Source: Robertmurraya massiliosenegalensis JC6 (GTDB taxonomy: Bacteria; Bacillota; Bacilli; Bacillales; Cytobacillaceae). From it: a stretch of 64,000 bases of DNA. Position 1 is the stretch's first letter, and the number at the start of each line of letters is the position of its first letter. The stretch is taken from positions 449,498-513,497 of the forward strand of contig NZ_HE978511.1 of NCBI RefSeq assembly GCF_000311725.1. The letters run 5' to 3'. Below the pieces are notes generated by a model. That model was not told the DNA's origin and did not search any database. It was given only the letters and a program-made list of their open reading frames with translations. Shown here in pieces: positions 1 to 64,000 of the stretch. Made by a program: the position numbers and the translations under genes.

Positions 1-237
1 TGCAAATGCTTCTACATATTGATCAGGTTTCTCGATCATGAGATGGACATCTAAAGGAAGAGTTGTTACTGGCCGAATCGCCTCCACAATAAGTGGTCCA
101 ATTGTAATATTCGGAACAAAATGACCATCCATCACATCGACATGGATATAGTCTGCTCCGCCTCGTTCAACATCCTTGATCTCTTCACCCAATTTGGAAA
201 AATCAGCGGATAATATCGAAGGTGCGATTTTCACCAT
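1..237 (-). CDS. rpe: Ribulose-phosphate 3-epimerase, N-terminal part (cut by window edge)
   Basis: Only the first 79 codons lie in the window; the gene runs off at base 1. The enzyme interconverts ribulose 5-phosphate and xylulose 5-phosphate in the pentose phosphate pathway, in the cytoplasm. The visible protein begins [17 protein letters not shown] and contains [12 protein letters not shown] (H32, D34 and D37 lie at the metal/catalytic site of the family) and [10 protein letters not shown], the standard beta-strand motifs of this TIM barrel. The ATG lies 2 bases after the rsgA stop, so the two are almost certainly co-transcribed. The rsgA-rpe order is that of B. subtilis. Nothing can be said about the C-terminal half. 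Confidence 0.95.
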
Positions 238-239
238 AA

Positions 240-1124
240 CTAATACCTCGGCTTTCTCTCTTTTATTTCTTGCAAAAACTGTTTGTAATGCTCATAACGA
301 TAATCTGGAATATCTCCTGCTTCTACCGCTTCTTTGACCGCACATTTTGGTTCTTGCATATGCAAACAGCCTCTAAATTTACATGATTCACTTGCTTTTT
401 CAATTTCGGGAAAACAATAATTTAAATCTTCCATTTCGAGTTCCATAAATTCCAAAGAACTAAACCCAGGAGTGTCAGCTACCAATCCGGCACCGATCTC
501 AATGAGCTCTACATGGCGAGTTGTATGCTTTCCCCGCCCCAAATGGGAAGAAATCATATTCGTCTCAAGCTCTAAATCCGGCTTCAACACATTAAGCAAA
601 GAAGATTTTCCTACGCCCGATTGGCCTGCAAAAACGGAAATTTCATCCTCTAACAATGGGAGAAGTTTTTCCACACCATCCTCTGTCACAGAGGAAGTTA
701 ATAAGACATGATAGCCTGCACTTTCATAGTCTTTGACATAAGTCATGATGCGCTCCCGTTCCACTTCGTTAATTAAATCGATTTTAGATATACAAATAAT
801 TGGACGAATTCGATTAAATTCTATTAGTACGAGAAAGCGATCCAATAATGCTGTGCTAAAATCCGGCTCAACGGCAGAAAAAATCAAAATAGCTTGATCG
901 ACATTTGCGATCGGTGGGCGGACAAGTTCATTCTTTCGTTCTTTAATTTCGAGAATGTATCCTTCTGTGTCATTATCAGCTTGGAATACCACTTCATCCC
1001 CTACAAGTGGTGTTATCTTCTTCTTTCGAAAAACACCTCGACCCCTGCATTGAACCATTCTTTTATCTTTCGTTAAAACATAATAGAAACCAGCTAGCGC
1101 CTTAATAATTTTGCCCTCAGGCAT
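240..1124 (-). CDS. rsgA: Ribosome small-subunit-dependent GTPase RsgA
   Basis: Circularly permuted GTPase that checks late 30S ribosome assembly (CpgA/YloQ in B. subtilis). An OB fold at the N-terminus is followed by G4 (SKIDL), then G1/P-loop (GQSGVGKSS), a switch region with HTTRH and G3 (DTPGFS), the order expected after permutation. A C-terminal zinc knuckle ([14 protein letters not shown] with an upstream Cys) is intact. The start [12 protein letters not shown] is preceded by AAAGGAG at good spacing; an upstream in-frame ATG at 1169 has no such site. Length 294 aa, as usual. It lies downstream of prkC and upstream of rpe. Confidence 0.95.
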
Positions 1125-1146
1125 ATATACACTCCTTTTATTCGTA

Positions 1147-1191
1147 TTCAGAAGTGAAAAGGCGTTCAATAATTCCCTCTACACTTCTGAA
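1147..1191. repeat. Inverted repeat in the prkC-rsgA gap
   Basis: TTCAGAAGTG (1147-1156) and CACTTCTGAA (1182-1191) form a perfect 10-bp inverted repeat with a 25-base loop in the 101-base gap between prkC and rsgA. There is no following T-run on either strand, so it does not look like an intrinsic terminator. It could be an mRNA stem before the rsgA ribosome-binding site, or chance. Confidence 0.5.
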
Positions 1192-1225
1192 GTACATAGC
1201 GAAGTTCTGATAATGAAAATTTTTA

Positions 1226-3226
1226 CTAACCCTCTGGATATGGCACCGATTTAGTAATAATGACCCGACCGTCAACAATGACTTGGTAACCAGCTTTACG
1301 ATCATGGGCAATTTTCAATGTGATCGTCATTGTTCTAGGTTCCGTTATTTCAAATGTATCAAATGGGACTGTACTACTATTATTCATATCATCGATAAAA
1401 ATTTGTACGGTCTGTGGTGCGCCCTCTTCAGTTGGCTCATAAGGAATCGCTATTTCTTCGACAACATCCTTGGGCGGGATTTCTTCTTTACCTTTCGAAA
1501 TTGTGACAGATACTCTGTCTCCTTTTTTCAATTCTGAACCTGCTTTCGGATCTTGAGAGATGACCAACCCTTTATCGACTGAATCGTGAAATTCTTCCTT
1601 TGCAATGTCTACAAACAACCCGACAGAAGCTGCATATTCCTCCAAGCCCTTGGCATTATAACCGGATAAGTCCTTCAGTTTGACGATTTCTGGACCTTTA
1701 CTTACAGTAAATTCAAGAACCGTATCCTCAGGTATAACTTGGTCACCTGGGGTATAAGATTGTTCAATAATGACACCGGCAGGCACTTCATCATTATTTA
1801 CTTCATTCTTGACTATATCCTTGAATTTACGCTCTCGACCATCTAATAACTGATAAACGTCATCAAAACTGCGTCCAGTATAGTCGAGTAACTCTACTTT
1901 TTCTTTTCCAGTACTTACAAAAAGATCAATTGACGTACCTTCTTTATGTAATTGACCAGCTTTCGGATCCGTTCTAATCACGTGTCCTTCCTCAATTTCA
2001 TCATCTGGAAGCTCATTCGTATCGCCAATCACAAACCCTAATCCCACAAGTTCTTCAATCGCTTCTTCCAATTCCTTCGTTGCTACATCAGGTACTTCCA
2101 CTTCTTCTGGCGCCAACAAATCTGGTAAGATCGTCACAACTGAAATAGCGAGTATAATAAGGACGATGAAAACAGAAACTAGAATGATAGGCCATTTCTT
2201 CCGTTTCTTTTTCTGCTTGTCTTTATTTTTCGCCTTCTTGTTCCCATTCTCATTTTGTTCAGCCACTGAATCAGGTTGAGTTGTTTCTTTTCCATGAACG
2301 ATCGTTTCGTCTAGGTTTCCGTATGGACGGTCATTCGTAATAACAGGAATCGCCTTTGTTGCATCGTTATCTTCAGGAAGAATAAATCGTTCCTCATTCA
2401 TTCTAGATGGGTCTAACGCCGTTCTTAAATCATGCTCCATTTCTTCAGCACTATCATAGCGATGAAACGGGTCTTTTGCTGTCGCCTTCAAGACAATGTT
2501 TTCAACACTTTGTGGAATCGATGGATACCAACGGCGAATCGACGGTGTTTCTGATTGAAGATGCTTTAAAGCAATCGAAACAGCTGATTCACCTGAGAAT
2601 GGGAGTCTTCCAGTTAATAATTCAAACATCACAATCCCTAGTGAATAAATATCAGATTTTTTATTTGCCATTCCTCCACGTGCTTGTTCTGGTGATAAAT
2701 AGTGAACAGAACCTAGTACCGAATTCGTTTGCGTTATACTAGTTGCACTTAATGCCATCGCAATCCCAAAATCAGTAATCTTCACATTGCCATCTCGATC
2801 AACTAATATATTATGCGGTTTAACATCCCGGTGCACGATATGGTTTTGATGCGCATGGGAAATGGCGGAAGTTAGCTGTTGCATGATGTCTAATACGGTT
2901 TCAACCCTCACTGGAGAATGCTGCTGAATGTATTGCTTTAACGTCTGCCCATCTACATATTCCATCACAATATAATAAATCGAATCTTCTTCCCCTACAT
3001 CGTAAATATTTACGATATTAGGATGTGCTAGGCTTGTCGCAGATTGGGCCTCACGATGAAAACGACGAATAAATTCTTCATCATTGGAAAAGTCAAGACG
3101 GAGTACTTTCACGGCTACATCCCGATCAAGAATCATGTCATGGGCTAAATAAACGTTCGCCATACCTCCTCCGCCAATCATATCGAGGACTTTGTAGCGA
3201 CCACTAATTCTTTTACCGATCAACAT
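1226..3226 (-). CDS. prkC: Membrane Ser/Thr protein kinase with PASTA repeats (PrkC)
   Basis: Hanks-type kinase that senses peptidoglycan fragments; in spore formers it triggers germination and acts on translation and wall targets. The cytoplasmic kinase domain (about 10-270) has the glycine loop GGGGMANVYLA, the ATP lysine K40, HRDVKPHN (catalytic D134) and DFG (D152). A lysine-rich linker leads to one membrane span (about 345-367). Outside are three PASTA repeats (about 377-440, 443-510, 514-585) and an Ig-like C-terminal domain. 666 aa, close to B. subtilis PrkC. It starts 5 bases after the stop of its phosphatase prpC, with RBS GAGGGTGATGTGA, so kinase and phosphatase are one transcription unit. 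Confidence 0.97.
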   Translation of the reverse strand: MLIGKRISGRYKVLDMIGGGGMANVYLAHDMILDRDVAVKVLRLDFSNDEEFIRRFHREAQSATSLAHPNIVNIYDVGEEDSIYYIVMEYVDGQTLKQYIQQHSPVRVETVLDIMQQLTSAISHAHQNHIVHRDVKPHNILVDRDGNVKITDFGIAMALSATSITQTNSVLGSVHYLSPEQARGGMANKKSDIYSLGIVMFELLTGRLPFSGESAVSIALKHLQSETPSIRRWYPSIPQSVENIVLKATAKDPFHRYDSAEEMEHDLRTALDPSRMNEERFILPEDNDATKAIPVITNDRPYGNLDETIVHGKETTQPDSVAEQNENGNKKAKNKDKQKKKRKKWPIILVSVFIVLIILAISVVTILPDLLAPEEVEVPDVATKELEEAIEELVGLGFVIGDTNELPDDEIEEGHVIRTDPKAGQLHKEGTSIDLFVSTGKEKVELLDYTGRSFDDVYQLLDGRERKFKDIVKNEVNNDEVPAGVIIEQSYTPGDQVIPEDTVLEFTVSKGPEIVKLKDLSGYNAKGLEEYAASVGLFVDIAKEEFHDSVDKGLVISQDPKAGSELKKGDRVSVTISKGKEEIPPKDVVEEIAIPYEPTEEGAPQTVQIFIDDMNNSSTVPFDTFEITEPRTMTITLKIAHDRKAGYQVIVDGRVIITKSVPYPEG

Positions 3227-3231
3227 TCACA

Positions 3232-3993
3232 TCACCCTCTTTCATGACCTTCGTCAAATTCTAAAATGACAAGGGTGATGTTGTCTTCGCCACCATTTTC
3301 ATTTGCTAGATTGATTAATTTAGTCGCCTTTTCTTCTAACGTTCCATCGCCGCTTAAAATCTCGTTCATCTCATCGTTTGAGACTTTATTAGAAAGTCCA
3401 TCAGAACATAATAAAAGATAATCTTCTTCCTCGAACATAATTGTTTTTATATCAATTTTTATCTCAAGTTCTGTTCCGAGGGCACGTAAAATGACATTTT
3501 TTCTCGGGTGATGCTCAGCATCTTCTTCAGAAATTTGACCCGTGCGGACCAATTCGTGAACCAATGTATGGTCTTCGGTTAATTGCTTAAAACCACTCGA
3601 ATTAAGTATGTAACTACGACTATCTCCCACATGTGCAACAGTCGTAAAAAGCTCTGTCACAATAACAGCTTCAATCGTTGTTCCCATTCCATCACATTCA
3701 GAGTTCACTCTGGCATGCTCAAATATCTTGTTATTGACTTCTATAATATTAGTCCTTAACCAAATTTCTGCTTGATCGGCTGTTTCAATCGCTTCACTCT
3801 GCTCCCACAATGATTGTAAGGTCGTGACCGTCATTTCGCTAGCGACATCCCCAGCGCGATGACCGCCCATCCCGTCAGCAACAATCGCGAGGCGTTGACC
3901 ATGCTTATTTTCAAACACCCCGCCATTATCTTCATTATTTTGGCGGACTCTCCCTTTGTCAGTCATATAAATAGACTTCACTTTACCAGTCAC
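3232..3993 (-). CDS. prpC: PP2C-type protein phosphatase PrpC (Stp)
   Basis: Metal-dependent Ser/Thr phosphatase that reverses PrkC phosphorylation. PP2C motifs in order: [42 protein letters not shown] and GGEDNIT, including the acidic residues that bind the two Mg/Mn ions. I place the start at a GTG (3993) that overlaps the rlmN stop as GTGA, with AGAGGAG just upstream; this gives 253 aa, next to 254 in B. subtilis. A longer in-frame reading to 4035 exists but has no RBS and lies inside rlmN. Tight coupling to rlmN and prkC. Confidence 0.95.
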
Positions 3994-5075
3994 CTCGTCT
4001 CCTCTTTTCGCTCCTTCGCACGTAGTTGTCCACATGCAGCATCAATATCATGTCCTTGTTCTCTTCTTATCGTTACGTTGACACCATGCTGCTTTAATGT
4101 TTTTTCAAATAAGAAAATTTGTTCCTTTGGAGTTCGCACATAATCTCTTTCAGGTACGTAATTAACAGGAATTAAATTGACATGACATTTGATACCTTTT
4201 ATCAGTTTTGCAAGCTCTTCTGCATGCTCCACTTGGTCATTTACTCCACCAAAGAGACCATACTCAAAGCTTACTCTACGTCCTGTTTTATTAATATAAT
4301 ACTTAACGGCTTCCATTAAATCTGGGAGCTTATAAGCACGATTAATCGGCATTAATTTACTTCTGATCTCCGTGTTTGGAGCATGAAGAGAGATCGCAAA
4401 GTTGATTTGTAAGTTCTCATCAGCAAATTTGTAAATTTTAGGTATGATTCCACTTGTTGAAACCGTAATATGACGGGCACCGATATTTAAGCCTTTGTCA
4501 TGATTGATAATTTTTAAGAATGACATCATGGAGTCAAAATTATCAAACGGTTCTCCAATTCCCATAATCACGACAGAGCTGACACGCTCATCTGATTCAT
4601 CTAATGCTTGTTGCACCTTAACAACTTGGGAAACAATTTCTCCTGCTTCTAAATTTCTTTTTAAACCGCCAAGGGTGGATGCACAAAATGTACAACCAAT
4701 TCTACATCCTACTTGAGTAGTGACACAGACAGAGTTCCCATACTCATGTCTCATAAGGACGGTCTCAATCGAAAATCCATCATGAAGCTCAAATAGGAAT
4801 TTGATCGTTCCATCGGCCGAAGTTTGCTGTATGAGTGTATTTAGAGTCGTAATCGTGAAATGCTCAGCAAGCTTTTCTCGTAGCCCTTTTGAAAGATTGG
4901 TCATATCCTCAAACGTGGTAATTCTTTTTATATATAACCAGTCAAAAATTTGTTCCCCTCTAAATGCCTTTTCGTTTCTTTCTACTAACCATTCTTTTAA
5001 TTCATGTAATTGTAAGGAATAAATGGATGGTTTCTGATTTGTTGTTTGTTTTTTCACTCTTGTTGTTTGTTCCAT
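3990..5075 (-). CDS. rlmN: 23S rRNA (adenine2503-C2)/tRNA A37 methyltransferase RlmN
   Basis: Radical-SAM enzyme that methylates C2 of A2503 in 23S rRNA and A37 in some tRNAs. The 4Fe-4S motif CxxxCxxC is C124/C128/C131 ([12 protein letters not shown]). Near the C-terminus [10 protein letters not shown] carries the Cys thought to resolve the methyl-Cys intermediate, and GEPFDNFD is the usual SAM-binding stretch. 361 aa, typical. Start ATG follows AAGGTGTAGGAA. The last codon pair overlaps the prpC GTG. Confidence 0.97.
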
Positions 5076-5144
5076 TTCCTACACCTTCTTTCTATGCCTC
5101 TACATCAACATTGTTTCTGTTTATTGTCAACAATAAACGAGTAT

Positions 5145-6494
5145 TTACGAATTTAATCTTCTTAATGCGGCTATATAAAATCCATCTGAGCCAAAATCCT
5201 GCGGCAAAATTTGCAATGTGAACTCATCGCAAAGCGGTTGGATCGTTTCTGGAAGTCGACCTTTCAGTCCAATATCTCCAATAAATTCTTTATTCTCACC
5301 CAAAAACTTTTCAACAACAGCCCCATTCTCAGTTTCATCCACTGTACATGTACTATAAACAAGAATACCACCTTTTTTCAATAAAGGTGTGACAGATTTC
5401 AAAAGTTGCAACTGAATCTCTTGAAGCTGATCAACATCTGTTTCTTTTTTCGTGTACTTCATATCCGGTTTTCTTCTCATGACCCCGAATCCGGAGCAAG
5501 GTGCATCTAGAAGAATACGATCAAAGCTTTCTTCTTTGAAATGTTCTTGCACTTTACGACTATCCAATGCTTTTGTCTCAATATTCGTTAATTGTAAACG
5601 ACTGGCATTTTGAGCGATAAGCTTTACTTTATGATCATGAAGGTCTAATGAAAAGACCTTACCTGTTTGATTAAGCTTTTCGGCAATATGAGTCGTTTTC
5701 CCTCCAGGAGCAGCGCAAGCATCCAATATTTCTTCATCTTGTTGTACACCTAAGGCATATGCAACGATCATCGAACTTTCATCTTGTATCGTTAATAGTC
5801 CGTCCTTAAATGCTTGTGAGTTTGCTAAATTTCCTTTTAAACATCTGATCGCTTCAGGAATAACAGAACTCGCCTCAACTTGATACCCTTCCTCTTGGAG
5901 CATTTCCATACATGCTTTGCGATTTGTTTTTGTCGTATTGATGCGCGCTGTTTGAAGAGGTGCTGTTAAATTCATCTCGCACATTTCCTTTGCTCGCTCA
6001 TAACCTAGTTGATTGACCCAACGTTGCACCAACCAAGACGGGTGACTTGTACTAATGGAAAGGCGTTCGACTGGGTCACTTATGTCTTCAAGACTGGGGA
6101 CGCCTTCTCTTTGAATAGATCTTAACACTCCATTGACCATACTTGATATCCCTTTGTGACCTCGCCTCTTTGCCATTTCAACAGCCTCATAAATCGCAGC
6201 ACGGTCGGGGATTTTATCTAGATAGACCATTTGATAAACAGTCAATCTCAGTAACTGTCGAACCCACAACTCCAATTTACGAGCTTTTTTTAAAAAAGGC
6301 TGCAAATAAAAGTCTAGTGTCATTCTTCGCTGTAATGTTCCATATACTAATTCGGTTAATAGTCCGATATCCTTAGAATTGATTTGATTTTTCTTGATCT
6401 CATTATTTAATAGAAGATTGCTGTAAGATTGATTTTTCTCAATCTGTTCTAAAATCCTAAGAGCACCTTCTCTTACATTGTTTGACTGACTCAT
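5145..6494 (-). CDS. rsmB: 16S rRNA (cytosine967-C5)-methyltransferase RsmB
   Basis: SAM-dependent m5C methyltransferase (Sun/Fmu). The N-terminal third is a NusB-like RNA-binding domain; the catalytic domain has the SAM site DACAAPGGKTTHIAE, the motif IV DAPCSGFGVMRRKPD and the motif VI YSTCTVDETENG, whose Cys is the nucleophile. 449 aa, normal. It starts 1 base after the fmt stop, with AGGAGAATAGA as RBS, and is followed 69 bases later by rlmN. Part of the translation-related run def-fmt-rsmB-rlmN. Confidence 0.96.
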   Translation of the reverse strand: MSQSNNVREGALRILEQIEKNQSYSNLLLNNEIKKNQINSKDIGLLTELVYGTLQRRMTLDFYLQPFLKKARKLELWVRQLLRLTVYQMVYLDKIPDRAAIYEAVEMAKRRGHKGISSMVNGVLRSIQREGVPSLEDISDPVERLSISTSHPSWLVQRWVNQLGYERAKEMCEMNLTAPLQTARINTTKTNRKACMEMLQEEGYQVEASSVIPEAIRCLKGNLANSQAFKDGLLTIQDESSMIVAYALGVQQDEEILDACAAPGGKTTHIAEKLNQTGKVFSLDLHDHKVKLIAQNASRLQLTNIETKALDSRKVQEHFKEESFDRILLDAPCSGFGVMRRKPDMKYTKKETDVDQLQEIQLQLLKSVTPLLKKGGILVYSTCTVDETENGAVVEKFLGENKEFIGDIGLKGRLPETIQPLCDEFTLQILPQDFGSDGFYIAALRRLNS

Positions 6495-6495
6495 T

Positions 6496-7434
6496 CTATT
6501 CTCCTAATCTGTCTCCAACGACTACCTTTGCCCCTCTTAAAAAATCGCTAGCTTTCATTCGTTTTTTTCCAGATGGTTGGAGCTCGATGATTTTCACAGC
6601 TGTTTCATTACCTGTTGCGACAATGAATCCATCCTCTTCTATCGCCATGATTTCACCTGGGAGTTTTGTTGAAGAAGTATGACATTTTTCCACCCACCAA
6701 ATTTTCATCACAGTGCCTAAATGAGTGGTATATGCAACAGGCCATGGATTAAAACCTCTCACATGGTTATAAATAGCTTCTCCTGTTTTCGTCCAATCAA
6801 TCTTCTCTTGCTCTCGTTTGATCGTATAAGCAAAGGTCGCTTCTTCTTCCTTTTGAGGAGTTGCCTTTAATTCCCCCTTCAAAAGCTTTGGTAAGGTTTC
6901 CGATAGTAGTTTTGCACCTGCAGAACTTAGTTTGTCATGCAATGTGCCAACCGTATCTGTTTCTGTAATTGGAACCTCTACTTGCGTGAGCATATCTCCA
7001 GCATCAAGTTTTTCAACCATATACATAATCGTAATCCCTGTCTTCTCTTTCCCTTGCACGATTGCGTAATGCATAGGGGCACCACCTCTTAATTCTGGTA
7101 ATAGCGATGCATGGACATTAATACAGCCAAACTTCGGGGCATCTAGCAGTTCTTTCGGTAAAATTTGCCCAAAGGCTGCCGTTACGATCAAATCTGGATG
7201 AAGTGCCAAAATGGGTTCTAATGCTTCCCTTTGGCGAATTTTTTCTGGCTGAAAAACAGGGATTCCATGTTTTTCAGCTTCAACTTTCACCGGTGGAGGA
7301 GTTAACACTTTTTTTCTTCCTACAGGACGATCTGGCTGTGTCACCACTCCAATCACTTCAAAGCCATCTTCAATAATTTGTTGTAAAACAGGAACAGAAA
7401 AATCTGGTGTTCCCATAAAAACGATTTTAGTCAT
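6496..7434 (-). CDS. fmt: Methionyl-tRNA formyltransferase
   Basis: Adds the formyl group from 10-formyl-THF to initiator Met-tRNA. The catalytic stretch [16 protein letters not shown] holds the Asn-His pair and the SLLP loop; KLDAGDM supplies the Asp. The C-terminal OB-like domain (about 205-312) binds tRNA. 312 aa, usual length. It overlaps the end of def by 8 bases, the classic def-fmt pair whose products add and remove the same formyl group. Confidence 0.97.
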
Positions 7435-7915
7435 TTTGCTCCACTTCCTCTAACTCTTCTTCTTCTAAATATCGACTAACTTTTGACGTAAATAAGATTC
7501 CATGCAGATGATCGATTTCATGCTGTATTGCACGAGCTAAATAGTCTTCTGCTTCAAATACGAACGGCTTGCCTTTACGATCAAGGGCTTTAACCTTTAC
7601 GTAATAGGGTCTCGCAACTTCCCCATAAAGACCAGGAAAACTCAGGCACCCTTCCACGCCATTTTGTTCTCCAGATGTTTCAAGAATTTCTGGGTTAATC
7701 AGTTCAATTGTGCCTGTGTCATCATCTATATCAACAATGGCGATTTGCTTGTTCACACCTATTTGTGGTGCAGCAAGTCCAACGCCATCAAATTCAATCA
7801 TCGTTTCATACATATCATTTAATAACTTTGCTAATTTTTTATCAAATACCTTTACTGGCTCACATTCCTGCTCCAATATTTCAGCAGGATATGTCACAAT
7901 GGCTTTTACAGTCAA
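7427..7915 (-). CDS. def: Peptide deformylase (type 1)
   Basis: Metalloenzyme that removes the N-formyl group from nascent proteins. All three motifs are present: [18 protein letters not shown] with metal ligand C90, and QHEIDHLHG with H132, E133 and H136. 162 aa fits the short type-1 (DefA) class rather than the longer YkrB type. The start is TTG at 7915 with GGAGG 7 bases upstream; an ATG within that spacer is out of frame. It overlaps fmt and follows priA by 53 bases. Confidence 0.96.
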
Positions 7916-7968
7916 CTCATTTCCTCCATTAACGATTCATTTCTCATAAAACTTTTTTAACAACCTGA

Positions 7969-10368
7969 TTACATTAAAATATAAGGATTTACATCAATCG
8001 AAATTTGCAAACCTTTTGAGACGATATCTTGTTGGTAATGCTCGAGCACCGTCTTTAATGTTTTGTTTAATTCTGGTTCACGTTTGTATTTTATCAAACA
8101 TTGATAGCGATATCTATTTTTGATCCGGGAGATCGGTGAAGCAACAGGACCAAGGACATGAGATTCTCTCGATAGCTTAGATTGGACAAACTTTGCAATC
8201 TTGTCTGTGATAGAAGCTACCATCGCTACGTTTTCATGGGATACTGTAATCAGAGCAATATAATAATACGGTGGATATTGATGGGATTTACGAACCATCA
8301 TTTCCCTTTCAAAAAAGCGATCAAAATTTTGCTCAGAAGCTAATTCAATACTATAATGTTCTGGCGTGTATGTCTGGATAATGACTTCTCCAGGCAACTC
8401 ATGCCTCCCCGCTCTTCCACTAACCTGTGTTAAAAGTTGAAATGTCTTTTCGGAAGACCGGAAGTCTGGCAAGTGCAGCATCGTATCTGCTGAAAGCACA
8501 CCAACGAGCGTAATATTGGGGAAGTCAAGACCCTTAGCGATCATTTGTGTACCAAGAAGGATATCTGCCTTTCCTTCTTCAAATTCAGTTAATAATCGTT
8601 CATGTGAACCCTTTCGACTTGTCGTATCTACATCCATTCTAATCACTCTTGCCTCTGGCAATACTTTGCCAAGCTCTTCCTCGACCTTTTGTGTCCCTGT
8701 TCCAAAATAACGTATATGCTCGCTATTGCATTCCGGACAGCGCTGAGGGACAGGTGCTTCATAACCACAGTAATGGCATTTCATTTGCTGATTAAAGCGG
8801 TGATATGTAAGGGAAATATCACAATTCGGGCAATTAACTACATAGCCACAATCACGGCACATAACGAAGGAAGAGTGCCCTCTTTTATTTAAAAACAGAA
8901 CAATCTGTTGTTTTTTTTCAAGTCGCTCTTTCAATCCTTCAATTAACGTTCTTGAAAACATGGAACGATTTCCATCTCTAAGCTCTTCTCTCATGTCGAC
9001 GATTTGCACAGAAGGTAATGATTGATTATTCATTCTTTTAGGTAATGTTAGTAACTCATATACCCCCTTTTGGGCACGGGCAAATGTTTCTAATGTTGGT
9101 GTTGCACTTCCTAAAATGACTGGACATTGATGGTAAAGGGAACGTTCAATTGCCACATCTCTAGCATGATAACGCGGATTATCTTCCTGCTTATAACTTG
9201 TCTCATGCTCTTCATCAATGATAATAATCCCTAAATGTTCAAATGGCGCAAATATAGCAGATCTCGCCCCAACGACTACTTTTACTTCCTTACGTTCGAT
9301 TCTCCGCCATTCATCATATTTTTCTCCTGAAGATAGCCCACTATGGAGAACAGCCACCGCATCGCCAAATCTCCCCTTGAATCTTTTCACCATTTGCGGT
9401 GTCAAAGAGATTTCAGGAACTAATACAATCGCTTCTTTGCCTTTCTCTAACACTTTCTGGATCGACTGCAAATAGATTTCCGTTTTTCCACTACCTGTTA
9501 CACCGTACAATAAAAATACCTTTTGTAGCTCTTCTTCAATGGTAGCTAAAATAGGAGCGATGGCATTCTCTTGTTCATTCGTTAACGGAAAAGGGGCGGT
9601 TTTGGCAAATACTCGATCTTCAAAGGGATCGCGATACACTTCGACATCCTTTTCTTCTAAAATTCCCTTTTTAACAAGACTTTTAATCGTTTGAGAGGAA
9701 ATATTAAGGAGTGATTGAATTTGACGGAGTTCTATCGCTTCAGGCTTGTCGAGAAAATGGTCAATGAGATCCCGTTGTTTTTCTGCAGTTGCCACTAAGC
9801 TTGCTTTTGCCTGTTGAAGCCCTTCCTTATCCAAAAGCGGAGAAACATATTTCAATTTTTTCTTTTTTACTCTTTCCTTTACTTCGTATATAACCTCAAC
9901 GGTTCCTTTAGCCGCTTCTTTTTGCAAAGCACTTAAATAGCCGGCAGCCTCACTCCACAAGATCATATCATCATGTTGAAATAGCGACTGTATTTTCGTT
10001 GGTAGACTTTCAACTGGAGCAAGTCTTCTAATCTTTTTCTTATATTTTGCCTTTAAAGCTGCTGGGAGCATCACTTGAAAGGCAGAAATTTTATAAGATA
10101 GGGTTTGTTCGGTTAACCAATCTCCAAGTTTCAGTAACTCCTGATTTAAGACAGGAGCTAGATCCATTGGTTCAACGATTTCTTTTAATTCCGCAAAGGA
10201 TGAGTTCTCGCTTAACTCTACAACAAAACCTTGGATCGTTCTTGGTCCAAATGGAACTACGACCCTCATCCCAGGTTTTATCACTTCTTCTAAAGCCTCA
10301 GGAATTTTGTAATCAAACGTGCGATCCGTTTGCTTGGCTGGCACATCGACTATTACTTTAGCAATCAT
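7969..10368 (-). CDS. priA: Primosomal protein N' (replication restart helicase PriA)
   Basis: 3'-5' superfamily 2 DNA helicase that reloads the replisome at stalled forks. The N-terminal third is the 3'-DNA-binding and winged-helix region; the helicase has Walker A GVTGSGKTE, the DEEH box, GSATPT and the RAGR motif. Eight zinc-binding cysteines occur in the CRDC, CPNC, CHYC and CPEC pairs. 799 aa, typical of Bacillus. The ATG overlaps the coaBC stop as TAATG, giving translational coupling. Confidence 0.97.
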   Translation of the reverse strand: MIAKVIVDVPAKQTDRTFDYKIPEALEEVIKPGMRVVVPFGPRTIQGFVVELSENSSFAELKEIVEPMDLAPVLNQELLKLGDWLTEQTLSYKISAFQVMLPAALKAKYKKKIRRLAPVESLPTKIQSLFQHDDMILWSEAAGYLSALQKEAAKGTVEVIYEVKERVKKKKLKYVSPLLDKEGLQQAKASLVATAEKQRDLIDHFLDKPEAIELRQIQSLLNISSQTIKSLVKKGILEEKDVEVYRDPFEDRVFAKTAPFPLTNEQENAIAPILATIEEELQKVFLLYGVTGSGKTEIYLQSIQKVLEKGKEAIVLVPEISLTPQMVKRFKGRFGDAVAVLHSGLSSGEKYDEWRRIERKEVKVVVGARSAIFAPFEHLGIIIIDEEHETSYKQEDNPRYHARDVAIERSLYHQCPVILGSATPTLETFARAQKGVYELLTLPKRMNNQSLPSVQIVDMREELRDGNRSMFSRTLIEGLKERLEKKQQIVLFLNKRGHSSFVMCRDCGYVVNCPNCDISLTYHRFNQQMKCHYCGYEAPVPQRCPECNSEHIRYFGTGTQKVEEELGKVLPEARVIRMDVDTTSRKGSHERLLTEFEEGKADILLGTQMIAKGLDFPNITLVGVLSADTMLHLPDFRSSEKTFQLLTQVSGRAGRHELPGEVIIQTYTPEHYSIELASEQNFDRFFEREMMVRKSHQYPPYYYIALITVSHENVAMVASITDKIAKFVQSKLSRESHVLGPVASPISRIKNRYRYQCLIKYKREPELNKTLKTVLEHYQQDIVSKGLQISIDVNPYILM

Positions 10369-11576
10369 TATTTATCGTCACCCTTTAAGTATTGACTCGC
10401 TTCTATTAAAATTCTTCTCGCAACATCTTGTTTTGACATCATTGGAAGTTCTATTTTTGAACCATCACGCTTAAAAATGGTGACAATATTCGTATCTGTT
10501 GCAAAGCCTGCTCCTGGCACCTTCACATTGTTCGCAACAATCATATCAGCATTTTTCTTCTCAAGCTTCATCCTGGCATATTCCTCAACACGGCTAGTTT
10601 CTGCTGCAAAACCGATGAGAATTTGCTCTTTTTTCTCTTTTCCTAATTGCAGTAAGATGTCTGTTGTCCTCTCTAATTCCAGAACTTCTTCGCCATCTTT
10701 CTTCTTCACCTTTTCATCATGGGATATCTTTGGACGATAATCAGCAACTGCCGCTGTTTTAATGACAATGTCAGCTGTAGGATATTCTGTTCTCACCGCT
10801 TGAAGCATCTCTTCCGCACTTTCAACATGAATAACTTTGGCTCCTAATGGTGGTTGTACAGAAACAGGTCCTGAAATTAACACAACATCTGCTCCTAAAC
10901 GAATGGCTTGTTCTGCTAAGGCGTAGCCCATTTTTCCACTTGAGTGGTTTGAAATAAATCGAACAGGATCAATCTTTTCACGGGTTGGACCAGCAGTTAC
11001 CACAATTTTTTTTCCATAGAGCATCACTGGCTGTGGCTGAAAATAGGCTTCCATTAACTCAACAATTCTTTCTGGTTCCTCCAGACGCCCCTTGCCAACA
11101 TATCCACACGCTAAGTAACCTTCGCTTGGCTCAATAAATTGATAGCCAAAGTGATGAAGTGTTTCAATATTTTTTTTGACAGCAGGGTGCTCATACATGT
11201 GGACATTCATTGCTGGAGCTACCCAAACTGGAGATGTCGTCGCTAAAAGTGTCGTTGTGACCATATTATCAGCGATACCGTTGGCCATTTTTCCAATAAT
11301 GTTGGCAGTAGCAGGGGCAACCAAGACTAAATCTGCCCAATCTGCTAAATCGATATGAGCGATCACCTTTGAATCTTTTTCGTCAAAAGTATCTATGTAT
11401 ACGTCATTGCGTGATAATGCCTGAAAGGTCAACGGAGTCACGAACTTCGCCGCTGAATCACTAAGAATTACTTTCACTTGTGCGCCCGCCTGTGTAAGCT
11501 TACTCGTTAAAGCCGCCGCTTTGTAGACTGCAATTCCGCCTGTTACACACAGCAATACTTTTTTTCCATTTAACAT
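10368..11576 (-). CDS. coaBC: Bifunctional phosphopantothenoylcysteine decarboxylase/phosphopantothenate-cysteine ligase (CoaBC)
   Basis: Carries out two consecutive steps of coenzyme A synthesis. The N-terminal flavoprotein CoaC domain (about 1-185) has the PAMNVHMYEHP motif and the substrate loop GYLACGYVGKGRL. The CoaB domain (about 188-402) starts at KIVVTAGPTREKIDPVR and contains SNHSSGKMGYALAE and KTAAVADYRP. 402 aa, normal fusion length. Its ATG follows GAGGGGGAACGATAA. It lies beyond the rpoZ terminator, so it may have its own promoter or depend on readthrough. Confidence 0.96.
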   Translation of the reverse strand: MLNGKKVLLCVTGGIAVYKAAALTSKLTQAGAQVKVILSDSAAKFVTPLTFQALSRNDVYIDTFDEKDSKVIAHIDLADWADLVLVAPATANIIGKMANGIADNMVTTTLLATTSPVWVAPAMNVHMYEHPAVKKNIETLHHFGYQFIEPSEGYLACGYVGKGRLEEPERIVELMEAYFQPQPVMLYGKKIVVTAGPTREKIDPVRFISNHSSGKMGYALAEQAIRLGADVVLISGPVSVQPPLGAKVIHVESAEEMLQAVRTEYPTADIVIKTAAVADYRPKISHDEKVKKKDGEEVLELERTTDILLQLGKEKKEQILIGFAAETSRVEEYARMKLEKKNADMIVANNVKVPGAGFATDTNIVTIFKRDGSKIELPMMSKQDVARRILIEASQYLKGDDK

Positions 11577-11706
11577 TTATCGTTCCCCCTCAAAAACGCA
11601 AGCTCTTTCTTCCATTATGCAAGAATTGTCGTTTCATTGCATCTTTTATAATCGAAATGGCTTTAAAAACCTTACAAGTGTTCGTATTACACATTACTTT
11701 GGCAAT

Positions 11707-11732
11707 AAAAAACAACCTATTTCTAGGTTGTT
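11707..11732 (-). terminator. Intrinsic terminator after rpoZ
   Basis: On the minus strand AACAACCTA-GAAA-TAGGTTGTT followed by TTTTATTG: a perfect 9-bp stem closed by a GAAA tetraloop with a T-run, 11 bases past the rpoZ stop. Confidence 0.85.
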
Positions 11733-11743
11733 CATCCACCAAT

Positions 11744-11965
11744 TTATTCAGCTGAAGATGATTCATCATGATTCACGATACGGAATGTCAACTCATCCGC
11801 ATGAATCTCTTCTAACGCCTTCCCAACGGGTTTATGGGAAACATACTTTGTTAAGTATGGCTGTGCATCTTGTGATAAACGACGAGCTCTTTTAGCAGCT
11901 ACTGATACTAATGAGTACTTGGAATCGATTTTTGTTAATAGTGAGTCTATTGATGGGTATAACAT
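11744..11965 (-). CDS. rpoZ: RNA polymerase omega subunit
   Basis: Small subunit that stabilises beta' assembly in RNA polymerase. The protein begins [19 protein letters not shown] and continues with [13 protein letters not shown], the conserved core helix of omega. 73 aa, a normal Bacillus size. Start after GGAGGTAAATTAACT; the stop of gmk lies inside that leader, 2 bases before the ATG. The gmk-rpoZ pairing is nearly universal. Confidence 0.96.
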
Positions 11966-11967
11966 AG

Positions 11968-12591
<624 letters not shown>

Positions 12592-12855
12592 CTACCCTTC
12601 ATCTATAATTTCATCACGGTCATTCAGACGGGCTGCTACCGTTTCGGGCTGAACCGCTGAAAGAATCACATGGTCACTATCCATTACAATAACAGCTCGA
12701 GTTCTTCTTCCATAAGTGGCATCAATGAGGACACCACGGTCTCTTGCATCCTGGATAATTCTTTTTATTGGAGCTGACTCTGGACTAACTATTGAAATGA
12801 TTCGGTTTGCAGAAACAATGTTTCCAAAGCCGATATTAATTAATTTAATTGACAT
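12592..12855 (-). CDS. remA: Extracellular matrix regulator RemA
   Basis: Small DNA-binding activator of biofilm matrix operons in B. subtilis (formerly DUF370, YlzA), which forms ring-like oligomers. The sequence begins [20 protein letters not shown] and contains [19 protein letters not shown], the conserved core with the arginines that contact DNA. 87 aa, full length. RBS GGAGGGG 3 bases before the ATG. Whether matrix genes are the targets in this organism cannot be read from the window. Confidence 0.95.
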
Positions 12856-12915
12856 GCTTCCCCTCCATAATTCAGTTATTTATTTTTACCTTGCTCGCCT
12901 GTTTCTAAACTAGGA

Positions 12916-13791
12916 CTATTCTATATTTTGAACTTGTTCTTTCATTTTTTCGAGCGAACTCTTCATTTCGACGACTTCTCTAGCGATGCTAGAGTCATTT
13001 GCTTTTGAACCTATCGTGTTCACCTCACGATTCATTTCTTGGAGGAGAAAATCCAATTTACGTCCAATCGGTTCAGCTAATTTCATGATTTTTTGAAATT
13101 GACTAATATGACTTTCTAATCTCGTCAATTCCTCATTAATATCTACTTTATCGGCAAAAATGGCAATCTCGTTGACCATTCTCGCTTCATCTATTAAACC
13201 ATTCGTGAATTCTTCCATTCTCTTCTTCAATCTATCTGCAAAGAGCTTGACAACTTTAGGAGCATATTCTCTTAGGAGAATGACTTTTTCACTTAAAAGT
13301 TTCAATTGTTTATGTATGTCGCTTTCAAGGACCTTCCCTTCAATGATACGCATTTGCTTTAATTGCAACGCTGCATTTTCGATTGCATCAAGTACAAGCT
13401 GTTCTAGTTCTTCATTTCCACCATGATCTTCATCAATTGAAATAAAGTCACTTCTTTGGAGAACGTCCTGTAAAGAAATAGCATGTGCAAACTCATACTT
13501 ATTCTGAATCGCTTTTATCGATTGAACATATTGTTCAAGCAGTTGCCAATCCACCACTACTTTAGAAGTGGAGTGTCCGGTACCTTCTAGGGTAACAAAT
13601 ACTTCGATTCGTCCTCTCGTCACTTGCTCAGCTATTTTTTTCTTGATTTTATCCTCGATCACCAATAGTTGTCTAGGCATTCGTATATTGAATTCAAGAA
13701 ACCGATGATTAACAGCTTTTATTTCTACTGTCACAGAACATGTTTCGAGTTCTGCTTTACTACGGCCAAAGCCTGTCATACTCACGATCAT
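12916..13791 (-). CDS. yicC: YicC-family endoribonuclease (YloC)
   Basis: Members of this family (YicC in E. coli, YloC in B. subtilis) are endoribonucleases linked to RNA turnover and stress. N-terminal YicC domain from MIVSMTGFGRSKAE through VEIKAVNHRFLEFNIRMP, then the C-terminal DUF1732 domain with EARMVNEIAIFADKVDI and FLLQEMNREVNTIGSKA. 291 aa from the ATG at 13791, the family length; a longer in-frame reading to 14088 runs through a terminator and encodes no family sequence. The RBS is weak (GGATGTG). Confidence 0.93.
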   Translation of the reverse strand: MIVSMTGFGRSKAELETCSVTVEIKAVNHRFLEFNIRMPRQLLVIEDKIKKKIAEQVTRGRIEVFVTLEGTGHSTSKVVVDWQLLEQYVQSIKAIQNKYEFAHAISLQDVLQRSDFISIDEDHGGNEELEQLVLDAIENAALQLKQMRIIEGKVLESDIHKQLKLLSEKVILLREYAPKVVKLFADRLKKRMEEFTNGLIDEARMVNEIAIFADKVDINEELTRLESHISQFQKIMKLAEPIGRKLDFLLQEMNREVNTIGSKANDSSIAREVVEMKSSLEKMKEQVQNIE

Positions 13792-13864
13792 CGTAACACA
13801 TCCAATTTTTGATATTGAATACATCTGTTTTGCTAAAGAGTATTTTAACAAAATAGCCCATTGA

Positions 13865-13898
13865 AAAAGGTAATAGAGCCATCGCTCTATTACCTTTT
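13865..13898 (-). terminator. Intrinsic terminator after the P-type ATPase gene
   Basis: A perfect 15-bp stem (13865-13879 with 13884-13898, arm AAAAGGTAATAGAGC) with a 4-base loop; on the minus strand the 3' arm ends in a T-run. It separates the ATPase gene from yicC. Confidence 0.88.
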
Positions 13899-13913
13899 GG
13901 ATTATAACATAGT

Positions 13914-16602
13914 TTACTTTCTTTTTCTTGCCAAAAATGTTCCCGCCAGTAAAAAAGTTGGTGCAGCAGCTAAACCGAGAATCATGATCCAATCTTTCGC
14001 TAAAATCGGAACAGTATGGAAAATCGGTTGTAACGGTGGATAATAGATGACGACAAACATTAAGGCGACAGATGATATAACAGCCCAAACTAAATACATA
14101 TTTCCGAAAGGATTACGGGCAAATATCGATTTTTCACTACGACAATCAAACACATGAATCAGTTGTGCCATGACTAAGGTAGCAAAAGCAACGGTTTGTG
14201 CGTACGCTAAATGGTCTGGATTTTCATTATTAGCAATCATAAAGGCAACCAATGTCGCAAGCCCGATTAAGAATCCCCTTGAGACAACCTTCCACCCTAA
14301 GCCCCTTGCAAATATCCCTTCTTTCGGATCTCTTGGCTTTCGCTTCATTACATCTCCTTCTGGTTGATCAAGGCCTAAAGCCATTGCTGGCAAGCCATCT
14401 GTGACAAGATTAACCCAGAGAATTTGGATCGGTACGAGCGGTAACGGTAATGCCAAAAGCATCGCAAAAAGCATAACAAGAATTTCACCTACATTGGAAG
14501 CTAATAAGTAACGAATAAATTTGCGGACATTTTCATAAATATTGCGTCCTTCTTTAATTGCTGCTTTAATCGTTGCAAAGTTGTCATCTAATAAAACCAG
14601 AGCTGATGCTTCCTTTGCCACATCTGTTCCAGTAATCCCCATTGCTACACCAATATCAGCTGTCTTAATGGCAGGAGCATCATTGACTCCATCCCCTGTC
14701 ATCGCCACAATATGTCCTTGATTTTGGAAAGCACGAACAATTTTCAACTTATGCTCAGGTGATACGCGGGCAAACACAGCCACTTCATCGACTACTGCTT
14801 CTAACTCATCGACTGACATATTGGATAATGCATTGCCATCTAGTACTTTCTTATCTTTTGTTAGAATTCCTAACTGAGTGGCAATTGCCTTCGCTGTAAT
14901 CAAATGATCTCCAGTAATCATAACGGTCTTTATTCCCGCTTCCTTGCATTCTTTAACAGCTAATTTCACCTCTGGTCTTGGCGGGTCGATCATCCCTTGT
15001 AACCCAATAAAGGTTAAATCCTTCTCCGCTTCCTTTTCATCTAGAATCATTGTTTTAGCGGGTATTTCTTTAAATCCAATTGCAATGGTTCGCAGTGCAT
15101 TTGAAGCTAATTCATTGATTGCTGCCTGCACCTCATTTTTTCTATCTGCCGAAAGAAGCTGACGTTTTCCTTCCCACAGAATCGATTCGCTAATTCCAAC
15201 CATTACATCTGGGGCACCTTTCGTCACAATAAATTGACGCCCATTTTGATCCTTTATAATGATAGACATTAGCTTTCTAGTAGAATCGAATGGAAACTCT
15301 TGTACAATCTTATATTGCTTTAATAGGTTATCACGATTATAACCTGCCTTCATGGCTGCAACTAGCAAAGCACCTTCTGTTGGGTCACCGTCGACCACAT
15401 ATTCATGATGATCATTCTCTTTTAAGACGGCATGATTACACATCATTCCAAACATCAGCATTTGCTGAATCGATTTTTCACGGCTCACATCTACTGGATT
15501 GTCCTGATCTCCCCGATAAAAACTTCCTCTAGGGCTATAGCCTACCCCGTCCACTCTCCATGTCGTTCCCCCACTCCATAGATGCGTAACGGTCATCTTG
15601 TTTTGCGTCATCGTCCCTGTTTTATCAGAACAAATAACAGATGCACAACCTAATGTTTCTACAGCTGGAAGCTTTCGAACGATTGCATTTTTCTTAATCA
15701 TCCGTTGGACTCCCAGTGAAAGTGCAACGGTAACGATAGCTGGCAGACCCTCTGGAATAGCTGCAACCGCTAGTGAAACACCTGCTAAAAACATCGTATA
15801 AAGATCATGTCCTTGGATGACTCCAACAAGAACGACTAAAACAGTAAGTAATAAGGCAACAATGATAAGGATTTTCCCGAGTTGCTGAAGTTTTCTTTGA
15901 AGTGGTGTAATCATCGTCTCCGCATTTTGCAATAGGTCTGCAATCTGGCCCATCGCCGTCTTCATACCAGTACCAACGACCACCCCAATCCCTGAACCTC
16001 TCGTCACCATCGTACCCATAAAGGCCATGTTTTCCATATCACCAATACCAATATTCTCTTTTCCAATCGCTTCAGTTGTTTTTGATACTGGAAGAGATTC
16101 ACCTGTTAAAGCTGATTCTTCGATCTCTAAACTTTTTGAGTCTATTACTCTTACATCTGCTCCAATTCTGTCCCCTGAGGAAAATTTCACGACATCCCCT
16201 GGAACAAGCTCCTTTGATGGGATCTTTCTCCATTCACCGTCTCGCAAGACCATGACATGTGGGGCAGACAGTTCTTTTAACGCTTGTAACGATTTCTCCG
16301 CTTTCCTCTCCTGGAAAAAAACCGAGAAAACCATTAATGATGACGATGGCAATGATAGCAATCGCATCGATATATTCTCCTAACAACCCGGAAATTAAGA
16401 CAGCTCCTAATAGAACAAGAACCATAAAATCTTTGAATTGACTAAAAAATAAAAGAATAGCTGACTGTTTTTCCCCTTCATCTAATTCATTAAATCCTTG
16501 CTGCTTCATTCGTTTTCTCGCATCACTACTTGATAGACCGTTAGAAAAGTCGGTATTCAAGACCTTTTCAATATCTTGTTCTTTCATCTCATGGTACTTC
16601 AT
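13914..16602 (-). pseudogene. P-type calcium-transporting ATPase (YloB-like), reading frame broken by a +1 homopolymer indel
   Basis: Type IIA Ca2+ pump related to B. subtilis YloB. The N-terminal cation ATPase domain and first two spans (MKYHEMKEQDIEKV to IVIINGFLGFF) are in one frame (16602-16234); from QERKAEKSLQALKEL onward the rest is in another (to 13914). The join falls in a run of seven bases (16315-16321); six would restore a single 895-aa protein, near the 890 aa of YloB. The downstream part is intact: ALTGES, SDKTGTMTQNKMT with the phosphorylated Asp, KGAPD, MTGDGVNDAPAIKTAD and the C-terminal spans. Either a sequencing error or a true frameshift; I cannot tell which. RBS GGAGGAGGAG lies upstream of the ATG. 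Divergent to rqcH. Confidence 0.85.
16315..16321 (-). other. Frameshift site in the ATPase gene
   Basis: Seven identical bases (A on plus, T on minus). With six, GGT TTT CTC GGT TTT TTC CAG GAG continues as GFLGFFQE, the conserved family sequence; with seven the frame changes to GFFPGEES and stops after about 28 codons. Confidence 0.85.
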
Positions 16603-16695
16603 CCGACCATTTCACTCCTCCTCCAGCATTGTAAAACCTTGCAAATCACTGCTAATATTTGTGATAGAATGCAAACTCACTCTAAAGAAAGCTTA

Positions 16696-16724
16696 TTCAG
16701 ACTCGTCCTAAAAAATGCTACAAT
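16696..16724 (+). promoter_or_regulatory. Candidate sigma-A promoter for rqcH
   Basis: TTCAGA, 17 bases, TACAAT in the 285-base divergent gap, about 160 bases before the rqcH start, which would give a long leader. A second -10-like TATGAT lies at 16846-16851 with a poor -35. No clear promoter for the divergent ATPase gene was recognised. Confidence 0.4.
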
Positions 16725-16887
16725 AAACTCAAATTTGAAAAGAGAAAAAAAGCTACTAATTCCAATCTCCGTTTATTTTTATTTTCAGTAGTTACTTTAG
16801 TTTAAGGACCAGACATCCAGATTCGTTTTTTCCTTAAAAATAGGCTATGATTAAGGATGAGATTTTAGAAAGAAGAGGATGTTACAT

Positions 16888-18596
16888 ATGTCATTTGACG
16901 GTGTCTTTACAAGAGCGATTACGCATGAATTTTCTTCCCTTTTAAAAGGAGGAAGAATCAATAAAATACATCAACCTTTTAAAAATGAAATTGTCTTAAT
17001 CATTCGTGCCAACGGTAAGAATCACAAACTCCTTATTTCTGTGCATCCAAGTTATGCGAGGGCTCAATTAACGAATGAAAGCTATGAAAATCCAAATGAG
17101 CCACCGATGTTCTGTATGCTCCTTAGAAAACATCTCGAAGGTTTTATTTTAGAGGATATCCATCAAGTCGGAATGGATCGGATCATTGTTTTTGACGTAA
17201 AAGGACGAAATGAGATTGGAGATATTTCTTCTAAGCAGCTAATCGTGGAAATTATGGGGCGGCACAGCAATATTATTTTAGTAGATAAGACGAGAAATAT
17301 GATTCTAGACAGCATCAAGCATATTTCCTATGCGGTAAACAGCCATCGAGCCGTTATGCCAGGACAAGAATATATCGCCCCTCCTGTGCAGAACAAGGAA
17401 AATCCATTGGATGCAACGGAAGAAGCCGTATTAAGAAAATTAGACTTTAATGCTGGTAAATTGGATAAACAAATCGTTGAACAATTCGCCGGAATTTCAC
17501 CACTCCTTGCGAAAGAGATTGTGTATCATGCAGGAATCGCCAATAGAATGACGATTCCAAAAGCGTTCGTAGACGTATTACGAAAAATAAAGGAGCATAC
17601 CTACGAGCCAGCCATTACGATGAAGGATAAGAAAGAATCCTTTTACCTCTTTCCATTAGAACACCTATATGGGGAAAGTAAACGTTATGAATCGCTCAGC
17701 GAACTCCTTGACCGCTATTATTTTGGCAAAGCAGATCGAGATCGAGTAAAACAGCAAGCCACTGATTTAGAACGATTCATTTTGAATGAAAAAGAAAAAA
17801 ATGAAAAGAAATTAAAAAGCTCGAAGCGACAATCAATGAAGCGAAAAATGCAACTCAATATCAGCTGTATGGGGAACTGTTAACAGCTAATCTCTATGCC
17901 TTAGAAAAAGGAATGAAGGAAATTGAGGTCATCAATTATTATGATGAGAATAGCGGAACGGTCACGATTCCATTAAATCCGCAAAAGACCCCTTCTGAAA
18001 ATGCGCAGAGATTTTTCACCCGATATCAGAAATCCAAAACCGCTCTCCTAATGGCAAGTGAACAATTGGAAAAAGCAAAAGAAGAGGTTGTCTATTTCGA
18101 TTCTCTCCTGCAGCAAGTTGAAACAGCCTCAACGAAGGACATCTCTGAAATCCGCGAGGAACTGATTGAAGGTGGCTACTTACGAGATCGGCATAAGAAA
18201 AGCAACAAAAATAGTAAAAATGCCAAGCCTATTTTGGAAAAATACACGTCTACAGATGGAACGGAAATTCTCGTCGGCAAAAACAATAAGCAAAATGATT
18301 ATTTAACAAATAAAATAGCCGGCAAGGACGAAATTTGGCTCCATACGAAGGATATTCCTGGTTCCCATGTGGTCATTCGAAGTGCAAATCCTTCTGATGA
18401 GACAATTCTTGAAGCAGCTCAACTCGCAGCTTATTTCAGTAAAGCGAGGAATTCTAGTTCCGTTCCTGTCGACTTCACGCAAATTCGCCACGTCAAGAAG
18501 CCAAGCGGCGCAAAGCCTGGTTACGTCATATATGATCATCAGCAAACGGTGTACGTGACGCCTGAGGAAGATACCGTGTTACGATTGAAGAAATAG
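16888..18596 (+). pseudogene. rqcH: Ribosome quality control protein RqcH (NFACT family), reading frame broken by a -1 homopolymer indel
   Basis: RqcH (YloA, Rqc2/NEMF homologue) binds stalled 50S-peptidyl-tRNA complexes and recruits Ala-tRNA to add C-terminal alanine tails. The NFACT-N domain starts MSFDGVFTRAITHEF and has GRHSNIILVD; a coiled-coil middle follows, then NFACT-R with [18 protein letters not shown]. The first part reads to a stop at 17883; the rest continues in another frame. A run of five A (17814-17818) should be six; restoring it joins [19 protein letters not shown] and gives 569 aa (572 in B. subtilis). I start at ATG 16888, 9 bases past AGAAGAGG, not at 16879, which abuts the RBS. 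It is the only large plus-strand gene here. Confidence 0.88.
17814..17818 (+). other. Frameshift site in rqcH
   Basis: AAATTAAAAAGCTCGAAG reads KLKSSK and soon stops; one extra A gives KLKKLEA and continues in frame to the end of NFACT-R. A single-base loss in an A-run explains the break. Confidence 0.85.
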
Positions 18597-18611
18597 AAGA
18601 GATTTAGATAT

Positions 18612-18648
18612 GGTAGTAAGGATTTAGTTTTTCCTTACTACCTTTTTT
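18612..18648 (+). terminator. Intrinsic terminator after rqcH
   Basis: GGTAGTAAGGA (18612-18622) pairs perfectly with TCCTTACTACC (18632-18642), 9-base loop, followed by TTTTTT. It lies 15 bases past the rqcH stop. Confidence 0.88.
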
Positions 18649-18690
18649 GCTTTTTAAATAATGAAACTATTTCAAACGGTATTCGTACTG

Positions 18691-18696
18691 TATAAT
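18691..18696 (+). promoter_or_regulatory. Candidate -10 element of a promoter for the small plus-strand ORFs
   Basis: A perfect TATAAT lies between the rqcH terminator and two small ORFs. No good -35 at 16-18 bases is visible (TTCAAA is 14 bases upstream), so the call rests on the -10 and the position. Confidence 0.35.
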
Positions 18697-18734
18697 AATG
18701 GTACCATTGCATATCCATGGAGGATGTTATATAA

Positions 18735-18800
18735 ATGGGATCAACCAATTTTTTAGGAAATCGTTCTAGGGATACTATCATCTTCGGCATAAAAAAATAG
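18735..18800 (+). CDS. Possible 21-residue peptide ORF
   Basis: An ATG 11 bases after TGGAGG opens a 21-codon frame (begins MGSTNFLGNRS, ends IFGIKK). It sits about 40 bases downstream of the TATAAT at 18691, in the 331-base gap after the rqcH terminator. It is too short to assign to any family; it may be a leader peptide, a small protein, or nothing. The rest of the gap (18801-18927) shows no further signal that I recognise. Confidence 0.3.
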   Translation: MGSTNFLGNRSRDTIIFGIKK

Positions 18801-18927
18801 AACGCTGGAACGCACAACGGATAGTTTAGGATTCCATTGTTTTCGACAGGCTCTTGTTTCAAGTAAAATGCATGGAAGAATAAAATACTGAAATGGATGA
18901 ACAAAATATTAGAATGGGGGAATAAAG

Positions 18928-19107
18928 ATGAAAATTAAATTAATGTCAATTTTATGCGCCTTCGCCTTAGGAATTCAATTGTTCTTCATACTTCCAACTG
19001 CCTTTATGGAAGGCAATGTCATAAAATTCTTGGTTAATATTGGGGTATGTGTGTTGTTAATTATCCCCATTACACGAGATATATTCAAATCCTTACCTAA
19101 TAATTAA
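18928..19107 (+). CDS. Small hypothetical membrane protein (59 aa)
   Basis: I do not recognise the family. The frame starts MKIKLMSILCAFALGIQ after a GGGGGA site 7 bases upstream. Two hydrophobic stretches (about 4-27 and 33-48), split by the short polar turn MEGN and ending in a charged tail (TRDIFKSLPNN), suggest a two-span membrane protein; the first could also be an uncleaved signal anchor. It stands alone on the plus strand, tail to tail with pyrE, at a place where B. subtilis carries sulfur-assimilation genes between pyrE and yloA, so it marks a variable site. Function unknown. Confidence 0.6.
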   Translation: MKIKLMSILCAFALGIQLFFILPTAFMEGNVIKFLVNIGVCVLLIIPITRDIFKSLPNN

Positions 19108-19114
19108 TGAAAGA

Positions 19115-19132
19115 GAAGATCCAAAAATCTTC
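19115..19132. terminator. Weak hairpin between the small membrane ORF and pyrE
   Basis: GAAGAT-CCAAAA-ATCTTC, with a pyrimidine-rich flank on either side (CCTTTCC on plus, TCTTTC on minus). It could stop transcription from both converging genes, but stem and T-run are short. Confidence 0.4.
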
Positions 19133-19152
19133 CCTTTCCATTTCTACCATTA

Positions 19153-19785
19153 TTAAACCCTTTGTTTCCCCCACTCAGCAGGGTCCATTTTCCATTCTGT
19201 TAGGCTTTCTAAATCTTTTTGTTGGATACGGCCCTTCGCTTCTGCTACTTCGATTAGAGTTGAGAAGTCAGAAAGAGAATAAGCCGTTATGTTTGCTTCA
19301 GCAAGAAGTTCCTTTCCCTTTTCTAGTTCATAAGTAAAAATGGATACGACTCCTAATACGTCACAGCCTGCTTCTCTTAATGCAGCTACTGCCGTAATGA
19401 CGCTTCCACCAGTAGAAATCAAATCTTCTACGACGACGACTTTTTGTCCTTCCACTGCTTTCCCTTCAATTTGCTTTCCTTTTCCATGACCCTTTGCCTT
19501 TGAACGTACATAGCACATTGGAAGGTCAAGTAGGTCACTTACCCATGCTGCATGGGGAATTCCTGCGGTTGCTGTACCTGCAACAAGCTCAGCTGTAGGG
19601 AAATTCTCTTCAATGAGCTCCTTTAATCCATTGGCAATTTCCTTACGTACATGGGGATAGGATAGCGTTAAACGATTGTCACAGTAAATCGGTGACTTAA
19701 GACCAGACGACCAAGTAAAAGGTTCTTCAGGTTTTAAGGCAACTGCTTCTATTTCTAATAATCTTTCAGCGATGATTTTTTTCAT
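19153..19785 (-). CDS. pyrE: Orotate phosphoribosyltransferase
   Basis: Converts orotate and PRPP to OMP, the fifth step of UMP synthesis. The PRPP loop [13 protein letters not shown] is intact; the N-terminal [20 protein letters not shown] binds substrate and [12 protein letters not shown] is the flexible lid. The ATG at 19785 overlaps the pyrF stop as ATGA, with GGAAGG upstream; this gives 210 aa against 216 in B. subtilis. A longer reading from 19803 has no support. Last gene of the operon. Confidence 0.96.
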
Positions 19786-20498
19786 ACTTGAACACCTTCC
19801 CATGCTTGTTTATAGGCTTGATAGCTTTTGAATGGATCTTCTGACTTCGTAATCCCTCTGCCAACCACTATTGCTGAAACCCCAGCTGCTCTTGCTTCCT
19901 CAGGTGTTGCCACTCTTTTTTGATCCTGAACGAGGTCAGAGTTTAAGCGAATCCCTGGTGTCACTGTCAGAAACTCTTTTCCTAGATGCTGCCGTATCAT
20001 AGCCACTTCATGGGATGAACAAACGACTCCATCAATTCCAGATTCTTGTGCAATCATTGAATAATGAAGTACCGATTGTTGAAGAGTTGCTTCAATAAGC
20101 TGCTCGCTTTTCATTTGCTGTTCTGATGTACTCGTTAACTGGGTGACAGCAACACAAGCAGGTCTCTTCTCTTTAGCTTGCGTTCCAGCCTCTAATCCTT
20201 CAAGAGCAGACTGCATCATTTCTTTTCCCCCTGCCGCATGAACATTGACAAGGTCACAGCCTAGTTTCGCTAACCCTTTCATCGCTCTGTACACCGTGTT
20301 TGGGATATCATGCAATTTCAAATCGAGAAAAATTTGATGCTCTTTTTCTTTTATTTCTTGGATGATTTGAGGACCTTCCTGATAAAAAAGCTCCATCCCA
20401 ACCTTTACAAAGAGTTTCTCGTCCTGAAATTGATGTAAAAAATGGAATACCTCATGTTTATTCGGAAAATCAAGGGCGATAATTAGGGGATTATTCAA
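19782..20498 (-). CDS. pyrF: Orotidine 5'-phosphate decarboxylase
   Basis: Decarboxylates OMP to UMP. The catalytic Asp-Lys-Asp signature is in [16 protein letters not shown] and [10 protein letters not shown] bind phosphate. I take TTG at 20498 as start ([16 protein letters not shown]), 1 base after the pyrD stop and behind GGAAGGAG, giving 238 aa (239 in B. subtilis). The ATG at 20546 would add 16 residues inside pyrD with no family similarity. Confidence 0.94.
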
Positions 20499-20499
20499 T

Positions 20500-22180
<1,681 letters not shown>

Positions 22181-22184
<4 letters not shown>

Positions 22185-25100
22185 AGTAAAACCGCCTCTC
22201 GTACTTTCGTTTGTTGCCCCATTGGTTCTGCCGCGAAAGTCATCGATTCTAGGACGCGAAGCATCGCCTCTGCCGTATCGAGTGATGTGAAGCATGGAAT
22301 CCCATTTTCAACAGACTCTCGACGAATTCTAAAGCCATCACGTGCCGGTTGTTTACCCTTTGTTAAGGTGTTAATGACCATTTGTGCATTTCCATTGCGA
22401 ATGACATCTAGTAGGTCTGGACCCTCTGTACCAATTTTATCAACGACTTTAACTTCAATTCCTGCCGTTTGTAAAAATTCGGCCGTGCCACTTGTCGCCA
22501 TTAATTGAAAGCCGATGGAAGCAAATCTTCTAGCGATTTGAAGAGACTCTTCTTTGTCTTTGTCTGCAACCGTCATCAGCACATTTCCGTGAGACTGTAT
22601 TTTCATCCCTGAAGCAACAAGTCCTTTATATAGCGCTTTTTCTAACGTAATGTCTTTGCCCATGACTTCCCCGGTTGATTTCATTTCTGGTCCTAATGTG
22701 ATATCGACTCTTCTTAGCTTTGCAAAAGAGAAGACCGGCACTTTCACGTATACTCCTGATTGTTCTGGTACAAGTCCTGATTCATATCCTTGTTCTTTAA
22801 GGGATTGACCAAGAATAACCTTAGTCGCAATTTTTGCCATTGGTACCTTCGTAATTTTGCTTAGGAAAGGCACTGTACGACTTGACCGAGGATTGACTTC
22901 AATGACGAATACTTCCCCTTTGGAGATGACGTATTGAATGTTCAACAGTCCGATTATGCCTAACCCTTTTGCCAACTTTTCCGTATAGTCAATAAGCGTA
23001 TTTTTGATTTCTGTCGTTAAGCTTTGTGGTGGATAAACGGCAATCGAATCGCCTGAGTGAACCCCAGCTCTTTCGATATGCTCCATAATTCCTGGAATCA
23101 AGACGGTCTCTCCATCACAAATGGCATCAATCTCAATTTCTTTTCCCGTTAAATAGCGGTCAATGAGTACTGGATGCTCTGGATTGATTTTGACGGCATT
23201 TTTCATATAGTGTAAAAGTTCTTCCTCATGATAAACGATTTCCATCGCCCGTCCTCCAAGGACATAAGAAGGTCGAACTAAGACCGGATAGCCAATATTT
23301 GATGCAATTTTCACTGCTTCTTCAACAGAAAGAGCTGTTTTTCCCTTCGGCTGTGGAATATTTAAGCGAGAGAGTGCATGTTCAAATTTATCTCGATCTT
23401 CTGCACCATCAATGTTCTCAAGAGATGTTCCAAGAATCTTCACGCCGCGCTCAACCAACTTTGATGCAAGGTTTATTGCCGTTTGTCCACCGAACTGGAC
23501 GACTACTCCTTCTGGCTTTTCTAAATCGATGATATGCATCACATCCTCGATCGTCAGCGGTTCGAAGTAGAGCTTATCTGAAATACTAAAATCGGTTGAA
23601 ACAGTTTCTGGATTATTGTTAATAATGATAGCCTCATAACCAGCTTCCTTAATCGCCCATACAGCATGAACAGTTGAGTAATCAAACTCAATTCCTTGCC
23701 CAATTCGGATTGGACCAGAACCTAACACCACGACACTTTTCTTATCCGTTACAATCGACTCATTTTCATCTTCATAGGACCCGTAATAATAAGGTGTTTC
23801 AGATTCAAATTCAGCTGCACATGTGTCAACCATTTTATAAACTGGCATAATCCCTTGTTCTTTACGCCATTCATAGATTTCAAGCTCACGGCAATTCCAA
23901 ATTTGTGCAAGTGCCATATCCGAAAAACCCATTTCCTTTGCTTTTTTCCCGACTTCTAAGTCAAAATGGTAGTCCGCAATTTCTTGCTCAAATTTGATGA
24001 TTTTCTCCATTTTGTGTAGGAAAAAGAGGTCAATTTGGCTCCAGTCATGAATCGTCTCAATGCTGTATCCTCTTCTTAACGCTTCTCCAATGTAAAACAG
24101 TCTTTCATCCCCAGCTTTACGGATACGTTTTTCTAATAACTCGTTATTGATTTCGTCTGCATCGTTAAGTGCTAAATGGTATACACCTGCTTCAAGCGAG
24201 CGAATCGCTTTTAGCAAAGACTCTTCAAATGTACGCCCAATCGCCATCACTTCTCCTGTAGCTTTCATTTGCGTACCTAGATTTCGCTTAGCTGAATCAA
24301 ATTTATCAAAAGGCCAGCGAGGGATTTTCGTGACGATATAATCAAGAGCTGGCTCAAAGCTGGCATAGGTTTTCCCTGTAATCGGGTTCATCATTTCATC
24401 CAAAGTCAAGCCAACCGCAATTTTTGCTGCGAGCTTAGCGATTGGATAGCCCGTTGCTTTTGATGCTAATGCCGAAGAACGGCTTACCCTTGGATTTACT
24501 TCAATGATGTAATATTGGAAGCTATAAGGGTCTAGTGCTAACTGAACATTACAGCCCCCTTCGATTCCTAGGGCACGGATGATTTTTAACGATGTGTTAC
24601 GAAGAAGCTGGTATTCTCTGTCACTTAGCGTTTGGCTTGGCGCAACAACAATCGAATCCCCTGTATGAACACCAACTGGGTCAATATTCTCCATATTACA
24701 AACGACAATCGCATTGTCATTTGCATCTCTCATAACTTCATACTCTATTTCCTTGTAACCGGCAATGCTTTTTTCAAGTAGACATTGTGTAACCGGGCTA
24801 TATTTCAAGCCACTTTGAACCGTTTCAATCAGTTCTGCTTCGTTATGGCAAATTCCGCCACCAGTTCCGCCCAATGTAAAAGCAGGACGAACGATTACTG
24901 GATACCCTACTGTTTGCACAAATTTGTAGGCTTCTTCTAAGTTGTGGATGATATCACTTTCAGGAACTGGCTCGCCTAATTCATTCATTAATGTTCGAAA
25001 AAGATCTCGGTCTTCCGCTTGTTCAATCGCAGCTAATTTTGTTCCTAATATTTCGACGCCACATTCTTCAAGTACTCCTGATTTAGCAAGTTCTACTGCA

Positions 25101-25393
25101 AGGTTTAAACCTGTTTGCCCTCCTAATGTTGGCACGATAGCATCAGGACGTTCTTTACGAATAATGCGTGAAACGAATTCAAGAGTAAGTGGCTCAATAT
25201 ACACAACATCGGCCATCTCTGTATCTGTCATAATCGTAGCTGGGTTTGAGTTAACGAGAATAACCTTATACCCCTCTTCTTTTAAGGCCATACATGCTTG
25301 TGTCCCGGCATAATCAAATTCCGCTGCTTGACCGATGACGATCGGCCCTGATCCGATGACTAATATGCTGTTTATATCTGTACGCTTTGGCAT
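22181..25393 (-). CDS. pyrAB: Carbamoyl-phosphate synthase (pyrimidine-specific), large chain
   Basis: Makes carbamoyl phosphate from bicarbonate, ATP and ammonia delivered by PyrAA. It has two homologous ATP-grasp halves (from about 1 and about 550; [20 protein letters not shown] and [19 protein letters not shown] mark their starts), each with an EVNPR motif, and a C-terminal MGS-like allosteric domain (about 935-1070). 1070 aa, near the B. subtilis value. It overlaps the end of pyrAA by 22 bases. The MGS domain is where UMP/PRPP act in relatives. Confidence 0.97.
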
Positions 25394-26471
25394 TTGTTTG
25401 CACCACTTTCCTCAGATTCTAGTAAGCTCATAAACTGGTCAAATAAATAATTTGCATCTTCTGGTCCTGGTGAAGCTTCAGGATGATATTGCACGGTGAA
25501 GGCCGGTACATCTTTATGTTTTAAACCTTCGATTGTTCCGTCATTAAGGGCAATATGGGTGACTTCCAAGCGAGTGCTTCCAATGGAATTCTCTTCTACT
25601 GTATAGCCATGATTTTGTGAGGTGATGGCTACTTTTCCTGTACGTAAATCCTTTACCGGATGATTCGAACCTCTATGTCCAAACTTCATCTTCTCCGTAT
25701 TGGCACCACATGCTAAAGCGAAGAGCTGATGCCCTAAACAAATCCCGAACATCGGTACTTTTCCCAAAATCCCTTTAATCATTTCAATCGCATCTGGTAC
25801 ATCCTTTGGATCTCCAGGGCCGTTGGAAAGCATGATGCCATCTGGGTTTAACGCTAAGATTTCCTCTGCTGTTACATTGTAAGGAACAACAAGCACATCG
25901 CAATTTCGATTATTTAACTCGCGTAGTATTCCATGTTTCATGCCAAAATCGACAAGGACGACTCTTTTCCCTCTTCCAGGACTTGGATAAGCTGTTTTCG
26001 TAGAAACTTGCTTCACTTGGTCGCTTCTTAATGGAGTTGTTCTTAATTGATGTAAAACAGCTTGAACATTTTCTTCAATATGACAGATGGCCCCTTTTAA
26101 TGTTCCGTGTTGACGAATAATTCTTGTTAACTTTCTTGTATCAATTCCAGCAATCCCCGGAATATTTTTACTTTGAAAATAATCGTTCAATGAAATTTGA
26201 TTTCGCCAATTTGACGGAAAATCTGCCGCTTCCTTGACAATAAAACCAGAAATCGCTGGGGTAATGGATTCAAAATCATCACGATTGATTCCATAATTTC
26301 CGATTAATGGATATGTTAGTGTAACAATTTGTCCACAATAAGAGGGGTCAGATAAGATTTCTTGATAGCCTGTCATTCCTGTATTAAATACGACTTCACC
26401 AAGTGTTCTTTTTTCGCTTCCAAATGCTTCTCCAATAAAGACACTACCATCTTCTAGAATTAATTGCCTTT

Positions 26472-26475
<4 letters not shown>
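25372..26475 (-). CDS. pyrAA: Carbamoyl-phosphate synthase (pyrimidine-specific), small chain
   Basis: Glutamine amidotransferase subunit that hydrolyses Gln and channels ammonia to PyrAB. The N-terminal half is the CPSase small-chain domain ([19 protein letters not shown]); the class-I GATase domain has the nucleophile in [12 protein letters not shown] and the His/Glu pair in [12 protein letters not shown]. The ATG at 26475 overlaps the pyrC stop (ATGA) with AGGGAGAG as RBS: 367 aa. A longer reading from 26550 lies inside pyrC. Confidence 0.96.
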
Positions 26476-28653
<2,178 letters not shown>

Positions 28654-28678
28654 TTAAGAGAACCCTCCTTTTTTTCGT

Positions 28679-28712
28679 AAAAAACACACCCTGAATTTTT
28701 TCAGGGTGTGTT
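28679..28712 (-). terminator. PyrR-controlled attenuator terminator before pyrB
   Basis: Minus strand AACACACCCTGAA-AAAA-TTCAGGGTGTGTT then TTTT, a 13-bp perfect stem. The 5' arm (CACCCT) can instead pair with AGGGTG just after the PyrR site, giving an antiterminator that encloses a 10-bp hairpin (AAAGATAGCT/AGCTATCTTT). Confidence 0.88.
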
Positions 28713-28784
28713 AAAGAACGCTAGCCTAAAGATAGCTATCTACTATGAAAGCTATCTTTAATGCCAACCTATTCTCACCCTTGT

Positions 28785-28799
28785 AAATCTCTCGGATTT
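28785..28799 (-). promoter_or_regulatory. PyrR-binding anti-antiterminator in the pyrP-pyrB leader
   Basis: Minus-strand AAATCCGAGAGATTT forms a hairpin whose loop fits the PyrR recognition pattern (ATCC-GAGAG), though less perfectly than the two upstream sites (no GAGAGG). UMP-bound PyrR would hold this stem and leave the terminator free. Confidence 0.75.
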
Positions 28800-28814
28800 A
28801 ATTAAAGGCTGAAC

Positions 28815-30131
28815 TTATGCAACATCATGGTTATCAACTTCATCTTCTAAATCGTTACTTCCTTTATCTCTGCCAGGGAGGACGATGTTCAGTATCACCC
28901 CAACAATGGCAGCTAAAGCCATTCCTTCAATACTAAATGCTTCTGATATTTCTAACGCTGCTCCACCGATACCTAATACTAAAATGACAGAAGAAATCAC
29001 TAAGTTTCGGTTGTTTCCAAAATCAATTTTGCTGTCGACAAGCATGCGTAAGCCGCTTGAAGCGATGATTCCAAAGAGTAAAATCGAGATACCTCCAAGT
29101 ACTGCTGTCGGAATCGTTTGGATGAATGCCATTGCTTTTCCTACGAATGAGAAGAGAATGGCTATCACCGCTGCACCAAAAATCACATAGATAGAATAAA
29201 CTCTTGTTATCGCTAATACTCCGATATTTTCTCCATATGTTGTTTTTGGAGGTCCACCTAAAAACGCGCTGATGAATGTTCCTAATCCATCGGCAACAAT
29301 GGAACGATGTAATCCTGGGTCTTTAATATAATTACGATTAACGACTCTTCCTAACACTAATTGGTGTCCGATATGCTCAGAGATGGTAACAAAGACGATG
29401 GGAACCATTGCAAGGAGAATGGAAGAAGTAATCGAAAACTCATAATGAATCCCAGGGAATAAAAAGTCTGGTAAGGCGAACCAATTGGCTTCTTTTACTG
29501 CTGTAAAATCAACAATACCGACAATCGCTGAGTAGATATAGCCAACAATTAATCCTAGTAAAATTGGCATTGCACTTATAATGTTCTTGAAATACACAGT
29601 GAAGATAATGGCAGAGAATAGTGTTACAAGTGCTGCTGTAAAGTGTAAGAAATTATATTTTCCTTCAACATTCATGGCCATATCTACTGCTGTTCCTGCT
29701 AATCCAAGACCAATAACCATTATCACGGGTGCGACGACAATCGGTGGTAAAAGACGCATTAACCATTTATAACCTGTTTTCCAAATGATTAGTGAGACTA
29801 CCCCATAGGTAACCCCTACTGCCATTGCTCCTATCATCGCATTGCCAGGATTGACACTCATACCGTTATCATCAAGTCCGCCAGCCGCAATTAGAATCGG
29901 TGCGATGAAAGCAAAGGAAGAACCAAGATAAGCTGGTACTTTAAATTGAGTAATAATTAAAAACAAAATCGTAGCAATCCCACTAGTAAGTAGTGCGATT
30001 GCTGGACTCAACCCAACTAATTTAGGAACTAATATTGTTGCTCCAAACATCGCAAACATATGTTGGAAACTAAGTGTAATCATTTGTCCTGCTGTTGGTT
30101 TTTCATGAATATCTAATACTGGTCTGTTCAT
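28815..30131 (-). CDS. pyrP: Uracil permease (NCS2/UraA family)
   Basis: Uracil:proton symporter in the cytoplasmic membrane. The sequence is hydrophobic throughout with the 12-14 spans of the NCS2 fold, starts MNRPVLDIHEKPTAGQ, and carries the conserved SEHIGHQLVLG and GGPPKTTYGENIG motifs of the UraA transport core. 438 aa. Second gene of the pyr operon, between two PyrR attenuators, so uptake is repressed together with synthesis when UMP is high. Confidence 0.96.
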   Translation of the reverse strand: MNRPVLDIHEKPTAGQMITLSFQHMFAMFGATILVPKLVGLSPAIALLTSGIATILFLIITQFKVPAYLGSSFAFIAPILIAAGGLDDNGMSVNPGNAMIGAMAVGVTYGVVSLIIWKTGYKWLMRLLPPIVVAPVIMVIGLGLAGTAVDMAMNVEGKYNFLHFTAALVTLFSAIIFTVYFKNIISAMPILLGLIVGYIYSAIVGIVDFTAVKEANWFALPDFLFPGIHYEFSITSSILLAMVPIVFVTISEHIGHQLVLGRVVNRNYIKDPGLHRSIVADGLGTFISAFLGGPPKTTYGENIGVLAITRVYSIYVIFGAAVIAILFSFVGKAMAFIQTIPTAVLGGISILLFGIIASSGLRMLVDSKIDFGNNRNLVISSVILVLGIGGAALEISEAFSIEGMALAAIVGVILNIVLPGRDKGSNDLEDEVDNHDVA

Positions 30132-30145
30132 GTCAATTTCCCCCC

Positions 30146-30180
30146 AAAAAAATACCTCTTTGAAATTTCTTTCAAAGAGG
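30146..30180 (-). terminator. PyrR-controlled attenuator terminator before pyrP
   Basis: Minus strand CCTCTTTGAAA-GAAA-TTTCAAAGAGG followed by TATTTTTTT: perfect 11-bp stem. The competing antiterminator pairs AGAGAGGCTAG of the PyrR site with CTAGCCTCTTT at the terminator's left arm, enclosing a second hairpin GTATAAGGG/CCCTTATAC. Confidence 0.9.
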
Positions 30181-30218
30181 CTAGGCGAAAGAGTATAAGG
30201 GTGCCCCCTTATACAATT

Positions 30219-30242
30219 CCTTTTGCTAGCCTCTCTGGACTA
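30219..30242 (-). promoter_or_regulatory. PyrR-binding site in the pyrR-pyrP leader
   Basis: Minus strand AGTCCAGAGAGGCTAGCAAAAGG, an excellent match to the B. subtilis PyrR-binding consensus (AGTCCAGAGAGGCT then AAAAGG), 18 bases after the pyrR stop. Confidence 0.92.
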
Positions 30243-30259
30243 CAATTAAAAGGTGATTC

Positions 30260-30817
<558 letters not shown>

Positions 30818-30840
30818 TTACGAACTTCATTGCTTCAAAC

Positions 30841-30872
30841 AAAAAATCCTCCCACCGTAAAGGCGAGAGGAT
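30841..30872 (-). terminator. PyrR-controlled attenuator terminator in the operon 5' leader
   Basis: Minus strand ATCCTCTCGCC-TTTAC-GGTGGGAGGAT then TTTTTT. The left arm CCTCTC can pair with GAGAGG of the upstream PyrR site as antiterminator. Confidence 0.88.
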
Positions 30873-30930
30873 GGACGAATTCTAATCTAATGTAAATTGG
30901 GCGTAGTTCGACCAACTTACGATCCGTTTC

Positions 30931-30950
30931 CTTCTCAGCCTCTCTGGACT
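30931..30950 (-). promoter_or_regulatory. PyrR-binding site in the operon 5' leader
   Basis: Minus strand AGTCCAGAGAGGCTGAGAAG, a near-consensus PyrR site about 20 bases after the predicted transcription start and about 60 bases before the terminator hairpin. Confidence 0.92.
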
Positions 30951-30978
30951 GTCTTAAAGGACTTATGAAACTATAGTT

Positions 30979-31007
30979 ATCATAGCTTAACTAAAAAAAT
31001 AAGTCAA
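30979..31007 (-). promoter_or_regulatory. Sigma-A promoter of the pyr operon
   Basis: TTGACT, 17 bases, TATGAT on the minus strand, overlapping the rluD stop region. Predicted start near 30972, giving a leader of about 170 bases that holds the PyrR site and attenuator. Confidence 0.85.
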
Positions 31008-31915
31008 CGATTATTTCGTAGCTTATCCAATAATTCGACAAAATCCTGTGGAAGCGGCGCTTCAAATTCTAAATAATCACCACTTCTTGGATGTACAAAA
31101 CCAAGCACCCCTGCGTGCAAGGCTTGCCCACCAAAATCTATTGTTTTTCTTGGACCGTATTTTGGATCCCCTGCAAGAGGATAGCCAATATATTTCATAT
31201 GAACGCGAATTTGATGGGTTCTACCTGTTTCAAGCTGACATTCTACAAAGGTAAAATCAGTAAATCTTTCAAGTACTTGAAAGTGGGTAACAGCATGCTT
31301 GCCATTATCGACCACAGTCATGCTTTGACGCTCTTTCGGATCTCGTGCAATCGGTGCGTTAATCGTTCCATAATCATGCGGAATATTTCCATGGACGACT
31401 GCTCGATACTTTCTTGTCACCGTCTTTTCTACAAGCTGATTAACGAGATGCTCATGGGCATAATCATTTTTGGCAACCATCAATAATCCAGATGTATCTT
31501 TATCAATTCGATGGACAATCCCTGGTCTTAACACCCCATTAATTCCTGATAAATCTTTACAATGGGCCATTAAACCATTGACTAATGTCCCCGTTAAATG
31601 ACCCGGAGCTGGATGTACAACCATTCCCTTTGGTTTATTAACGACAATGACATCCTTGTCCTCATAATATATATCCAAATCCATTTCTTCAGGAATAACA
31701 TCTAACTCTTCTGGCTCAGGGATCATAATTTCAATTTTATCATTTAAACTACTTTTGTAATTGGTCTTAATTTGTTTTCCATTTACAAGGACATGACCTT
31801 CTTTGATCCATGCCTGTACTTGTGTCCTTGACCATTCTTGATTCAAGGTTGAGAGAACCTTATCGATCCTTTCATTTACCTGTTCTTCATGAATGATGTG
31901 TTCCTTTTTCTCCAT
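31004..31915 (-). CDS. RluA/RluD-family RNA pseudouridine synthase (YlyB)
   Basis: An N-terminal S4 RNA-binding domain ([20 protein letters not shown]) precedes the synthase domain with catalytic Asp in [15 protein letters not shown], and GRTHQIRVH plus GDPKYGPRK toward the C-terminus. 303 aa. Its orthologue YlyB lies in the same place in B. subtilis, and the RluD type usually modifies helix 69 of 23S rRNA; the exact target is not proven by sequence. The start overlaps lspA by 29 bases, with AAGGAG as RBS. Confidence 0.93.
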
Positions 31916-32381
31916 TTATTTTCTCCTTTGCTTGCCGCTCTTCACGGAACATTTGAATCATTAGGAGGATGACTCCTACCACTAAAGCCGAATCCGCCAC
32001 ATTAAAGATTGGAAAATCGTATCCGAATATATATGTATCAACAAAGTCGACTACTTCTTTTCGGAAAATCCGATCAATAAAATTCCCAATCGCACCGCCA
32101 AGCATTAGCCCTAATGAAATTCCAAGAAGGATATTTCCCTTCGTATGCTTTGCCATATAGTATATGATTCCCACGATCACAACTGTTGTAATAATGTAGA
32201 AGAACCACATTTGTCCTTGAAGAATTCCCCAAGCAGCACCTTGATTGCGATGGGAAGTAATATAGAGGAAATTCTCCACGATCGTCATGCTTTCTCCAAG
32301 CTCCATATTTTTTACAATTAACCATTTAGTCAACTGATCGAGTGCAATAATGACAATTGCTAGTATGTAATATAAAAACAC
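31887..32381 (-). CDS. lspA: Lipoprotein signal peptidase (signal peptidase II)
   Basis: Membrane aspartyl protease that cleaves signal peptides of diacylglyceryl-prolipoproteins. Four membrane spans; catalytic Asp in IGNFIDR (D103) and FNVADS (D130), and the conserved NQGAAWGIL stretch. 164 aa. The start is GTG at 32381, 8 bases after GGAGG. The start region lies in one arm of a perfect 10-bp inverted repeat (32381-32420), which could limit translation. Followed by the overlapping rluD-type gene as in many Firmicutes. Confidence 0.96.
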
Positions 32382-32420
32382 AAAGGTAACCTCCAGCTCA
32401 TACGAAAATTGTTACCTTTG
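32381..32420 (-). promoter_or_regulatory. Inverted repeat covering the lspA start region
   Basis: Minus strand CAAAGGTAAC (32411-32420) and GTTACCTTTG (32381-32390) are a perfect 10-bp pair with a 20-base loop that holds most of the Shine-Dalgarno GGAGG; the 3' arm takes the spacer and the first base of the GTG. No T-run follows, so a translational role is more likely than termination. Confidence 0.5.
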
Positions 32421-32460
32421 CATTTTAGCATACAACTCATAAAAACGATAGCTATTGGTG

Positions 32461-32739
32461 CTAATGGTAGATTGGTTTGCAATAATATTTACTGATTTCA
32501 TTTACATCATCAATTGATTTAATTGTCGGTACAATAGATAAATAATCATCTGGAATCATTTCCCCAGAACTCTCACAAAAACCAAATGTCCCTGATTCCA
32601 TTTTTCCGAGTGTTTCTTCAATATCCCTTAGCTCGTCCTCGATCAGCGGTTTAATACTTGAATTTTTATTAAGACTTTCTAATAATTCATTACGAATCAT
32701 ACGGAGTTCTGAATAGAGCTTTTGTTGATTGGCAACCAT
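32461..32739 (-). CDS. ylyA: DksA/TraR-like protein, YlyA-type, with degenerate zinc finger
   Basis: 92 aa from the ATG at 32739 (MVANQQKLYSELRMIRNELL), behind CGGAGGGG. The N-terminal two-thirds is a helical coiled-coil pattern ending in EDELRDIEETLGKMESGTFGFC, typical of the DksA/TraR superfamily; the four-Cys finger is lost, leaving FGFCESSGEMIP and one Cys near the end (YYCKPIYH). B. subtilis has ylyA in the same slot between ileS and lspA; it is described as a forespore gene affecting sporulation/germination through RNA polymerase. Assignment by position and the motif. A longer in-frame reading to 32946 runs into the ileS terminator and is rejected. Confidence 0.78.
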   Translation of the reverse strand: MVANQQKLYSELRMIRNELLESLNKNSSIKPLIEDELRDIEETLGKMESGTFGFCESSGEMIPDDYLSIVPTIKSIDDVNEISKYYCKPIYH

Positions 32740-32947
32740 ATCTACCCCTCCGCTCTGCAAATTTTTTAAGCATTTTAAACCTTTGTTATTGCCATTAGTA
32801 TTGCCATACTTGACAATCTGACACAGACAAACATTTGACAAGGTGAACAAGCTTTTACGATCTTGGAATATTTTTTCCCCTTTCTGTATTGTATAAAGCA
32901 AGTATAAAAAAGGTTCATCTCCTTTTAGAATTGGAAAAGATTCCATA

Positions 32948-32986
32948 AAAAAACTCCCTAAGACAACTATCTAGAGGGAGTTTTTT
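32948..32986 (-). terminator. Intrinsic terminator after ileS
   Basis: AAAAAACTCCCT...AGGGAGTTTTTT, 12-bp stem, 15-base loop, T-run on the minus strand, 3 bases past the ileS stop. Confidence 0.87.
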
Positions 32987-32989
32987 GAT

Positions 32990-35761
32990 TTAGCTTAAAT
33001 GGCTATAATGATTTTCTACTACTTCTGCACAACGTGGGCAAAGAGTTGGATGTTCCTCCACTTGACCAACTTCAGTTGTCACGACCCAGCAGCGCTCACA
33101 TGTTTGACCATCTGCTTTTGATACAACAATGGCTGCATGCTCTAACTTGAGAGCATTCTCAGGTGCCGCATCATACGTACCTGCAATTTCAAATCCTGAA
33201 ACAATAAATAACTGTTGTAGATTTTCAGAAATGGAATCAAGTAATTCTTTTGTTGATGCATTAACATATAGGCTCACTTTTGCTGATAATGACTTTCCGA
33301 TAACTTTAGCATTTCTTGCTTCTTCTAACGCTTTTAGAATATCATCGCGGACATCCATAAATGCTGTCCATTTCTCAACTAAAGCTTCCCCATTTGCAAG
33401 CTCTTTGTATTCTGGAATAGAAGTTAATTGAACACTTGCTTCTTCTACATTTGGAATATGGCTCCACACTTCATCTGCCGTATGTGGAAGAATCGGTGTC
33501 ACTAATTTCGTTAAATGGATTAAACATTCATATAAAACCGTTTGTATCGCACGACGCTCTCTGTTATCCGGTGCTTCGATATAAAGGACATCCTTCGCAA
33601 AATCTAAGTAGAAGGCGCTCAAATCAAGCGTACAGAAATTATTAATCGCATGATAAATGGAAGCATACTCATAATTTTCATAAGCGTTTCGAACATTTTT
33701 AATCAACTGATTTAATTTTACTAAAATGAATTGATCCACTTCTCGTAGATCCTCATAGGCAACAGCATTCACTGTTGGATTAAAGTCTGCAAGGTTCCCT
33801 AATAAGAAACGGAAGGTATTTCTGATTTTACGGTAAACTTCAGCTACTTGCTTTAAAATCGCATCAGATACTCTCACATCCGCTTGATAATCAACAGAAG
33901 ATACCCATAGTCGTAAAATATCTGCCCCGAGTTGGTTCATTACCTTTTCAGGGATAATGACATTTCCGATCGATTTACTCATTTTTCGCCCTTCCCCATC
34001 AAGGACAAAGCCATGGCTTAATACCCCTTTGTACGGTGCCTTACCTGTAACCGCAACTGCTGTTGATAATGATGAATTAAACCAACCTCGGTACTGGTCA
34101 GAACCCTCTAAATAAAGGTCTGCAGGGCGTTGCAAGTCTTCTCGCTCTTCTAACACTGCTTGATGTGAAGAGCCTGAATCAAACCATACGTCCATAATAT
34201 CGGTTTCTTTTGTAAACTTGCCATTTGGACTAGACTCATGGGTAAACCCTTCTGGAAGTAACTCAATTGCTTCCCGTTCAAACCAAATATTTGAGCCATT
34301 TTCACGGAATAGATTGGATACATGATTAATTGTTTCATCCGTAATGATCGGTTCTCCGTTTTCCCCATAAAACACTGGAATCGGCACTCCCCATACACGT
34401 TGACGAGAGATACACCAATCGCCACGGTCTCTTACCATATTAAAGAGACGAGTTTCTCCCCAAGCAGGTACCCATTTTGTTTCCTTTACAGCTTCTAAAA
34501 GCTCATGGCGGAAATCTTTAATGGAAGCAAACCACTGTGCCGTAGCTCGGAAAATTACCGGTTTCTTCGTTCTCCAATCATGTGGATAGGAATGGGTAAT
34601 AAAATTCAACTTCAGTAATGCGCCAACTTCTTGCAGCTTTTCTGTAATTGGTTTGTTCGCAGTATCATAAAATAACCCTTCAAATCCTGGAGCTTCATTT
34701 GTGAATACCCCTTTGTCATCGACAGGACTTAACACATCCAAACCATATTTTTTTCCAACTAGGAAGTCATCTTCCCCATGTCCTGGTGCCGTATGGACAC
34801 AACCTGTACCAGCATCAGTAGTGACATGATCACCAAGCATTACAAGCGAATCACGACCATATAGCGGATGCTTTGCTACAATATATTCGAGCTCATTTCC
34901 TTTTACCGTTTTAACAACGGAAGCATCTTCCCAGCCAAGTTCACTTGATACAGACTCTAAAAGCTCAGCAGCAATGACATATTTCTTACCTGACACTTCT
35001 ACCACTACGTAATTCAAGTCAGCATGAACCGTGATCCCAAGATTTGCTGGAATCGTCCACGGTGTAGTCGTCCAGATGATAATTTGAGTATCTGTATCGA
35101 GCACTCCTTTGCCATCTTTCACATCAAAGGCCACGTAAATTGAAGCTGAACGCTTATCCTTGTATTCAATTTCTGCTTCAGCAAGTGCGGACTCACTTGA
35201 TGGAGACCAATAAACCGGCTTCAATCCTTTATAGATATATCCTTTTTTCGCCATTTCTCCAAACACTTTAATTTGCTGTGCTTCATATTCTGGCTTCAAT
35301 GTGATATATGGGTTTTCCCAATCTCCACGCACTCCTAAGCGTTTAAATTGCGATCTTTGACTGTCGATTTGTTGATAAGCATACTCTTCACATAGCTTTC
35401 TAAATTCAGCTACAGTAAGCTCTTTACGCTTAACCCCTTTATTCGTCAAGGCTTGCTCAATTGGCAATCCATGCGTATCCCATCCTGGTACATATGGAGC
35501 ATTAAACCCGCTCATTGATTTATAGCGAACGATAAAATCCTTTAAAATTTTGTTTAGCGCATGCCCCATGTGAATATCACCATTTGCATATGGAGGGCCA
35601 TCATGTAAAACAAACATGGGGAGATCTTTTGTTTTTTCCTGTACGGCTTTATAAATGTCCATCTCATTCCATTTTTCTTGCATTTCAGGTTCTCTTTTTG
35701 GTAAGTTTCCTCGCATTGGAAACTCTGTTTTCGGCATCAATAACGTATCTTTATATTCCAT
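32990..35761 (-). CDS. ileS: Isoleucyl-tRNA synthetase
   Basis: Class I synthetase, charges tRNA-Ile and edits Val-tRNA-Ile. HIGH motif is HMGH (64-67), KMSKS appears as [10 protein letters not shown], the CP1 editing domain has the [16 protein letters not shown] stretch, and a C-terminal zinc finger is CERC...CPRC. 923 aa, the bacterial type with C-terminal finger (mupirocin-sensitive class). RBS AGGAGGAAGG. Expression is set by the T-box leader upstream. Confidence 0.98.
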
Positions 35762-35853
35762 TTTCCTTCCTCCTTACAAGTCCTACCTCACTAATCATAC
35801 AGTATTACCTATTTTCGCATTTTAAGGCATAAAGTTGAGGCGTTTGCAAACAC

Positions 35854-36112
35854 AAAAAAACCCTCTCATCCCCAAAAGGGACGAGAAGGTTTAAAATCCC
35901 GCGGTACCACCCTAGTAGATAGAAAAACTATCCGCTCTATGTTCGTAACGTGAATAACTCGCCTATGCCTACTTATTTCCTGAAGGAACCTTCAAAGAAA
36001 TTGTTCAACTAGGTACTCAAGGGTGATTTCCAATTTTCCGTCTACGTCGAACTCTCACCATCTTCGACTCGCTACAGTAAGTTTATGAAAAATTGTACTT
36101 GTCCCTCTCATT
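35854..36112 (-). ncRNA. Isoleucine T-box leader of ileS
   Basis: The 401-base gap before ileS holds a full T-box riboswitch. On the minus strand: Stem I with a GGTGAGAG/TTCGAC kink region, a specifier loop with GGAAATCACC where ATC (36025-36027) is the Ile codon, the T-box AGGGTGGTACCGCGG (35899-35913) that pairs with the uncharged tRNA 3' end, and a terminator (35854-35892; AACCTTCTCGTCCC-TTTT-GGGGATGAGAGGGTT plus T-run). Uncharged tRNA-Ile stabilises the antiterminator and turns ileS on. 5' edge is approximate. The remaining 92 bases (35762-35853) hold the ileS RBS and nothing else I can name. Confidence 0.95.
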
Positions 36113-36136
36113 GTATGAAATATGTTTTATTTTCGT

Positions 36137-36166
36137 ATTATATTCTCTTTTACCGCTAAACGTCAA
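36137..36166 (-). promoter_or_regulatory. Sigma-A promoter of the ileS T-box transcript
   Basis: TTGACG, 18 bases, TATAAT on the minus strand. The -35 overlaps the divIVA stop region. Predicted start near 36130, about 20 bases before Stem I. Confidence 0.85.
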
Positions 36167-36678
36167 GCCATTGAATCTTCTTCTTCAGCAGATTTCAATT
36201 CAGCTGCATCAATCTCGTACTGTAAGAGGTGATCCCAATCATCATTATTGAGAAGATCTAATTGAGCCTCAATGAGCATTTTAAAGCGTGTCCGAAATAC
36301 TTTTGATTGCTTTTTTAAATCCTCAATTTCTAAAGCAATCTTTCTGGCCTTTGATAAAGACTCATTGACTATTCGATCAGCGTTTTTCTCCGCTTCTTTT
36401 ATAATCAGCTTCGCTTCCTTTTGCGCATTGCGTTTAACTTCCTCAGCTGCTTCTTGGGCCACAACAATCGATTTATTTAATGTTTCTTCTATATTAGAAA
36501 AATGGCCTAGACGAGTTTTCTGATCATTTAATTTTTCTTCTAATTCCTTTTTCTCACGGATAATAATTTCATAATCCTTAATGACCTGGTCAAGAAATTC
36601 ATTTACCTCATCTTCATCATAACCTCGGAACCCTTTATTAAATTCCTTGTTATGTATATCTAAAGGTGTTAATGGCAT
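36163..36678 (-). CDS. divIVA: Cell division initiation protein DivIVA
   Basis: Binds negatively curved membrane at septa and poles; recruits MinJ/MinCD in growth and RacA in sporulation. The N-terminal lipid-binding domain MPLTPLDIHNKEFNKGFRGY and YDEDEVNEFLDQVIKDYE is followed by a long coiled coil (about 30-135). 171 aa from the ATG at 36678, behind GGAGGTGG; the upstream in-frame ATG at 36693 overlaps that RBS. It ends the sepF-ylmG-ylmH-divIVA block. Confidence 0.97.
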   Translation of the reverse strand: MPLTPLDIHNKEFNKGFRGYDEDEVNEFLDQVIKDYEIIIREKKELEEKLNDQKTRLGHFSNIEETLNKSIVVAQEAAEEVKRNAQKEAKLIIKEAEKNADRIVNESLSKARKIALEIEDLKKQSKVFRTRFKMLIEAQLDLLNNDDWDHLLQYEIDAAELKSAEEEDSMA

Positions 36679-36729
36679 GAAGGCCACCTCCATATTTCTG
36701 TATAGTTAGTATGTATATACAAGCAATTA

Positions 36730-36736
36730 TTCGACA
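36730..36736 (-). promoter_or_regulatory. Candidate Spo0A box upstream of divIVA
   Basis: TGTCGAA on the minus strand, an exact match to the 0A-box core, about 50 bases before the divIVA start and close to an AT-rich stretch TTGCTTGTATATACATAC. A 7-mer can occur by chance several times in 64 kb, so position is the main argument. Confidence 0.3.
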
Positions 36737-36786
36737 TTTATTATCTTTTTCCTGCATCATTTGTAAAAAAATTTAGGCAAAGATCA

Positions 36787-37560
36787 TCATTTTTGCTTGC
36801 CGGCAACGATTCGCCACTTATCTTTTTTTGTTTTTCCTTCAATGGCAATTAATTTTAAGCGACCAAAACCTCTTACAGATAGGATATCAGCCATCCCACA
36901 TTCAAAGGAAGGATTTTCAATCATTGTCCAGTTAACTTTCACCCTTTTACTTCTAATTAATTCTTGTGACTTCTGCCGAGAAAGATTAAGCATTGCAGCT
37001 AAAACGGTGTCTAACCGAAGAGAAGAAACAGTTGAGGTCAATTCTTGCCATTGCTCTTCCATGGTTAATCCTTCTTCTAAAGGTAAGGCTTTTAATGTAA
37101 CTGAAGCTTTCCCAATTTGGGTAAGCTGCAATGTCACATAATCACAAATTTCTTCTGCTACCAAAAATTGAATTTGCTCATCGCGAATGAGAATATCACC
37201 AAATTTACCTCTTTTCAACCCTAGAGACATCAAACTTCCTAGAACTTGTGGATGCTCAATGGTAATGAATTTCACTGGATATTCTACTTCAATTAAGCGA
37301 ATCTGAAAATCATCTTTTCCTACTTGCATGTAATCTGGATAGATGAGAGCCCGCATACGTTCATTACTTTCTTGTCCACCAAAAAAAGCAACTTGAATTT
37401 CAGACTGACTTCCTGCAATTGCCTGGACAATCTGTTGCTCTCTCGGATCGAGAAAATCGGTTAACTTGGAGCTATACGTTTGTTCAACATATTCCATCCA
37501 TTGCAAAGCCAGATCGATGAATTCTCTTTCTTCGATGCGAAAATGCTGATAAATATTCAT
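36787..37560 (-). CDS. rqcP: S4-domain RNA-binding protein YlmH (RqcP)
   Basis: YlmH, also called RqcP, is an Hsp15-like S4 protein that works with RqcH in ribosome-associated quality control, helping move tRNA during alanine tailing. The start MNIYQHFRIEEREFIDLALQ and FLDPREQ are family features; the C-terminal S4 domain spans about 180-250 (LDTVLAAMLNLSRQKSQELI, then RVKVNW). 257 aa from ATG 37560, equal to B. subtilis YlmH. A longer in-frame reading to 37602 would cross a terminator. Note that rqcH, its partner, is frameshifted here. Confidence 0.93.
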   Translation of the reverse strand: MNIYQHFRIEEREFIDLALQWMEYVEQTYSSKLTDFLDPREQQIVQAIAGSQSEIQVAFFGGQESNERMRALIYPDYMQVGKDDFQIRLIEVEYPVKFITIEHPQVLGSLMSLGLKRGKFGDILIRDEQIQFLVAEEICDYVTLQLTQIGKASVTLKALPLEEGLTMEEQWQELTSTVSSLRLDTVLAAMLNLSRQKSQELIRSKRVKVNWTMIENPSFECGMADILSVRGFGRLKLIAIEGKTKKDKWRIVAGKQK

Positions 37561-37580
37561 GTCATCACCTGGAGTTAATG

Positions 37581-37611
37581 AAAAAAAGGGGGATTCGTAC
37601 AAGCCCCTTTT
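37581..37611 (-). terminator. Terminator between ylmG and ylmH
   Basis: Minus strand AAAAGGGGCTTGTACGAATCCCCCTTTTTTT: an 8-bp stem with an 11-base loop and a T-run, 20 bases before the ylmH start. It should lower transcription into ylmH-divIVA. Confidence 0.75.
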
Positions 37612-37642
37612 ACATCTTCATATGAGTATTTGTTCAAGCTAT

Positions 37643-37909
37643 TTAAATGATCCAAGAGTAAAGCTGCCACAATCCATTTGTAGCAAATCGCAACACCAAG
37701 ATAGCGACAATTGGTGAAATGTCGATCATCCCAAGCGGTGGGATAATTCTACGAAAAGGATCTAAATAAGGTTCGCATATTCTTGCTAAAAATTGTCCAA
37801 TGGCTGACTCTCTCGCATTAGGAAACCAAGAGAGCAAAATATAAATAATTAACGCCCATGAATAAATGGAAATTAGTTGAACCAAAATACTAAAAATCGT
37901 TGTAAGCAA
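37643..37909 (-). CDS. ylmG: YggT-family membrane protein YlmG
   Basis: Small membrane protein of the YggT/YCF19 family, in many bacteria coded next to sepF and divIVA and linked to division or membrane organisation; molecular role unclear. Two hydrophobic segments (about 4-27 and 62-85) flank the conserved loop [20 protein letters not shown] with [10 protein letters not shown]. 88 aa. Start TTG at 37909, 6 bases after AGGTGG, directly behind the sepF stop. Confidence 0.92.
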
Positions 37910-37912
37910 CCA

Positions 37913-38365
37913 CTACCACCTCGTATCTTCATATTCCGTTTCTTGTAAAATTTGCGATATGCTTCCAGAAACCTCTACGTTGTCAGGTGTACAAAGGAAA
38001 ATATCGGTTCCGATTTTTTGGATGTCTCCCCCTATAGCATACACAGTACCACTTAAGAAGTCGACTATTCTCTTTGCTTGTTCACGATCAATTCTTTGTA
38101 AATTGACAACAACTGCGCGGCGATTTTTCAATTGGTCAGAAATATCTTGAGCTTCTGCATACACTCTAGGCTCCACAAGAACCACTTTCGATGCAGATGA
38201 TTTTTGCACACTTTGCAAGCTCACTACATTTTGCTTCTGAGTAGCTTGTTGATGTTTTTGGGATCTAGCCGGTGGTGCAGATTGCTCCTCATACGGCTCT
38301 TCATTTTCATAATCATATTCATCGTCTAGGAAAAAAAATGTTTTGAATTTTGATTTTATACTCAT
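37913..38365 (-). CDS. sepF: Cell division protein SepF
   Basis: Forms rings that bundle FtsZ filaments and anchors them to the membrane. The N-terminal amphipathic helix [16 protein letters not shown] is the membrane anchor, then an acidic/Gln-rich linker (about 20-60), then the SepF core (about 62-150) with [20 protein letters not shown] and [15 protein letters not shown]. 150 aa from ATG 38365 with AGAGGTGAAAAAC; the reading from 38386 would start inside ylmE without RBS. Confidence 0.95.
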
Positions 38366-38378
38366 GTTTTTCACCTCT

Positions 38379-39050
38379 TTATTCACCGACTAATGCGGTA
38401 CCAATTCTAATCATTGTTGCTCCTTCTTCAATCGCGATTGTAAAATCATTAGACATTCCCATGGAAAGCTCATGACAAGGAGCATATTCTAATTTTTGAT
38501 TTTGAATTTCCTGTTGTAACTCTTTTAGTGTGCGAAAGCAATGTCGTAGCAACTTTTCGTCTTGAGTAAACGGCGCCATCGTCATTAAACCAACAACCTC
38601 TATATTCGAATAATCACCTAATTGTTGAATGAATGAGAGTACTTCATTTGGAACTAGACCATGTTTTGATTCCTCTTCCGATGTTTTTACCTGAACAAGG
38701 CATTTGATCTTCCTTTTAGCCCTTTTATCGATTTCAGCAGCTAGAGATACTCGATCGAGCGAGTGGATAAAATCAACCTTATCAATAATGTTCTTTACCT
38801 TTCGTGACTGAAGAGTACCGATGAAATGCCATTTCGGCTTGTCCCCAAGAACCTCCCATTTAGCACTTAACCCTTCTTCACGGTTTTCACCTAAATGAGT
38901 AATTCCTGCATCAATCGCCTCTTTTGCTCTCTCAATAGATACATATTTTGTAACAGCAACAATCTTAATTTCTTTAGGATCACGATGAGCGTGGTGACAT
39001 GCTTCATGAATTTGTTCATTGATTGCTGCTAAATTGTCTGTTACTTTCAT
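38379..39050 (-). CDS. ylmE: YggS-family PLP homeostasis protein (YlmE)
   Basis: Pyridoxal-phosphate-binding protein of the YggS/PROSC family that keeps free PLP and amino-acid pools in balance; no firm catalytic reaction. The PLP lysine lies in IVAVTKYVS; also [23 protein letters not shown], and [22 protein letters not shown] at the C-terminus. 223 aa. It overlaps pgeF by 35 bases; GGAGG stands unusually far (15 bases) before the ATG. Confidence 0.94.
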
Positions 39051-39873
39051 CGATTGTTTTAATATCCTCCTTCCAACCTATAAATCCTAACATACGACCG
39101 GTCTTTCCTTCATCCCGTCGATGTGAAAAAAATTGTTCTTTATGACAACTTGTGCAGAAATTCGATACTTGAATATTCTCGGCTGGAATTCCTGATTGAA
39201 GTAAGATTAAACGATTTAATTCCTTAAGATTCAGATGATATTGATTGTCATTAATTAAATTATATGGTTTTTCTTCGACATCTTCTAGTATATTTTGAAC
39301 TAAATCGATAACTCGATCATCAACAATATAACATTTTTCGCAAATGGCAGGCCCGATCACAGCGAACACCTCATCGGCAGTGATCTGCTCGGTATGAAAC
39401 AACTGCATCATTTCCTTCCCGATTCCTTTCACGGTCCCTTTCCAGCCAGCATGGGCGATTCCAATTGCATGATGTTGCGGCGCATAAAAATAGAGTGGAA
39501 CACAATCAGCAAAACAAAGAGTGAGCAAAACACCAGACTCTTTTGTAAAAAAGCCATCTGTATGCTTAAAGGAATCTTTGTATTGACTGGCACCTTTTCC
39601 TCTATCTTGCTTTTGAATGTTTACAATCTGTATATCATGGGTTTGTTCAGCACCAACCCAATTTTCCAATGGAAAATCAAGCAATTGAGAAACTGTCTCA
39701 CGATTTTGGCAGACTGTTTTTATGTTATCTTCTACATGGAATCCTAGATTTAACGATAAAAAATCCTCTGAACTCTCTCCCCCATTTTTACTTGTGAATC
39801 CCGCAACAAGAGAATCAGATCGCCAACCTTCAATCAAATAAAATTGTTCATTCCTTAAAAAGAACGGCTCCAT
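39016..39873 (-). CDS. pgeF: Purine nucleoside phosphorylase/peptidoglycan editing factor family (YlmD, PgeF)
   Basis: YfiH/DUF152 protein. E. coli members remove misincorporated serine in peptidoglycan precursors; others act as adenosine deaminase/purine phosphorylase or laccase-like enzymes. Metal-site residues are in CFADCVPLYFY, GIAHAGWKGTVKGI and NFCTSCHKEQFFSHRRD. 285 aa. The place beside ylmE and sepF in a wall/division cluster would fit a role in wall quality, but that is inference. Confidence 0.92.
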   Translation of the reverse strand: MEPFFLRNEQFYLIEGWRSDSLVAGFTSKNGGESSEDFLSLNLGFHVEDNIKTVCQNRETVSQLLDFPLENWVGAEQTHDIQIVNIQKQDRGKGASQYKDSFKHTDGFFTKESGVLLTLCFADCVPLYFYAPQHHAIGIAHAGWKGTVKGIGKEMMQLFHTEQITADEVFAVIGPAICEKCYIVDDRVIDLVQNILEDVEEKPYNLINDNQYHLNLKELNRLILLQSGIPAENIQVSNFCTSCHKEQFFSHRRDEGKTGRMLGFIGWKEDIKTIDESNRQFSSNQ

Positions 39874-39966
39874 ACTTCAATACCTCATGTTGTTTTTTTT
39901 AGTTTAACATAGATAACTCTGAGGTCACAGTATAAAATGGCTTTTCTGCCAAAGCTTGCTTACTTT

Positions 39967-40230
39967 CTATTCTTCAAGATATTTAATTTCTGGAATATCC
40001 TTATAACGAACTAATATGACATCCTCACCAATTTTTAATATATTCTTCCACGAAATCGTTACTTCTTCATCTTTCCCAAAAAAGCCCAGAACCTTACCGG
40101 CACCCGTTATAATGATCGCTTCAATTTTACCTGTTTTTAAGTTAATATCAATATCTCCAATGTTCCCAAGCTTTTTTCCATCTGATATATTGACAACATC
40201 TTTCATTTGAAATTCAGATATTCTTATCAT
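39967..40230 (-). CDS. ylmC: YlmC/YmxH-family PRC-barrel sporulation protein
   Basis: Small PRC-barrel domain protein; orthologues follow sigG in Bacillus and are listed as sporulation proteins, with unknown mechanism. MIRISEFQMKDVVNISDGKKLGNIGDIDI is the conserved start, followed by GKIEAIIITG and VTISWKNILKIGEDVILV. 87 aa from the ATG at 40230, 9 bases after AGGAG; a TTG three codons upstream abuts the RBS. It lies after the sigG terminator, so it has its own promoter or is read through. Confidence 0.9.
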   Translation of the reverse strand: MIRISEFQMKDVVNISDGKKLGNIGDIDINLKTGKIEAIIITGAGKVLGFFGKDEEVTISWKNILKIGEDVILVRYKDIPEIKYLEE

Positions 40231-40329
40231 GGATATCAACTCCTACGATTTCTCCTTCTATGTATATGAAACAAGGTGGGCAAATAATGAACAGAATCGG
40301 AAGGAGGCGGAAAAAGATTAAATCGCAGC

Positions 40330-40354
40330 AAAAAAGCCGCCTATTTTGGCAGCT
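40330..40354 (-). terminator. Intrinsic terminator after sigG
   Basis: Minus strand AGCTGCC-AAAATA-GGCGGCT followed by TTTTT, 7 bp with one G-U pair, 7 bases past the sigG stop. Confidence 0.8.
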
Positions 40355-40361
40355 TCTTTGC

Positions 40362-41141
40362 TTAGCTTTGTATGTTTTTATTCATTTGTTTAATGGCTGC
40401 TTTTTCTAAACGGGATACTTGTGCTTGGGAAATGCCAATTTCTTCAGCAACTTCCATCTGCGTCTTCCCTTGGAAGAAGCGCTTCCTTAGGATTAGTTTC
40501 TCCCTCTCATTTAATCTTCGCATGCCTTCCTTTAGAGCGATTTCTTCAATCCATTGAATATCTTTATTTCTTTCATCACTTAATTGATCCATCACATAAA
40601 TAGGATCTCCCCCATCATTATAGATTGGTTCAAATAAGGATACTGGGTCTTGAATTGCATCTAAAGCAAAGACAATTTCCTCATGCGGAACATCGAGAAC
40701 CTTCGCAATTTCTGCCGCTGTTGGTTCCTTTGACGTTTCACTCATTAGTTTCTCTCGTACTTGAAGTGCCTTATAAGCGATATCTCTTAATGAACGAGAA
40801 ACACGAATGGGATTATTATCTCTTAAATAGCGCCGAATCTCTCCAATGATCATCGGAACAGCATAAGTAGAGAATTTGACATTTTGACCTAAATCAAAGT
40901 TATCAATAGATTTCATAAGACCTATACATCCTACCTGAAAGAGGTCATCAACAAACTCGCCCCTATTATTAAAACGCTGAATCACGCTTAATACTAGTCG
41001 TAAATTTCCATTAACGAGTTTTTCACGTGCGGAAATGTCCCCACTCTGCATTTCTTTAAATAGCTTTCTCATTTCATCGTTTTTAAGCACTGGAAGTTTA
41101 GATGTGTCAACACCGCAGATTTCAACTTTATTTCGAGTCAA
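40362..41141 (-). CDS. sigG: RNA polymerase forespore sigma factor SigG
   Basis: Late forespore sigma factor. Near identical to B. subtilis SigG over the whole length: N-terminal RNKVEICGVDTSKLPVLK (the region that binds the anti-sigma CsfB/SpoIIAB), region 2 (DLFQVGCIGLMKSIDNFDL), region 3 and the region 4 HTH ISQAQVSRLEKAAIKQMNK. The start is TTG at 41141, 7 bases after GAGGAGGG, giving 259 aa against 260; a reading from 41174 adds residues found in no SigG. TTG limits translation, which fits tight control. Directly behind sigE, with its own forespore-type promoter. Confidence 0.97.
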   Translation of the reverse strand: MTRNKVEICGVDTSKLPVLKNDEMRKLFKEMQSGDISAREKLVNGNLRLVLSVIQRFNNRGEFVDDLFQVGCIGLMKSIDNFDLGQNVKFSTYAVPMIIGEIRRYLRDNNPIRVSRSLRDIAYKALQVREKLMSETSKEPTAAEIAKVLDVPHEEIVFALDAIQDPVSLFEPIYNDGGDPIYVMDQLSDERNKDIQWIEEIALKEGMRRLNEREKLILRKRFFQGKTQMEVAEEIGISQAQVSRLEKAAIKQMNKNIQS

Positions 41142-41178
41142 TTCTTTTCCCTCCTCACAGGAGTTGCTGTACAAAAAA

Positions 41179-41207
41179 CAGTATCTCCTTGAGAAGGAAA
41201 AATATGC
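41179..41207 (-). promoter_or_regulatory. Sigma-F/sigma-G-like promoter of sigG
   Basis: Minus strand GCATA (41203-41207), 14 bases, GGAGATACTG (41179-41188). The -10 fits the GGNNANAHTR pattern of sigma-F at every fixed base and the -35 fits GYATA. It lies about 38 bases before the TTG start. The spacer is at the short end of the family range as I recall it. Confidence 0.6.
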
Positions 41208-41329
41208 ACTTTCGATCAGGACAAGGAAAAGCGAAAAAGAGTCATTATCCTCAGAAAACCTTTTCCTAGTAGTGTTTTATTTTAAAAATTTCCCCCTTCA
41301 ACCTTTAGATGTTTTTTAATTCGAATTAT

Positions 41330-42049
41330 TCACACCATTTTATTAAATTCTTTCTTTAATCTTTTAATAATTCGTTTCTCTAAGCGAGAAATATATGATT
41401 GAGAAATTCCCAGCATATCTGCTACATCTTTCTGTGTCTTTTCTTCACCGGTTCCAAGTCCAAAACGGAGCTCCATAATTTGTTTTTCTCGATCGGATAG
41501 CTGGTGCAATGCTTTTAATAATAATTTTTTATCTACAGTCGCCTCAAGATTTTTTGTAATAATATCATCCTCTGTTCCTAGAACATCAGATAAAAGCAGT
41601 TCATTGCCATCCCAATCGATATTAAGTGGTTCATCAAAAGATACTTCTGAACGAATTTTATTATTTCTTCTTAAGTACATAAGAATTTCATTTTCGATAC
41701 ATCTTGATGCATATGTAGCGAGCTTAATCTTCTTTTCAGGATTAAATGTATTAACCGCTTTGATTAAACCAATGGTTCCAATGCTAATCAAATCTTCAAT
41801 ATTAATCCCTGTATTTTCAAACTTTCTTGCAATATAGACAACTAAACGTAAATTCCGTTCAATTAAAATAGAGCGCGCAGCCATATCTCCATTTGGGAGC
41901 TTTTGTAATAATAGCTCTTCTTCTTCTTTCGTTAAGGGAGGAGGGAGAGCTTCGCTTCCACCTATATAATAGATTTCATCCGTTTTAATTCGTAATTTGA
42001 TTAATAGTTTGTACCAATAGTAGGATAAGCGAAGTTTCAATCTTTTCAT
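41330..42049 (-). CDS. sigE: RNA polymerase mother-cell sigma factor SigE (pro-sigma-E)
   Basis: Early mother-cell sigma factor, made as an inactive precursor. The pro-sequence [20 protein letters not shown] ... SEALPPPL ends in the region cut by SpoIIGA. Region 2 ([33 protein letters not shown]) and the region 4 HTH ([19 protein letters not shown]) are near identical to B. subtilis. 239 aa from ATG 42049 behind GAAGGAGG, the same length as B. subtilis; the reading from 42121 is not supported. Operon with spoIIGA. Confidence 0.98.
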
Positions 42050-42140
42050 CTGTTGTCCTCCTTCTAAATTATGTTTATTTTTTTTTAAAGCTGTTTTGTT
42101 TTCATAACGCAACATACTCAATCATTCAAGAGTAAATATA

Positions 42141-43073
42141 TTAACTCACTTTCGATGAACTCTTACTCTTACAACTTGTTAACATCTTAGGATGGACGAT
42201 GCACCTAAAGGCATCGTCAGAGGATAGCTCCTGAGTAGTAAATGAAACCAAGCCTTTATCTACTAACACTACTTCTCCTCCCGTTTCAATTAAAATTTCA
42301 TCTGGTTTAACGGCGATTATTAATTGATGCTCTTGTCCGACTACCTTATAAGGAATAATTCTCAAATTAAAATTCACATCCGATTCCAATTCTATTTCAC
42401 CTAATATAATTCTTTCTGCATCTGTCGCCAGCTTTGTTATTTCCTCAGGTAATTCCATTAGATTTTTTATTGAAACAAACATAACAGGCATTTTCGAAAT
42501 TGGATCATATAATTGATTCCCATTATCTACAAGCCCTTTGATCTTCATATTGGAGTTACCTAGTTTAACCGTGACATCAACGATCTTCTCATACTGAATT
42601 TTTGTCACTTCAATCCTATCAATGCTCGTCTTGGAAAAATGCCATGCGAGCGGAAACCCGATTAGAACAAAAAGCCAACTAATCGGATCACCAAACCCTT
42701 TTATACTACCTAATGCCACATTTGAAGCTAAATTAAAGTCAAATTGGATAAAGTAGTGAGTACCGATTAGAGCCCCTCCAGCAAGAAATGTCACTAAATA
42801 AAGGGTAAATACACCACTTAGAAAGTAACGTAATCGCTTATAACCAAAAGCGGTAAGAATCATAAGGAAAGAAAAAAATAATTTGGTCATCGGATGGACC
42901 GAATAGGCATTTAATGGCGTAATCGATAATAAAATAATGAATGAACCAATCAACCCACCGAGCAATAACCTATATTTTTGAATCTTCCTCTTCAAAATGA
43001 TAGCTGTTAAAGATAAAAGAAGGGTATCGAACAGAAAATTTAATGCCCAAATGACATCTAAATAGATGGTCAA
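42141..43073 (-). CDS. spoIIGA: Sigma-E processing aspartic protease SpoIIGA
   Basis: Membrane protease that activates pro-SigE in the mother cell when triggered by SpoIIR from the forespore. The N-terminal half has five hydrophobic spans; the C-terminal half is a retropepsin-like domain with catalytic Asp in GLVDNGNQLYDP, at residue 183 as in B. subtilis. 310 aa. Start TTG at 43073 after GGGGGAGAGCAG. Cotranscribed with sigE 91 bases downstream. Confidence 0.96.
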   Translation of the reverse strand: MTIYLDVIWALNFLFDTLLLSLTAIILKRKIQKYRLLLGGLIGSFIILLSITPLNAYSVHPMTKLFFSFLMILTAFGYKRLRYFLSGVFTLYLVTFLAGGALIGTHYFIQFDFNLASNVALGSIKGFGDPISWLFVLIGFPLAWHFSKTSIDRIEVTKIQYEKIVDVTVKLGNSNMKIKGLVDNGNQLYDPISKMPVMFVSIKNLMELPEEITKLATDAERIILGEIELESDVNFNLRIIPYKVVGQEHQLIIAVKPDEILIETGGEVVLVDKGLVSFTTQELSSDDAFRCIVHPKMLTSCKSKSSSKVS

Positions 43074-43144
43074 CTGCTCTCCCCCTTTTCTCTATCACTA
43101 AGGTAATTCTCATTTACTGTTTCTCTACTAATCTGTTACGAAAA

Positions 43145-43178
43145 AGTATAGCGTACATTGATGATGAAAGTGTGTCAC
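43145..43178 (-). promoter_or_regulatory. spoIIG-type promoter (Spo0A-activated sigma-A, 22-base spacer)
   Basis: Minus strand GTGACA (43173-43178), exactly 22 bases, TATACT (43145-43150). The over-long 22-base spacer is the hallmark of B. subtilis spoIIG, where Spo0A~P lets sigma-A RNA polymerase use a displaced -35. No perfect TGTCGAA box is seen in the 150 bases upstream; partial matches such as TCCGAACGAA exist near 43210-43230. Confidence 0.75.
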
Positions 43179-43301
43179 TTCATGAAATAAAAAAGCAGTA
43201 ATTTTCACATATTCGTTCGGATTTTGTCAGTTTTTCTTATTTTCACATTGGATAATTTGCAAGCATCTTAAGAGGGAATATTGATTCGCAATTTTTGACG
43301 C

Positions 43302-43338
43302 AAAAAAAGCATGACCCATTTTCGGATCATGCTTTTTC
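43302..43338 (-). terminator. Intrinsic terminator after ftsZ
   Basis: Minus strand AAAAAGCATGA...TCATGCTTTTTTT: 11-bp stem, 12-base loop, T-run, 14 bases past the ftsZ stop. It separates ftsAZ from spoIIG. Confidence 0.87.
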
Positions 43339-43351
43339 CTTCTTCTTGCAA

Positions 43352-44488
43352 TTATCTTCTACGATTGCGATTTCTTAAAAACGTTGGAATATCTAGAGCA
43401 TCTTCTTGTTGGCTTACTGTTCTTGTTGGCTCTGGAACTTCCTCTTCTCTTCTAACCTCTCTACGTGGTTTTTCAAAAGAGTTTGTTGGTTTTGCTTGAT
43501 TTACTGTTGGGCGGAATGATTTTGGCTGAGCAACTTCCTCATTAAAACCTGTTGCAATGACCGTAACGACAATTTCATCTTTCAAATCTTCGTTAATTAC
43601 GGATCCGAAAATCATATTCACCTCTTGGTCAGAAGCTGTTGCAACAATATCAGCTGCCTCTTGAACTTCGTATAAGCTTAAGTTAGAACCACCTGTAATA
43701 TTCATGAGGACACCTTGTGCACCATCAATAGATGTTTCTAATAATGGTGAAGAAATAGCTTTCTTCGCCGCTTCTGCTGCACGATTTTCACCAGCAGAAA
43801 CACCGATTCCCATTAGTGCTGAACCTTTATTCGACATGATCGTCTTCACATCAGCAAAATCAAGGTTAATAAGTCCAGGTACTGCGATTAAGTCAGAAAT
43901 ACCTTGTACCCCTTGACGCAATACATTATCGGCTTCTCTGAATGCTTCAAGCATTGGTGTGCTCTTATCAACAATTTCCAACAATCTATCATTCGGGATT
44001 ACGATTAATGTATCAACGGCATCCTTCATCGCTTGAATACCGCCTGCCGCTTGATTTTGACGCTTTCTACCTTCAAAGGTAAAAGGACGTGTCACAACCC
44101 CAACGGTTAAAGCTCCTAATTCACGAGCAATTTGGGCAATAACTGGTGCAGCACCTGTACCTGTTCCGCCACCCATACCAGCCGTCACAAAGACCATATC
44201 AGCACCACTAAGGACTTCCTCAAGCTGTTCTTTGCTCTCTTCTGCTGCCTTTTTTCCAACTTCAGGATTTGCCCCAGCACCAAGACCTCTGGTTAGCTTT
44301 CCTCCTATTTGCATTTTCACTTCTGCTTTTGATAGATTTAAAGCTTGAGCGTCTGTGTTTACAGCAATAAACTCAACACCCTGAACCCCATGTTCAATCA
44401 TTCGGTTCACTGCATTGTTACCGCCGCCACCTACGCCAATTACTTTTATCGTCGCTAATGAATCTAAATTAGTATCAAATTCCAACAT
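43352..44488 (-). CDS. ftsZ: Cell division GTPase FtsZ
   Basis: Tubulin homologue that forms the Z-ring. GTP-binding signature GGGTGTG at 106-112, T7 loop with [11 protein letters not shown], an unstructured linker (about 318-360) and the C-terminal peptide [16 protein letters not shown] that binds FtsA, SepF and others. 378 aa. RBS AGGAGGATTTGTC. Preceded by ftsA, with two hairpins in the 110-base gap. Confidence 0.99.
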
Positions 44489-44538
44489 GACAAATCCTCC
44501 TAATTCGTCGATATTCCTGATAGCACTATTTATCCCGC

Positions 44539-44600
44539 CTTCTACAAGTAAGTTTTGTTTTACTTGAAGCTATCGTTTAAGCTGAACATAACTTTCAGCT
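44539..44600 (-). repeat. Two hairpins in the ftsA-ftsZ gap
   Basis: AGCTGAA-7 bases-TTCAGCT (44580-44600) overlaps the ftsA stop; a second imperfect stem (about 44539-44569, core CAAGTAA/TTACTTG) lies further toward ftsZ. Neither has a T-run, so they may stabilise or be processed in the ftsZ mRNA. Confidence 0.45.
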
Positions 44601-45882
44601 ATTCAAAAAAGTAACCAAGGAATTTCTTCACTCTTGATGTCATTTTTTCTTCAGGTTGTTTTTCCGTTTTTGCTTTTGGTTGTGTTTGTTTTTGAACACG
44701 TTTTTCCTTTGGTTCTGAAACGATTGCTTGACTATTTAAACTTCTCCCCTGCACTTTTGCGTTTTTATATGCAAATTTGATAAGTCCCACTGCTGTCGTA
44801 TAGAGTGGTTCCCGAACACCAATATAATCAGGAATAGCAATACGAACTCGATTTTGAAAAATAACTTGAGCTAATTCAAGAATGCCTTGAGTATTAGCGA
44901 CTCCACCTGTTAATACATAGCCTCCAGGCAAATCATGTACACCGAGGCGTCTAACCTCTGCTTGGATCAATTCAAAAATCTCTTCCATTCTTGCCTCTAT
45001 AATATCAGCAATTTCTAACTGATTAAACTGTTGATGCTGATCACTACCGATAATTGGTACGCTAAAAGCATCTTCTTCAGAAGCATGATCATAATAAGCA
45101 TGTCCATGTTTAATCTTAATTTTCTCCGCATCCTCGGTAGAGGTACGAAGTCCTATCGATATATCTTTTGTAATATGGTCTCCACCAACAGGAATGACTC
45201 CTGTAGCCTTTAAATTACCGTTTTCAAAAACAGCGATTGTAGTGGATCCCCCACCAATATCGACAAGGGCAACTCCAAGATTTTTCTCATCTTTTGATAA
45301 AGCAAATGCCCCTGCTGCTAATGGTTGAAGAGTGATATCTAAAATTTCTAAACCAGCTCTTTCAACACATCTTAACGTGTTATGTAGGATTGTTTTAGAA
45401 CCCGTAATAATGGTTCCTTCCATTTCTAACCGAACACCAATCATCCCTCTTGGATCCGTAATTTCGTCAAGTCCATCAACGATAAATTGTCTTGGTATAA
45501 CGTCAATGATTTCCCGTTCAGGTGGGATGGAGACAACTTGGGCAGCATCAAGAACTCTTGCTACATCATCATTAGAAATCTCCCGGTTGTCACTTGAGAC
45601 CGCCACTACACCATGGCACGGTTGTAGGAGTACGTGATTACCAGTTACTCCTACAATCACTTGACTTATTTCCATTCCAATCATTCTTTCAGCTTGCTCT
45701 ACCGCCCTATTAATAGAATGAACTGTTTCATCTATATCAACAATAGAACCTTTTCTCAAGCCTTCAGACTTTACGTTACCAACTCCAATAATATTCAAAG
45801 CATCATTGACCATTTCACCAATGATAACTTTTACACTGGATGTACCGATGTCAAGACTTACATATATGTCGTTGCTGTTCAT
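44599..45882 (-). CDS. ftsA: Cell division protein FtsA
   Basis: Actin-like protein that tethers FtsZ to the membrane. Actin-family phosphate loops LDIGTSSVKVIIGE and DIGGGSTTIAVFENG, adenosine motif GGYVLTGGVANTQGI; Lys/Gln-rich linker and a C-terminal amphipathic helix (SRVKKFLGYFFE) for membrane binding. 427 aa from ATG 45882. GAGGAGGTG lies 9 bases upstream; a GTG two codons before is an alternative start. The 266-base gap to sbp upstream is AT-rich with several -10-like hexamers, none of which I can pair with a good -35. Confidence 0.97.
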   Translation of the reverse strand: MNSNDIYVSLDIGTSSVKVIIGEMVNDALNIIGVGNVKSEGLRKGSIVDIDETVHSINRAVEQAERMIGMEISQVIVGVTGNHVLLQPCHGVVAVSSDNREISNDDVARVLDAAQVVSIPPEREIIDVIPRQFIVDGLDEITDPRGMIGVRLEMEGTIITGSKTILHNTLRCVERAGLEILDITLQPLAAGAFALSKDEKNLGVALVDIGGGSTTIAVFENGNLKATGVIPVGGDHITKDISIGLRTSTEDAEKIKIKHGHAYYDHASEEDAFSVPIIGSDQHQQFNQLEIADIIEARMEEIFELIQAEVRRLGVHDLPGGYVLTGGVANTQGILELAQVIFQNRVRIAIPDYIGVREPLYTTAVGLIKFAYKNAKVQGRSLNSQAIVSEPKEKRVQKQTQPKAKTEKQPEEKMTSRVKKFLGYFFE

Positions 45883-46148
45883 TCTCACTGGCACCTCCTC
45901 TTAAGCGATTCAATTTTCTCGAACAACAATACTATCCCATCTATATTTCTTTCTCTTGATTATATAAATGATCAACCGTTGGCCGTCCATTAAAGAGAAG
46001 AAACACATCCCTATTTTATAGATAGACTGATTTGTGCTCCTCATTAGAAGTAATATCATCAAAGAAAAACAGCTTATCTATAAAATTATTCGGCAAAATT
46101 AATATTTTCCCTTTTAATAAATTGAATTTTTTCTAATTTTCTTGTTGA

Positions 46149-46490
46149 CTATTTTTTAGACCATTTTGTGATTAAAATTCTTCTTATGACAGCAATGTTT
46201 TGAAACAGTCTTACACCAAATGCAAAAACCGCTGCTAAGTACAAGTCTACACCAAGATGCACACCTAGAAAAGCTAAACTTGCAGCCAAAGCAATATTAA
46301 AGAAAAAACCAGAGACAAATACCTTTTCATCGTAAATATTTTGCAAGTGCGCTCTGATTCCACCAAACAATGTATCTAAAGCTGCAAGGACTGCAATCGA
46401 TAGGTAATTGGAATATTGATCAGGGATACTAATGTTGCTCATAAGCCCTAAAACAACACCTACAACTAGCCCCAATACCGGAAGCCACAT
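46149..46490 (-). CDS. sbp: Small basic membrane protein Sbp (DUF1290)
   Basis: Conserved in the division cluster upstream of ftsA in Bacillus; function unknown. Three hydrophobic stretches (about 2-18, 27-42, 62-98) and the conserved LDTLFGGIRAHLQNIYDEKVF loop are visible, with a basic C-terminus (RRILITKWSKK). 113 aa. RBS GGAGG lies in the end of ylxX. Confidence 0.92.
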   Translation of the reverse strand: MWLPVLGLVVGVVLGLMSNISIPDQYSNYLSIAVLAALDTLFGGIRAHLQNIYDEKVFVSGFFFNIALAASLAFLGVHLGVDLYLAAVFAFGVRLFQNIAVIRRILITKWSKK

Positions 46491-46492
46491 TT

Positions 46493-47221
46493 CTAATTGC
46501 CTCCTTTATCCGATTTCACTGATTCTATATTTCTAATTCTAATGGAGTCTTCATACGCTGGAATAGAAATATTAAGTTGAGGCTCTACTATTGTCATTTT
46601 CAAATTATCGATAAAGAATTCCTCGATTGCATTGGAAACGAGCATTCGATTATATAAATTTTTAGCAGTTTTCATATCCTCAGTAATGATTAAAATATCG
46701 ATGGGGAATTTCCTTAAAGAACGACCGTTAATTTTCGTTTCACCTGCAATTTCCCTAATCACCGTCGTATTGATTACCCGTTGTCCACCAATTGAAACAT
46801 GCTTTGCTCCATACATATTGACTTCGTTTAATAATCGTCTTAACAATTGCGGAGAAAGCATTTGTTCACTTTGATCAAAAATGAGCGCATTGTCAATAAC
46901 GTCAATTTCAATTTTCACACCCGGTCCTGTAACATCCGTTAAACCAACTTCTTCCTTCAATTCATCTAACGTTGTCCGCAATGTTTGCTCCTGTCCTTGC
47001 TTTCGTTCTGTCTCATAGTTCGCTAGCTTTTCTTCATTCGAGCGTATTTCTTTAATAAGCCGCGATTGTAATTCCATTTCCTTCTGCAACGCTTCCCTTA
47101 ATTCCCATGTGTCACGGGTGTCTCTGACAACAGGTTTTTGCACAGACTGAAACTGGATGGCTAACATAAATCCCACGATCATCGTGATCAGTGTAAAACT
47201 GATTATTTTACCTTTGCCCAC
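46493..47221 (-). CDS. ylxX: DUF881 protein YlxX
   Basis: Paralogue of the next gene upstream. One N-terminal membrane anchor (FTLITMIVGFMLAIQF), a coiled coil (about 35-75), and the extracytoplasmic DUF881 domain (LTDVTGPGVKIEID, AKHVSIGGQRVI). I prefer GTG at 47221 (242 aa), 4 bases after GGGTGA; the TTG at 47233 has a poorer site. Function unknown; its place between divIB and ftsAZ suggests a wall or division role. Confidence 0.88.
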   Translation of the reverse strand: MGKGKIISFTLITMIVGFMLAIQFQSVQKPVVRDTRDTWELREALQKEMELQSRLIKEIRSNEEKLANYETERKQGQEQTLRTTLDELKEEVGLTDVTGPGVKIEIDVIDNALIFDQSEQMLSPQLLRRLLNEVNMYGAKHVSIGGQRVINTTVIREIAGETKINGRSLRKFPIDILIITEDMKTAKNLYNRMLVSNAIEEFFIDNLKMTIVEPQLNISIPAYEDSIRIRNIESVKSDKGGN

Positions 47222-47264
47222 CGAATCACCCAACTTTCTATACTTGTGGACAACATTGAAAGTT

Positions 47265-47966
47265 TTACGAACCTAGAGTTGGTTCAAGTATAATCTCTTC
47301 GTTTACCTCTAACTTGAATTCAACATTTTCATTTACAAGCCTGTCCTTTACTCCCCCTGTAATATTCAAGGCAGAAGATAAAACATCTGGTTCACCAATT
47401 GCCGTAATCACAAACGGAGCAGGATGAGGATTTCCATCAATCTCTATGACAGGACCGTTGCAAACGATATAAGAGTTGTGCGAAAGTCTCTGTCCGTTAA
47501 TCGCAACAGCTGTAGCACCAGAAACATACAATTCATTGACAACATTAAAGACATGATGCTCATGTACAAGATAATTATTGATATTGTCGTCATTTGGGTC
47601 ATATTGACCGTCCGCTAATGTTACTGTAACCCCTTGTCCTTTTACACGAACCTTGCCAAGAAACATTCGATATTTTTCTGCGTCCTCTGCCAGATTAAAA
47701 AAGACTTGCTCTTCCTGAGCCAACTCTTCTTCCGTCTCACGAACTTTCTCTTGCTTCTCAATCAATTCTTTTTGGAACTCACGATTTTTTTGCTCTTGAG
47801 CGATTAATTGATTACGTAATTCGATGTCTCGCTCCCATTGATTATTCGTTATTGCCTTATCTGTATCATTTTTTTGCGTGAAATGATATGAAAATGCCAT
47901 GATAAAACCTAAAACTAGACTGACCAACGAGAGAATGACGTGCTTACCCTTCACCTTCAGTTTCAT
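47265..47966 (-). CDS. ylxW: DUF881 protein YlxW
   Basis: Same layout as YlxX: membrane anchor (HVILSLVSLVLGFIMAFSY), a coiled coil (about 40-85; IAQEQKNREFQKELIEKQEK), then DUF881 with VRVKGQGVTVTLADG, NELYVSGATAVAINGQRLS and ITAIGEPDVL. The two genes are adjacent duplicates, as in B. subtilis. ATG 47966 gives 233 aa (231 in B. subtilis) and overlaps divIB by 23 bases; a GTG at 47954 is equally possible. Confidence 0.88.
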   Translation of the reverse strand: MKLKVKGKHVILSLVSLVLGFIMAFSYHFTQKNDTDKAITNNQWERDIELRNQLIAQEQKNREFQKELIEKQEKVRETEEELAQEEQVFFNLAEDAEKYRMFLGKVRVKGQGVTVTLADGQYDPNDDNINNYLVHEHHVFNVVNELYVSGATAVAINGQRLSHNSYIVCNGPVIEIDGNPHPAPFVITAIGEPDVLSSALNITGGVKDRLVNENVEFKLEVNEEIILEPTLGS

Positions 47967-48738
47967 TCTCTTCTTCAGCACCTTCCCATTCATAAGCTTT
48001 AAAAAATGATCCAACTTCTAAATCAATAACACCTTTAATTTCTGGATCTAGTTGGCTAACAATAGAAGGATAGTGGGCCATTTTATCAGAAAAGCTTCTT
48101 ATCGATGCACTTACTTCGAATCCATCATTCATAAATAATTTAATATGATAAGGGTCTGTCTCTTTCGGATCGAGATGAATTTCTGATATGGAGTTTAGTA
48201 CTTCAACTGGAATTTTATTTAACTCGTCAATCATCGCTTCCATCTCATTCCCTTCTGAAAAAGAAAGAAGAATAGGTGAATTAACAGGAATTGCCCCTGA
48301 CTGTTCTTCTAAAATATCCCCATTTTCAAGAATCGGTAAAAAGAGGCCATCCTTCATGATATAAGCAATTCGCTTCCATTCATTCAAAGTAATCAAAATA
48401 TTATTCGGGAACTCAACTGCAACAGTAGCTGATTTCACCTCTGTCAGTTCCTCCAGCTTTTTTTCAACCTCTTTTTCATTAATCTTCCAAACATTCGTAT
48501 TCTTAGTCAATCCACTTATAGCAACTAGCTTATCTTCAGCATAAGCTTCATTGCCCATAATCTTTATTTTATTTACATGACTTAGCGGTGATTGGAAATA
48601 AACGACGCAACTGATAAGTAAAAAAAACAGAAACAAAAGAAAAATAAGGCGTTTATTTGCCTTCCTCCGTCTTTGTTGTTTTAACTTAGGAACGCGATCT
48701 TCTAGCGAAACGATCTTCCCTTTTTCCAACCTATTCAC
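47944..48738 (-). CDS. divIB: Cell division protein DivIB (FtsQ)
   Basis: Divisome protein that forms a complex with FtsL and DivIC. A basic cytoplasmic tail (KLKQQRRRKANKR) leads to one span (LIFLLFLFFLLISCVVYFQ, about 31-49), then a POTRA domain (about 52-120; NKIKIMGNEAYAEDKLVAI), the beta domain and an acidic tail (EEENETEGEG). 264 aa from GTG 48738; TTG at 48729 behind GGGGTG is an equally good start. Divergence is strong outside the POTRA, as usual. Confidence 0.94.
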   Translation of the reverse strand: MNRLEKGKIVSLEDRVPKLKQQRRRKANKRLIFLLFLFFLLISCVVYFQSPLSHVNKIKIMGNEAYAEDKLVAISGLTKNTNVWKINEKEVEKKLEELTEVKSATVAVEFPNNILITLNEWKRIAYIMKDGLFLPILENGDILEEQSGAIPVNSPILLSFSEGNEMEAMIDELNKIPVEVLNSISEIHLDPKETDPYHIKLFMNDGFEVSASIRSFSDKMAHYPSIVSQLDPEIKGVIDLEVGSFFKAYEWEGAEEENETEGEG

Positions 48739-48850
48739 CCCGATTTTTCTTTTCCATTTACTTAGTGTTTAAAAGGCTTGTCCAAATCTAGTATTTATAT
48801 AAATCGAATGGCCCAAGCCGAGCACATATATCATCATAAAAAGAGAAAAC

Positions 48851-48874
48851 AACGGCACGATAACACATGCCGTT
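48851..48874 (-). terminator. Probable terminator between murB and divIB
   Basis: Minus strand AACGGCA-10 bases-TGCCGTT followed by GTTTTCTCTTTTT. The T-run is interrupted, so it may be only partly efficient. The rest of the 218-base gap shows nothing that I can name. Confidence 0.5.
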
Positions 48875-48956
48875 ATTCCTACTTTAATACATGAATAGGG
48901 TTCTATATAGTGTTATATTATACCATAAATATTGGCAGCAAAAGGGGGAAAAAGGA

Positions 48957-49865
48957 CTATTTTCGTCCGATAATTTCTACTTCCGTCTCCATCGTTACCT
49001 GATATTTTTCAAAGATCTGGTCCTTCACATATTGAATAAGTGAAAGTACATCTTCTGCTTTCGCACCACCATTATTCACGATAAAATTTCCATGCATCTC
49101 AGAAATCTTTGCTCCGCCGATTGAATAGCCTTTTAATCCAGCTTCTTCTATAAGCTTGCCTGCGTAATTTGGTAAAGGATTTCTAAAGATACTTCCCGCA
49201 CATGGGGAATCCCATGGTTGAGTCACTTTTCGATATTCTTTATTTTTCTTCATCTCAGCAGAAATTTTATCTCTATCCCCTTCAGTTAATTGGAAAATAG
49301 TCTTTATCACAATACCCGGACGTTTTTTCTGAAGAACAGAAGTGCGATAAGAAAATTCCATTTCCTCATTCGAGACCCATTCTAACTTCCCGTCTTCGAA
49401 AAGGATCAGTGCCTTTTCAAGGATTTTTGAAATATCTGATCCATGTGCCCCTGCATTCATGTATACAGCACCGCCAACCGAGCCAGGAATTCCACTTGCA
49501 AACTCAAGTCCGGATAAGCCTTTTCTACTGATTTGGGTAGCTAGCGCAACGAGAGAGTATCCCCCGCCAACCGTTATCTTTGTTCCGTCGATTTCAAGTT
49601 CATTGATCCCCATTCCTAGCTTTATGACGACCCCTTCAATTCCTTGGTCTGACACAAGAAGATTGGATCCTCTACCAATCGCTCTCCAGTTTACGTTATA
49701 TTCACGAATAAGCTCCATCGCAAGTTGTAAGTTTTCAACGGATGAAGGTTCAACAAAAAGGTCAGCAGGACCACCAATTTTTATCGTAGTGTGATTAGCT
49801 AATGGTTCGTTTTCCTTCACTTTTCCTACGTTTTGTTCACTCAATTTAGCGCTAAGTTCGATCAT
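48957..49865 (-). CDS. murB: UDP-N-acetylenolpyruvoylglucosamine reductase
   Basis: FAD/NADPH enzyme that completes UDP-N-acetylmuramic acid. [14 protein letters not shown] and [13 protein letters not shown] bind [24 protein letters not shown] and [11 protein letters not shown] are the substrate/catalytic motifs, and [16 protein letters not shown] is at the C-terminus. 302 aa, type IIa MurB as in Bacillus. RBS AAGGGAGG. In the cluster behind murG. Confidence 0.97.
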
Positions 49866-49941
49866 CTTAACCTCCCTTTCATGCTTTTAGTTAATTCAAT
49901 ATATGTGTGTTGAGAAATTTTGATTTATGTTTCACCGTTAC

Positions 49942-51033
49942 TTAGCGAGTCAGTTCCTCCATAACGTTATAAAGACGTTGTGCGGCATCCTGAATACCAA
50001 GTTCCTTAGCAGATTTTTTCATTGACATTAATTGCTTCTCATCCATTAAAATACGATCTATTTCTTCCACTAATTTTTTACTCGTCAATTCTTTTTCTAA
50101 TAGTAGTTTTGCTGCACCACGATCACTTAAAGAGCGTGCATTTTTCTCTTGATGATTATTCGTGACATACGGGCTTGGGATGAGAATACTAGGAATCCCT
50201 AACGACGTTAATTCTGCTAATGTCGTTGCTCCTGCACGTGAAACAGTCAAATCAATCCCAGCTAATACTTCTGGCATATTATGGACAAACGGTTTAATGA
50301 CAACATTAGCAGGATTTCCAACTAACTCCACCTCTTTGAGGACTTCGTTATAGTGGACATCACCTGTTATGTATAGTATTTGATACGGTTTACTACCGAA
50401 CTCTGAAAGTGATTTAATCACAGCTTCGTTTATCGGTCTAGCTCCGCGACTTCCACCGAAGATCAAAACAGCTGGTTCACCAGTTTTTAGACCGACCGAC
50501 AATCTACCCTTCACACCATCTTGCCCTAACACTTCTGAAGCGCGTGGATTTCCAGTAAAGACGACTTTTTCATTTGGAAAAAAATTCTTTGCCTCATCAA
50601 AACAGATGGCTATTTTATTGACGTAACGACTTAAAAATTTATTCGTCAATCCTGGGACGCTATTTTGCTCGTGAATAATTGTTGGTATGCCAAGCTTTGC
50701 AGCTGCATACACAACAGGTCCACACACATAACCACCAGTACCAATGACTACATCTGCTTTAAATTCCTTGAGCATCTTTTTGCTATCGGAAACCCCTTTT
50801 ATAAATCGGTAAATGGTTTTCATATTATCAAAAGATAGCTTTCTTTTGAATCCAGTTATATGTATGGATTTAAACGGAATATTTTCTCTTGGAACGAGTT
50901 TTTCTTCTAAGCCTTTTTCTGTGCCAATATATAGGAACTCAGCTTCTATATTTTCTTTTTGAATTTCTCGAATTAAGGCAAGTGCCGGATATATATGTCC
51001 CCCGGTACCTCCACCACTAACAACTATTCTCAT
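49942..51033 (-). CDS. murG: UDP-GlcNAc:lipid I N-acetylglucosaminyltransferase MurG
   Basis: Transfers GlcNAc to lipid I to form lipid II at the inner membrane face. GT-B fold: [15 protein letters not shown] loop at the N-terminus, [22 protein letters not shown] in the linker, and [17 protein letters not shown] with [11 protein letters not shown] in the UDP-GlcNAc domain. 363 aa. RBS AGAGGTGAG. Preceded by a 292-base gap. Confidence 0.97.
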
Positions 51034-51060
51034 TTTCTCACCTCTTGGGTATCTTTAAAA

Positions 51061-51106
51061 GCTGGATCAATAGTAGCTTGGTTTTCACTATTTGGTAAAC
51101 TCCAGC
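51061..51106 (-). repeat. Stem-loop in the murG leader
   Basis: GCTGG (51061-51065) pairs with CCAGC (51102-51106) and, inside, AATAGT (51069-51074) with ACTATT (51087-51092). On the minus strand CCAGC is followed by TTTTAAAG, 28 bases before the murG start. It could be an attenuator-like or RBS-modulating element. Upstream, 51161-51183 has a dyad of AATAACAT/ATGTTGTTAT type. I see no gene in the rest of the gap. Confidence 0.4.
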
Positions 51107-51270
51107 AAGGGAGAGTGTGTTTTTTGCACTTTACCCATTCTACTATATTATCAAGAATCATGAGATAACAACATGATAATGTTATTTATTTTTAATGTTA
51201 TCGTCATAATTGTGCATTCATTATCATTTTACTAAATTGTAAGCTAAATATCTAATTGTAGCCTAAATAG

Positions 51271-51293
51271 AAAGAAGCCCTGAAAACAGGGCT
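51271..51293 (-). terminator. Intrinsic terminator after spoVE
   Basis: Minus strand AGCCCTG-TTTT-CAGGGCT followed by TCTTTCTATTT. Stem is strong, T-run interrupted. Confidence 0.7.
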
Positions 51294-51325
51294 AATTTGA
51301 GGTTATACTATTGTTTTGATTGATA

Positions 51326-52426
51326 CTAATATCTCGAATGACGACTTATATTTAGAAGCACTCCGATTGCAATGAGCATCAGTGTTAAGGAAGAACCACC
51401 ATAACTGAGGAAAGGTAAGGTTATTCCCGTTACAGGCATCAATCCTGTCACAACACCAATATTAATCATGACTTGGATGGCAACCATGGCAATAATCCCA
51501 ACGGCTAAAAAGCTTCCAAATAAGTCAGGGGCCCCTAGGGCAATTCTTATCCCTCTCCACAAAAGAAGGGCAAAAAGCAACAGAACAAAGGAACCACCAA
51601 TGAAACCAAGTTCTTCTGCTAAAATCGCAAAGATGAAATCGGTCTGAGGTTCAGGTAAGTAAAAAAACTTCTGTCTACTCTGACCAAGTCCTAAGCCAAA
51701 CAACCCACCAGGACCGATCGCATATAAGGATTGGATAATTTGGAAGCCACTATTTTGCGGGTCTGACCATGGGTCTAAAAATGACGTGATCCGCTGAATA
51801 CGATATGGCGCTGAGATAATCAGACCGACGAATCCTAACAGTCCTATCACACCTAAGCCAACAAAATGACTGATTCTTGCACCTGCTACAAAGATCATGA
51901 CGATACAAGTACCTACCATGACAGTGCCTGTCCCTAAATCAGGCTGTAGCATAATCATTCCGAAAGCGAGAAATACTAATCCTAACGAAGGGAATAGCCC
52001 CTTTTTTAATGATGTAATATTTTTTTGATTCATTGATAAATACTTTGCCAAAAATGCAATCATGGCCAACTTCATAAATTCGGATGGCTGAACGGAGAAG
52101 GCTCCAACTCCTATCCAACTCCTCGAGCCGTTTCGAACATTTCCGATCCCAGGAATGAGAACGAGCACTAACAGAACAAAACAGACAATTAAAATAACTT
52201 TTGCAAATTTTCTCCATGTCCAGTAATCAATATTCATGATAAAAAACATAGCGAAAATCCCCACCCCTGCAAAAAGCATTTGCCTTTTTGCAAAGAAAAA
52301 AGAATCACCGAATTTATAATCAGCCCAAATCGCACTGGCACTATAAACCATGATTAAACCTAGAGCAAGTAAAGCAAATGTCACGAGCAAAAGAATAAAG
52401 TCAGGAGTAGATCTTTTTGTTGGCAA
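51326..52426 (-). CDS. spoVE: SEDS-family peptidoglycan glycosyltransferase SpoVE (stage V sporulation, spore cortex)
   Basis: FtsW/RodA-type polymerase that works with SpoVD to build the spore cortex. About ten spans; SEDS motifs GSRSWIGVGAFSVQPSEFMK, QPDLGTGTVMVGT, FIFAILAEELGFIGG and the C-terminal TGITLPFLSYGGSSL. The TTG at 52426, 5 bases after AGGTGG, gives 366 aa, the B. subtilis SpoVE length; GTG at 52435 overlaps the RBS. Place between murD and murG is that of spoVE, so I prefer SpoVE over FtsW. Confidence 0.93.
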   Translation of the reverse strand: MPTKRSTPDFILLLVTFALLALGLIMVYSASAIWADYKFGDSFFFAKRQMLFAGVGIFAMFFIMNIDYWTWRKFAKVILIVCFVLLVLVLIPGIGNVRNGSRSWIGVGAFSVQPSEFMKLAMIAFLAKYLSMNQKNITSLKKGLFPSLGLVFLAFGMIMLQPDLGTGTVMVGTCIVMIFVAGARISHFVGLGVIGLLGFVGLIISAPYRIQRITSFLDPWSDPQNSGFQIIQSLYAIGPGGLFGLGLGQSRQKFFYLPEPQTDFIFAILAEELGFIGGSFVLLLFALLLWRGIRIALGAPDLFGSFLAVGIIAMVAIQVMINIGVVTGLMPVTGITLPFLSYGGSSLTLMLIAIGVLLNISRHSRY

Positions 52427-52497
52427 TTTATCCACCTCGAATGCAAGTTTAAAGGGCCGAGTTGTGTTATGCCAAACAGACGAAATTGGACTAGCCC

Positions 52498-53850
52498 TTA
52501 TTTAAGCTTATGCACCGCTTCGATAAAAATGTCTCCCCTAACCTCAAAAGTTTTATACTGGTCCCAGCTAGCACATGCAGGTGATAGTAGCACCACATCT
52601 CCTGGGCTAGACAGCTCAATAGCAGCGGGTACGGCTTTTTCAACATTATCGACACGGATGATCGATTTTATTCCTGCCTCACTCGCCACTCTTTCTATTT
52701 TCCCAGCCGTTTGTCCAAACGTTACGAGCGCTTTGACTTGCTCCAAATAAGGACGTAATTCATCAAATTCATTTCCTCTATCTAAGCCTCCTGCAAGTAA
52801 TACAACTGGTTCATTAAATGCAGCTAACGCCTTGCTTGTTGCTAAAATATTCGTTGCCTTCGAATCATTATAAAACTTTCGTCCTTCTTTCTCTGCGATA
52901 AATTGTAAACGATGCTTAACCCCTTTGAAGGAATTTAACACCTTAAATATCGCCTCATTATCTACGCCAGAAAGCTTAGCAGCTGCCACTGAAGATAATA
53001 TATTTTCGAGATTATGTTCCCCAGGTAAGACGATATCTTCCATAGCCATAATTTTTTCGTCCATGAACCAAATGGCCCCGTCTTTCACATACGCACCGTT
53101 ATCGACAATTTTCTTCGTGGAAAATGGAATGATCTGTGCTTTCGATTGTTTCGCTAATTCAACGACCTGTTCTTGATCAACGTTAACAATCAAAAACTCA
53201 TCTTCCGTTTGATTTTTTGTAATATTGGCCTTCGCTTTCCAATAATCACTTAAATTCCCGTGATAATCTAAATGAGCCTCATACAGATTCGTGAGGATCG
53301 CAATAAACGGATTAAAACGATCAATTCCCATTAACTGAAACGAAGATAGTTCAATGACTACCATATTTTCGGCTGTTGCTTCTTGTGCTACGTCGGATGC
53401 GACTGTTCCGATATTTCCCGCAATTAGAGGTGATTTTCTTCCTTCACGTAGCATTTCAAATACAAGAGTCGTTGTCGTTGTTTTCCCATTTGTTCCTGTA
53501 ATCGCCACAAATGGCGCTTCTGAAATTTGATAAGCTAGTTCTACTTCTGTAATGATCGGAATACCCTTTTCAAGTGCCCGCTCAATCATTGGATTATGAT
53601 ATGGAATTCCTGGATTCTTAACGATTAATTCGAATCCCTGATCCATTAATTCAATCGGATGCTCCCCACAGATAACTGTAATCCCCTGCTCAAGCAACCC
53701 TTGTGCTTCTGGATTCTCCGATAATGGCTTCATATCATTAACCGTTACAAAAGCCCCCAACCGATGTAAAAGCGAGGCTGCACTCACCCCGCTTTTGGCT
53801 AGTCCTAATACTAATATTTTCTTATGGGTATATGTTTTTATTTGCTTCAA
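52498..53850 (-). CDS. murD: UDP-N-acetylmuramoyl-L-alanine-D-glutamate ligase
   Basis: ATP-dependent ligase adding D-Glu to UDP-MurNAc-L-Ala. Rossmann N-terminal domain ([16 protein letters not shown]), P-loop [13 protein letters not shown] near 117, [13 protein letters not shown], and [15 protein letters not shown] with the substrate Lys/Asp. 450 aa. Start TTG at 53850, immediately after the mraY stop; GAGGTGTGG serves as RBS within mraY. Confidence 0.97.
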
Positions 53851-54825
53851 TTACAACCACACCTCGATATAGATTCCAAGGACAGCAAAGAGCAGTCCAA
53901 CTGTCCAAAATGTTACGACTACACGCCATTCAGACCATCCAACTAGTTCATAATGATGATGTAGTGGACTCATCCGAAAAATCCTTCGTCCAGTTGTTTT
54001 AAATGATAGAACTTGTAAAATAACGGACAAGGTTTCGATTACAAATACCCCACCGATGATGATAAGCAAGATCTCAAGTTTTAATAAAATCGCTACTGCA
54101 GCAATCGCTCCTCCAAGTGCAAGCGAACCAGTATCCCCCATAAATACTTTAGCAGGATGGGCATTAAAAACAAGAAAACCTAATACTGCCCCTACAACAG
54201 CAACTGAAAAAACAGCTATTTCTAGTTGAGATAAACTCCATGCTAATACAGCAAAAGCTCCAAAAGCAATTGCAGCTGTCCCCGATAGTAAACCATCTAG
54301 TCCATCGGTTAAGTTCACTGCATTAGAGAAGCCAACTAACCAAAAGATAATAAAGAGGACATATCCCCAACCTAAATCAATTGAGAAATCTGTTAGTGGA
54401 ATGGAAACCACTGTTGAAAATTCATAATGTTGTAAGATTAAAAAGAAAACAACAGACACGATGATTTGCCCAATTAATTTCTGTAAAGAAGTAAGCCCAA
54501 GGTTTCTCTTCAAGGCTACTTTAATAAAGTCATCTAAAAAGCCTAATAAGCCAAATCCAAAGGTTACAAAGATTAATAAATATGTATGGATAGTAGGCTC
54601 TGCATACTTTCCAATCATAATAAATGTTGTCGCTGCGATTGATAGTAAGATCACAAGACCGCCCATAGTGGGTGTCCCGGATTTCTTCAGATGGGATTTC
54701 GGCCCCTCTTCTCGAATGCTTTGTCCAAATTTCAACCTTCTTAAGAAAGGAATAAATATAGGAGAAAGAATGACTGAAATCAAAAATCCTAATAATATTG
54801 TAAAAAATATAACTTGCTCGAGCAT
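53851..54825 (-). CDS. mraY: Phospho-N-acetylmuramoyl-pentapeptide-transferase
   Basis: Membrane enzyme that joins UDP-MurNAc-pentapeptide to undecaprenyl phosphate, giving lipid I. Ten spans; [10 protein letters not shown] near the N-terminus, FLDDFIKV with the catalytic Asp pair, [19 protein letters not shown] and [10 protein letters not shown]. 324 aa, as in B. subtilis. RBS GGAGAAGG; it starts 3 bases after the stop of the MurF-like domain gene. Confidence 0.98.
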
Positions 54826-54828
54826 TTT

Positions 54829-55281
54829 CTATTCCTTCTCCTCTCGAAACTTCTCTATCAGTTCGTTAATTTTTGCTTCTATTACTGCCTTATCATATGT
54901 TTCATAAAATTCATTAAGAAGTTTTTCATCTAAAAACAGGAAATTTGTTTTGTCCTTTTTATCGATTACTTCTGTATTACTTTTATCAAGGAAAGCAAAC
55001 AAAATGTCCTTTATTCCATTTGCAATGTCATCTGTATAGAATACTGGAAAGTGGTTTGGTGTATATTTAGGTATCGCTTTTCCCTTTTCCCAAACCACCG
55101 CTACCGCTCCATTAGCAATGGCTTGTTGAAGGTCTTGTGCTTTTGAACCTAATGGAATATAAAGGCCTTTTGATTGGTTTATATCCGCTTTTATTGAAAC
55201 GGTTTGAAAATGCAAATCGAACTCCCTTATCCCTGTTACGTCTGGAAAAATTACAGATAAGTCTTCATAAGTTAAGATCAT
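54829..55281 (-). CDS. Free-standing MurF-like N-terminal (UDP-MurNAc-peptide binding) domain protein
   Basis: 150 aa from ATG 55281 behind GGAGAGATAAG. It resembles the N-terminal domain of Mur ligases, closest in layout to MurF: MILTYEDLSVIFPDV start, VSIKADINQSKGLYIPLGS (the DSR...GDLFVALKG position), LQQAIANGAVAVVWEKGKAIP and FPVFYTDDIANGIKDI. Where MurF would go on to its GTNGKT ATP site, this protein has an unrelated charged tail (about 100-150, ending IEKFREEKE). It therefore cannot ligate. It sits exactly where murF lies in other bacteria (murE-murF-mraY); murF itself should be elsewhere, as in B. subtilis. Either a remnant or a domain kept for substrate binding. Family call by eye. 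Confidence 0.72.
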   Translation of the reverse strand: MILTYEDLSVIFPDVTGIREFDLHFQTVSIKADINQSKGLYIPLGSKAQDLQQAIANGAVAVVWEKGKAIPKYTPNHFPVFYTDDIANGIKDILFAFLDKSNTEVIDKKDKTNFLFLDEKLLNEFYETYDKAVIEAKINELIEKFREEKE

Positions 55282-55355
55282 CTTATCTCTCCTTTGCCCC
55301 ACTATGTGAAGTGACGTCTTACAATCGAATTCTAACCATCTATACACTGTAGCTC

Positions 55356-56825
55356 TTAACTTCTTTGTAGTTGTTTAATTGCTTCTTTAGCTACTTCACG
55401 GTCATCAAAATCAAAAACTTGATCACCGATCAACTGATAGGTTTCATGACCTTTCCCGGCAATTAGAATAACATCACCTGGCTCTGCCGTTTCAATCGCA
55501 TAATATATTGCTTTTTTACGGTCTACCAACACCTCAAATGATTGACCCGTCACACCTGCTTCCATATCCTTTAAAATTTGTTCTGGATCTTCACTTCGTG
55601 GATTATCAGAAGTGAAAATGGAGCGGTCACTATATGCACAAGCAACTTGCGCCATTATCGGTCGCTTCGTACGGTCCCTGTCTCCTCCGCAACCAATAAC
55701 GACAGAAACCTTGTTTTGGGCAAACTCCTTGATCGTTTTCAATACATTCTCTAAGCTATCAGGTGTGTGTGCATAATCTACAATCACGGTGAAGTCTTGA
55801 CCAAGATCCACTAGTTCAAAGCGTCCCGCTACACCTTTTATCGTTTCAATGGAGGAAATGGCATCTTCGATTGAAATACCAGAGCAAATCGCAGCCCCAA
55901 TACTAGCAAGCGCATTATAAACACTAAATTTCCCAATTAAACTCATCGTGATCTTATGCATCCCAAAAGGACTTTTTAATTCAAACTCAGTCCCTTGTGA
56001 AGTGATTTGAATATTAGTTGCACGAAGGTTTGCCTCTTTATCGATCCCATAAGTGAGCACATGACCACTCGTACTCTCCATAAATAGTTGACTTGCTTCA
56101 TCATCCACATTTAAGATAGCAAATTTTGGGTTGTGCAAATGATATGTATTTCCCAATTGGGAAAATAATAAGCTTTTTGCTCTCTTATATTCATCCATCG
56201 TATGATGATAATCGAGATGATCCTGTGTTAAATTCGTAAATACCGCAACATTAAAGTCTGTTCCATGGACTCGACCTTCGACTAGAGCATGTGAAGAAAC
56301 TTCCATAACTGCCGTATCAACACCAGCCTCGACCATTTGCTTAAATGTCTTTTGTAAAGTCAAACTTTCTGGCGTCGTATTTTTCGTTTCCATTTGTTTC
56401 GAACCTATTTTCGTATACATCGTACCAATTAAACCTGTTTGCTGGTTTGCATCAGAAAGTATCTTTTCAATGAGATGACTGGTCGTTGTCTTCCCATTTG
56501 TACCCGTAATTCCTATCATATGAAGTTTATGACTAGGTTGACCATAAAATGCATCAGATAATACAGCCATTGCTCGTTTTGTACTTTCTACGACAATAAC
56601 CGGAACCGGTAATGATAATCGTTTTTCGGCCAAAACGGCAACAGCCCCTTGCTTCACAGCTGATTCAGCGTAATCATGACCGTCCACCGTATACCCTTTT
56701 ATACAAATAAAAAGACTTCCTTCTACGACTTTACGGTTGTCATTTTCAATCGATTCAATTTCAGGATTATCGACATGCTCACAATTAATGAAATGAAGAC
56801 TCTTAAGTAAAGTATGTAAATTCAA
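55356..56825 (-). CDS. murE: UDP-N-acetylmuramoyl-L-alanyl-D-glutamate-2,6-diaminopimelate ligase
   Basis: Adds the third stem-peptide residue. N-domain ([21 protein letters not shown]), P-loop TGTNGKTT at 107-114, the carbamylated-Lys region around EYKRAK, and the amino-acid-selecting motif DNPRSEDP, which marks meso-DAP ligases (lysine enzymes differ here). 489 aa. The start is TTG at 56825 with GAGAGG about 12 bases upstream. The 254-base gap to spoVD holds the spoVD terminator and no gene. Confidence 0.96.
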
Positions 56826-57038
56826 AATTGATCATATCCTCTCTTAAAGGTACGGACACCTTGCTTTAATGTGCGGGATCCTTATTTGTCTTGGGTGTGT
56901 ACGCTTTTTGCTGGATTCCTTCGAGAGTGCTCTTTCAAAACTCGCGCTTTTTATTTTACATGAAAACCAAACATTTCGCTATTTTTTCTCGAGATATTGA
57001 TCTGATTTGAAATAATGGCAAAAATTTTGAGTTATATG

Positions 57039-57074
57039 AAAAAAGCGAGAGGCGAATTAATTTCTGCCTCCCGC
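57039..57074 (-). terminator. Intrinsic terminator after spoVD
   Basis: Minus strand GCGGGAGGC-12 bases-GCCTCTCGC then TTTTTT: 9-bp stem with one G-U pair, starting 5 bases past the spoVD stop. murE would need its own promoter or readthrough. Confidence 0.85.
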
Positions 57075-57079
57075 CTTGA

Positions 57080-59020
57080 CTATTCCTTTTTTTCCTTTGT
57101 TTCCGAATCATCAAAATACAGTCTAATTGTCGAACCTTCCTTCAGCTTTATACCACCTTGTGGTGTTTGCTTCACGACCGTATCTCCTTGTCCACTTGCA
57201 TCAATTTTGAAATTCACAAATATCTCACGAATATCTTTTTTCGACATTCCGACCATGTCTGGTACTTCGATCATCACAGGATCTTCCCAATTCTTTCTCA
57301 CCTTTTCGATTTGATCTTCACGTGGTTCAACTCCGATCGCTCTTAAGCTATCACCCATGATATTTCCAACTATCGGTGCAGCGACGGTCCCCCCGAACTG
57401 GAGCGTCCCTTTTGGGTTATCGACGGCAACATACACCACTAATTGCGGATCATCTGCAGGTGCAAAGCCAATGAAAGAAACGATATGATTGTTTTCCATA
57501 TAACGACCATCTTTTACTTTTTGGGCTGTTCCAGTCTTTCCACCTACCCGATACCCTTCCACGAATGCTTTTCCCCCTGTTCCTTGTGCAACAACTGTTT
57601 CAAGGGCATGCCTAATCTCTTTTGACGTATCTTCTGAAATAACTTTTCTTTTCGCTGTTGGTGAAGTTTTCATGGCGACCTCTCCACTTATAGGATCAAC
57701 CAACTCCTTTGCGATATATGGAGTGTAGAGCGTTCCACCATTAATCGCAGCAGACAGCGCGGTAACCTGTTGGATCGGTGTCACTGAGACCCCTTGACCG
57801 AAAGCTGTTGTCGCAAGCTCAACAGGCCCAACATTCTCAAGATTAAAGAGAATTCCTTTTCCTTCCCCTTGTAAATCTATCCCTGTTTTCTCCCCAAACC
57901 CAAAATCCTTAATGTATTTAAAAAGCGTTTCTTTTCCTAATCGTTGACCCAATTCAACGAATCCTGGGTTACAGGAGTTCTGGACAACTTCAAGAAATGA
58001 TTGACTCCCATGTCCTCCCCTTTTCCAACAATGAAGGGTCGATCCGTTCACCTTTACCGAACCTGAGTCATGAAAATGATCTTTTTCTAAATCAACCTTC
58101 CCTTCTTCTAATGCTGCTGCTAAAGTAATAATCTTAAAGGTAGAACCTGGCTCATATGTACTCCAAACCGGCAAATTCCGATTATATACTTCAGGTGCAA
58201 CATCCTGAAAATTGGTTGGGTTAAAACTCGGCCTACTGGACATTCCTAATATTTCTCCTGTATTAGGGTCCATCGCAATCGCAATCGCTCCATCTGGATT
58301 ATACGTAGCTTCTGCAATATCCAGTTCTCTCTCGATAATGCTTTGCACTTTTGAATCAATCGTTAATTTTAAGTCAAGGCCATCTTCTGGCGCCTTGTAA
58401 TCATCAGCTTTGTCGTTCATACGATTATGCTTAGCATCAGCGTAGAACTCTACAGAGCCCCTTTTCCCTTTTAACTGGTCATCATAATACAGTTCAAGTC
58501 CCATTAAACCTTGATTGTCAATGCCGGTGAATCCTAACACATGTGATAAATATTCCCCAAAAGGATAGTATCTCTTTGAATCTTTCCCAATATAAACACC
58601 TGCGAGATCAAGATTTCGAACTTCAGCTGCTTTTTCATTTGAAATTTTGCGTCCCTCAGATATTCGCACATTTAAACTTTTCTCTGTTATCTGTTTGTAT
58701 ATCTTTTCTTTCGAAGCATTCAAGACAGCCGCAAGCTTTTCTGCTGTTTCGGCTGGATCCTTCACTTGTCTTGGAAACACATAAACCGTAGGTGCACTCA
58801 TATTTGTCGCTAATGCTACACCATTTCTGTCAACGATTTCCCCACGATCAGGTTCAAATGGAATTTCCCGGCTCCATAAATTTTCAGCCCCATCGGTTAA
58901 CCAATTTCCAAGGAAAAATTGGACATACCCAAGCCTGATATCAATAATGAAAAAAATGAGAAAACCAGCAAGCAACGCAATTGTTAACCTTTTTCTAACT
59001 GTTACATTCGAAACCCGCAT
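57080..59020 (-). CDS. spoVD: Sporulation penicillin-binding protein SpoVD (cortex transpeptidase)
   Basis: Class B PBP that cross-links spore cortex peptidoglycan with SpoVE. One N-terminal span (RLTIALLAGFLIFFIIDIRL), the dimerisation domain, then the transpeptidase with STFK (S293, K296), SCN (349-351) and KTGTAQK, and one C-terminal PASTA domain (about 580-640). 646 aa from ATG 59020 behind GGGGGAGG, identical in length to B. subtilis; the 24 extra residues of a longer reading are not family sequence. Start region MRVSNVTVRKRL is characteristic of SpoVD, which separates it from PbpB upstream. Confidence 0.95.
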   Translation of the reverse strand: MRVSNVTVRKRLTIALLAGFLIFFIIDIRLGYVQFFLGNWLTDGAENLWSREIPFEPDRGEIVDRNGVALATNMSAPTVYVFPRQVKDPAETAEKLAAVLNASKEKIYKQITEKSLNVRISEGRKISNEKAAEVRNLDLAGVYIGKDSKRYYPFGEYLSHVLGFTGIDNQGLMGLELYYDDQLKGKRGSVEFYADAKHNRMNDKADDYKAPEDGLDLKLTIDSKVQSIIERELDIAEATYNPDGAIAIAMDPNTGEILGMSSRPSFNPTNFQDVAPEVYNRNLPVWSTYEPGSTFKIITLAAALEEGKVDLEKDHFHDSGSVKVNGSTLHCWKRGGHGSQSFLEVVQNSCNPGFVELGQRLGKETLFKYIKDFGFGEKTGIDLQGEGKGILFNLENVGPVELATTAFGQGVSVTPIQQVTALSAAINGGTLYTPYIAKELVDPISGEVAMKTSPTAKRKVISEDTSKEIRHALETVVAQGTGGKAFVEGYRVGGKTGTAQKVKDGRYMENNHIVSFIGFAPADDPQLVVYVAVDNPKGTLQFGGTVAAPIVGNIMGDSLRAIGVEPREDQIEKVRKNWEDPVMIEVPDMVGMSKKDIREIFVNFKIDASGQGDTVVKQTPQGGIKLKEGSTIRLYFDDSETKEKKE

Positions 59021-59079
59021 ATTCGAACGAACCTCCCCCATGTTTGGCTCGTTCAAATATATGCTTGTACCAAAATAAA

Positions 59080-59110
59080 TAGAACGCACCAATTGTTAAA
59101 GTGCGTTCTA
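59080..59110. terminator. Hairpin between the DCC gene and spoVD
   Basis: TAGAACGCAC (59080-59089) and GTGCGTTCTA (59101-59110), perfect 10-bp stem, 11-base loop, flanked by TTTATTTT on the minus strand and GTTTATTTTT on the plus. Likely terminator of the DCC-family gene, about 60 bases before the spoVD start. Confidence 0.75.
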
Positions 59111-59203
59111 GTTTATTTTTTCATTTTATTGAATGGGCTTGTGCTAATAGCTCGTAGATTTCCAACAAAAGCAGCCGGAGTCAAAGTTTGTACTTTGACA
59201 GCT

Positions 59204-59596
59204 CTAAGATAAGAACCGTTTTCTTACATCCGGAGATGGTAACAGACACTGATCTTTTTTCCCGAACCATTTATATCTATTTTTAGCGATCATTCCATAA
59301 AAAAAATCTCGCAAAGGTTTCGGAATAACGACTAGGGCATACAGCAACTTCCATGCTCCTGTTATATTCTTACAAACACGAAGGGCAGCGGATGATTTAA
59401 CATAATATCGTTCACCCTCTATAAGAACAAAACTATCGATCTCACTTGAAACGTTACATTTATTTAATAACATTTTCCCGATATCACTTTGCAATGAAGC
59501 AAACGTAAAGACACCATCCGGGTCTCTTTTGATGATAAATTGTACGCTTTGATCGCAAAGATTGCACTCACCATCAAATAGAATAATCCTTTCCAT
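59204..59596 (-). CDS. DCC-family thiol-disulfide oxidoreductase-like protein (DUF393, YuxK-like)
   Basis: 130 aa with the defining DGECNLCDQSVQFII motif (C11 and C14) near the N-terminus, the conserved FASLQSD and SSAALRV stretches, and the C-terminal YKWFGKKDQCLLP. The CxxC suggests a thiol-redox role; no substrate is known for this family. No signal peptide or full membrane span, so probably cytoplasmic or peripheral. RBS AAGGTGG. It lies between pbpB and spoVD, where B. subtilis has nothing; its own terminators on both sides (59080-59110 and 59881-59914) mark it as a separate unit inserted in the cluster. Confidence 0.9.
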   Translation of the reverse strand: MERIILFDGECNLCDQSVQFIIKRDPDGVFTFASLQSDIGKMLLNKCNVSSEIDSFVLIEGERYYVKSSAALRVCKNITGAWKLLYALVVIPKPLRDFFYGMIAKNRYKWFGKKDQCLLPSPDVRKRFLS

Positions 59597-59941
59597 ATCC
59601 GTACCACCTTTTTAAGTACTTCTATTATCAATTAGGCTTTTTTTACAAACATGGTTACTTTTGGAAAATAACAAGAAACAAAATGCGTGATTGAGGGAGC
59701 GAACAGCGCCGTCGCACACTTCATGTATAGCCATAACCGTAATACGAGGGTAAAAACCGGATTTTGGGTTTTTACATATAACCATAATCTATACGAAAAC
59801 AGCGATCACTTATCATTGTATTATACTTGATGTTCATAAAAAAAACTTTTTTAAACTGGAGATTCTGTTTTTCATAATAGAAAAGACTGCAGACAAATAT
59901 TTTGCCTACAGTCTGAAACAAAGGTGTGATTAGCCGTTCTT
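59597..59941 (-). other. 345-base gap between pbpB and the DCC gene
   Basis: Holds the pbpB terminator at its upstream end, a hairpin GTAAAAACC/GGTTTTTAC near 59750-59775, and two similar stretches around it (ATAGCCATAACC near 59728 and ATAACCATAATC near 59777). Presumably the promoter region of the DCC gene; no convincing -35/-10 pair and no ORF recognised. Confidence 0.5.
59881..59914 (-). terminator. Intrinsic terminator after pbpB
   Basis: Minus strand AGACTGTAGGCAAA-ATA-TTTGTCTGCAGTCT then TTTT; 14-bp stem with two G-U pairs, 28 bases past the pbpB stop. Confidence 0.85.
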
Positions 59942-62131
59942 TCATCCACCTTTAGGAATTTCTTCCTCTTCCTCTTCTTCGTCCACATCAACGATTTCCT
60001 CTTTTGTGTCAGGAGTTTGTAGTTGAACTACTAAATAATCCCCTTCTTTTAATTTCGTACCTGCTGCTAAATTTTGCTGGCTCACATACCCACTACCTGA
60101 AATATTTAATTGTAGTTTTGCTAAATTCGCCACTTTCATGACATCTCTTAGCGACCAACCTTTCATTTCAGGTAATGTGATATCACCGTTTGTTTGGACA
60201 ATGACCTTTTCACCTTCTAATAGCGGTTGTCCTTTTGCAGGGAGCTGCTTCACAATTTCGGTACCATTTCCTAAGACTACTGCATTAACACCCAGATCTT
60301 GAAGCGCACTCACACCGTTCTCAACACTAAGCCCCATTACATTTGGGATCTCGATCGTCTTTGAAGCTTCCACTTCAGTAGGCTGAATGCTTAAATACTG
60401 GAGACTATTTTGCATCACCTGTTTAAAAATTAAAGAAACTGGTTTATATCCATCAGAAGAATTATCGATTTGTGGTTGCTGAACCATAACATAGACTATT
60501 AACTCTGGATCATCTGCTGGGGCCATTCCCATGAAAGAATATACATAATCATTTTTTCCATGAAGATATACACCATTTTGCGTTAAGTTTGCCGTTCCTG
60601 TTTTTCCAGCAATATCATAGCCTTCTATGTTATATCTCTCATATCCCGTTCCTTTAGGAGAAGTGATAACCGTCTCCATAATTTCCCGCACTTTTTTTGC
60701 TGTTCCCTCAGATATAGGATTGCCCACCACTTCTGGCTCTGACTTTTTGACGGTCTTATTCGACGCTGGATCAACTACTCTATCAATAATTTGCGGCTTT
60801 AACATTCTTCCATCACCGGCAATCGCTGTTGCTGCTTGGATTTGTTGCAGCGGTGTAATCGCTGTTCCTTGACCATAACCTGTTGTTACTTTATCGAGTG
60901 GATAATTATAAACAATTTTTCCGCCCGTTTCATTCGGGATCTCAATTCCTGTTGGATTTTCGAACCCAAACTTTGTTAAGTATTCACGATACGTATCGAA
61001 ACCAAGCTTTTCTTGAACTATTTTCGCAATAGCTACGTTTGATGATCGCTGAAAACCTTCTAGATATGTGATGGATCCCCAACCGACTTTATTATGATCT
61101 CGAATTGCATCGGAATTTTTCGTAGGTTTAAATGAACCAGACTGATATTGTTCATTTAGATTTAACACTTGTTCTTCAAGGGCAGCTGCAAGGGTAAAAA
61201 TCTTCATCGTTGATCCTGGTTCATATGATACTTCAACCGCTTCATTCAACCATGTTTTCTCAATACCCTCCCGCGTTTTTGGATGAAAGGTAGGTCTTTG
61301 CCCCATCGCCAAAATATCACCAGTTTTTGGGTCTGCGACAAGGGCAACCATTTTCGCAGGCTTATATTGTTCATCTGCTTGATTTAACGCATCCTCCAAA
61401 AATGTTTGGATTTTCTTATCTAACGTTAAATAAACATCTTGCCCATCTTTGGCTGGAGTAATTTTTTGTTCACTGTCAGGGAGAATATATCCCCATAAAT
61501 CACTTGAATAGTTAATAGACCCATTTTCCCCCGTCAGAATATCATTTAAGGATTTTTCAAGTCCTAATTGTCCGACTGGGATCGTTTCTCCTTCTTTCGT
61601 ATCCACATACCCAATTAAATGGGACGAAAACACACCATTTGGATAAAAACGTTTGGATTCTCTAACAAAAGTGATACCTGGTAATTTTAATTCTTCTATC
61701 TCTTGCTTCGTTTGAAGCGGAATATCTTTTCCAGCTCGACCAAATTCAACTTGAAACTGGCCTTCCTTTGATAAAATTCTCAAAATCTCTGATTCTGCTA
61801 AATCGAGATATTTCGCTAGTTCTCTAGCGGTTTTTTCTTTATCGGAAACGTAATTCGGTTTCATACTTTCGTCTAAAATAGCAACCACCGTGTACGACGA
61901 AGTATCTTCTGCAATTACTTCTCCATTTCGATCATAAATTGTTCCTCTTTTCGCTTCTAATACTCCATTCTTATTATAGATTTGCTGTGCCTTTGCTGCT
62001 AACGGTTGCCCAGCAGCCTCCCCTGTAACTTGAATAGAGACGAAACGAAATAGTAAGACAAAAAAGAGCAGGCAAAATAAAATAAATAAAATTGCTGCTC
62101 CTACATTCATATTTGGCTGTTTTCTTATCAT
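59942..62131 (-). CDS. pbpB: Penicillin-binding protein 2B (septal transpeptidase)
   Basis: Class B PBP essential for septal peptidoglycan in growth (FtsI equivalent). Short cytoplasmic start and one span (about 11-33), dimerisation domain, transpeptidase with STMK (S307, K310), SSN (in QRSSNVAIAKI) and KTGTANL, then two PASTA domains and an acidic tail (DEEEEEEE). 729 aa, slightly longer than B. subtilis PBP2B (716). Overlaps ftsL by 4 bases (ATGA). Confidence 0.96.
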   Translation of the reverse strand: MIRKQPNMNVGAAILFILFCLLFFVLLFRFVSIQVTGEAAGQPLAAKAQQIYNKNGVLEAKRGTIYDRNGEVIAEDTSSYTVVAILDESMKPNYVSDKEKTARELAKYLDLAESEILRILSKEGQFQVEFGRAGKDIPLQTKQEIEELKLPGITFVRESKRFYPNGVFSSHLIGYVDTKEGETIPVGQLGLEKSLNDILTGENGSINYSSDLWGYILPDSEQKITPAKDGQDVYLTLDKKIQTFLEDALNQADEQYKPAKMVALVADPKTGDILAMGQRPTFHPKTREGIEKTWLNEAVEVSYEPGSTMKIFTLAAALEEQVLNLNEQYQSGSFKPTKNSDAIRDHNKVGWGSITYLEGFQRSSNVAIAKIVQEKLGFDTYREYLTKFGFENPTGIEIPNETGGKIVYNYPLDKVTTGYGQGTAITPLQQIQAATAIAGDGRMLKPQIIDRVVDPASNKTVKKSEPEVVGNPISEGTAKKVREIMETVITSPKGTGYERYNIEGYDIAGKTGTANLTQNGVYLHGKNDYVYSFMGMAPADDPELIVYVMVQQPQIDNSSDGYKPVSLIFKQVMQNSLQYLSIQPTEVEASKTIEIPNVMGLSVENGVSALQDLGVNAVVLGNGTEIVKQLPAKGQPLLEGEKVIVQTNGDITLPEMKGWSLRDVMKVANLAKLQLNISGSGYVSQQNLAAGTKLKEGDYLVVQLQTPDTKEEIVDVDEEEEEEEIPKGG

Positions 62132-62484
62132 TGCCCTTGCACAACCTTGACGTTATTTTCATTTAACTTCAAACCGAGTTCTTTTGCCTTTGCCCATATT
62201 CTTTCATATGTACTCAGTTCTTCTACCTGCATAGCAAGATCTGCGTTCACTTTTTGTTGGGACTCGATCGATGTTGATATCACTTGAATATCTTTGTTTA
62301 TTTCATATATAGACGCTTGATTTGAAATAATTTGCACAGCACCAAAACAAAGAGCTACACAAAATACTGCTCCTAATATTTTCTCACCAGGAGAGAAACC
62401 CAATCGATTCTTTCGTACTATTTTCGGTGCTTGCACCTGTTTCTGTTGTTGTTCTTGTTGAAGCTTCCTTGCTAAATTCCCCAT
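62128..62484 (-). CDS. ftsL: Cell division protein FtsL
   Basis: Bitopic divisome protein that pairs with DivIC and DivIB. A Gln-rich, basic cytoplasmic tail (KLQQEQQQKQVQAP) precedes one span (about 37-54) and an extracellular coiled coil (about 58-110; INKDIQVISTSIESQQK). 118 aa, as in B. subtilis (117). RBS AAGGAGGG. Between rsmH and pbpB, the standard place. Confidence 0.94.
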   Translation of the reverse strand: MGNLARKLQQEQQQKQVQAPKIVRKNRLGFSPGEKILGAVFCVALCFGAVQIISNQASIYEINKDIQVISTSIESQQKVNADLAMQVEELSTYERIWAKAKELGLKLNENNVKVVQGQ

Positions 62485-62520
62485 TCTTTTCCCTCCTTGG
62501 ATTTAGATATTTGCTATAGG

Positions 62521-63453
62521 CTAGCGTTTTTCAGCAATTCTTAATTTTGCTGATCTGGCCCGATTATTTTCTTCCAACTCTTTTTCAGTCGGTAAAATTG
62601 GTTTTCTTGTAACGAGCTTTAATACAGGCTTGTACTCATCTGGGATAATTGGAAGACCATGAGGTAAATCTGGTGTCTCACTTGCTTTTTTAAAGGTCAC
62701 TTTACAAATTCGATCCTCTAATGAATGGAAAGTGATGACACTAATTCTCCCACCCGGAGCTAATATTTCGATGGCTTGCTGGAGTGATTTCTCAAATACT
62801 CCTAATTCATCATTGACGGCAATTCGAATCGCTTGAAAAATCCGTTTTGCTGGATGTCCACCCTTTCGTCTAGCCGGGGCAGGGATCGCATCCTTAATAA
62901 TATCGACAAGTTCCCCTGTCGTTTCAATTGGTTTATTTTCCCTTGCTGCTTCAATTTTACGAGCAATTTGTTTTGAGAATTTTTCTTCTCCATAACGATG
63001 GAAAATTCGTAATAGATCATTGAAACTCCATTCATTCACTACATCATAAGCAGAAATAGGTGCTTCTTGATCCATTCTCATATCAAGTGGAGCGTCGTGG
63101 TGGTAACTAAACCCTCTCTCCGGAGTATCTAGTTGCGGGGACGAAACTCCAAGGTCGTACAAAATTCCGTCTACCTTATCGACTCCTCTTTTGGCAAGCT
63201 CCTCTTTTAAATGAAGGAAATTGCTTTTAATGATCGTAATTCGCTCACCATATTGGGCCAACTTTACTTTAGCATTTGCGATGGCGATATCATCCTGGTC
63301 AAAGGCATACAGCTTTCCCTTAGACGATAGCTTTGAGAGGATAAGTGAACTATGTCCTGCTCCCCCCATCGTACAGTCGACATATATTCCGTCTGGGTTA
63401 ATATTTAATCCTTCTACCGTTTCATGTAATAACACTGTTGTATGTTCAAACAT
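62521..63453 (-). CDS. rsmH: 16S rRNA (cytosine1402-N4)-methyltransferase RsmH
   Basis: SAM enzyme (MraW) that methylates N4 of C1402 in the 30S P-site. [19 protein letters not shown] start, SAM motif [34 protein letters not shown] and [12 protein letters not shown]. 310 aa from ATG 63453 with GAAAGGTGG; the reading from 63471 adds six residues without RBS. Second gene of the dcw cluster. Confidence 0.97.
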
Positions 63454-63519
63454 GCTTGTCCACCTTTCCAATCGTCAGACTTAGGAGTTAATGATTCTTG
63501 ATGCTACATGTGATCGAAA

Positions 63520-63951
63520 TTAAATATCAAATCCAATCATATTTTCTGCAATCTCTGCAAAAGATTCTTCTGACTCTGAAAAATAGTCTTCCCAAAGATC
63601 CTTACTCCATATCTCAATTCGATTGGAAACACCTAACACAACACATTCTTTATCTAGTTTTGCGTATTGCATCAATGGGGAAGAAATATTGATCCTTCCT
63701 TGTTTATCAAGTTCACATTCAGTGGCACCTGAAAAGAAAAATCGAGTAAATGCGCGGGCATCTTTTTTCGTTAATGGCAATCCTTTTAATTTTTCTTCAA
63801 TAAGGGACCATTCAGATAGCGGGTAACCAAATAAACATTGATCAAGGCCTCGTGTCAAAACAAATGTTTCGCCTAAATGATCACGAAACTTAGCGGGCAC
63901 GATAAGACGACCCTTTGTATCAACATTATGATGGTATTCACCCATAAACAT
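63520..63951 (-). CDS. mraZ: Transcriptional regulator MraZ
   Basis: Ring-forming DNA-binding protein at the head of the dcw cluster that regulates its own operon. Two SpoVT/AbrB-type folds: [19 protein letters not shown] and [15 protein letters not shown], each with the DxxGR motif. 143 aa from ATG 63951 (MFMGEYHHN), same length as B. subtilis; readings from 63966 begin inside the G-rich operator-like stretch. Confidence 0.96.
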
Positions 63952-63953
63952 AC

Positions 63954-63997
63954 CCACTACCCCCACTCTCTATTCTAAATGTACCACAATCCCCCAC
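63954..63997 (-). promoter_or_regulatory. Candidate MraZ operator repeats upstream of mraZ
   Basis: On the minus strand GTGG occurs at 63997, 63987, 63966 and 63957 (5' ends), i.e. steps of 10, 21 and 9 bases, in contexts GTGGGG, GTGGTA, GTGGGG, GTGGGT. Spaced G-rich direct repeats of this kind are the known MraZ binding pattern. The last repeat is also the RBS region. The promoter itself is outside the window. Confidence 0.5.
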
Positions 63998-64000
63998 TTT

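Follow-up and report, generated by a model that had tools for sequence, protein, structure and literature searches.

A MurF-like truncated gene between murE and mraY in Robertmurraya massiliosenegalensis and its relatives, with a putative mother-cell promoter in its coding tail

A structural role of Mur ligases beyond catalysis has so far been argued from interaction data and gene fusions: PMC6420597 reports both a two-hybrid contact of MurF with MraY in Caulobacter and the binding of MurG by a MurE-MurF fusion, and describes the Mur ligase N-domain as binding the UDP-MurNAc-peptide precursor; in PMC6736417, one loop of MurE bears the name diphosphate-binding loop. For Bacillus subtilis, PMC1925097 reports that an internal promoter of this operon places spoVE-murG under sigma-E, and PMC517825, in which spoIID is likewise described as sigma-E dependent, gives the sigma-E consensus as a -35 of 8 bp and a -10 of 10 bp with 12 ± 1 bp between them. 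Titles and abstract openings of open-licence papers yielded no description of a truncated gene, or of one resembling MurF, in the interval from murE to mraY, the nearest parallel being the inactivation of murF reported in Buchnera (PMC3164680).

The window analyzed here is the whole 64,000-nt stretch of R. massiliosenegalensis JC6 taken from contig NZ_HE978511.1 (positions 449,498 to 513,497), in which an orphan gene occupying the position of murF serves as a natural experiment for such a structural role. The reading that we favor, and hold to be fairly probable, is that a catalytically dead MurF domain has been retained as a docking protein, with a probable mother-cell promoter for mraY overlapping its gene. 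A Mur ligase relative serving as a structural part of another complex is PAP11 of chloroplasts, a MurE-like chain that appeared, by entry name, among the PDB matches of the MurF N-domain profile. It differs from the orphan in being a full-length protein of the MurE type, found in plants and belonging to another complex.

Place and descent of the orphan gene

The initial annotation had placed a complete 150-aa gene with a strong ribosome binding site, and with no P-loop, between murE and mraY, and both points were borne out (Table 1). The frame is intact from its ATG to its TAG stop (54829-54831), with 74 nt separating it from the end of murE and 3 nt from mraY. The names mraY, murD, spoVE/ftsW-like and murG were assigned from the sequence and are putative. 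The full murF-ddl pair whose presence elsewhere had been raised at the outset was found on another contig of the window genome, where ddl is directly adjoined by a complete murF that encodes 461 aa and has all three Pfam domains, so that the in-place gene is not the ligase. Elsewhere in the window, a 130-aa ORF (59204-59596, minus strand) separates spoVD from the penicillin-binding protein gene that comes next; we take it to resemble the thiol-disulfide DCC/DUF393 family, and tblastn found no copy in the loci compared, many of which do not span the spoVD-PBP interval.

Table 1. Coordinates of the orphan gene, its neighbors and its conserved DNA boxes in the window, and of the P-loop-less MurF-like frames of family f26
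Feature	Position	Strand	Basis or remark
murE, upstream neighbor of the orphan	55356..56825	-	
Shine-Dalgarno of the orphan ORF, AAAGGAGAG	~55287..55295	-	sequence; similar in relatives
Orphan ORF (truncated in-place MurF)	54829..55281	-	150 aa; start ATG at 55281
MurF N-domain minus two nucleotide-binding motifs, codons 1-103	54973..55281	-	hhalign, omega, free synonymous codons
C-terminal tail, without detectable MurF homology	54832..54972	-	hhalign, omega
Upstream box TTCTTAAT, -35-like, conserved	54913..54920	-	
Box CATATGATA, -10-like, conserved	54891..54899	-	first base 74 nt before mraY start
mraY Shine-Dalgarno, within the last orphan codons	54832..54843	-	sequence, also in relatives
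mraY, downstream neighbor, likely target of the DNA element	53851..54825	-	
murD, spoVE/ftsW-like, murG	49942..53850	-	after mraY, same direction
P-loop-less MurF-like frames of f26	L204 421-1335; L260-L271		

All seven genomes of the genus match the orphan, one of them (G001, 81% complete) over residues 104-139 only; there the N-domain is gone, and what matches still sits between murE and mraY. Of the 193 family genomes, 158 have a match at E ≤ 0.001, which in 144 reaches E ≤ 1e-20, the 14 weaker matches including the remnants G001, G033 and G038 as well as MurF itself (G034). Such genus- and family-wide matches show that the orphan is not a chance ORF, and the strong matches mark a protein family, as yet without a name, within a gene cluster that has been studied well. 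Orthologs between murE and mraY, to which the initial annotation had pointed as informative, were found in 57/57 genomes of alignment A2 and in other families; the same spot is occupied in Bacillus methanolicus DE0196 (71% identity) and Robertmurraya yapensis XXST-01 (58%).

With a profile built from the 57 orphans, we searched 397 genomes of the order. Among the matches listed, those from other families were mainly short ORFs (mostly 120-178 aa) and full-length MurFs (~450-470 aa), the latter matching over approximately their first 104 residues. Forty loci were fetched from these matches, chosen across families, and the slot murE-X-mraY was seen in 20/20 full forms and in 19/19 truncated forms from other families; a 21st full form, L146, was interrupted by a contig end and stands outside this count. 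All of the 26 truncated-form genomes tested encode at another place a full MurF that shares 51-69% identity (E ≤ 1e-145) with the ddl-linked MurF of the window genome; the one in G216 carries an internal stop. In all 33 fetched non-slot MurF loci, ddl stood beside MurF. The 21 full-form genomes held no other MurF match better than 1e-49, except G246, whose MurF is split over two contigs.

The orphan HMM scored 63.6-96.6 bits (median 82.4) on the N-domains of all 20 in-place MurFs, at best 43.3 bits on 33 ddl-linked MurFs (median of positive rows 31.6) and at best 11.0 bits on 60 MurEs (median of positive rows 2.8). By hhalign, the orphans matched the in-place MurF N-domains over 104 columns (99.9%, E 1.1e-33), and a 3-residue insertion is common to orphans and in-place MurF and absent from ddl-MurF. 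A profile search with the in-place N-domains, in turn, finds MurF structures that have been solved (2am1, 8.9e-12; 1gg4, 1.5e-11; also 3zm5). Together, the slot, the HMM scores, the hhalign result and the match to solved MurFs indicate that the orphan is the truncated original murF of the cluster, residues 1-104 deriving, by these profile comparisons, from the N-domain of the original in-place MurF. An origin by tandem duplication of murE was rejected on the HMM scores (at most 11.0 bits on MurE against the median of 82.4 on in-place MurF), as was an origin from the ddl-linked murF, on its median of 31.6 bits and the missing insertion. The ddl-linked MurF of the window genome does have an N-domain related to the orphan, but it is full length, lies at another locus and belongs to the lower-scored type.

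A single orphan sequence found no Mur family in Pfam or NCBIfam (TIGR01143 at E ≤ 10 included) and no PDB chain, and a PDB profile search with the orphans gave nothing useful. At E ≤ 0.1, six of 57 orphans matched TIGR01143 with a best E of 7.5e-5, so that the orphans cannot reach its cut-off of 288.6 bits, and PF01225 (Mur_ligase) was matched by none of the 57. The initial reading of a MurF-like N-domain is thus upheld by the family profile and is not evident from the single sequence; that this domain occupies the place of murF itself is confirmed by the profile match and by the murE-X-mraY slot in sister families. AlphaFold2 gave a low-quality model (mean pLDDT 43.1), because just three sequences were usable; its strand and helix order at residues 39-98 is compatible with the fold and is no evidence for it, and since the model is unusable the fold assignment rests on sequence profiles.

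In a FastTree phylogeny of the concatenated MurE, MraY and MurD sequences (101 tips, 1259 columns; cluster genes only), rooted with an outgroup selected among full forms, a single clade (support 0.911) contained all 47 truncated tips, along with 26 tips lacking the gene and three remnants, and covered 18 families. No full form lies within it; outside are 22 full forms including L207 (G268), the P-loop-less L204 (G217) and the gene-less L203 and L205. A single cut of the in-place murF is shown by this sampled tree of cluster genes. At least 17 losses of the orphan after this cut were counted on the tree, a number specific to the sample since gene-less tips were picked deliberately, and such frequent loss in relatives makes the orphan dispensable. 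In our reading, the common ancestor of this large group of families, in which a second murF beside ddl does the ligase job, reduced the in-place murF in a single step to the N-terminal domain; the ATP and C domains disappeared, as did the two nucleotide-binding motifs of the part that stayed. The short form has a new C-terminal tail, whose DNA holds the element described below.

Loss intermediates, with the N-terminal part going first, were seen in L054 (G169), L017/L069 (G001), L062 (G038) and L063 (G033).

The coding tail and its two-box DNA element

The charged tail that had been called unrelated is real, and the Shine-Dalgarno of mraY overlaps its last codons. No significant match between the tail and the rest of MurF was found by hhalign, and a MurF leftover was rejected for that reason. 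The C-termini of the orphan in the window and in relatives (ERRG, REEKE, KEGAK) are imposed by the Shine-Dalgarno of mraY, for which the same bases serve.

What the initial annotation overlooked is a DNA element in the tail, conserved independently of the reading frame. The tail has a median omega of 0.71, and its synonymous change is below that of the N-domain (median pS 0.40 versus 0.52). Its element consists of two boxes just upstream of mraY, in the window TTCTTAAT-N13-CATATGATA and in relatives TTCT(T/G)AA(T/A)-N13-CATATGATA (window 54920-54891, minus strand). Codons T128-Y129-D130 are near frozen (ACA in 47/47, TAT in 50/50 and GAT in 50/51), and the six rows with S at the first codon read TCA, so that the letters CA stay.

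Exact CATATGAT was found 45-115 nt before mraY in 55/63 gene-bearing family relatives, in 17/21 family relatives that lost or broke the orphan gene (18 chosen family genomes and three remnants, not a random sample) and in 14/28 truncated loci of other families; the exact -10 box is thus missing in 8/63 and 14/28 of the gene-bearing relatives and the truncated loci, respectively. The CATATGAT element was seen in 0/21 full-murF loci and in 0/10 gene-less loci of other families, and shuffled regions contained CATATGAT at most 0.21 times on average per group and at most twice in any shuffle. In several gene-lost relatives (e.g., L186, L189, L191 and L192), the spacer has diverged while CATATGAT stays. 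A search of Rfam for a known RNA element gave nothing convincing (best E 0.51, under the gathering score). A conserved peptide was rejected as the main reason for the conservation of the tail, because the synonymous sites are frozen, TCA keeps CA and 17/21 gene-lost relatives keep CATATGAT. As these comparisons indicate, it is the DNA of the tail, rather than its peptide, that is conserved, and the element outlives the gene. The frame across the element is nonetheless open to near the mraY start in 17/17 gene-lost relatives keeping the element (among L017, L062, L063 and L178-L195); a pure DNA element would need no such open frame. An in-frame start with an SD-like sequence, scored with a simple pattern, is present in 4/17 of them.

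The boxes resemble the region before spoIID. Counted by eye in the spoIID upstream regions of 29 family genomes, a -10 with CATA is present in 26/29 and CATATG in 19/29, with nothing similar in 3/29, and upstream of this -10 many family genomes read GTCATAAA, GTCATATT or TACATATT. The -10 of the mraY element fits this spoIID control, its spacing is one base shorter than in spoIID, and its -35 is CATAAT in several f13/f20 loci. The element shares with sigma-E promoters (spoIID; B. subtilis spoVE) a CATATG-type -10, a CATAAT-like -35 in part of the clade and a spacing within one base of that at spoIID. In contrast to them, it lies inside a coding tail before mraY and not at spoVE, and has in the window family the -35 TTCTTAAT, without the ATA of a typical sigma-E site. 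The presence of sigE in 80/80 genomes tested, with or without the element, means that co-occurrence of element and sigE does not discriminate.

The poor fit of the window family's -35 to sigma-E, and the TATGAT within CATATGAT, which is near a sigma-A -10, would both suit a vegetative (sigma-A) promoter or, in a variant of this alternative, the site of another DNA-binding protein. We regard this as possible but doubtful, since a sigma-70 scan of 54700-55400 returned no site at the element (one weak site elsewhere, with an average of 2.6 in shuffles) and the CATATG-type -10 and the f13/f20 CATAAT -35 resemble the region before spoIID. The spoIID-like -10, the CATAAT -35 of f13/f20, the sigma-70 null and the precedent of spoVE-murG favor a mother-cell promoter, and a sigma-E-type promoter for mraY-murD-spoVE-murG is, by our estimate, probable. 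Such a promoter would let the sporulating mother cell make MraY, MurD, SpoVE and MurG for the cortex, tying wall-precursor supply to spore cortex synthesis. One stretch of DNA would then have two jobs, a coding tail hosting a probable sporulation promoter that survives the loss of the gene.

Selection on the protein and its possible role

Codon statistics and omega were computed for 55 orphans, leaving out genome duplicates, the remnants L017/L069, L062 and L063, L066 as a locus of MurF itself, L051 for its strong divergence and L054 for its broken N-terminus; omega was taken from the 127 of 1485 pairs with dS of 0.05-1.2. Over codons 1-103, omega has a median of 0.25 in these 127 pairs and is below 1 in 19/19 independent pairs (0.08-0.67). 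Across the 55 sequences, A54, G58, A59, P71 and P75 never change, yet their synonymous codons are used freely, with GCA 16, GCG 15, GCT 13 and GCC 11 at A54 and all four codons also at G58 and P71. Compared with mraY over 18 pairs (omega 0.22 for the orphan versus 0.023, some pairs being saturated with mraY dS >2), the orphan is approximately ten times less constrained. From the omega of 0.25, the free synonymous codons and the comparison with mraY, the constraint on the orphan protein is real but moderate.

These values bear on whether the gene is a murF pseudogene that drifts in slow decay, with selection acting on the tail promoter only. The weak constraint relative to mraY and the independent losses in the sample, after which the DNA element often stays, are what such drift would produce. 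The consistently low omega and the invariant residues with free codons largely contradict it, however, and a single origin at the base of an 18-family clade would mean a very long survival of the open frame, so that we consider decay unlikely. Where the orphan is present, the dN/dS comparison that the initial annotation had in mind reveals purifying selection. Its suggestion of a maintained domain holds, and a reading as a recent decayed copy does not, given one ancient truncation and the omega of about 0.25. It had named frequent frameshifts and relaxed selection in close relatives as counting against its reading; relatives do often lose the gene, but relaxed selection was not found where the gene is present.

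A second possibility is that the ORF is kept mainly to carry ribosomes from murE to the start of mraY by translational coupling, the protein itself being unimportant. The mraY Shine-Dalgarno within the last orphan codons, the gap of 3 nt and the open frame across the element in the gene-lost relatives would all agree with it. Such a device does not predict the amino acid conservation of residues 1-103, however. Five loci (L196, L198, L199, L200 and L205) have murE and mraY 2-25 nt apart with nothing between, and the in-frame SD-like start is present in few of the gene-lost relatives. On this evidence we think translational coupling quite improbable as the reason for the gene.

The motifs that were lost and kept were compared by columns in 20 in-place MurFs, 33 ddl-MurFs and 76 orphans. 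D-S/T-R (columns 31-33) is present in 20/20 in-place MurFs and 0/76 orphans, and F-D/N-G/A-H (columns 49-52) in 20/20 in-place MurFs, with DGH or NGH in 0/76 orphans, where the FDGH-type loop is mostly deleted (gaps in 69-73 of 76). This loop of MurF presumably corresponds to the diphosphate-binding loop of MurE. The P-loop GKT is likewise absent (0/76), and the orphans, at 128-164 aa, lack the middle and C domains. Retained are the hydrophobic core GLF-P and AI-xGA-A-W and the segment P-x-Y-T-P-N-H-F-P-I-F, and F25, T27, Q36, Y77, N80 and H81 are more fixed in orphans than in MurF. The in-place dcw MurF (TIGR01143) thus has the same N-domain sequence, with the core GLF-P, AI-GA-A-W and P--P--FP-F, in the same murE-X-mraY slot, whereas the orphan is without the ATP (middle) and C domains, the DSR motif and the FDGH loop, has a new unrelated tail and cannot be a ligase.

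That the domain has retained its binding of UDP-MurNAc-peptide and modulates the flux of precursors, as the initial annotation had proposed for the tripeptide, would make sense for a sensor beside MurE and MraY that derives from the precursor-binding domain of a Mur ligase (PMC6420597), but it is not supported and appears highly improbable, both motifs being universal in the in-place MurFs and gone in 76/76 orphans. A protein that has lost its ligand motifs and its catalysis, but whose core is still constrained, is most simply read as a docking or scaffold piece, and we infer from the sequences that the orphan is one. The catalytically dead orphan would dock or scaffold by keeping the old MurF contact with MraY or MurE, rather than act as a ligand sensor.

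Other MurF-like proteins

In family f26, 13/14 genomes have a MurF-like open frame of 304-467 codons right after murE. Its P-loop is destroyed (GKT in 0/13, with GDYT or similar for GSNGKTT), while DGH is kept in 12/13. Canonical MurF was found in 9/14 f26 genomes, in eight elsewhere and in one (G369) in the slot itself. The f26 proteins resemble the orphan in occupying the same slot after murE, in being catalytically dead by sequence and in keeping open frames. They differ from it in being longer, in keeping DGH (12/13) and in forming a separate lineage. As a second, independent case of a P-loop-less MurF in the murF slot, they support the docking idea. More tentatively, and with rather less than even confidence, the MurF N-domain could be the docking part of a MurE-MurF-MraY assembly. 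The slot would then need a MurF for reasons other than catalysis and, with catalysis moved to another murF, would have kept a dead module twice independently, as the N-domain only in the 18-family clade and as a longer P-loop-less form in f26.

No match passed the TIGR01143 cut-off in G217, G260, G319, G344, G518, G227 and G266. Four loci (L273-L276, in G217, G227, G266 and G518) encode MurF-like proteins of 531-548 aa with an intact P-loop (GSYGKTS/GSFGKTS), and since nothing passes the cut-off in those genomes, these proteins may be their MurF. In place of the N-domain, they have a hydrophobic, probably membrane-bound N-terminus.
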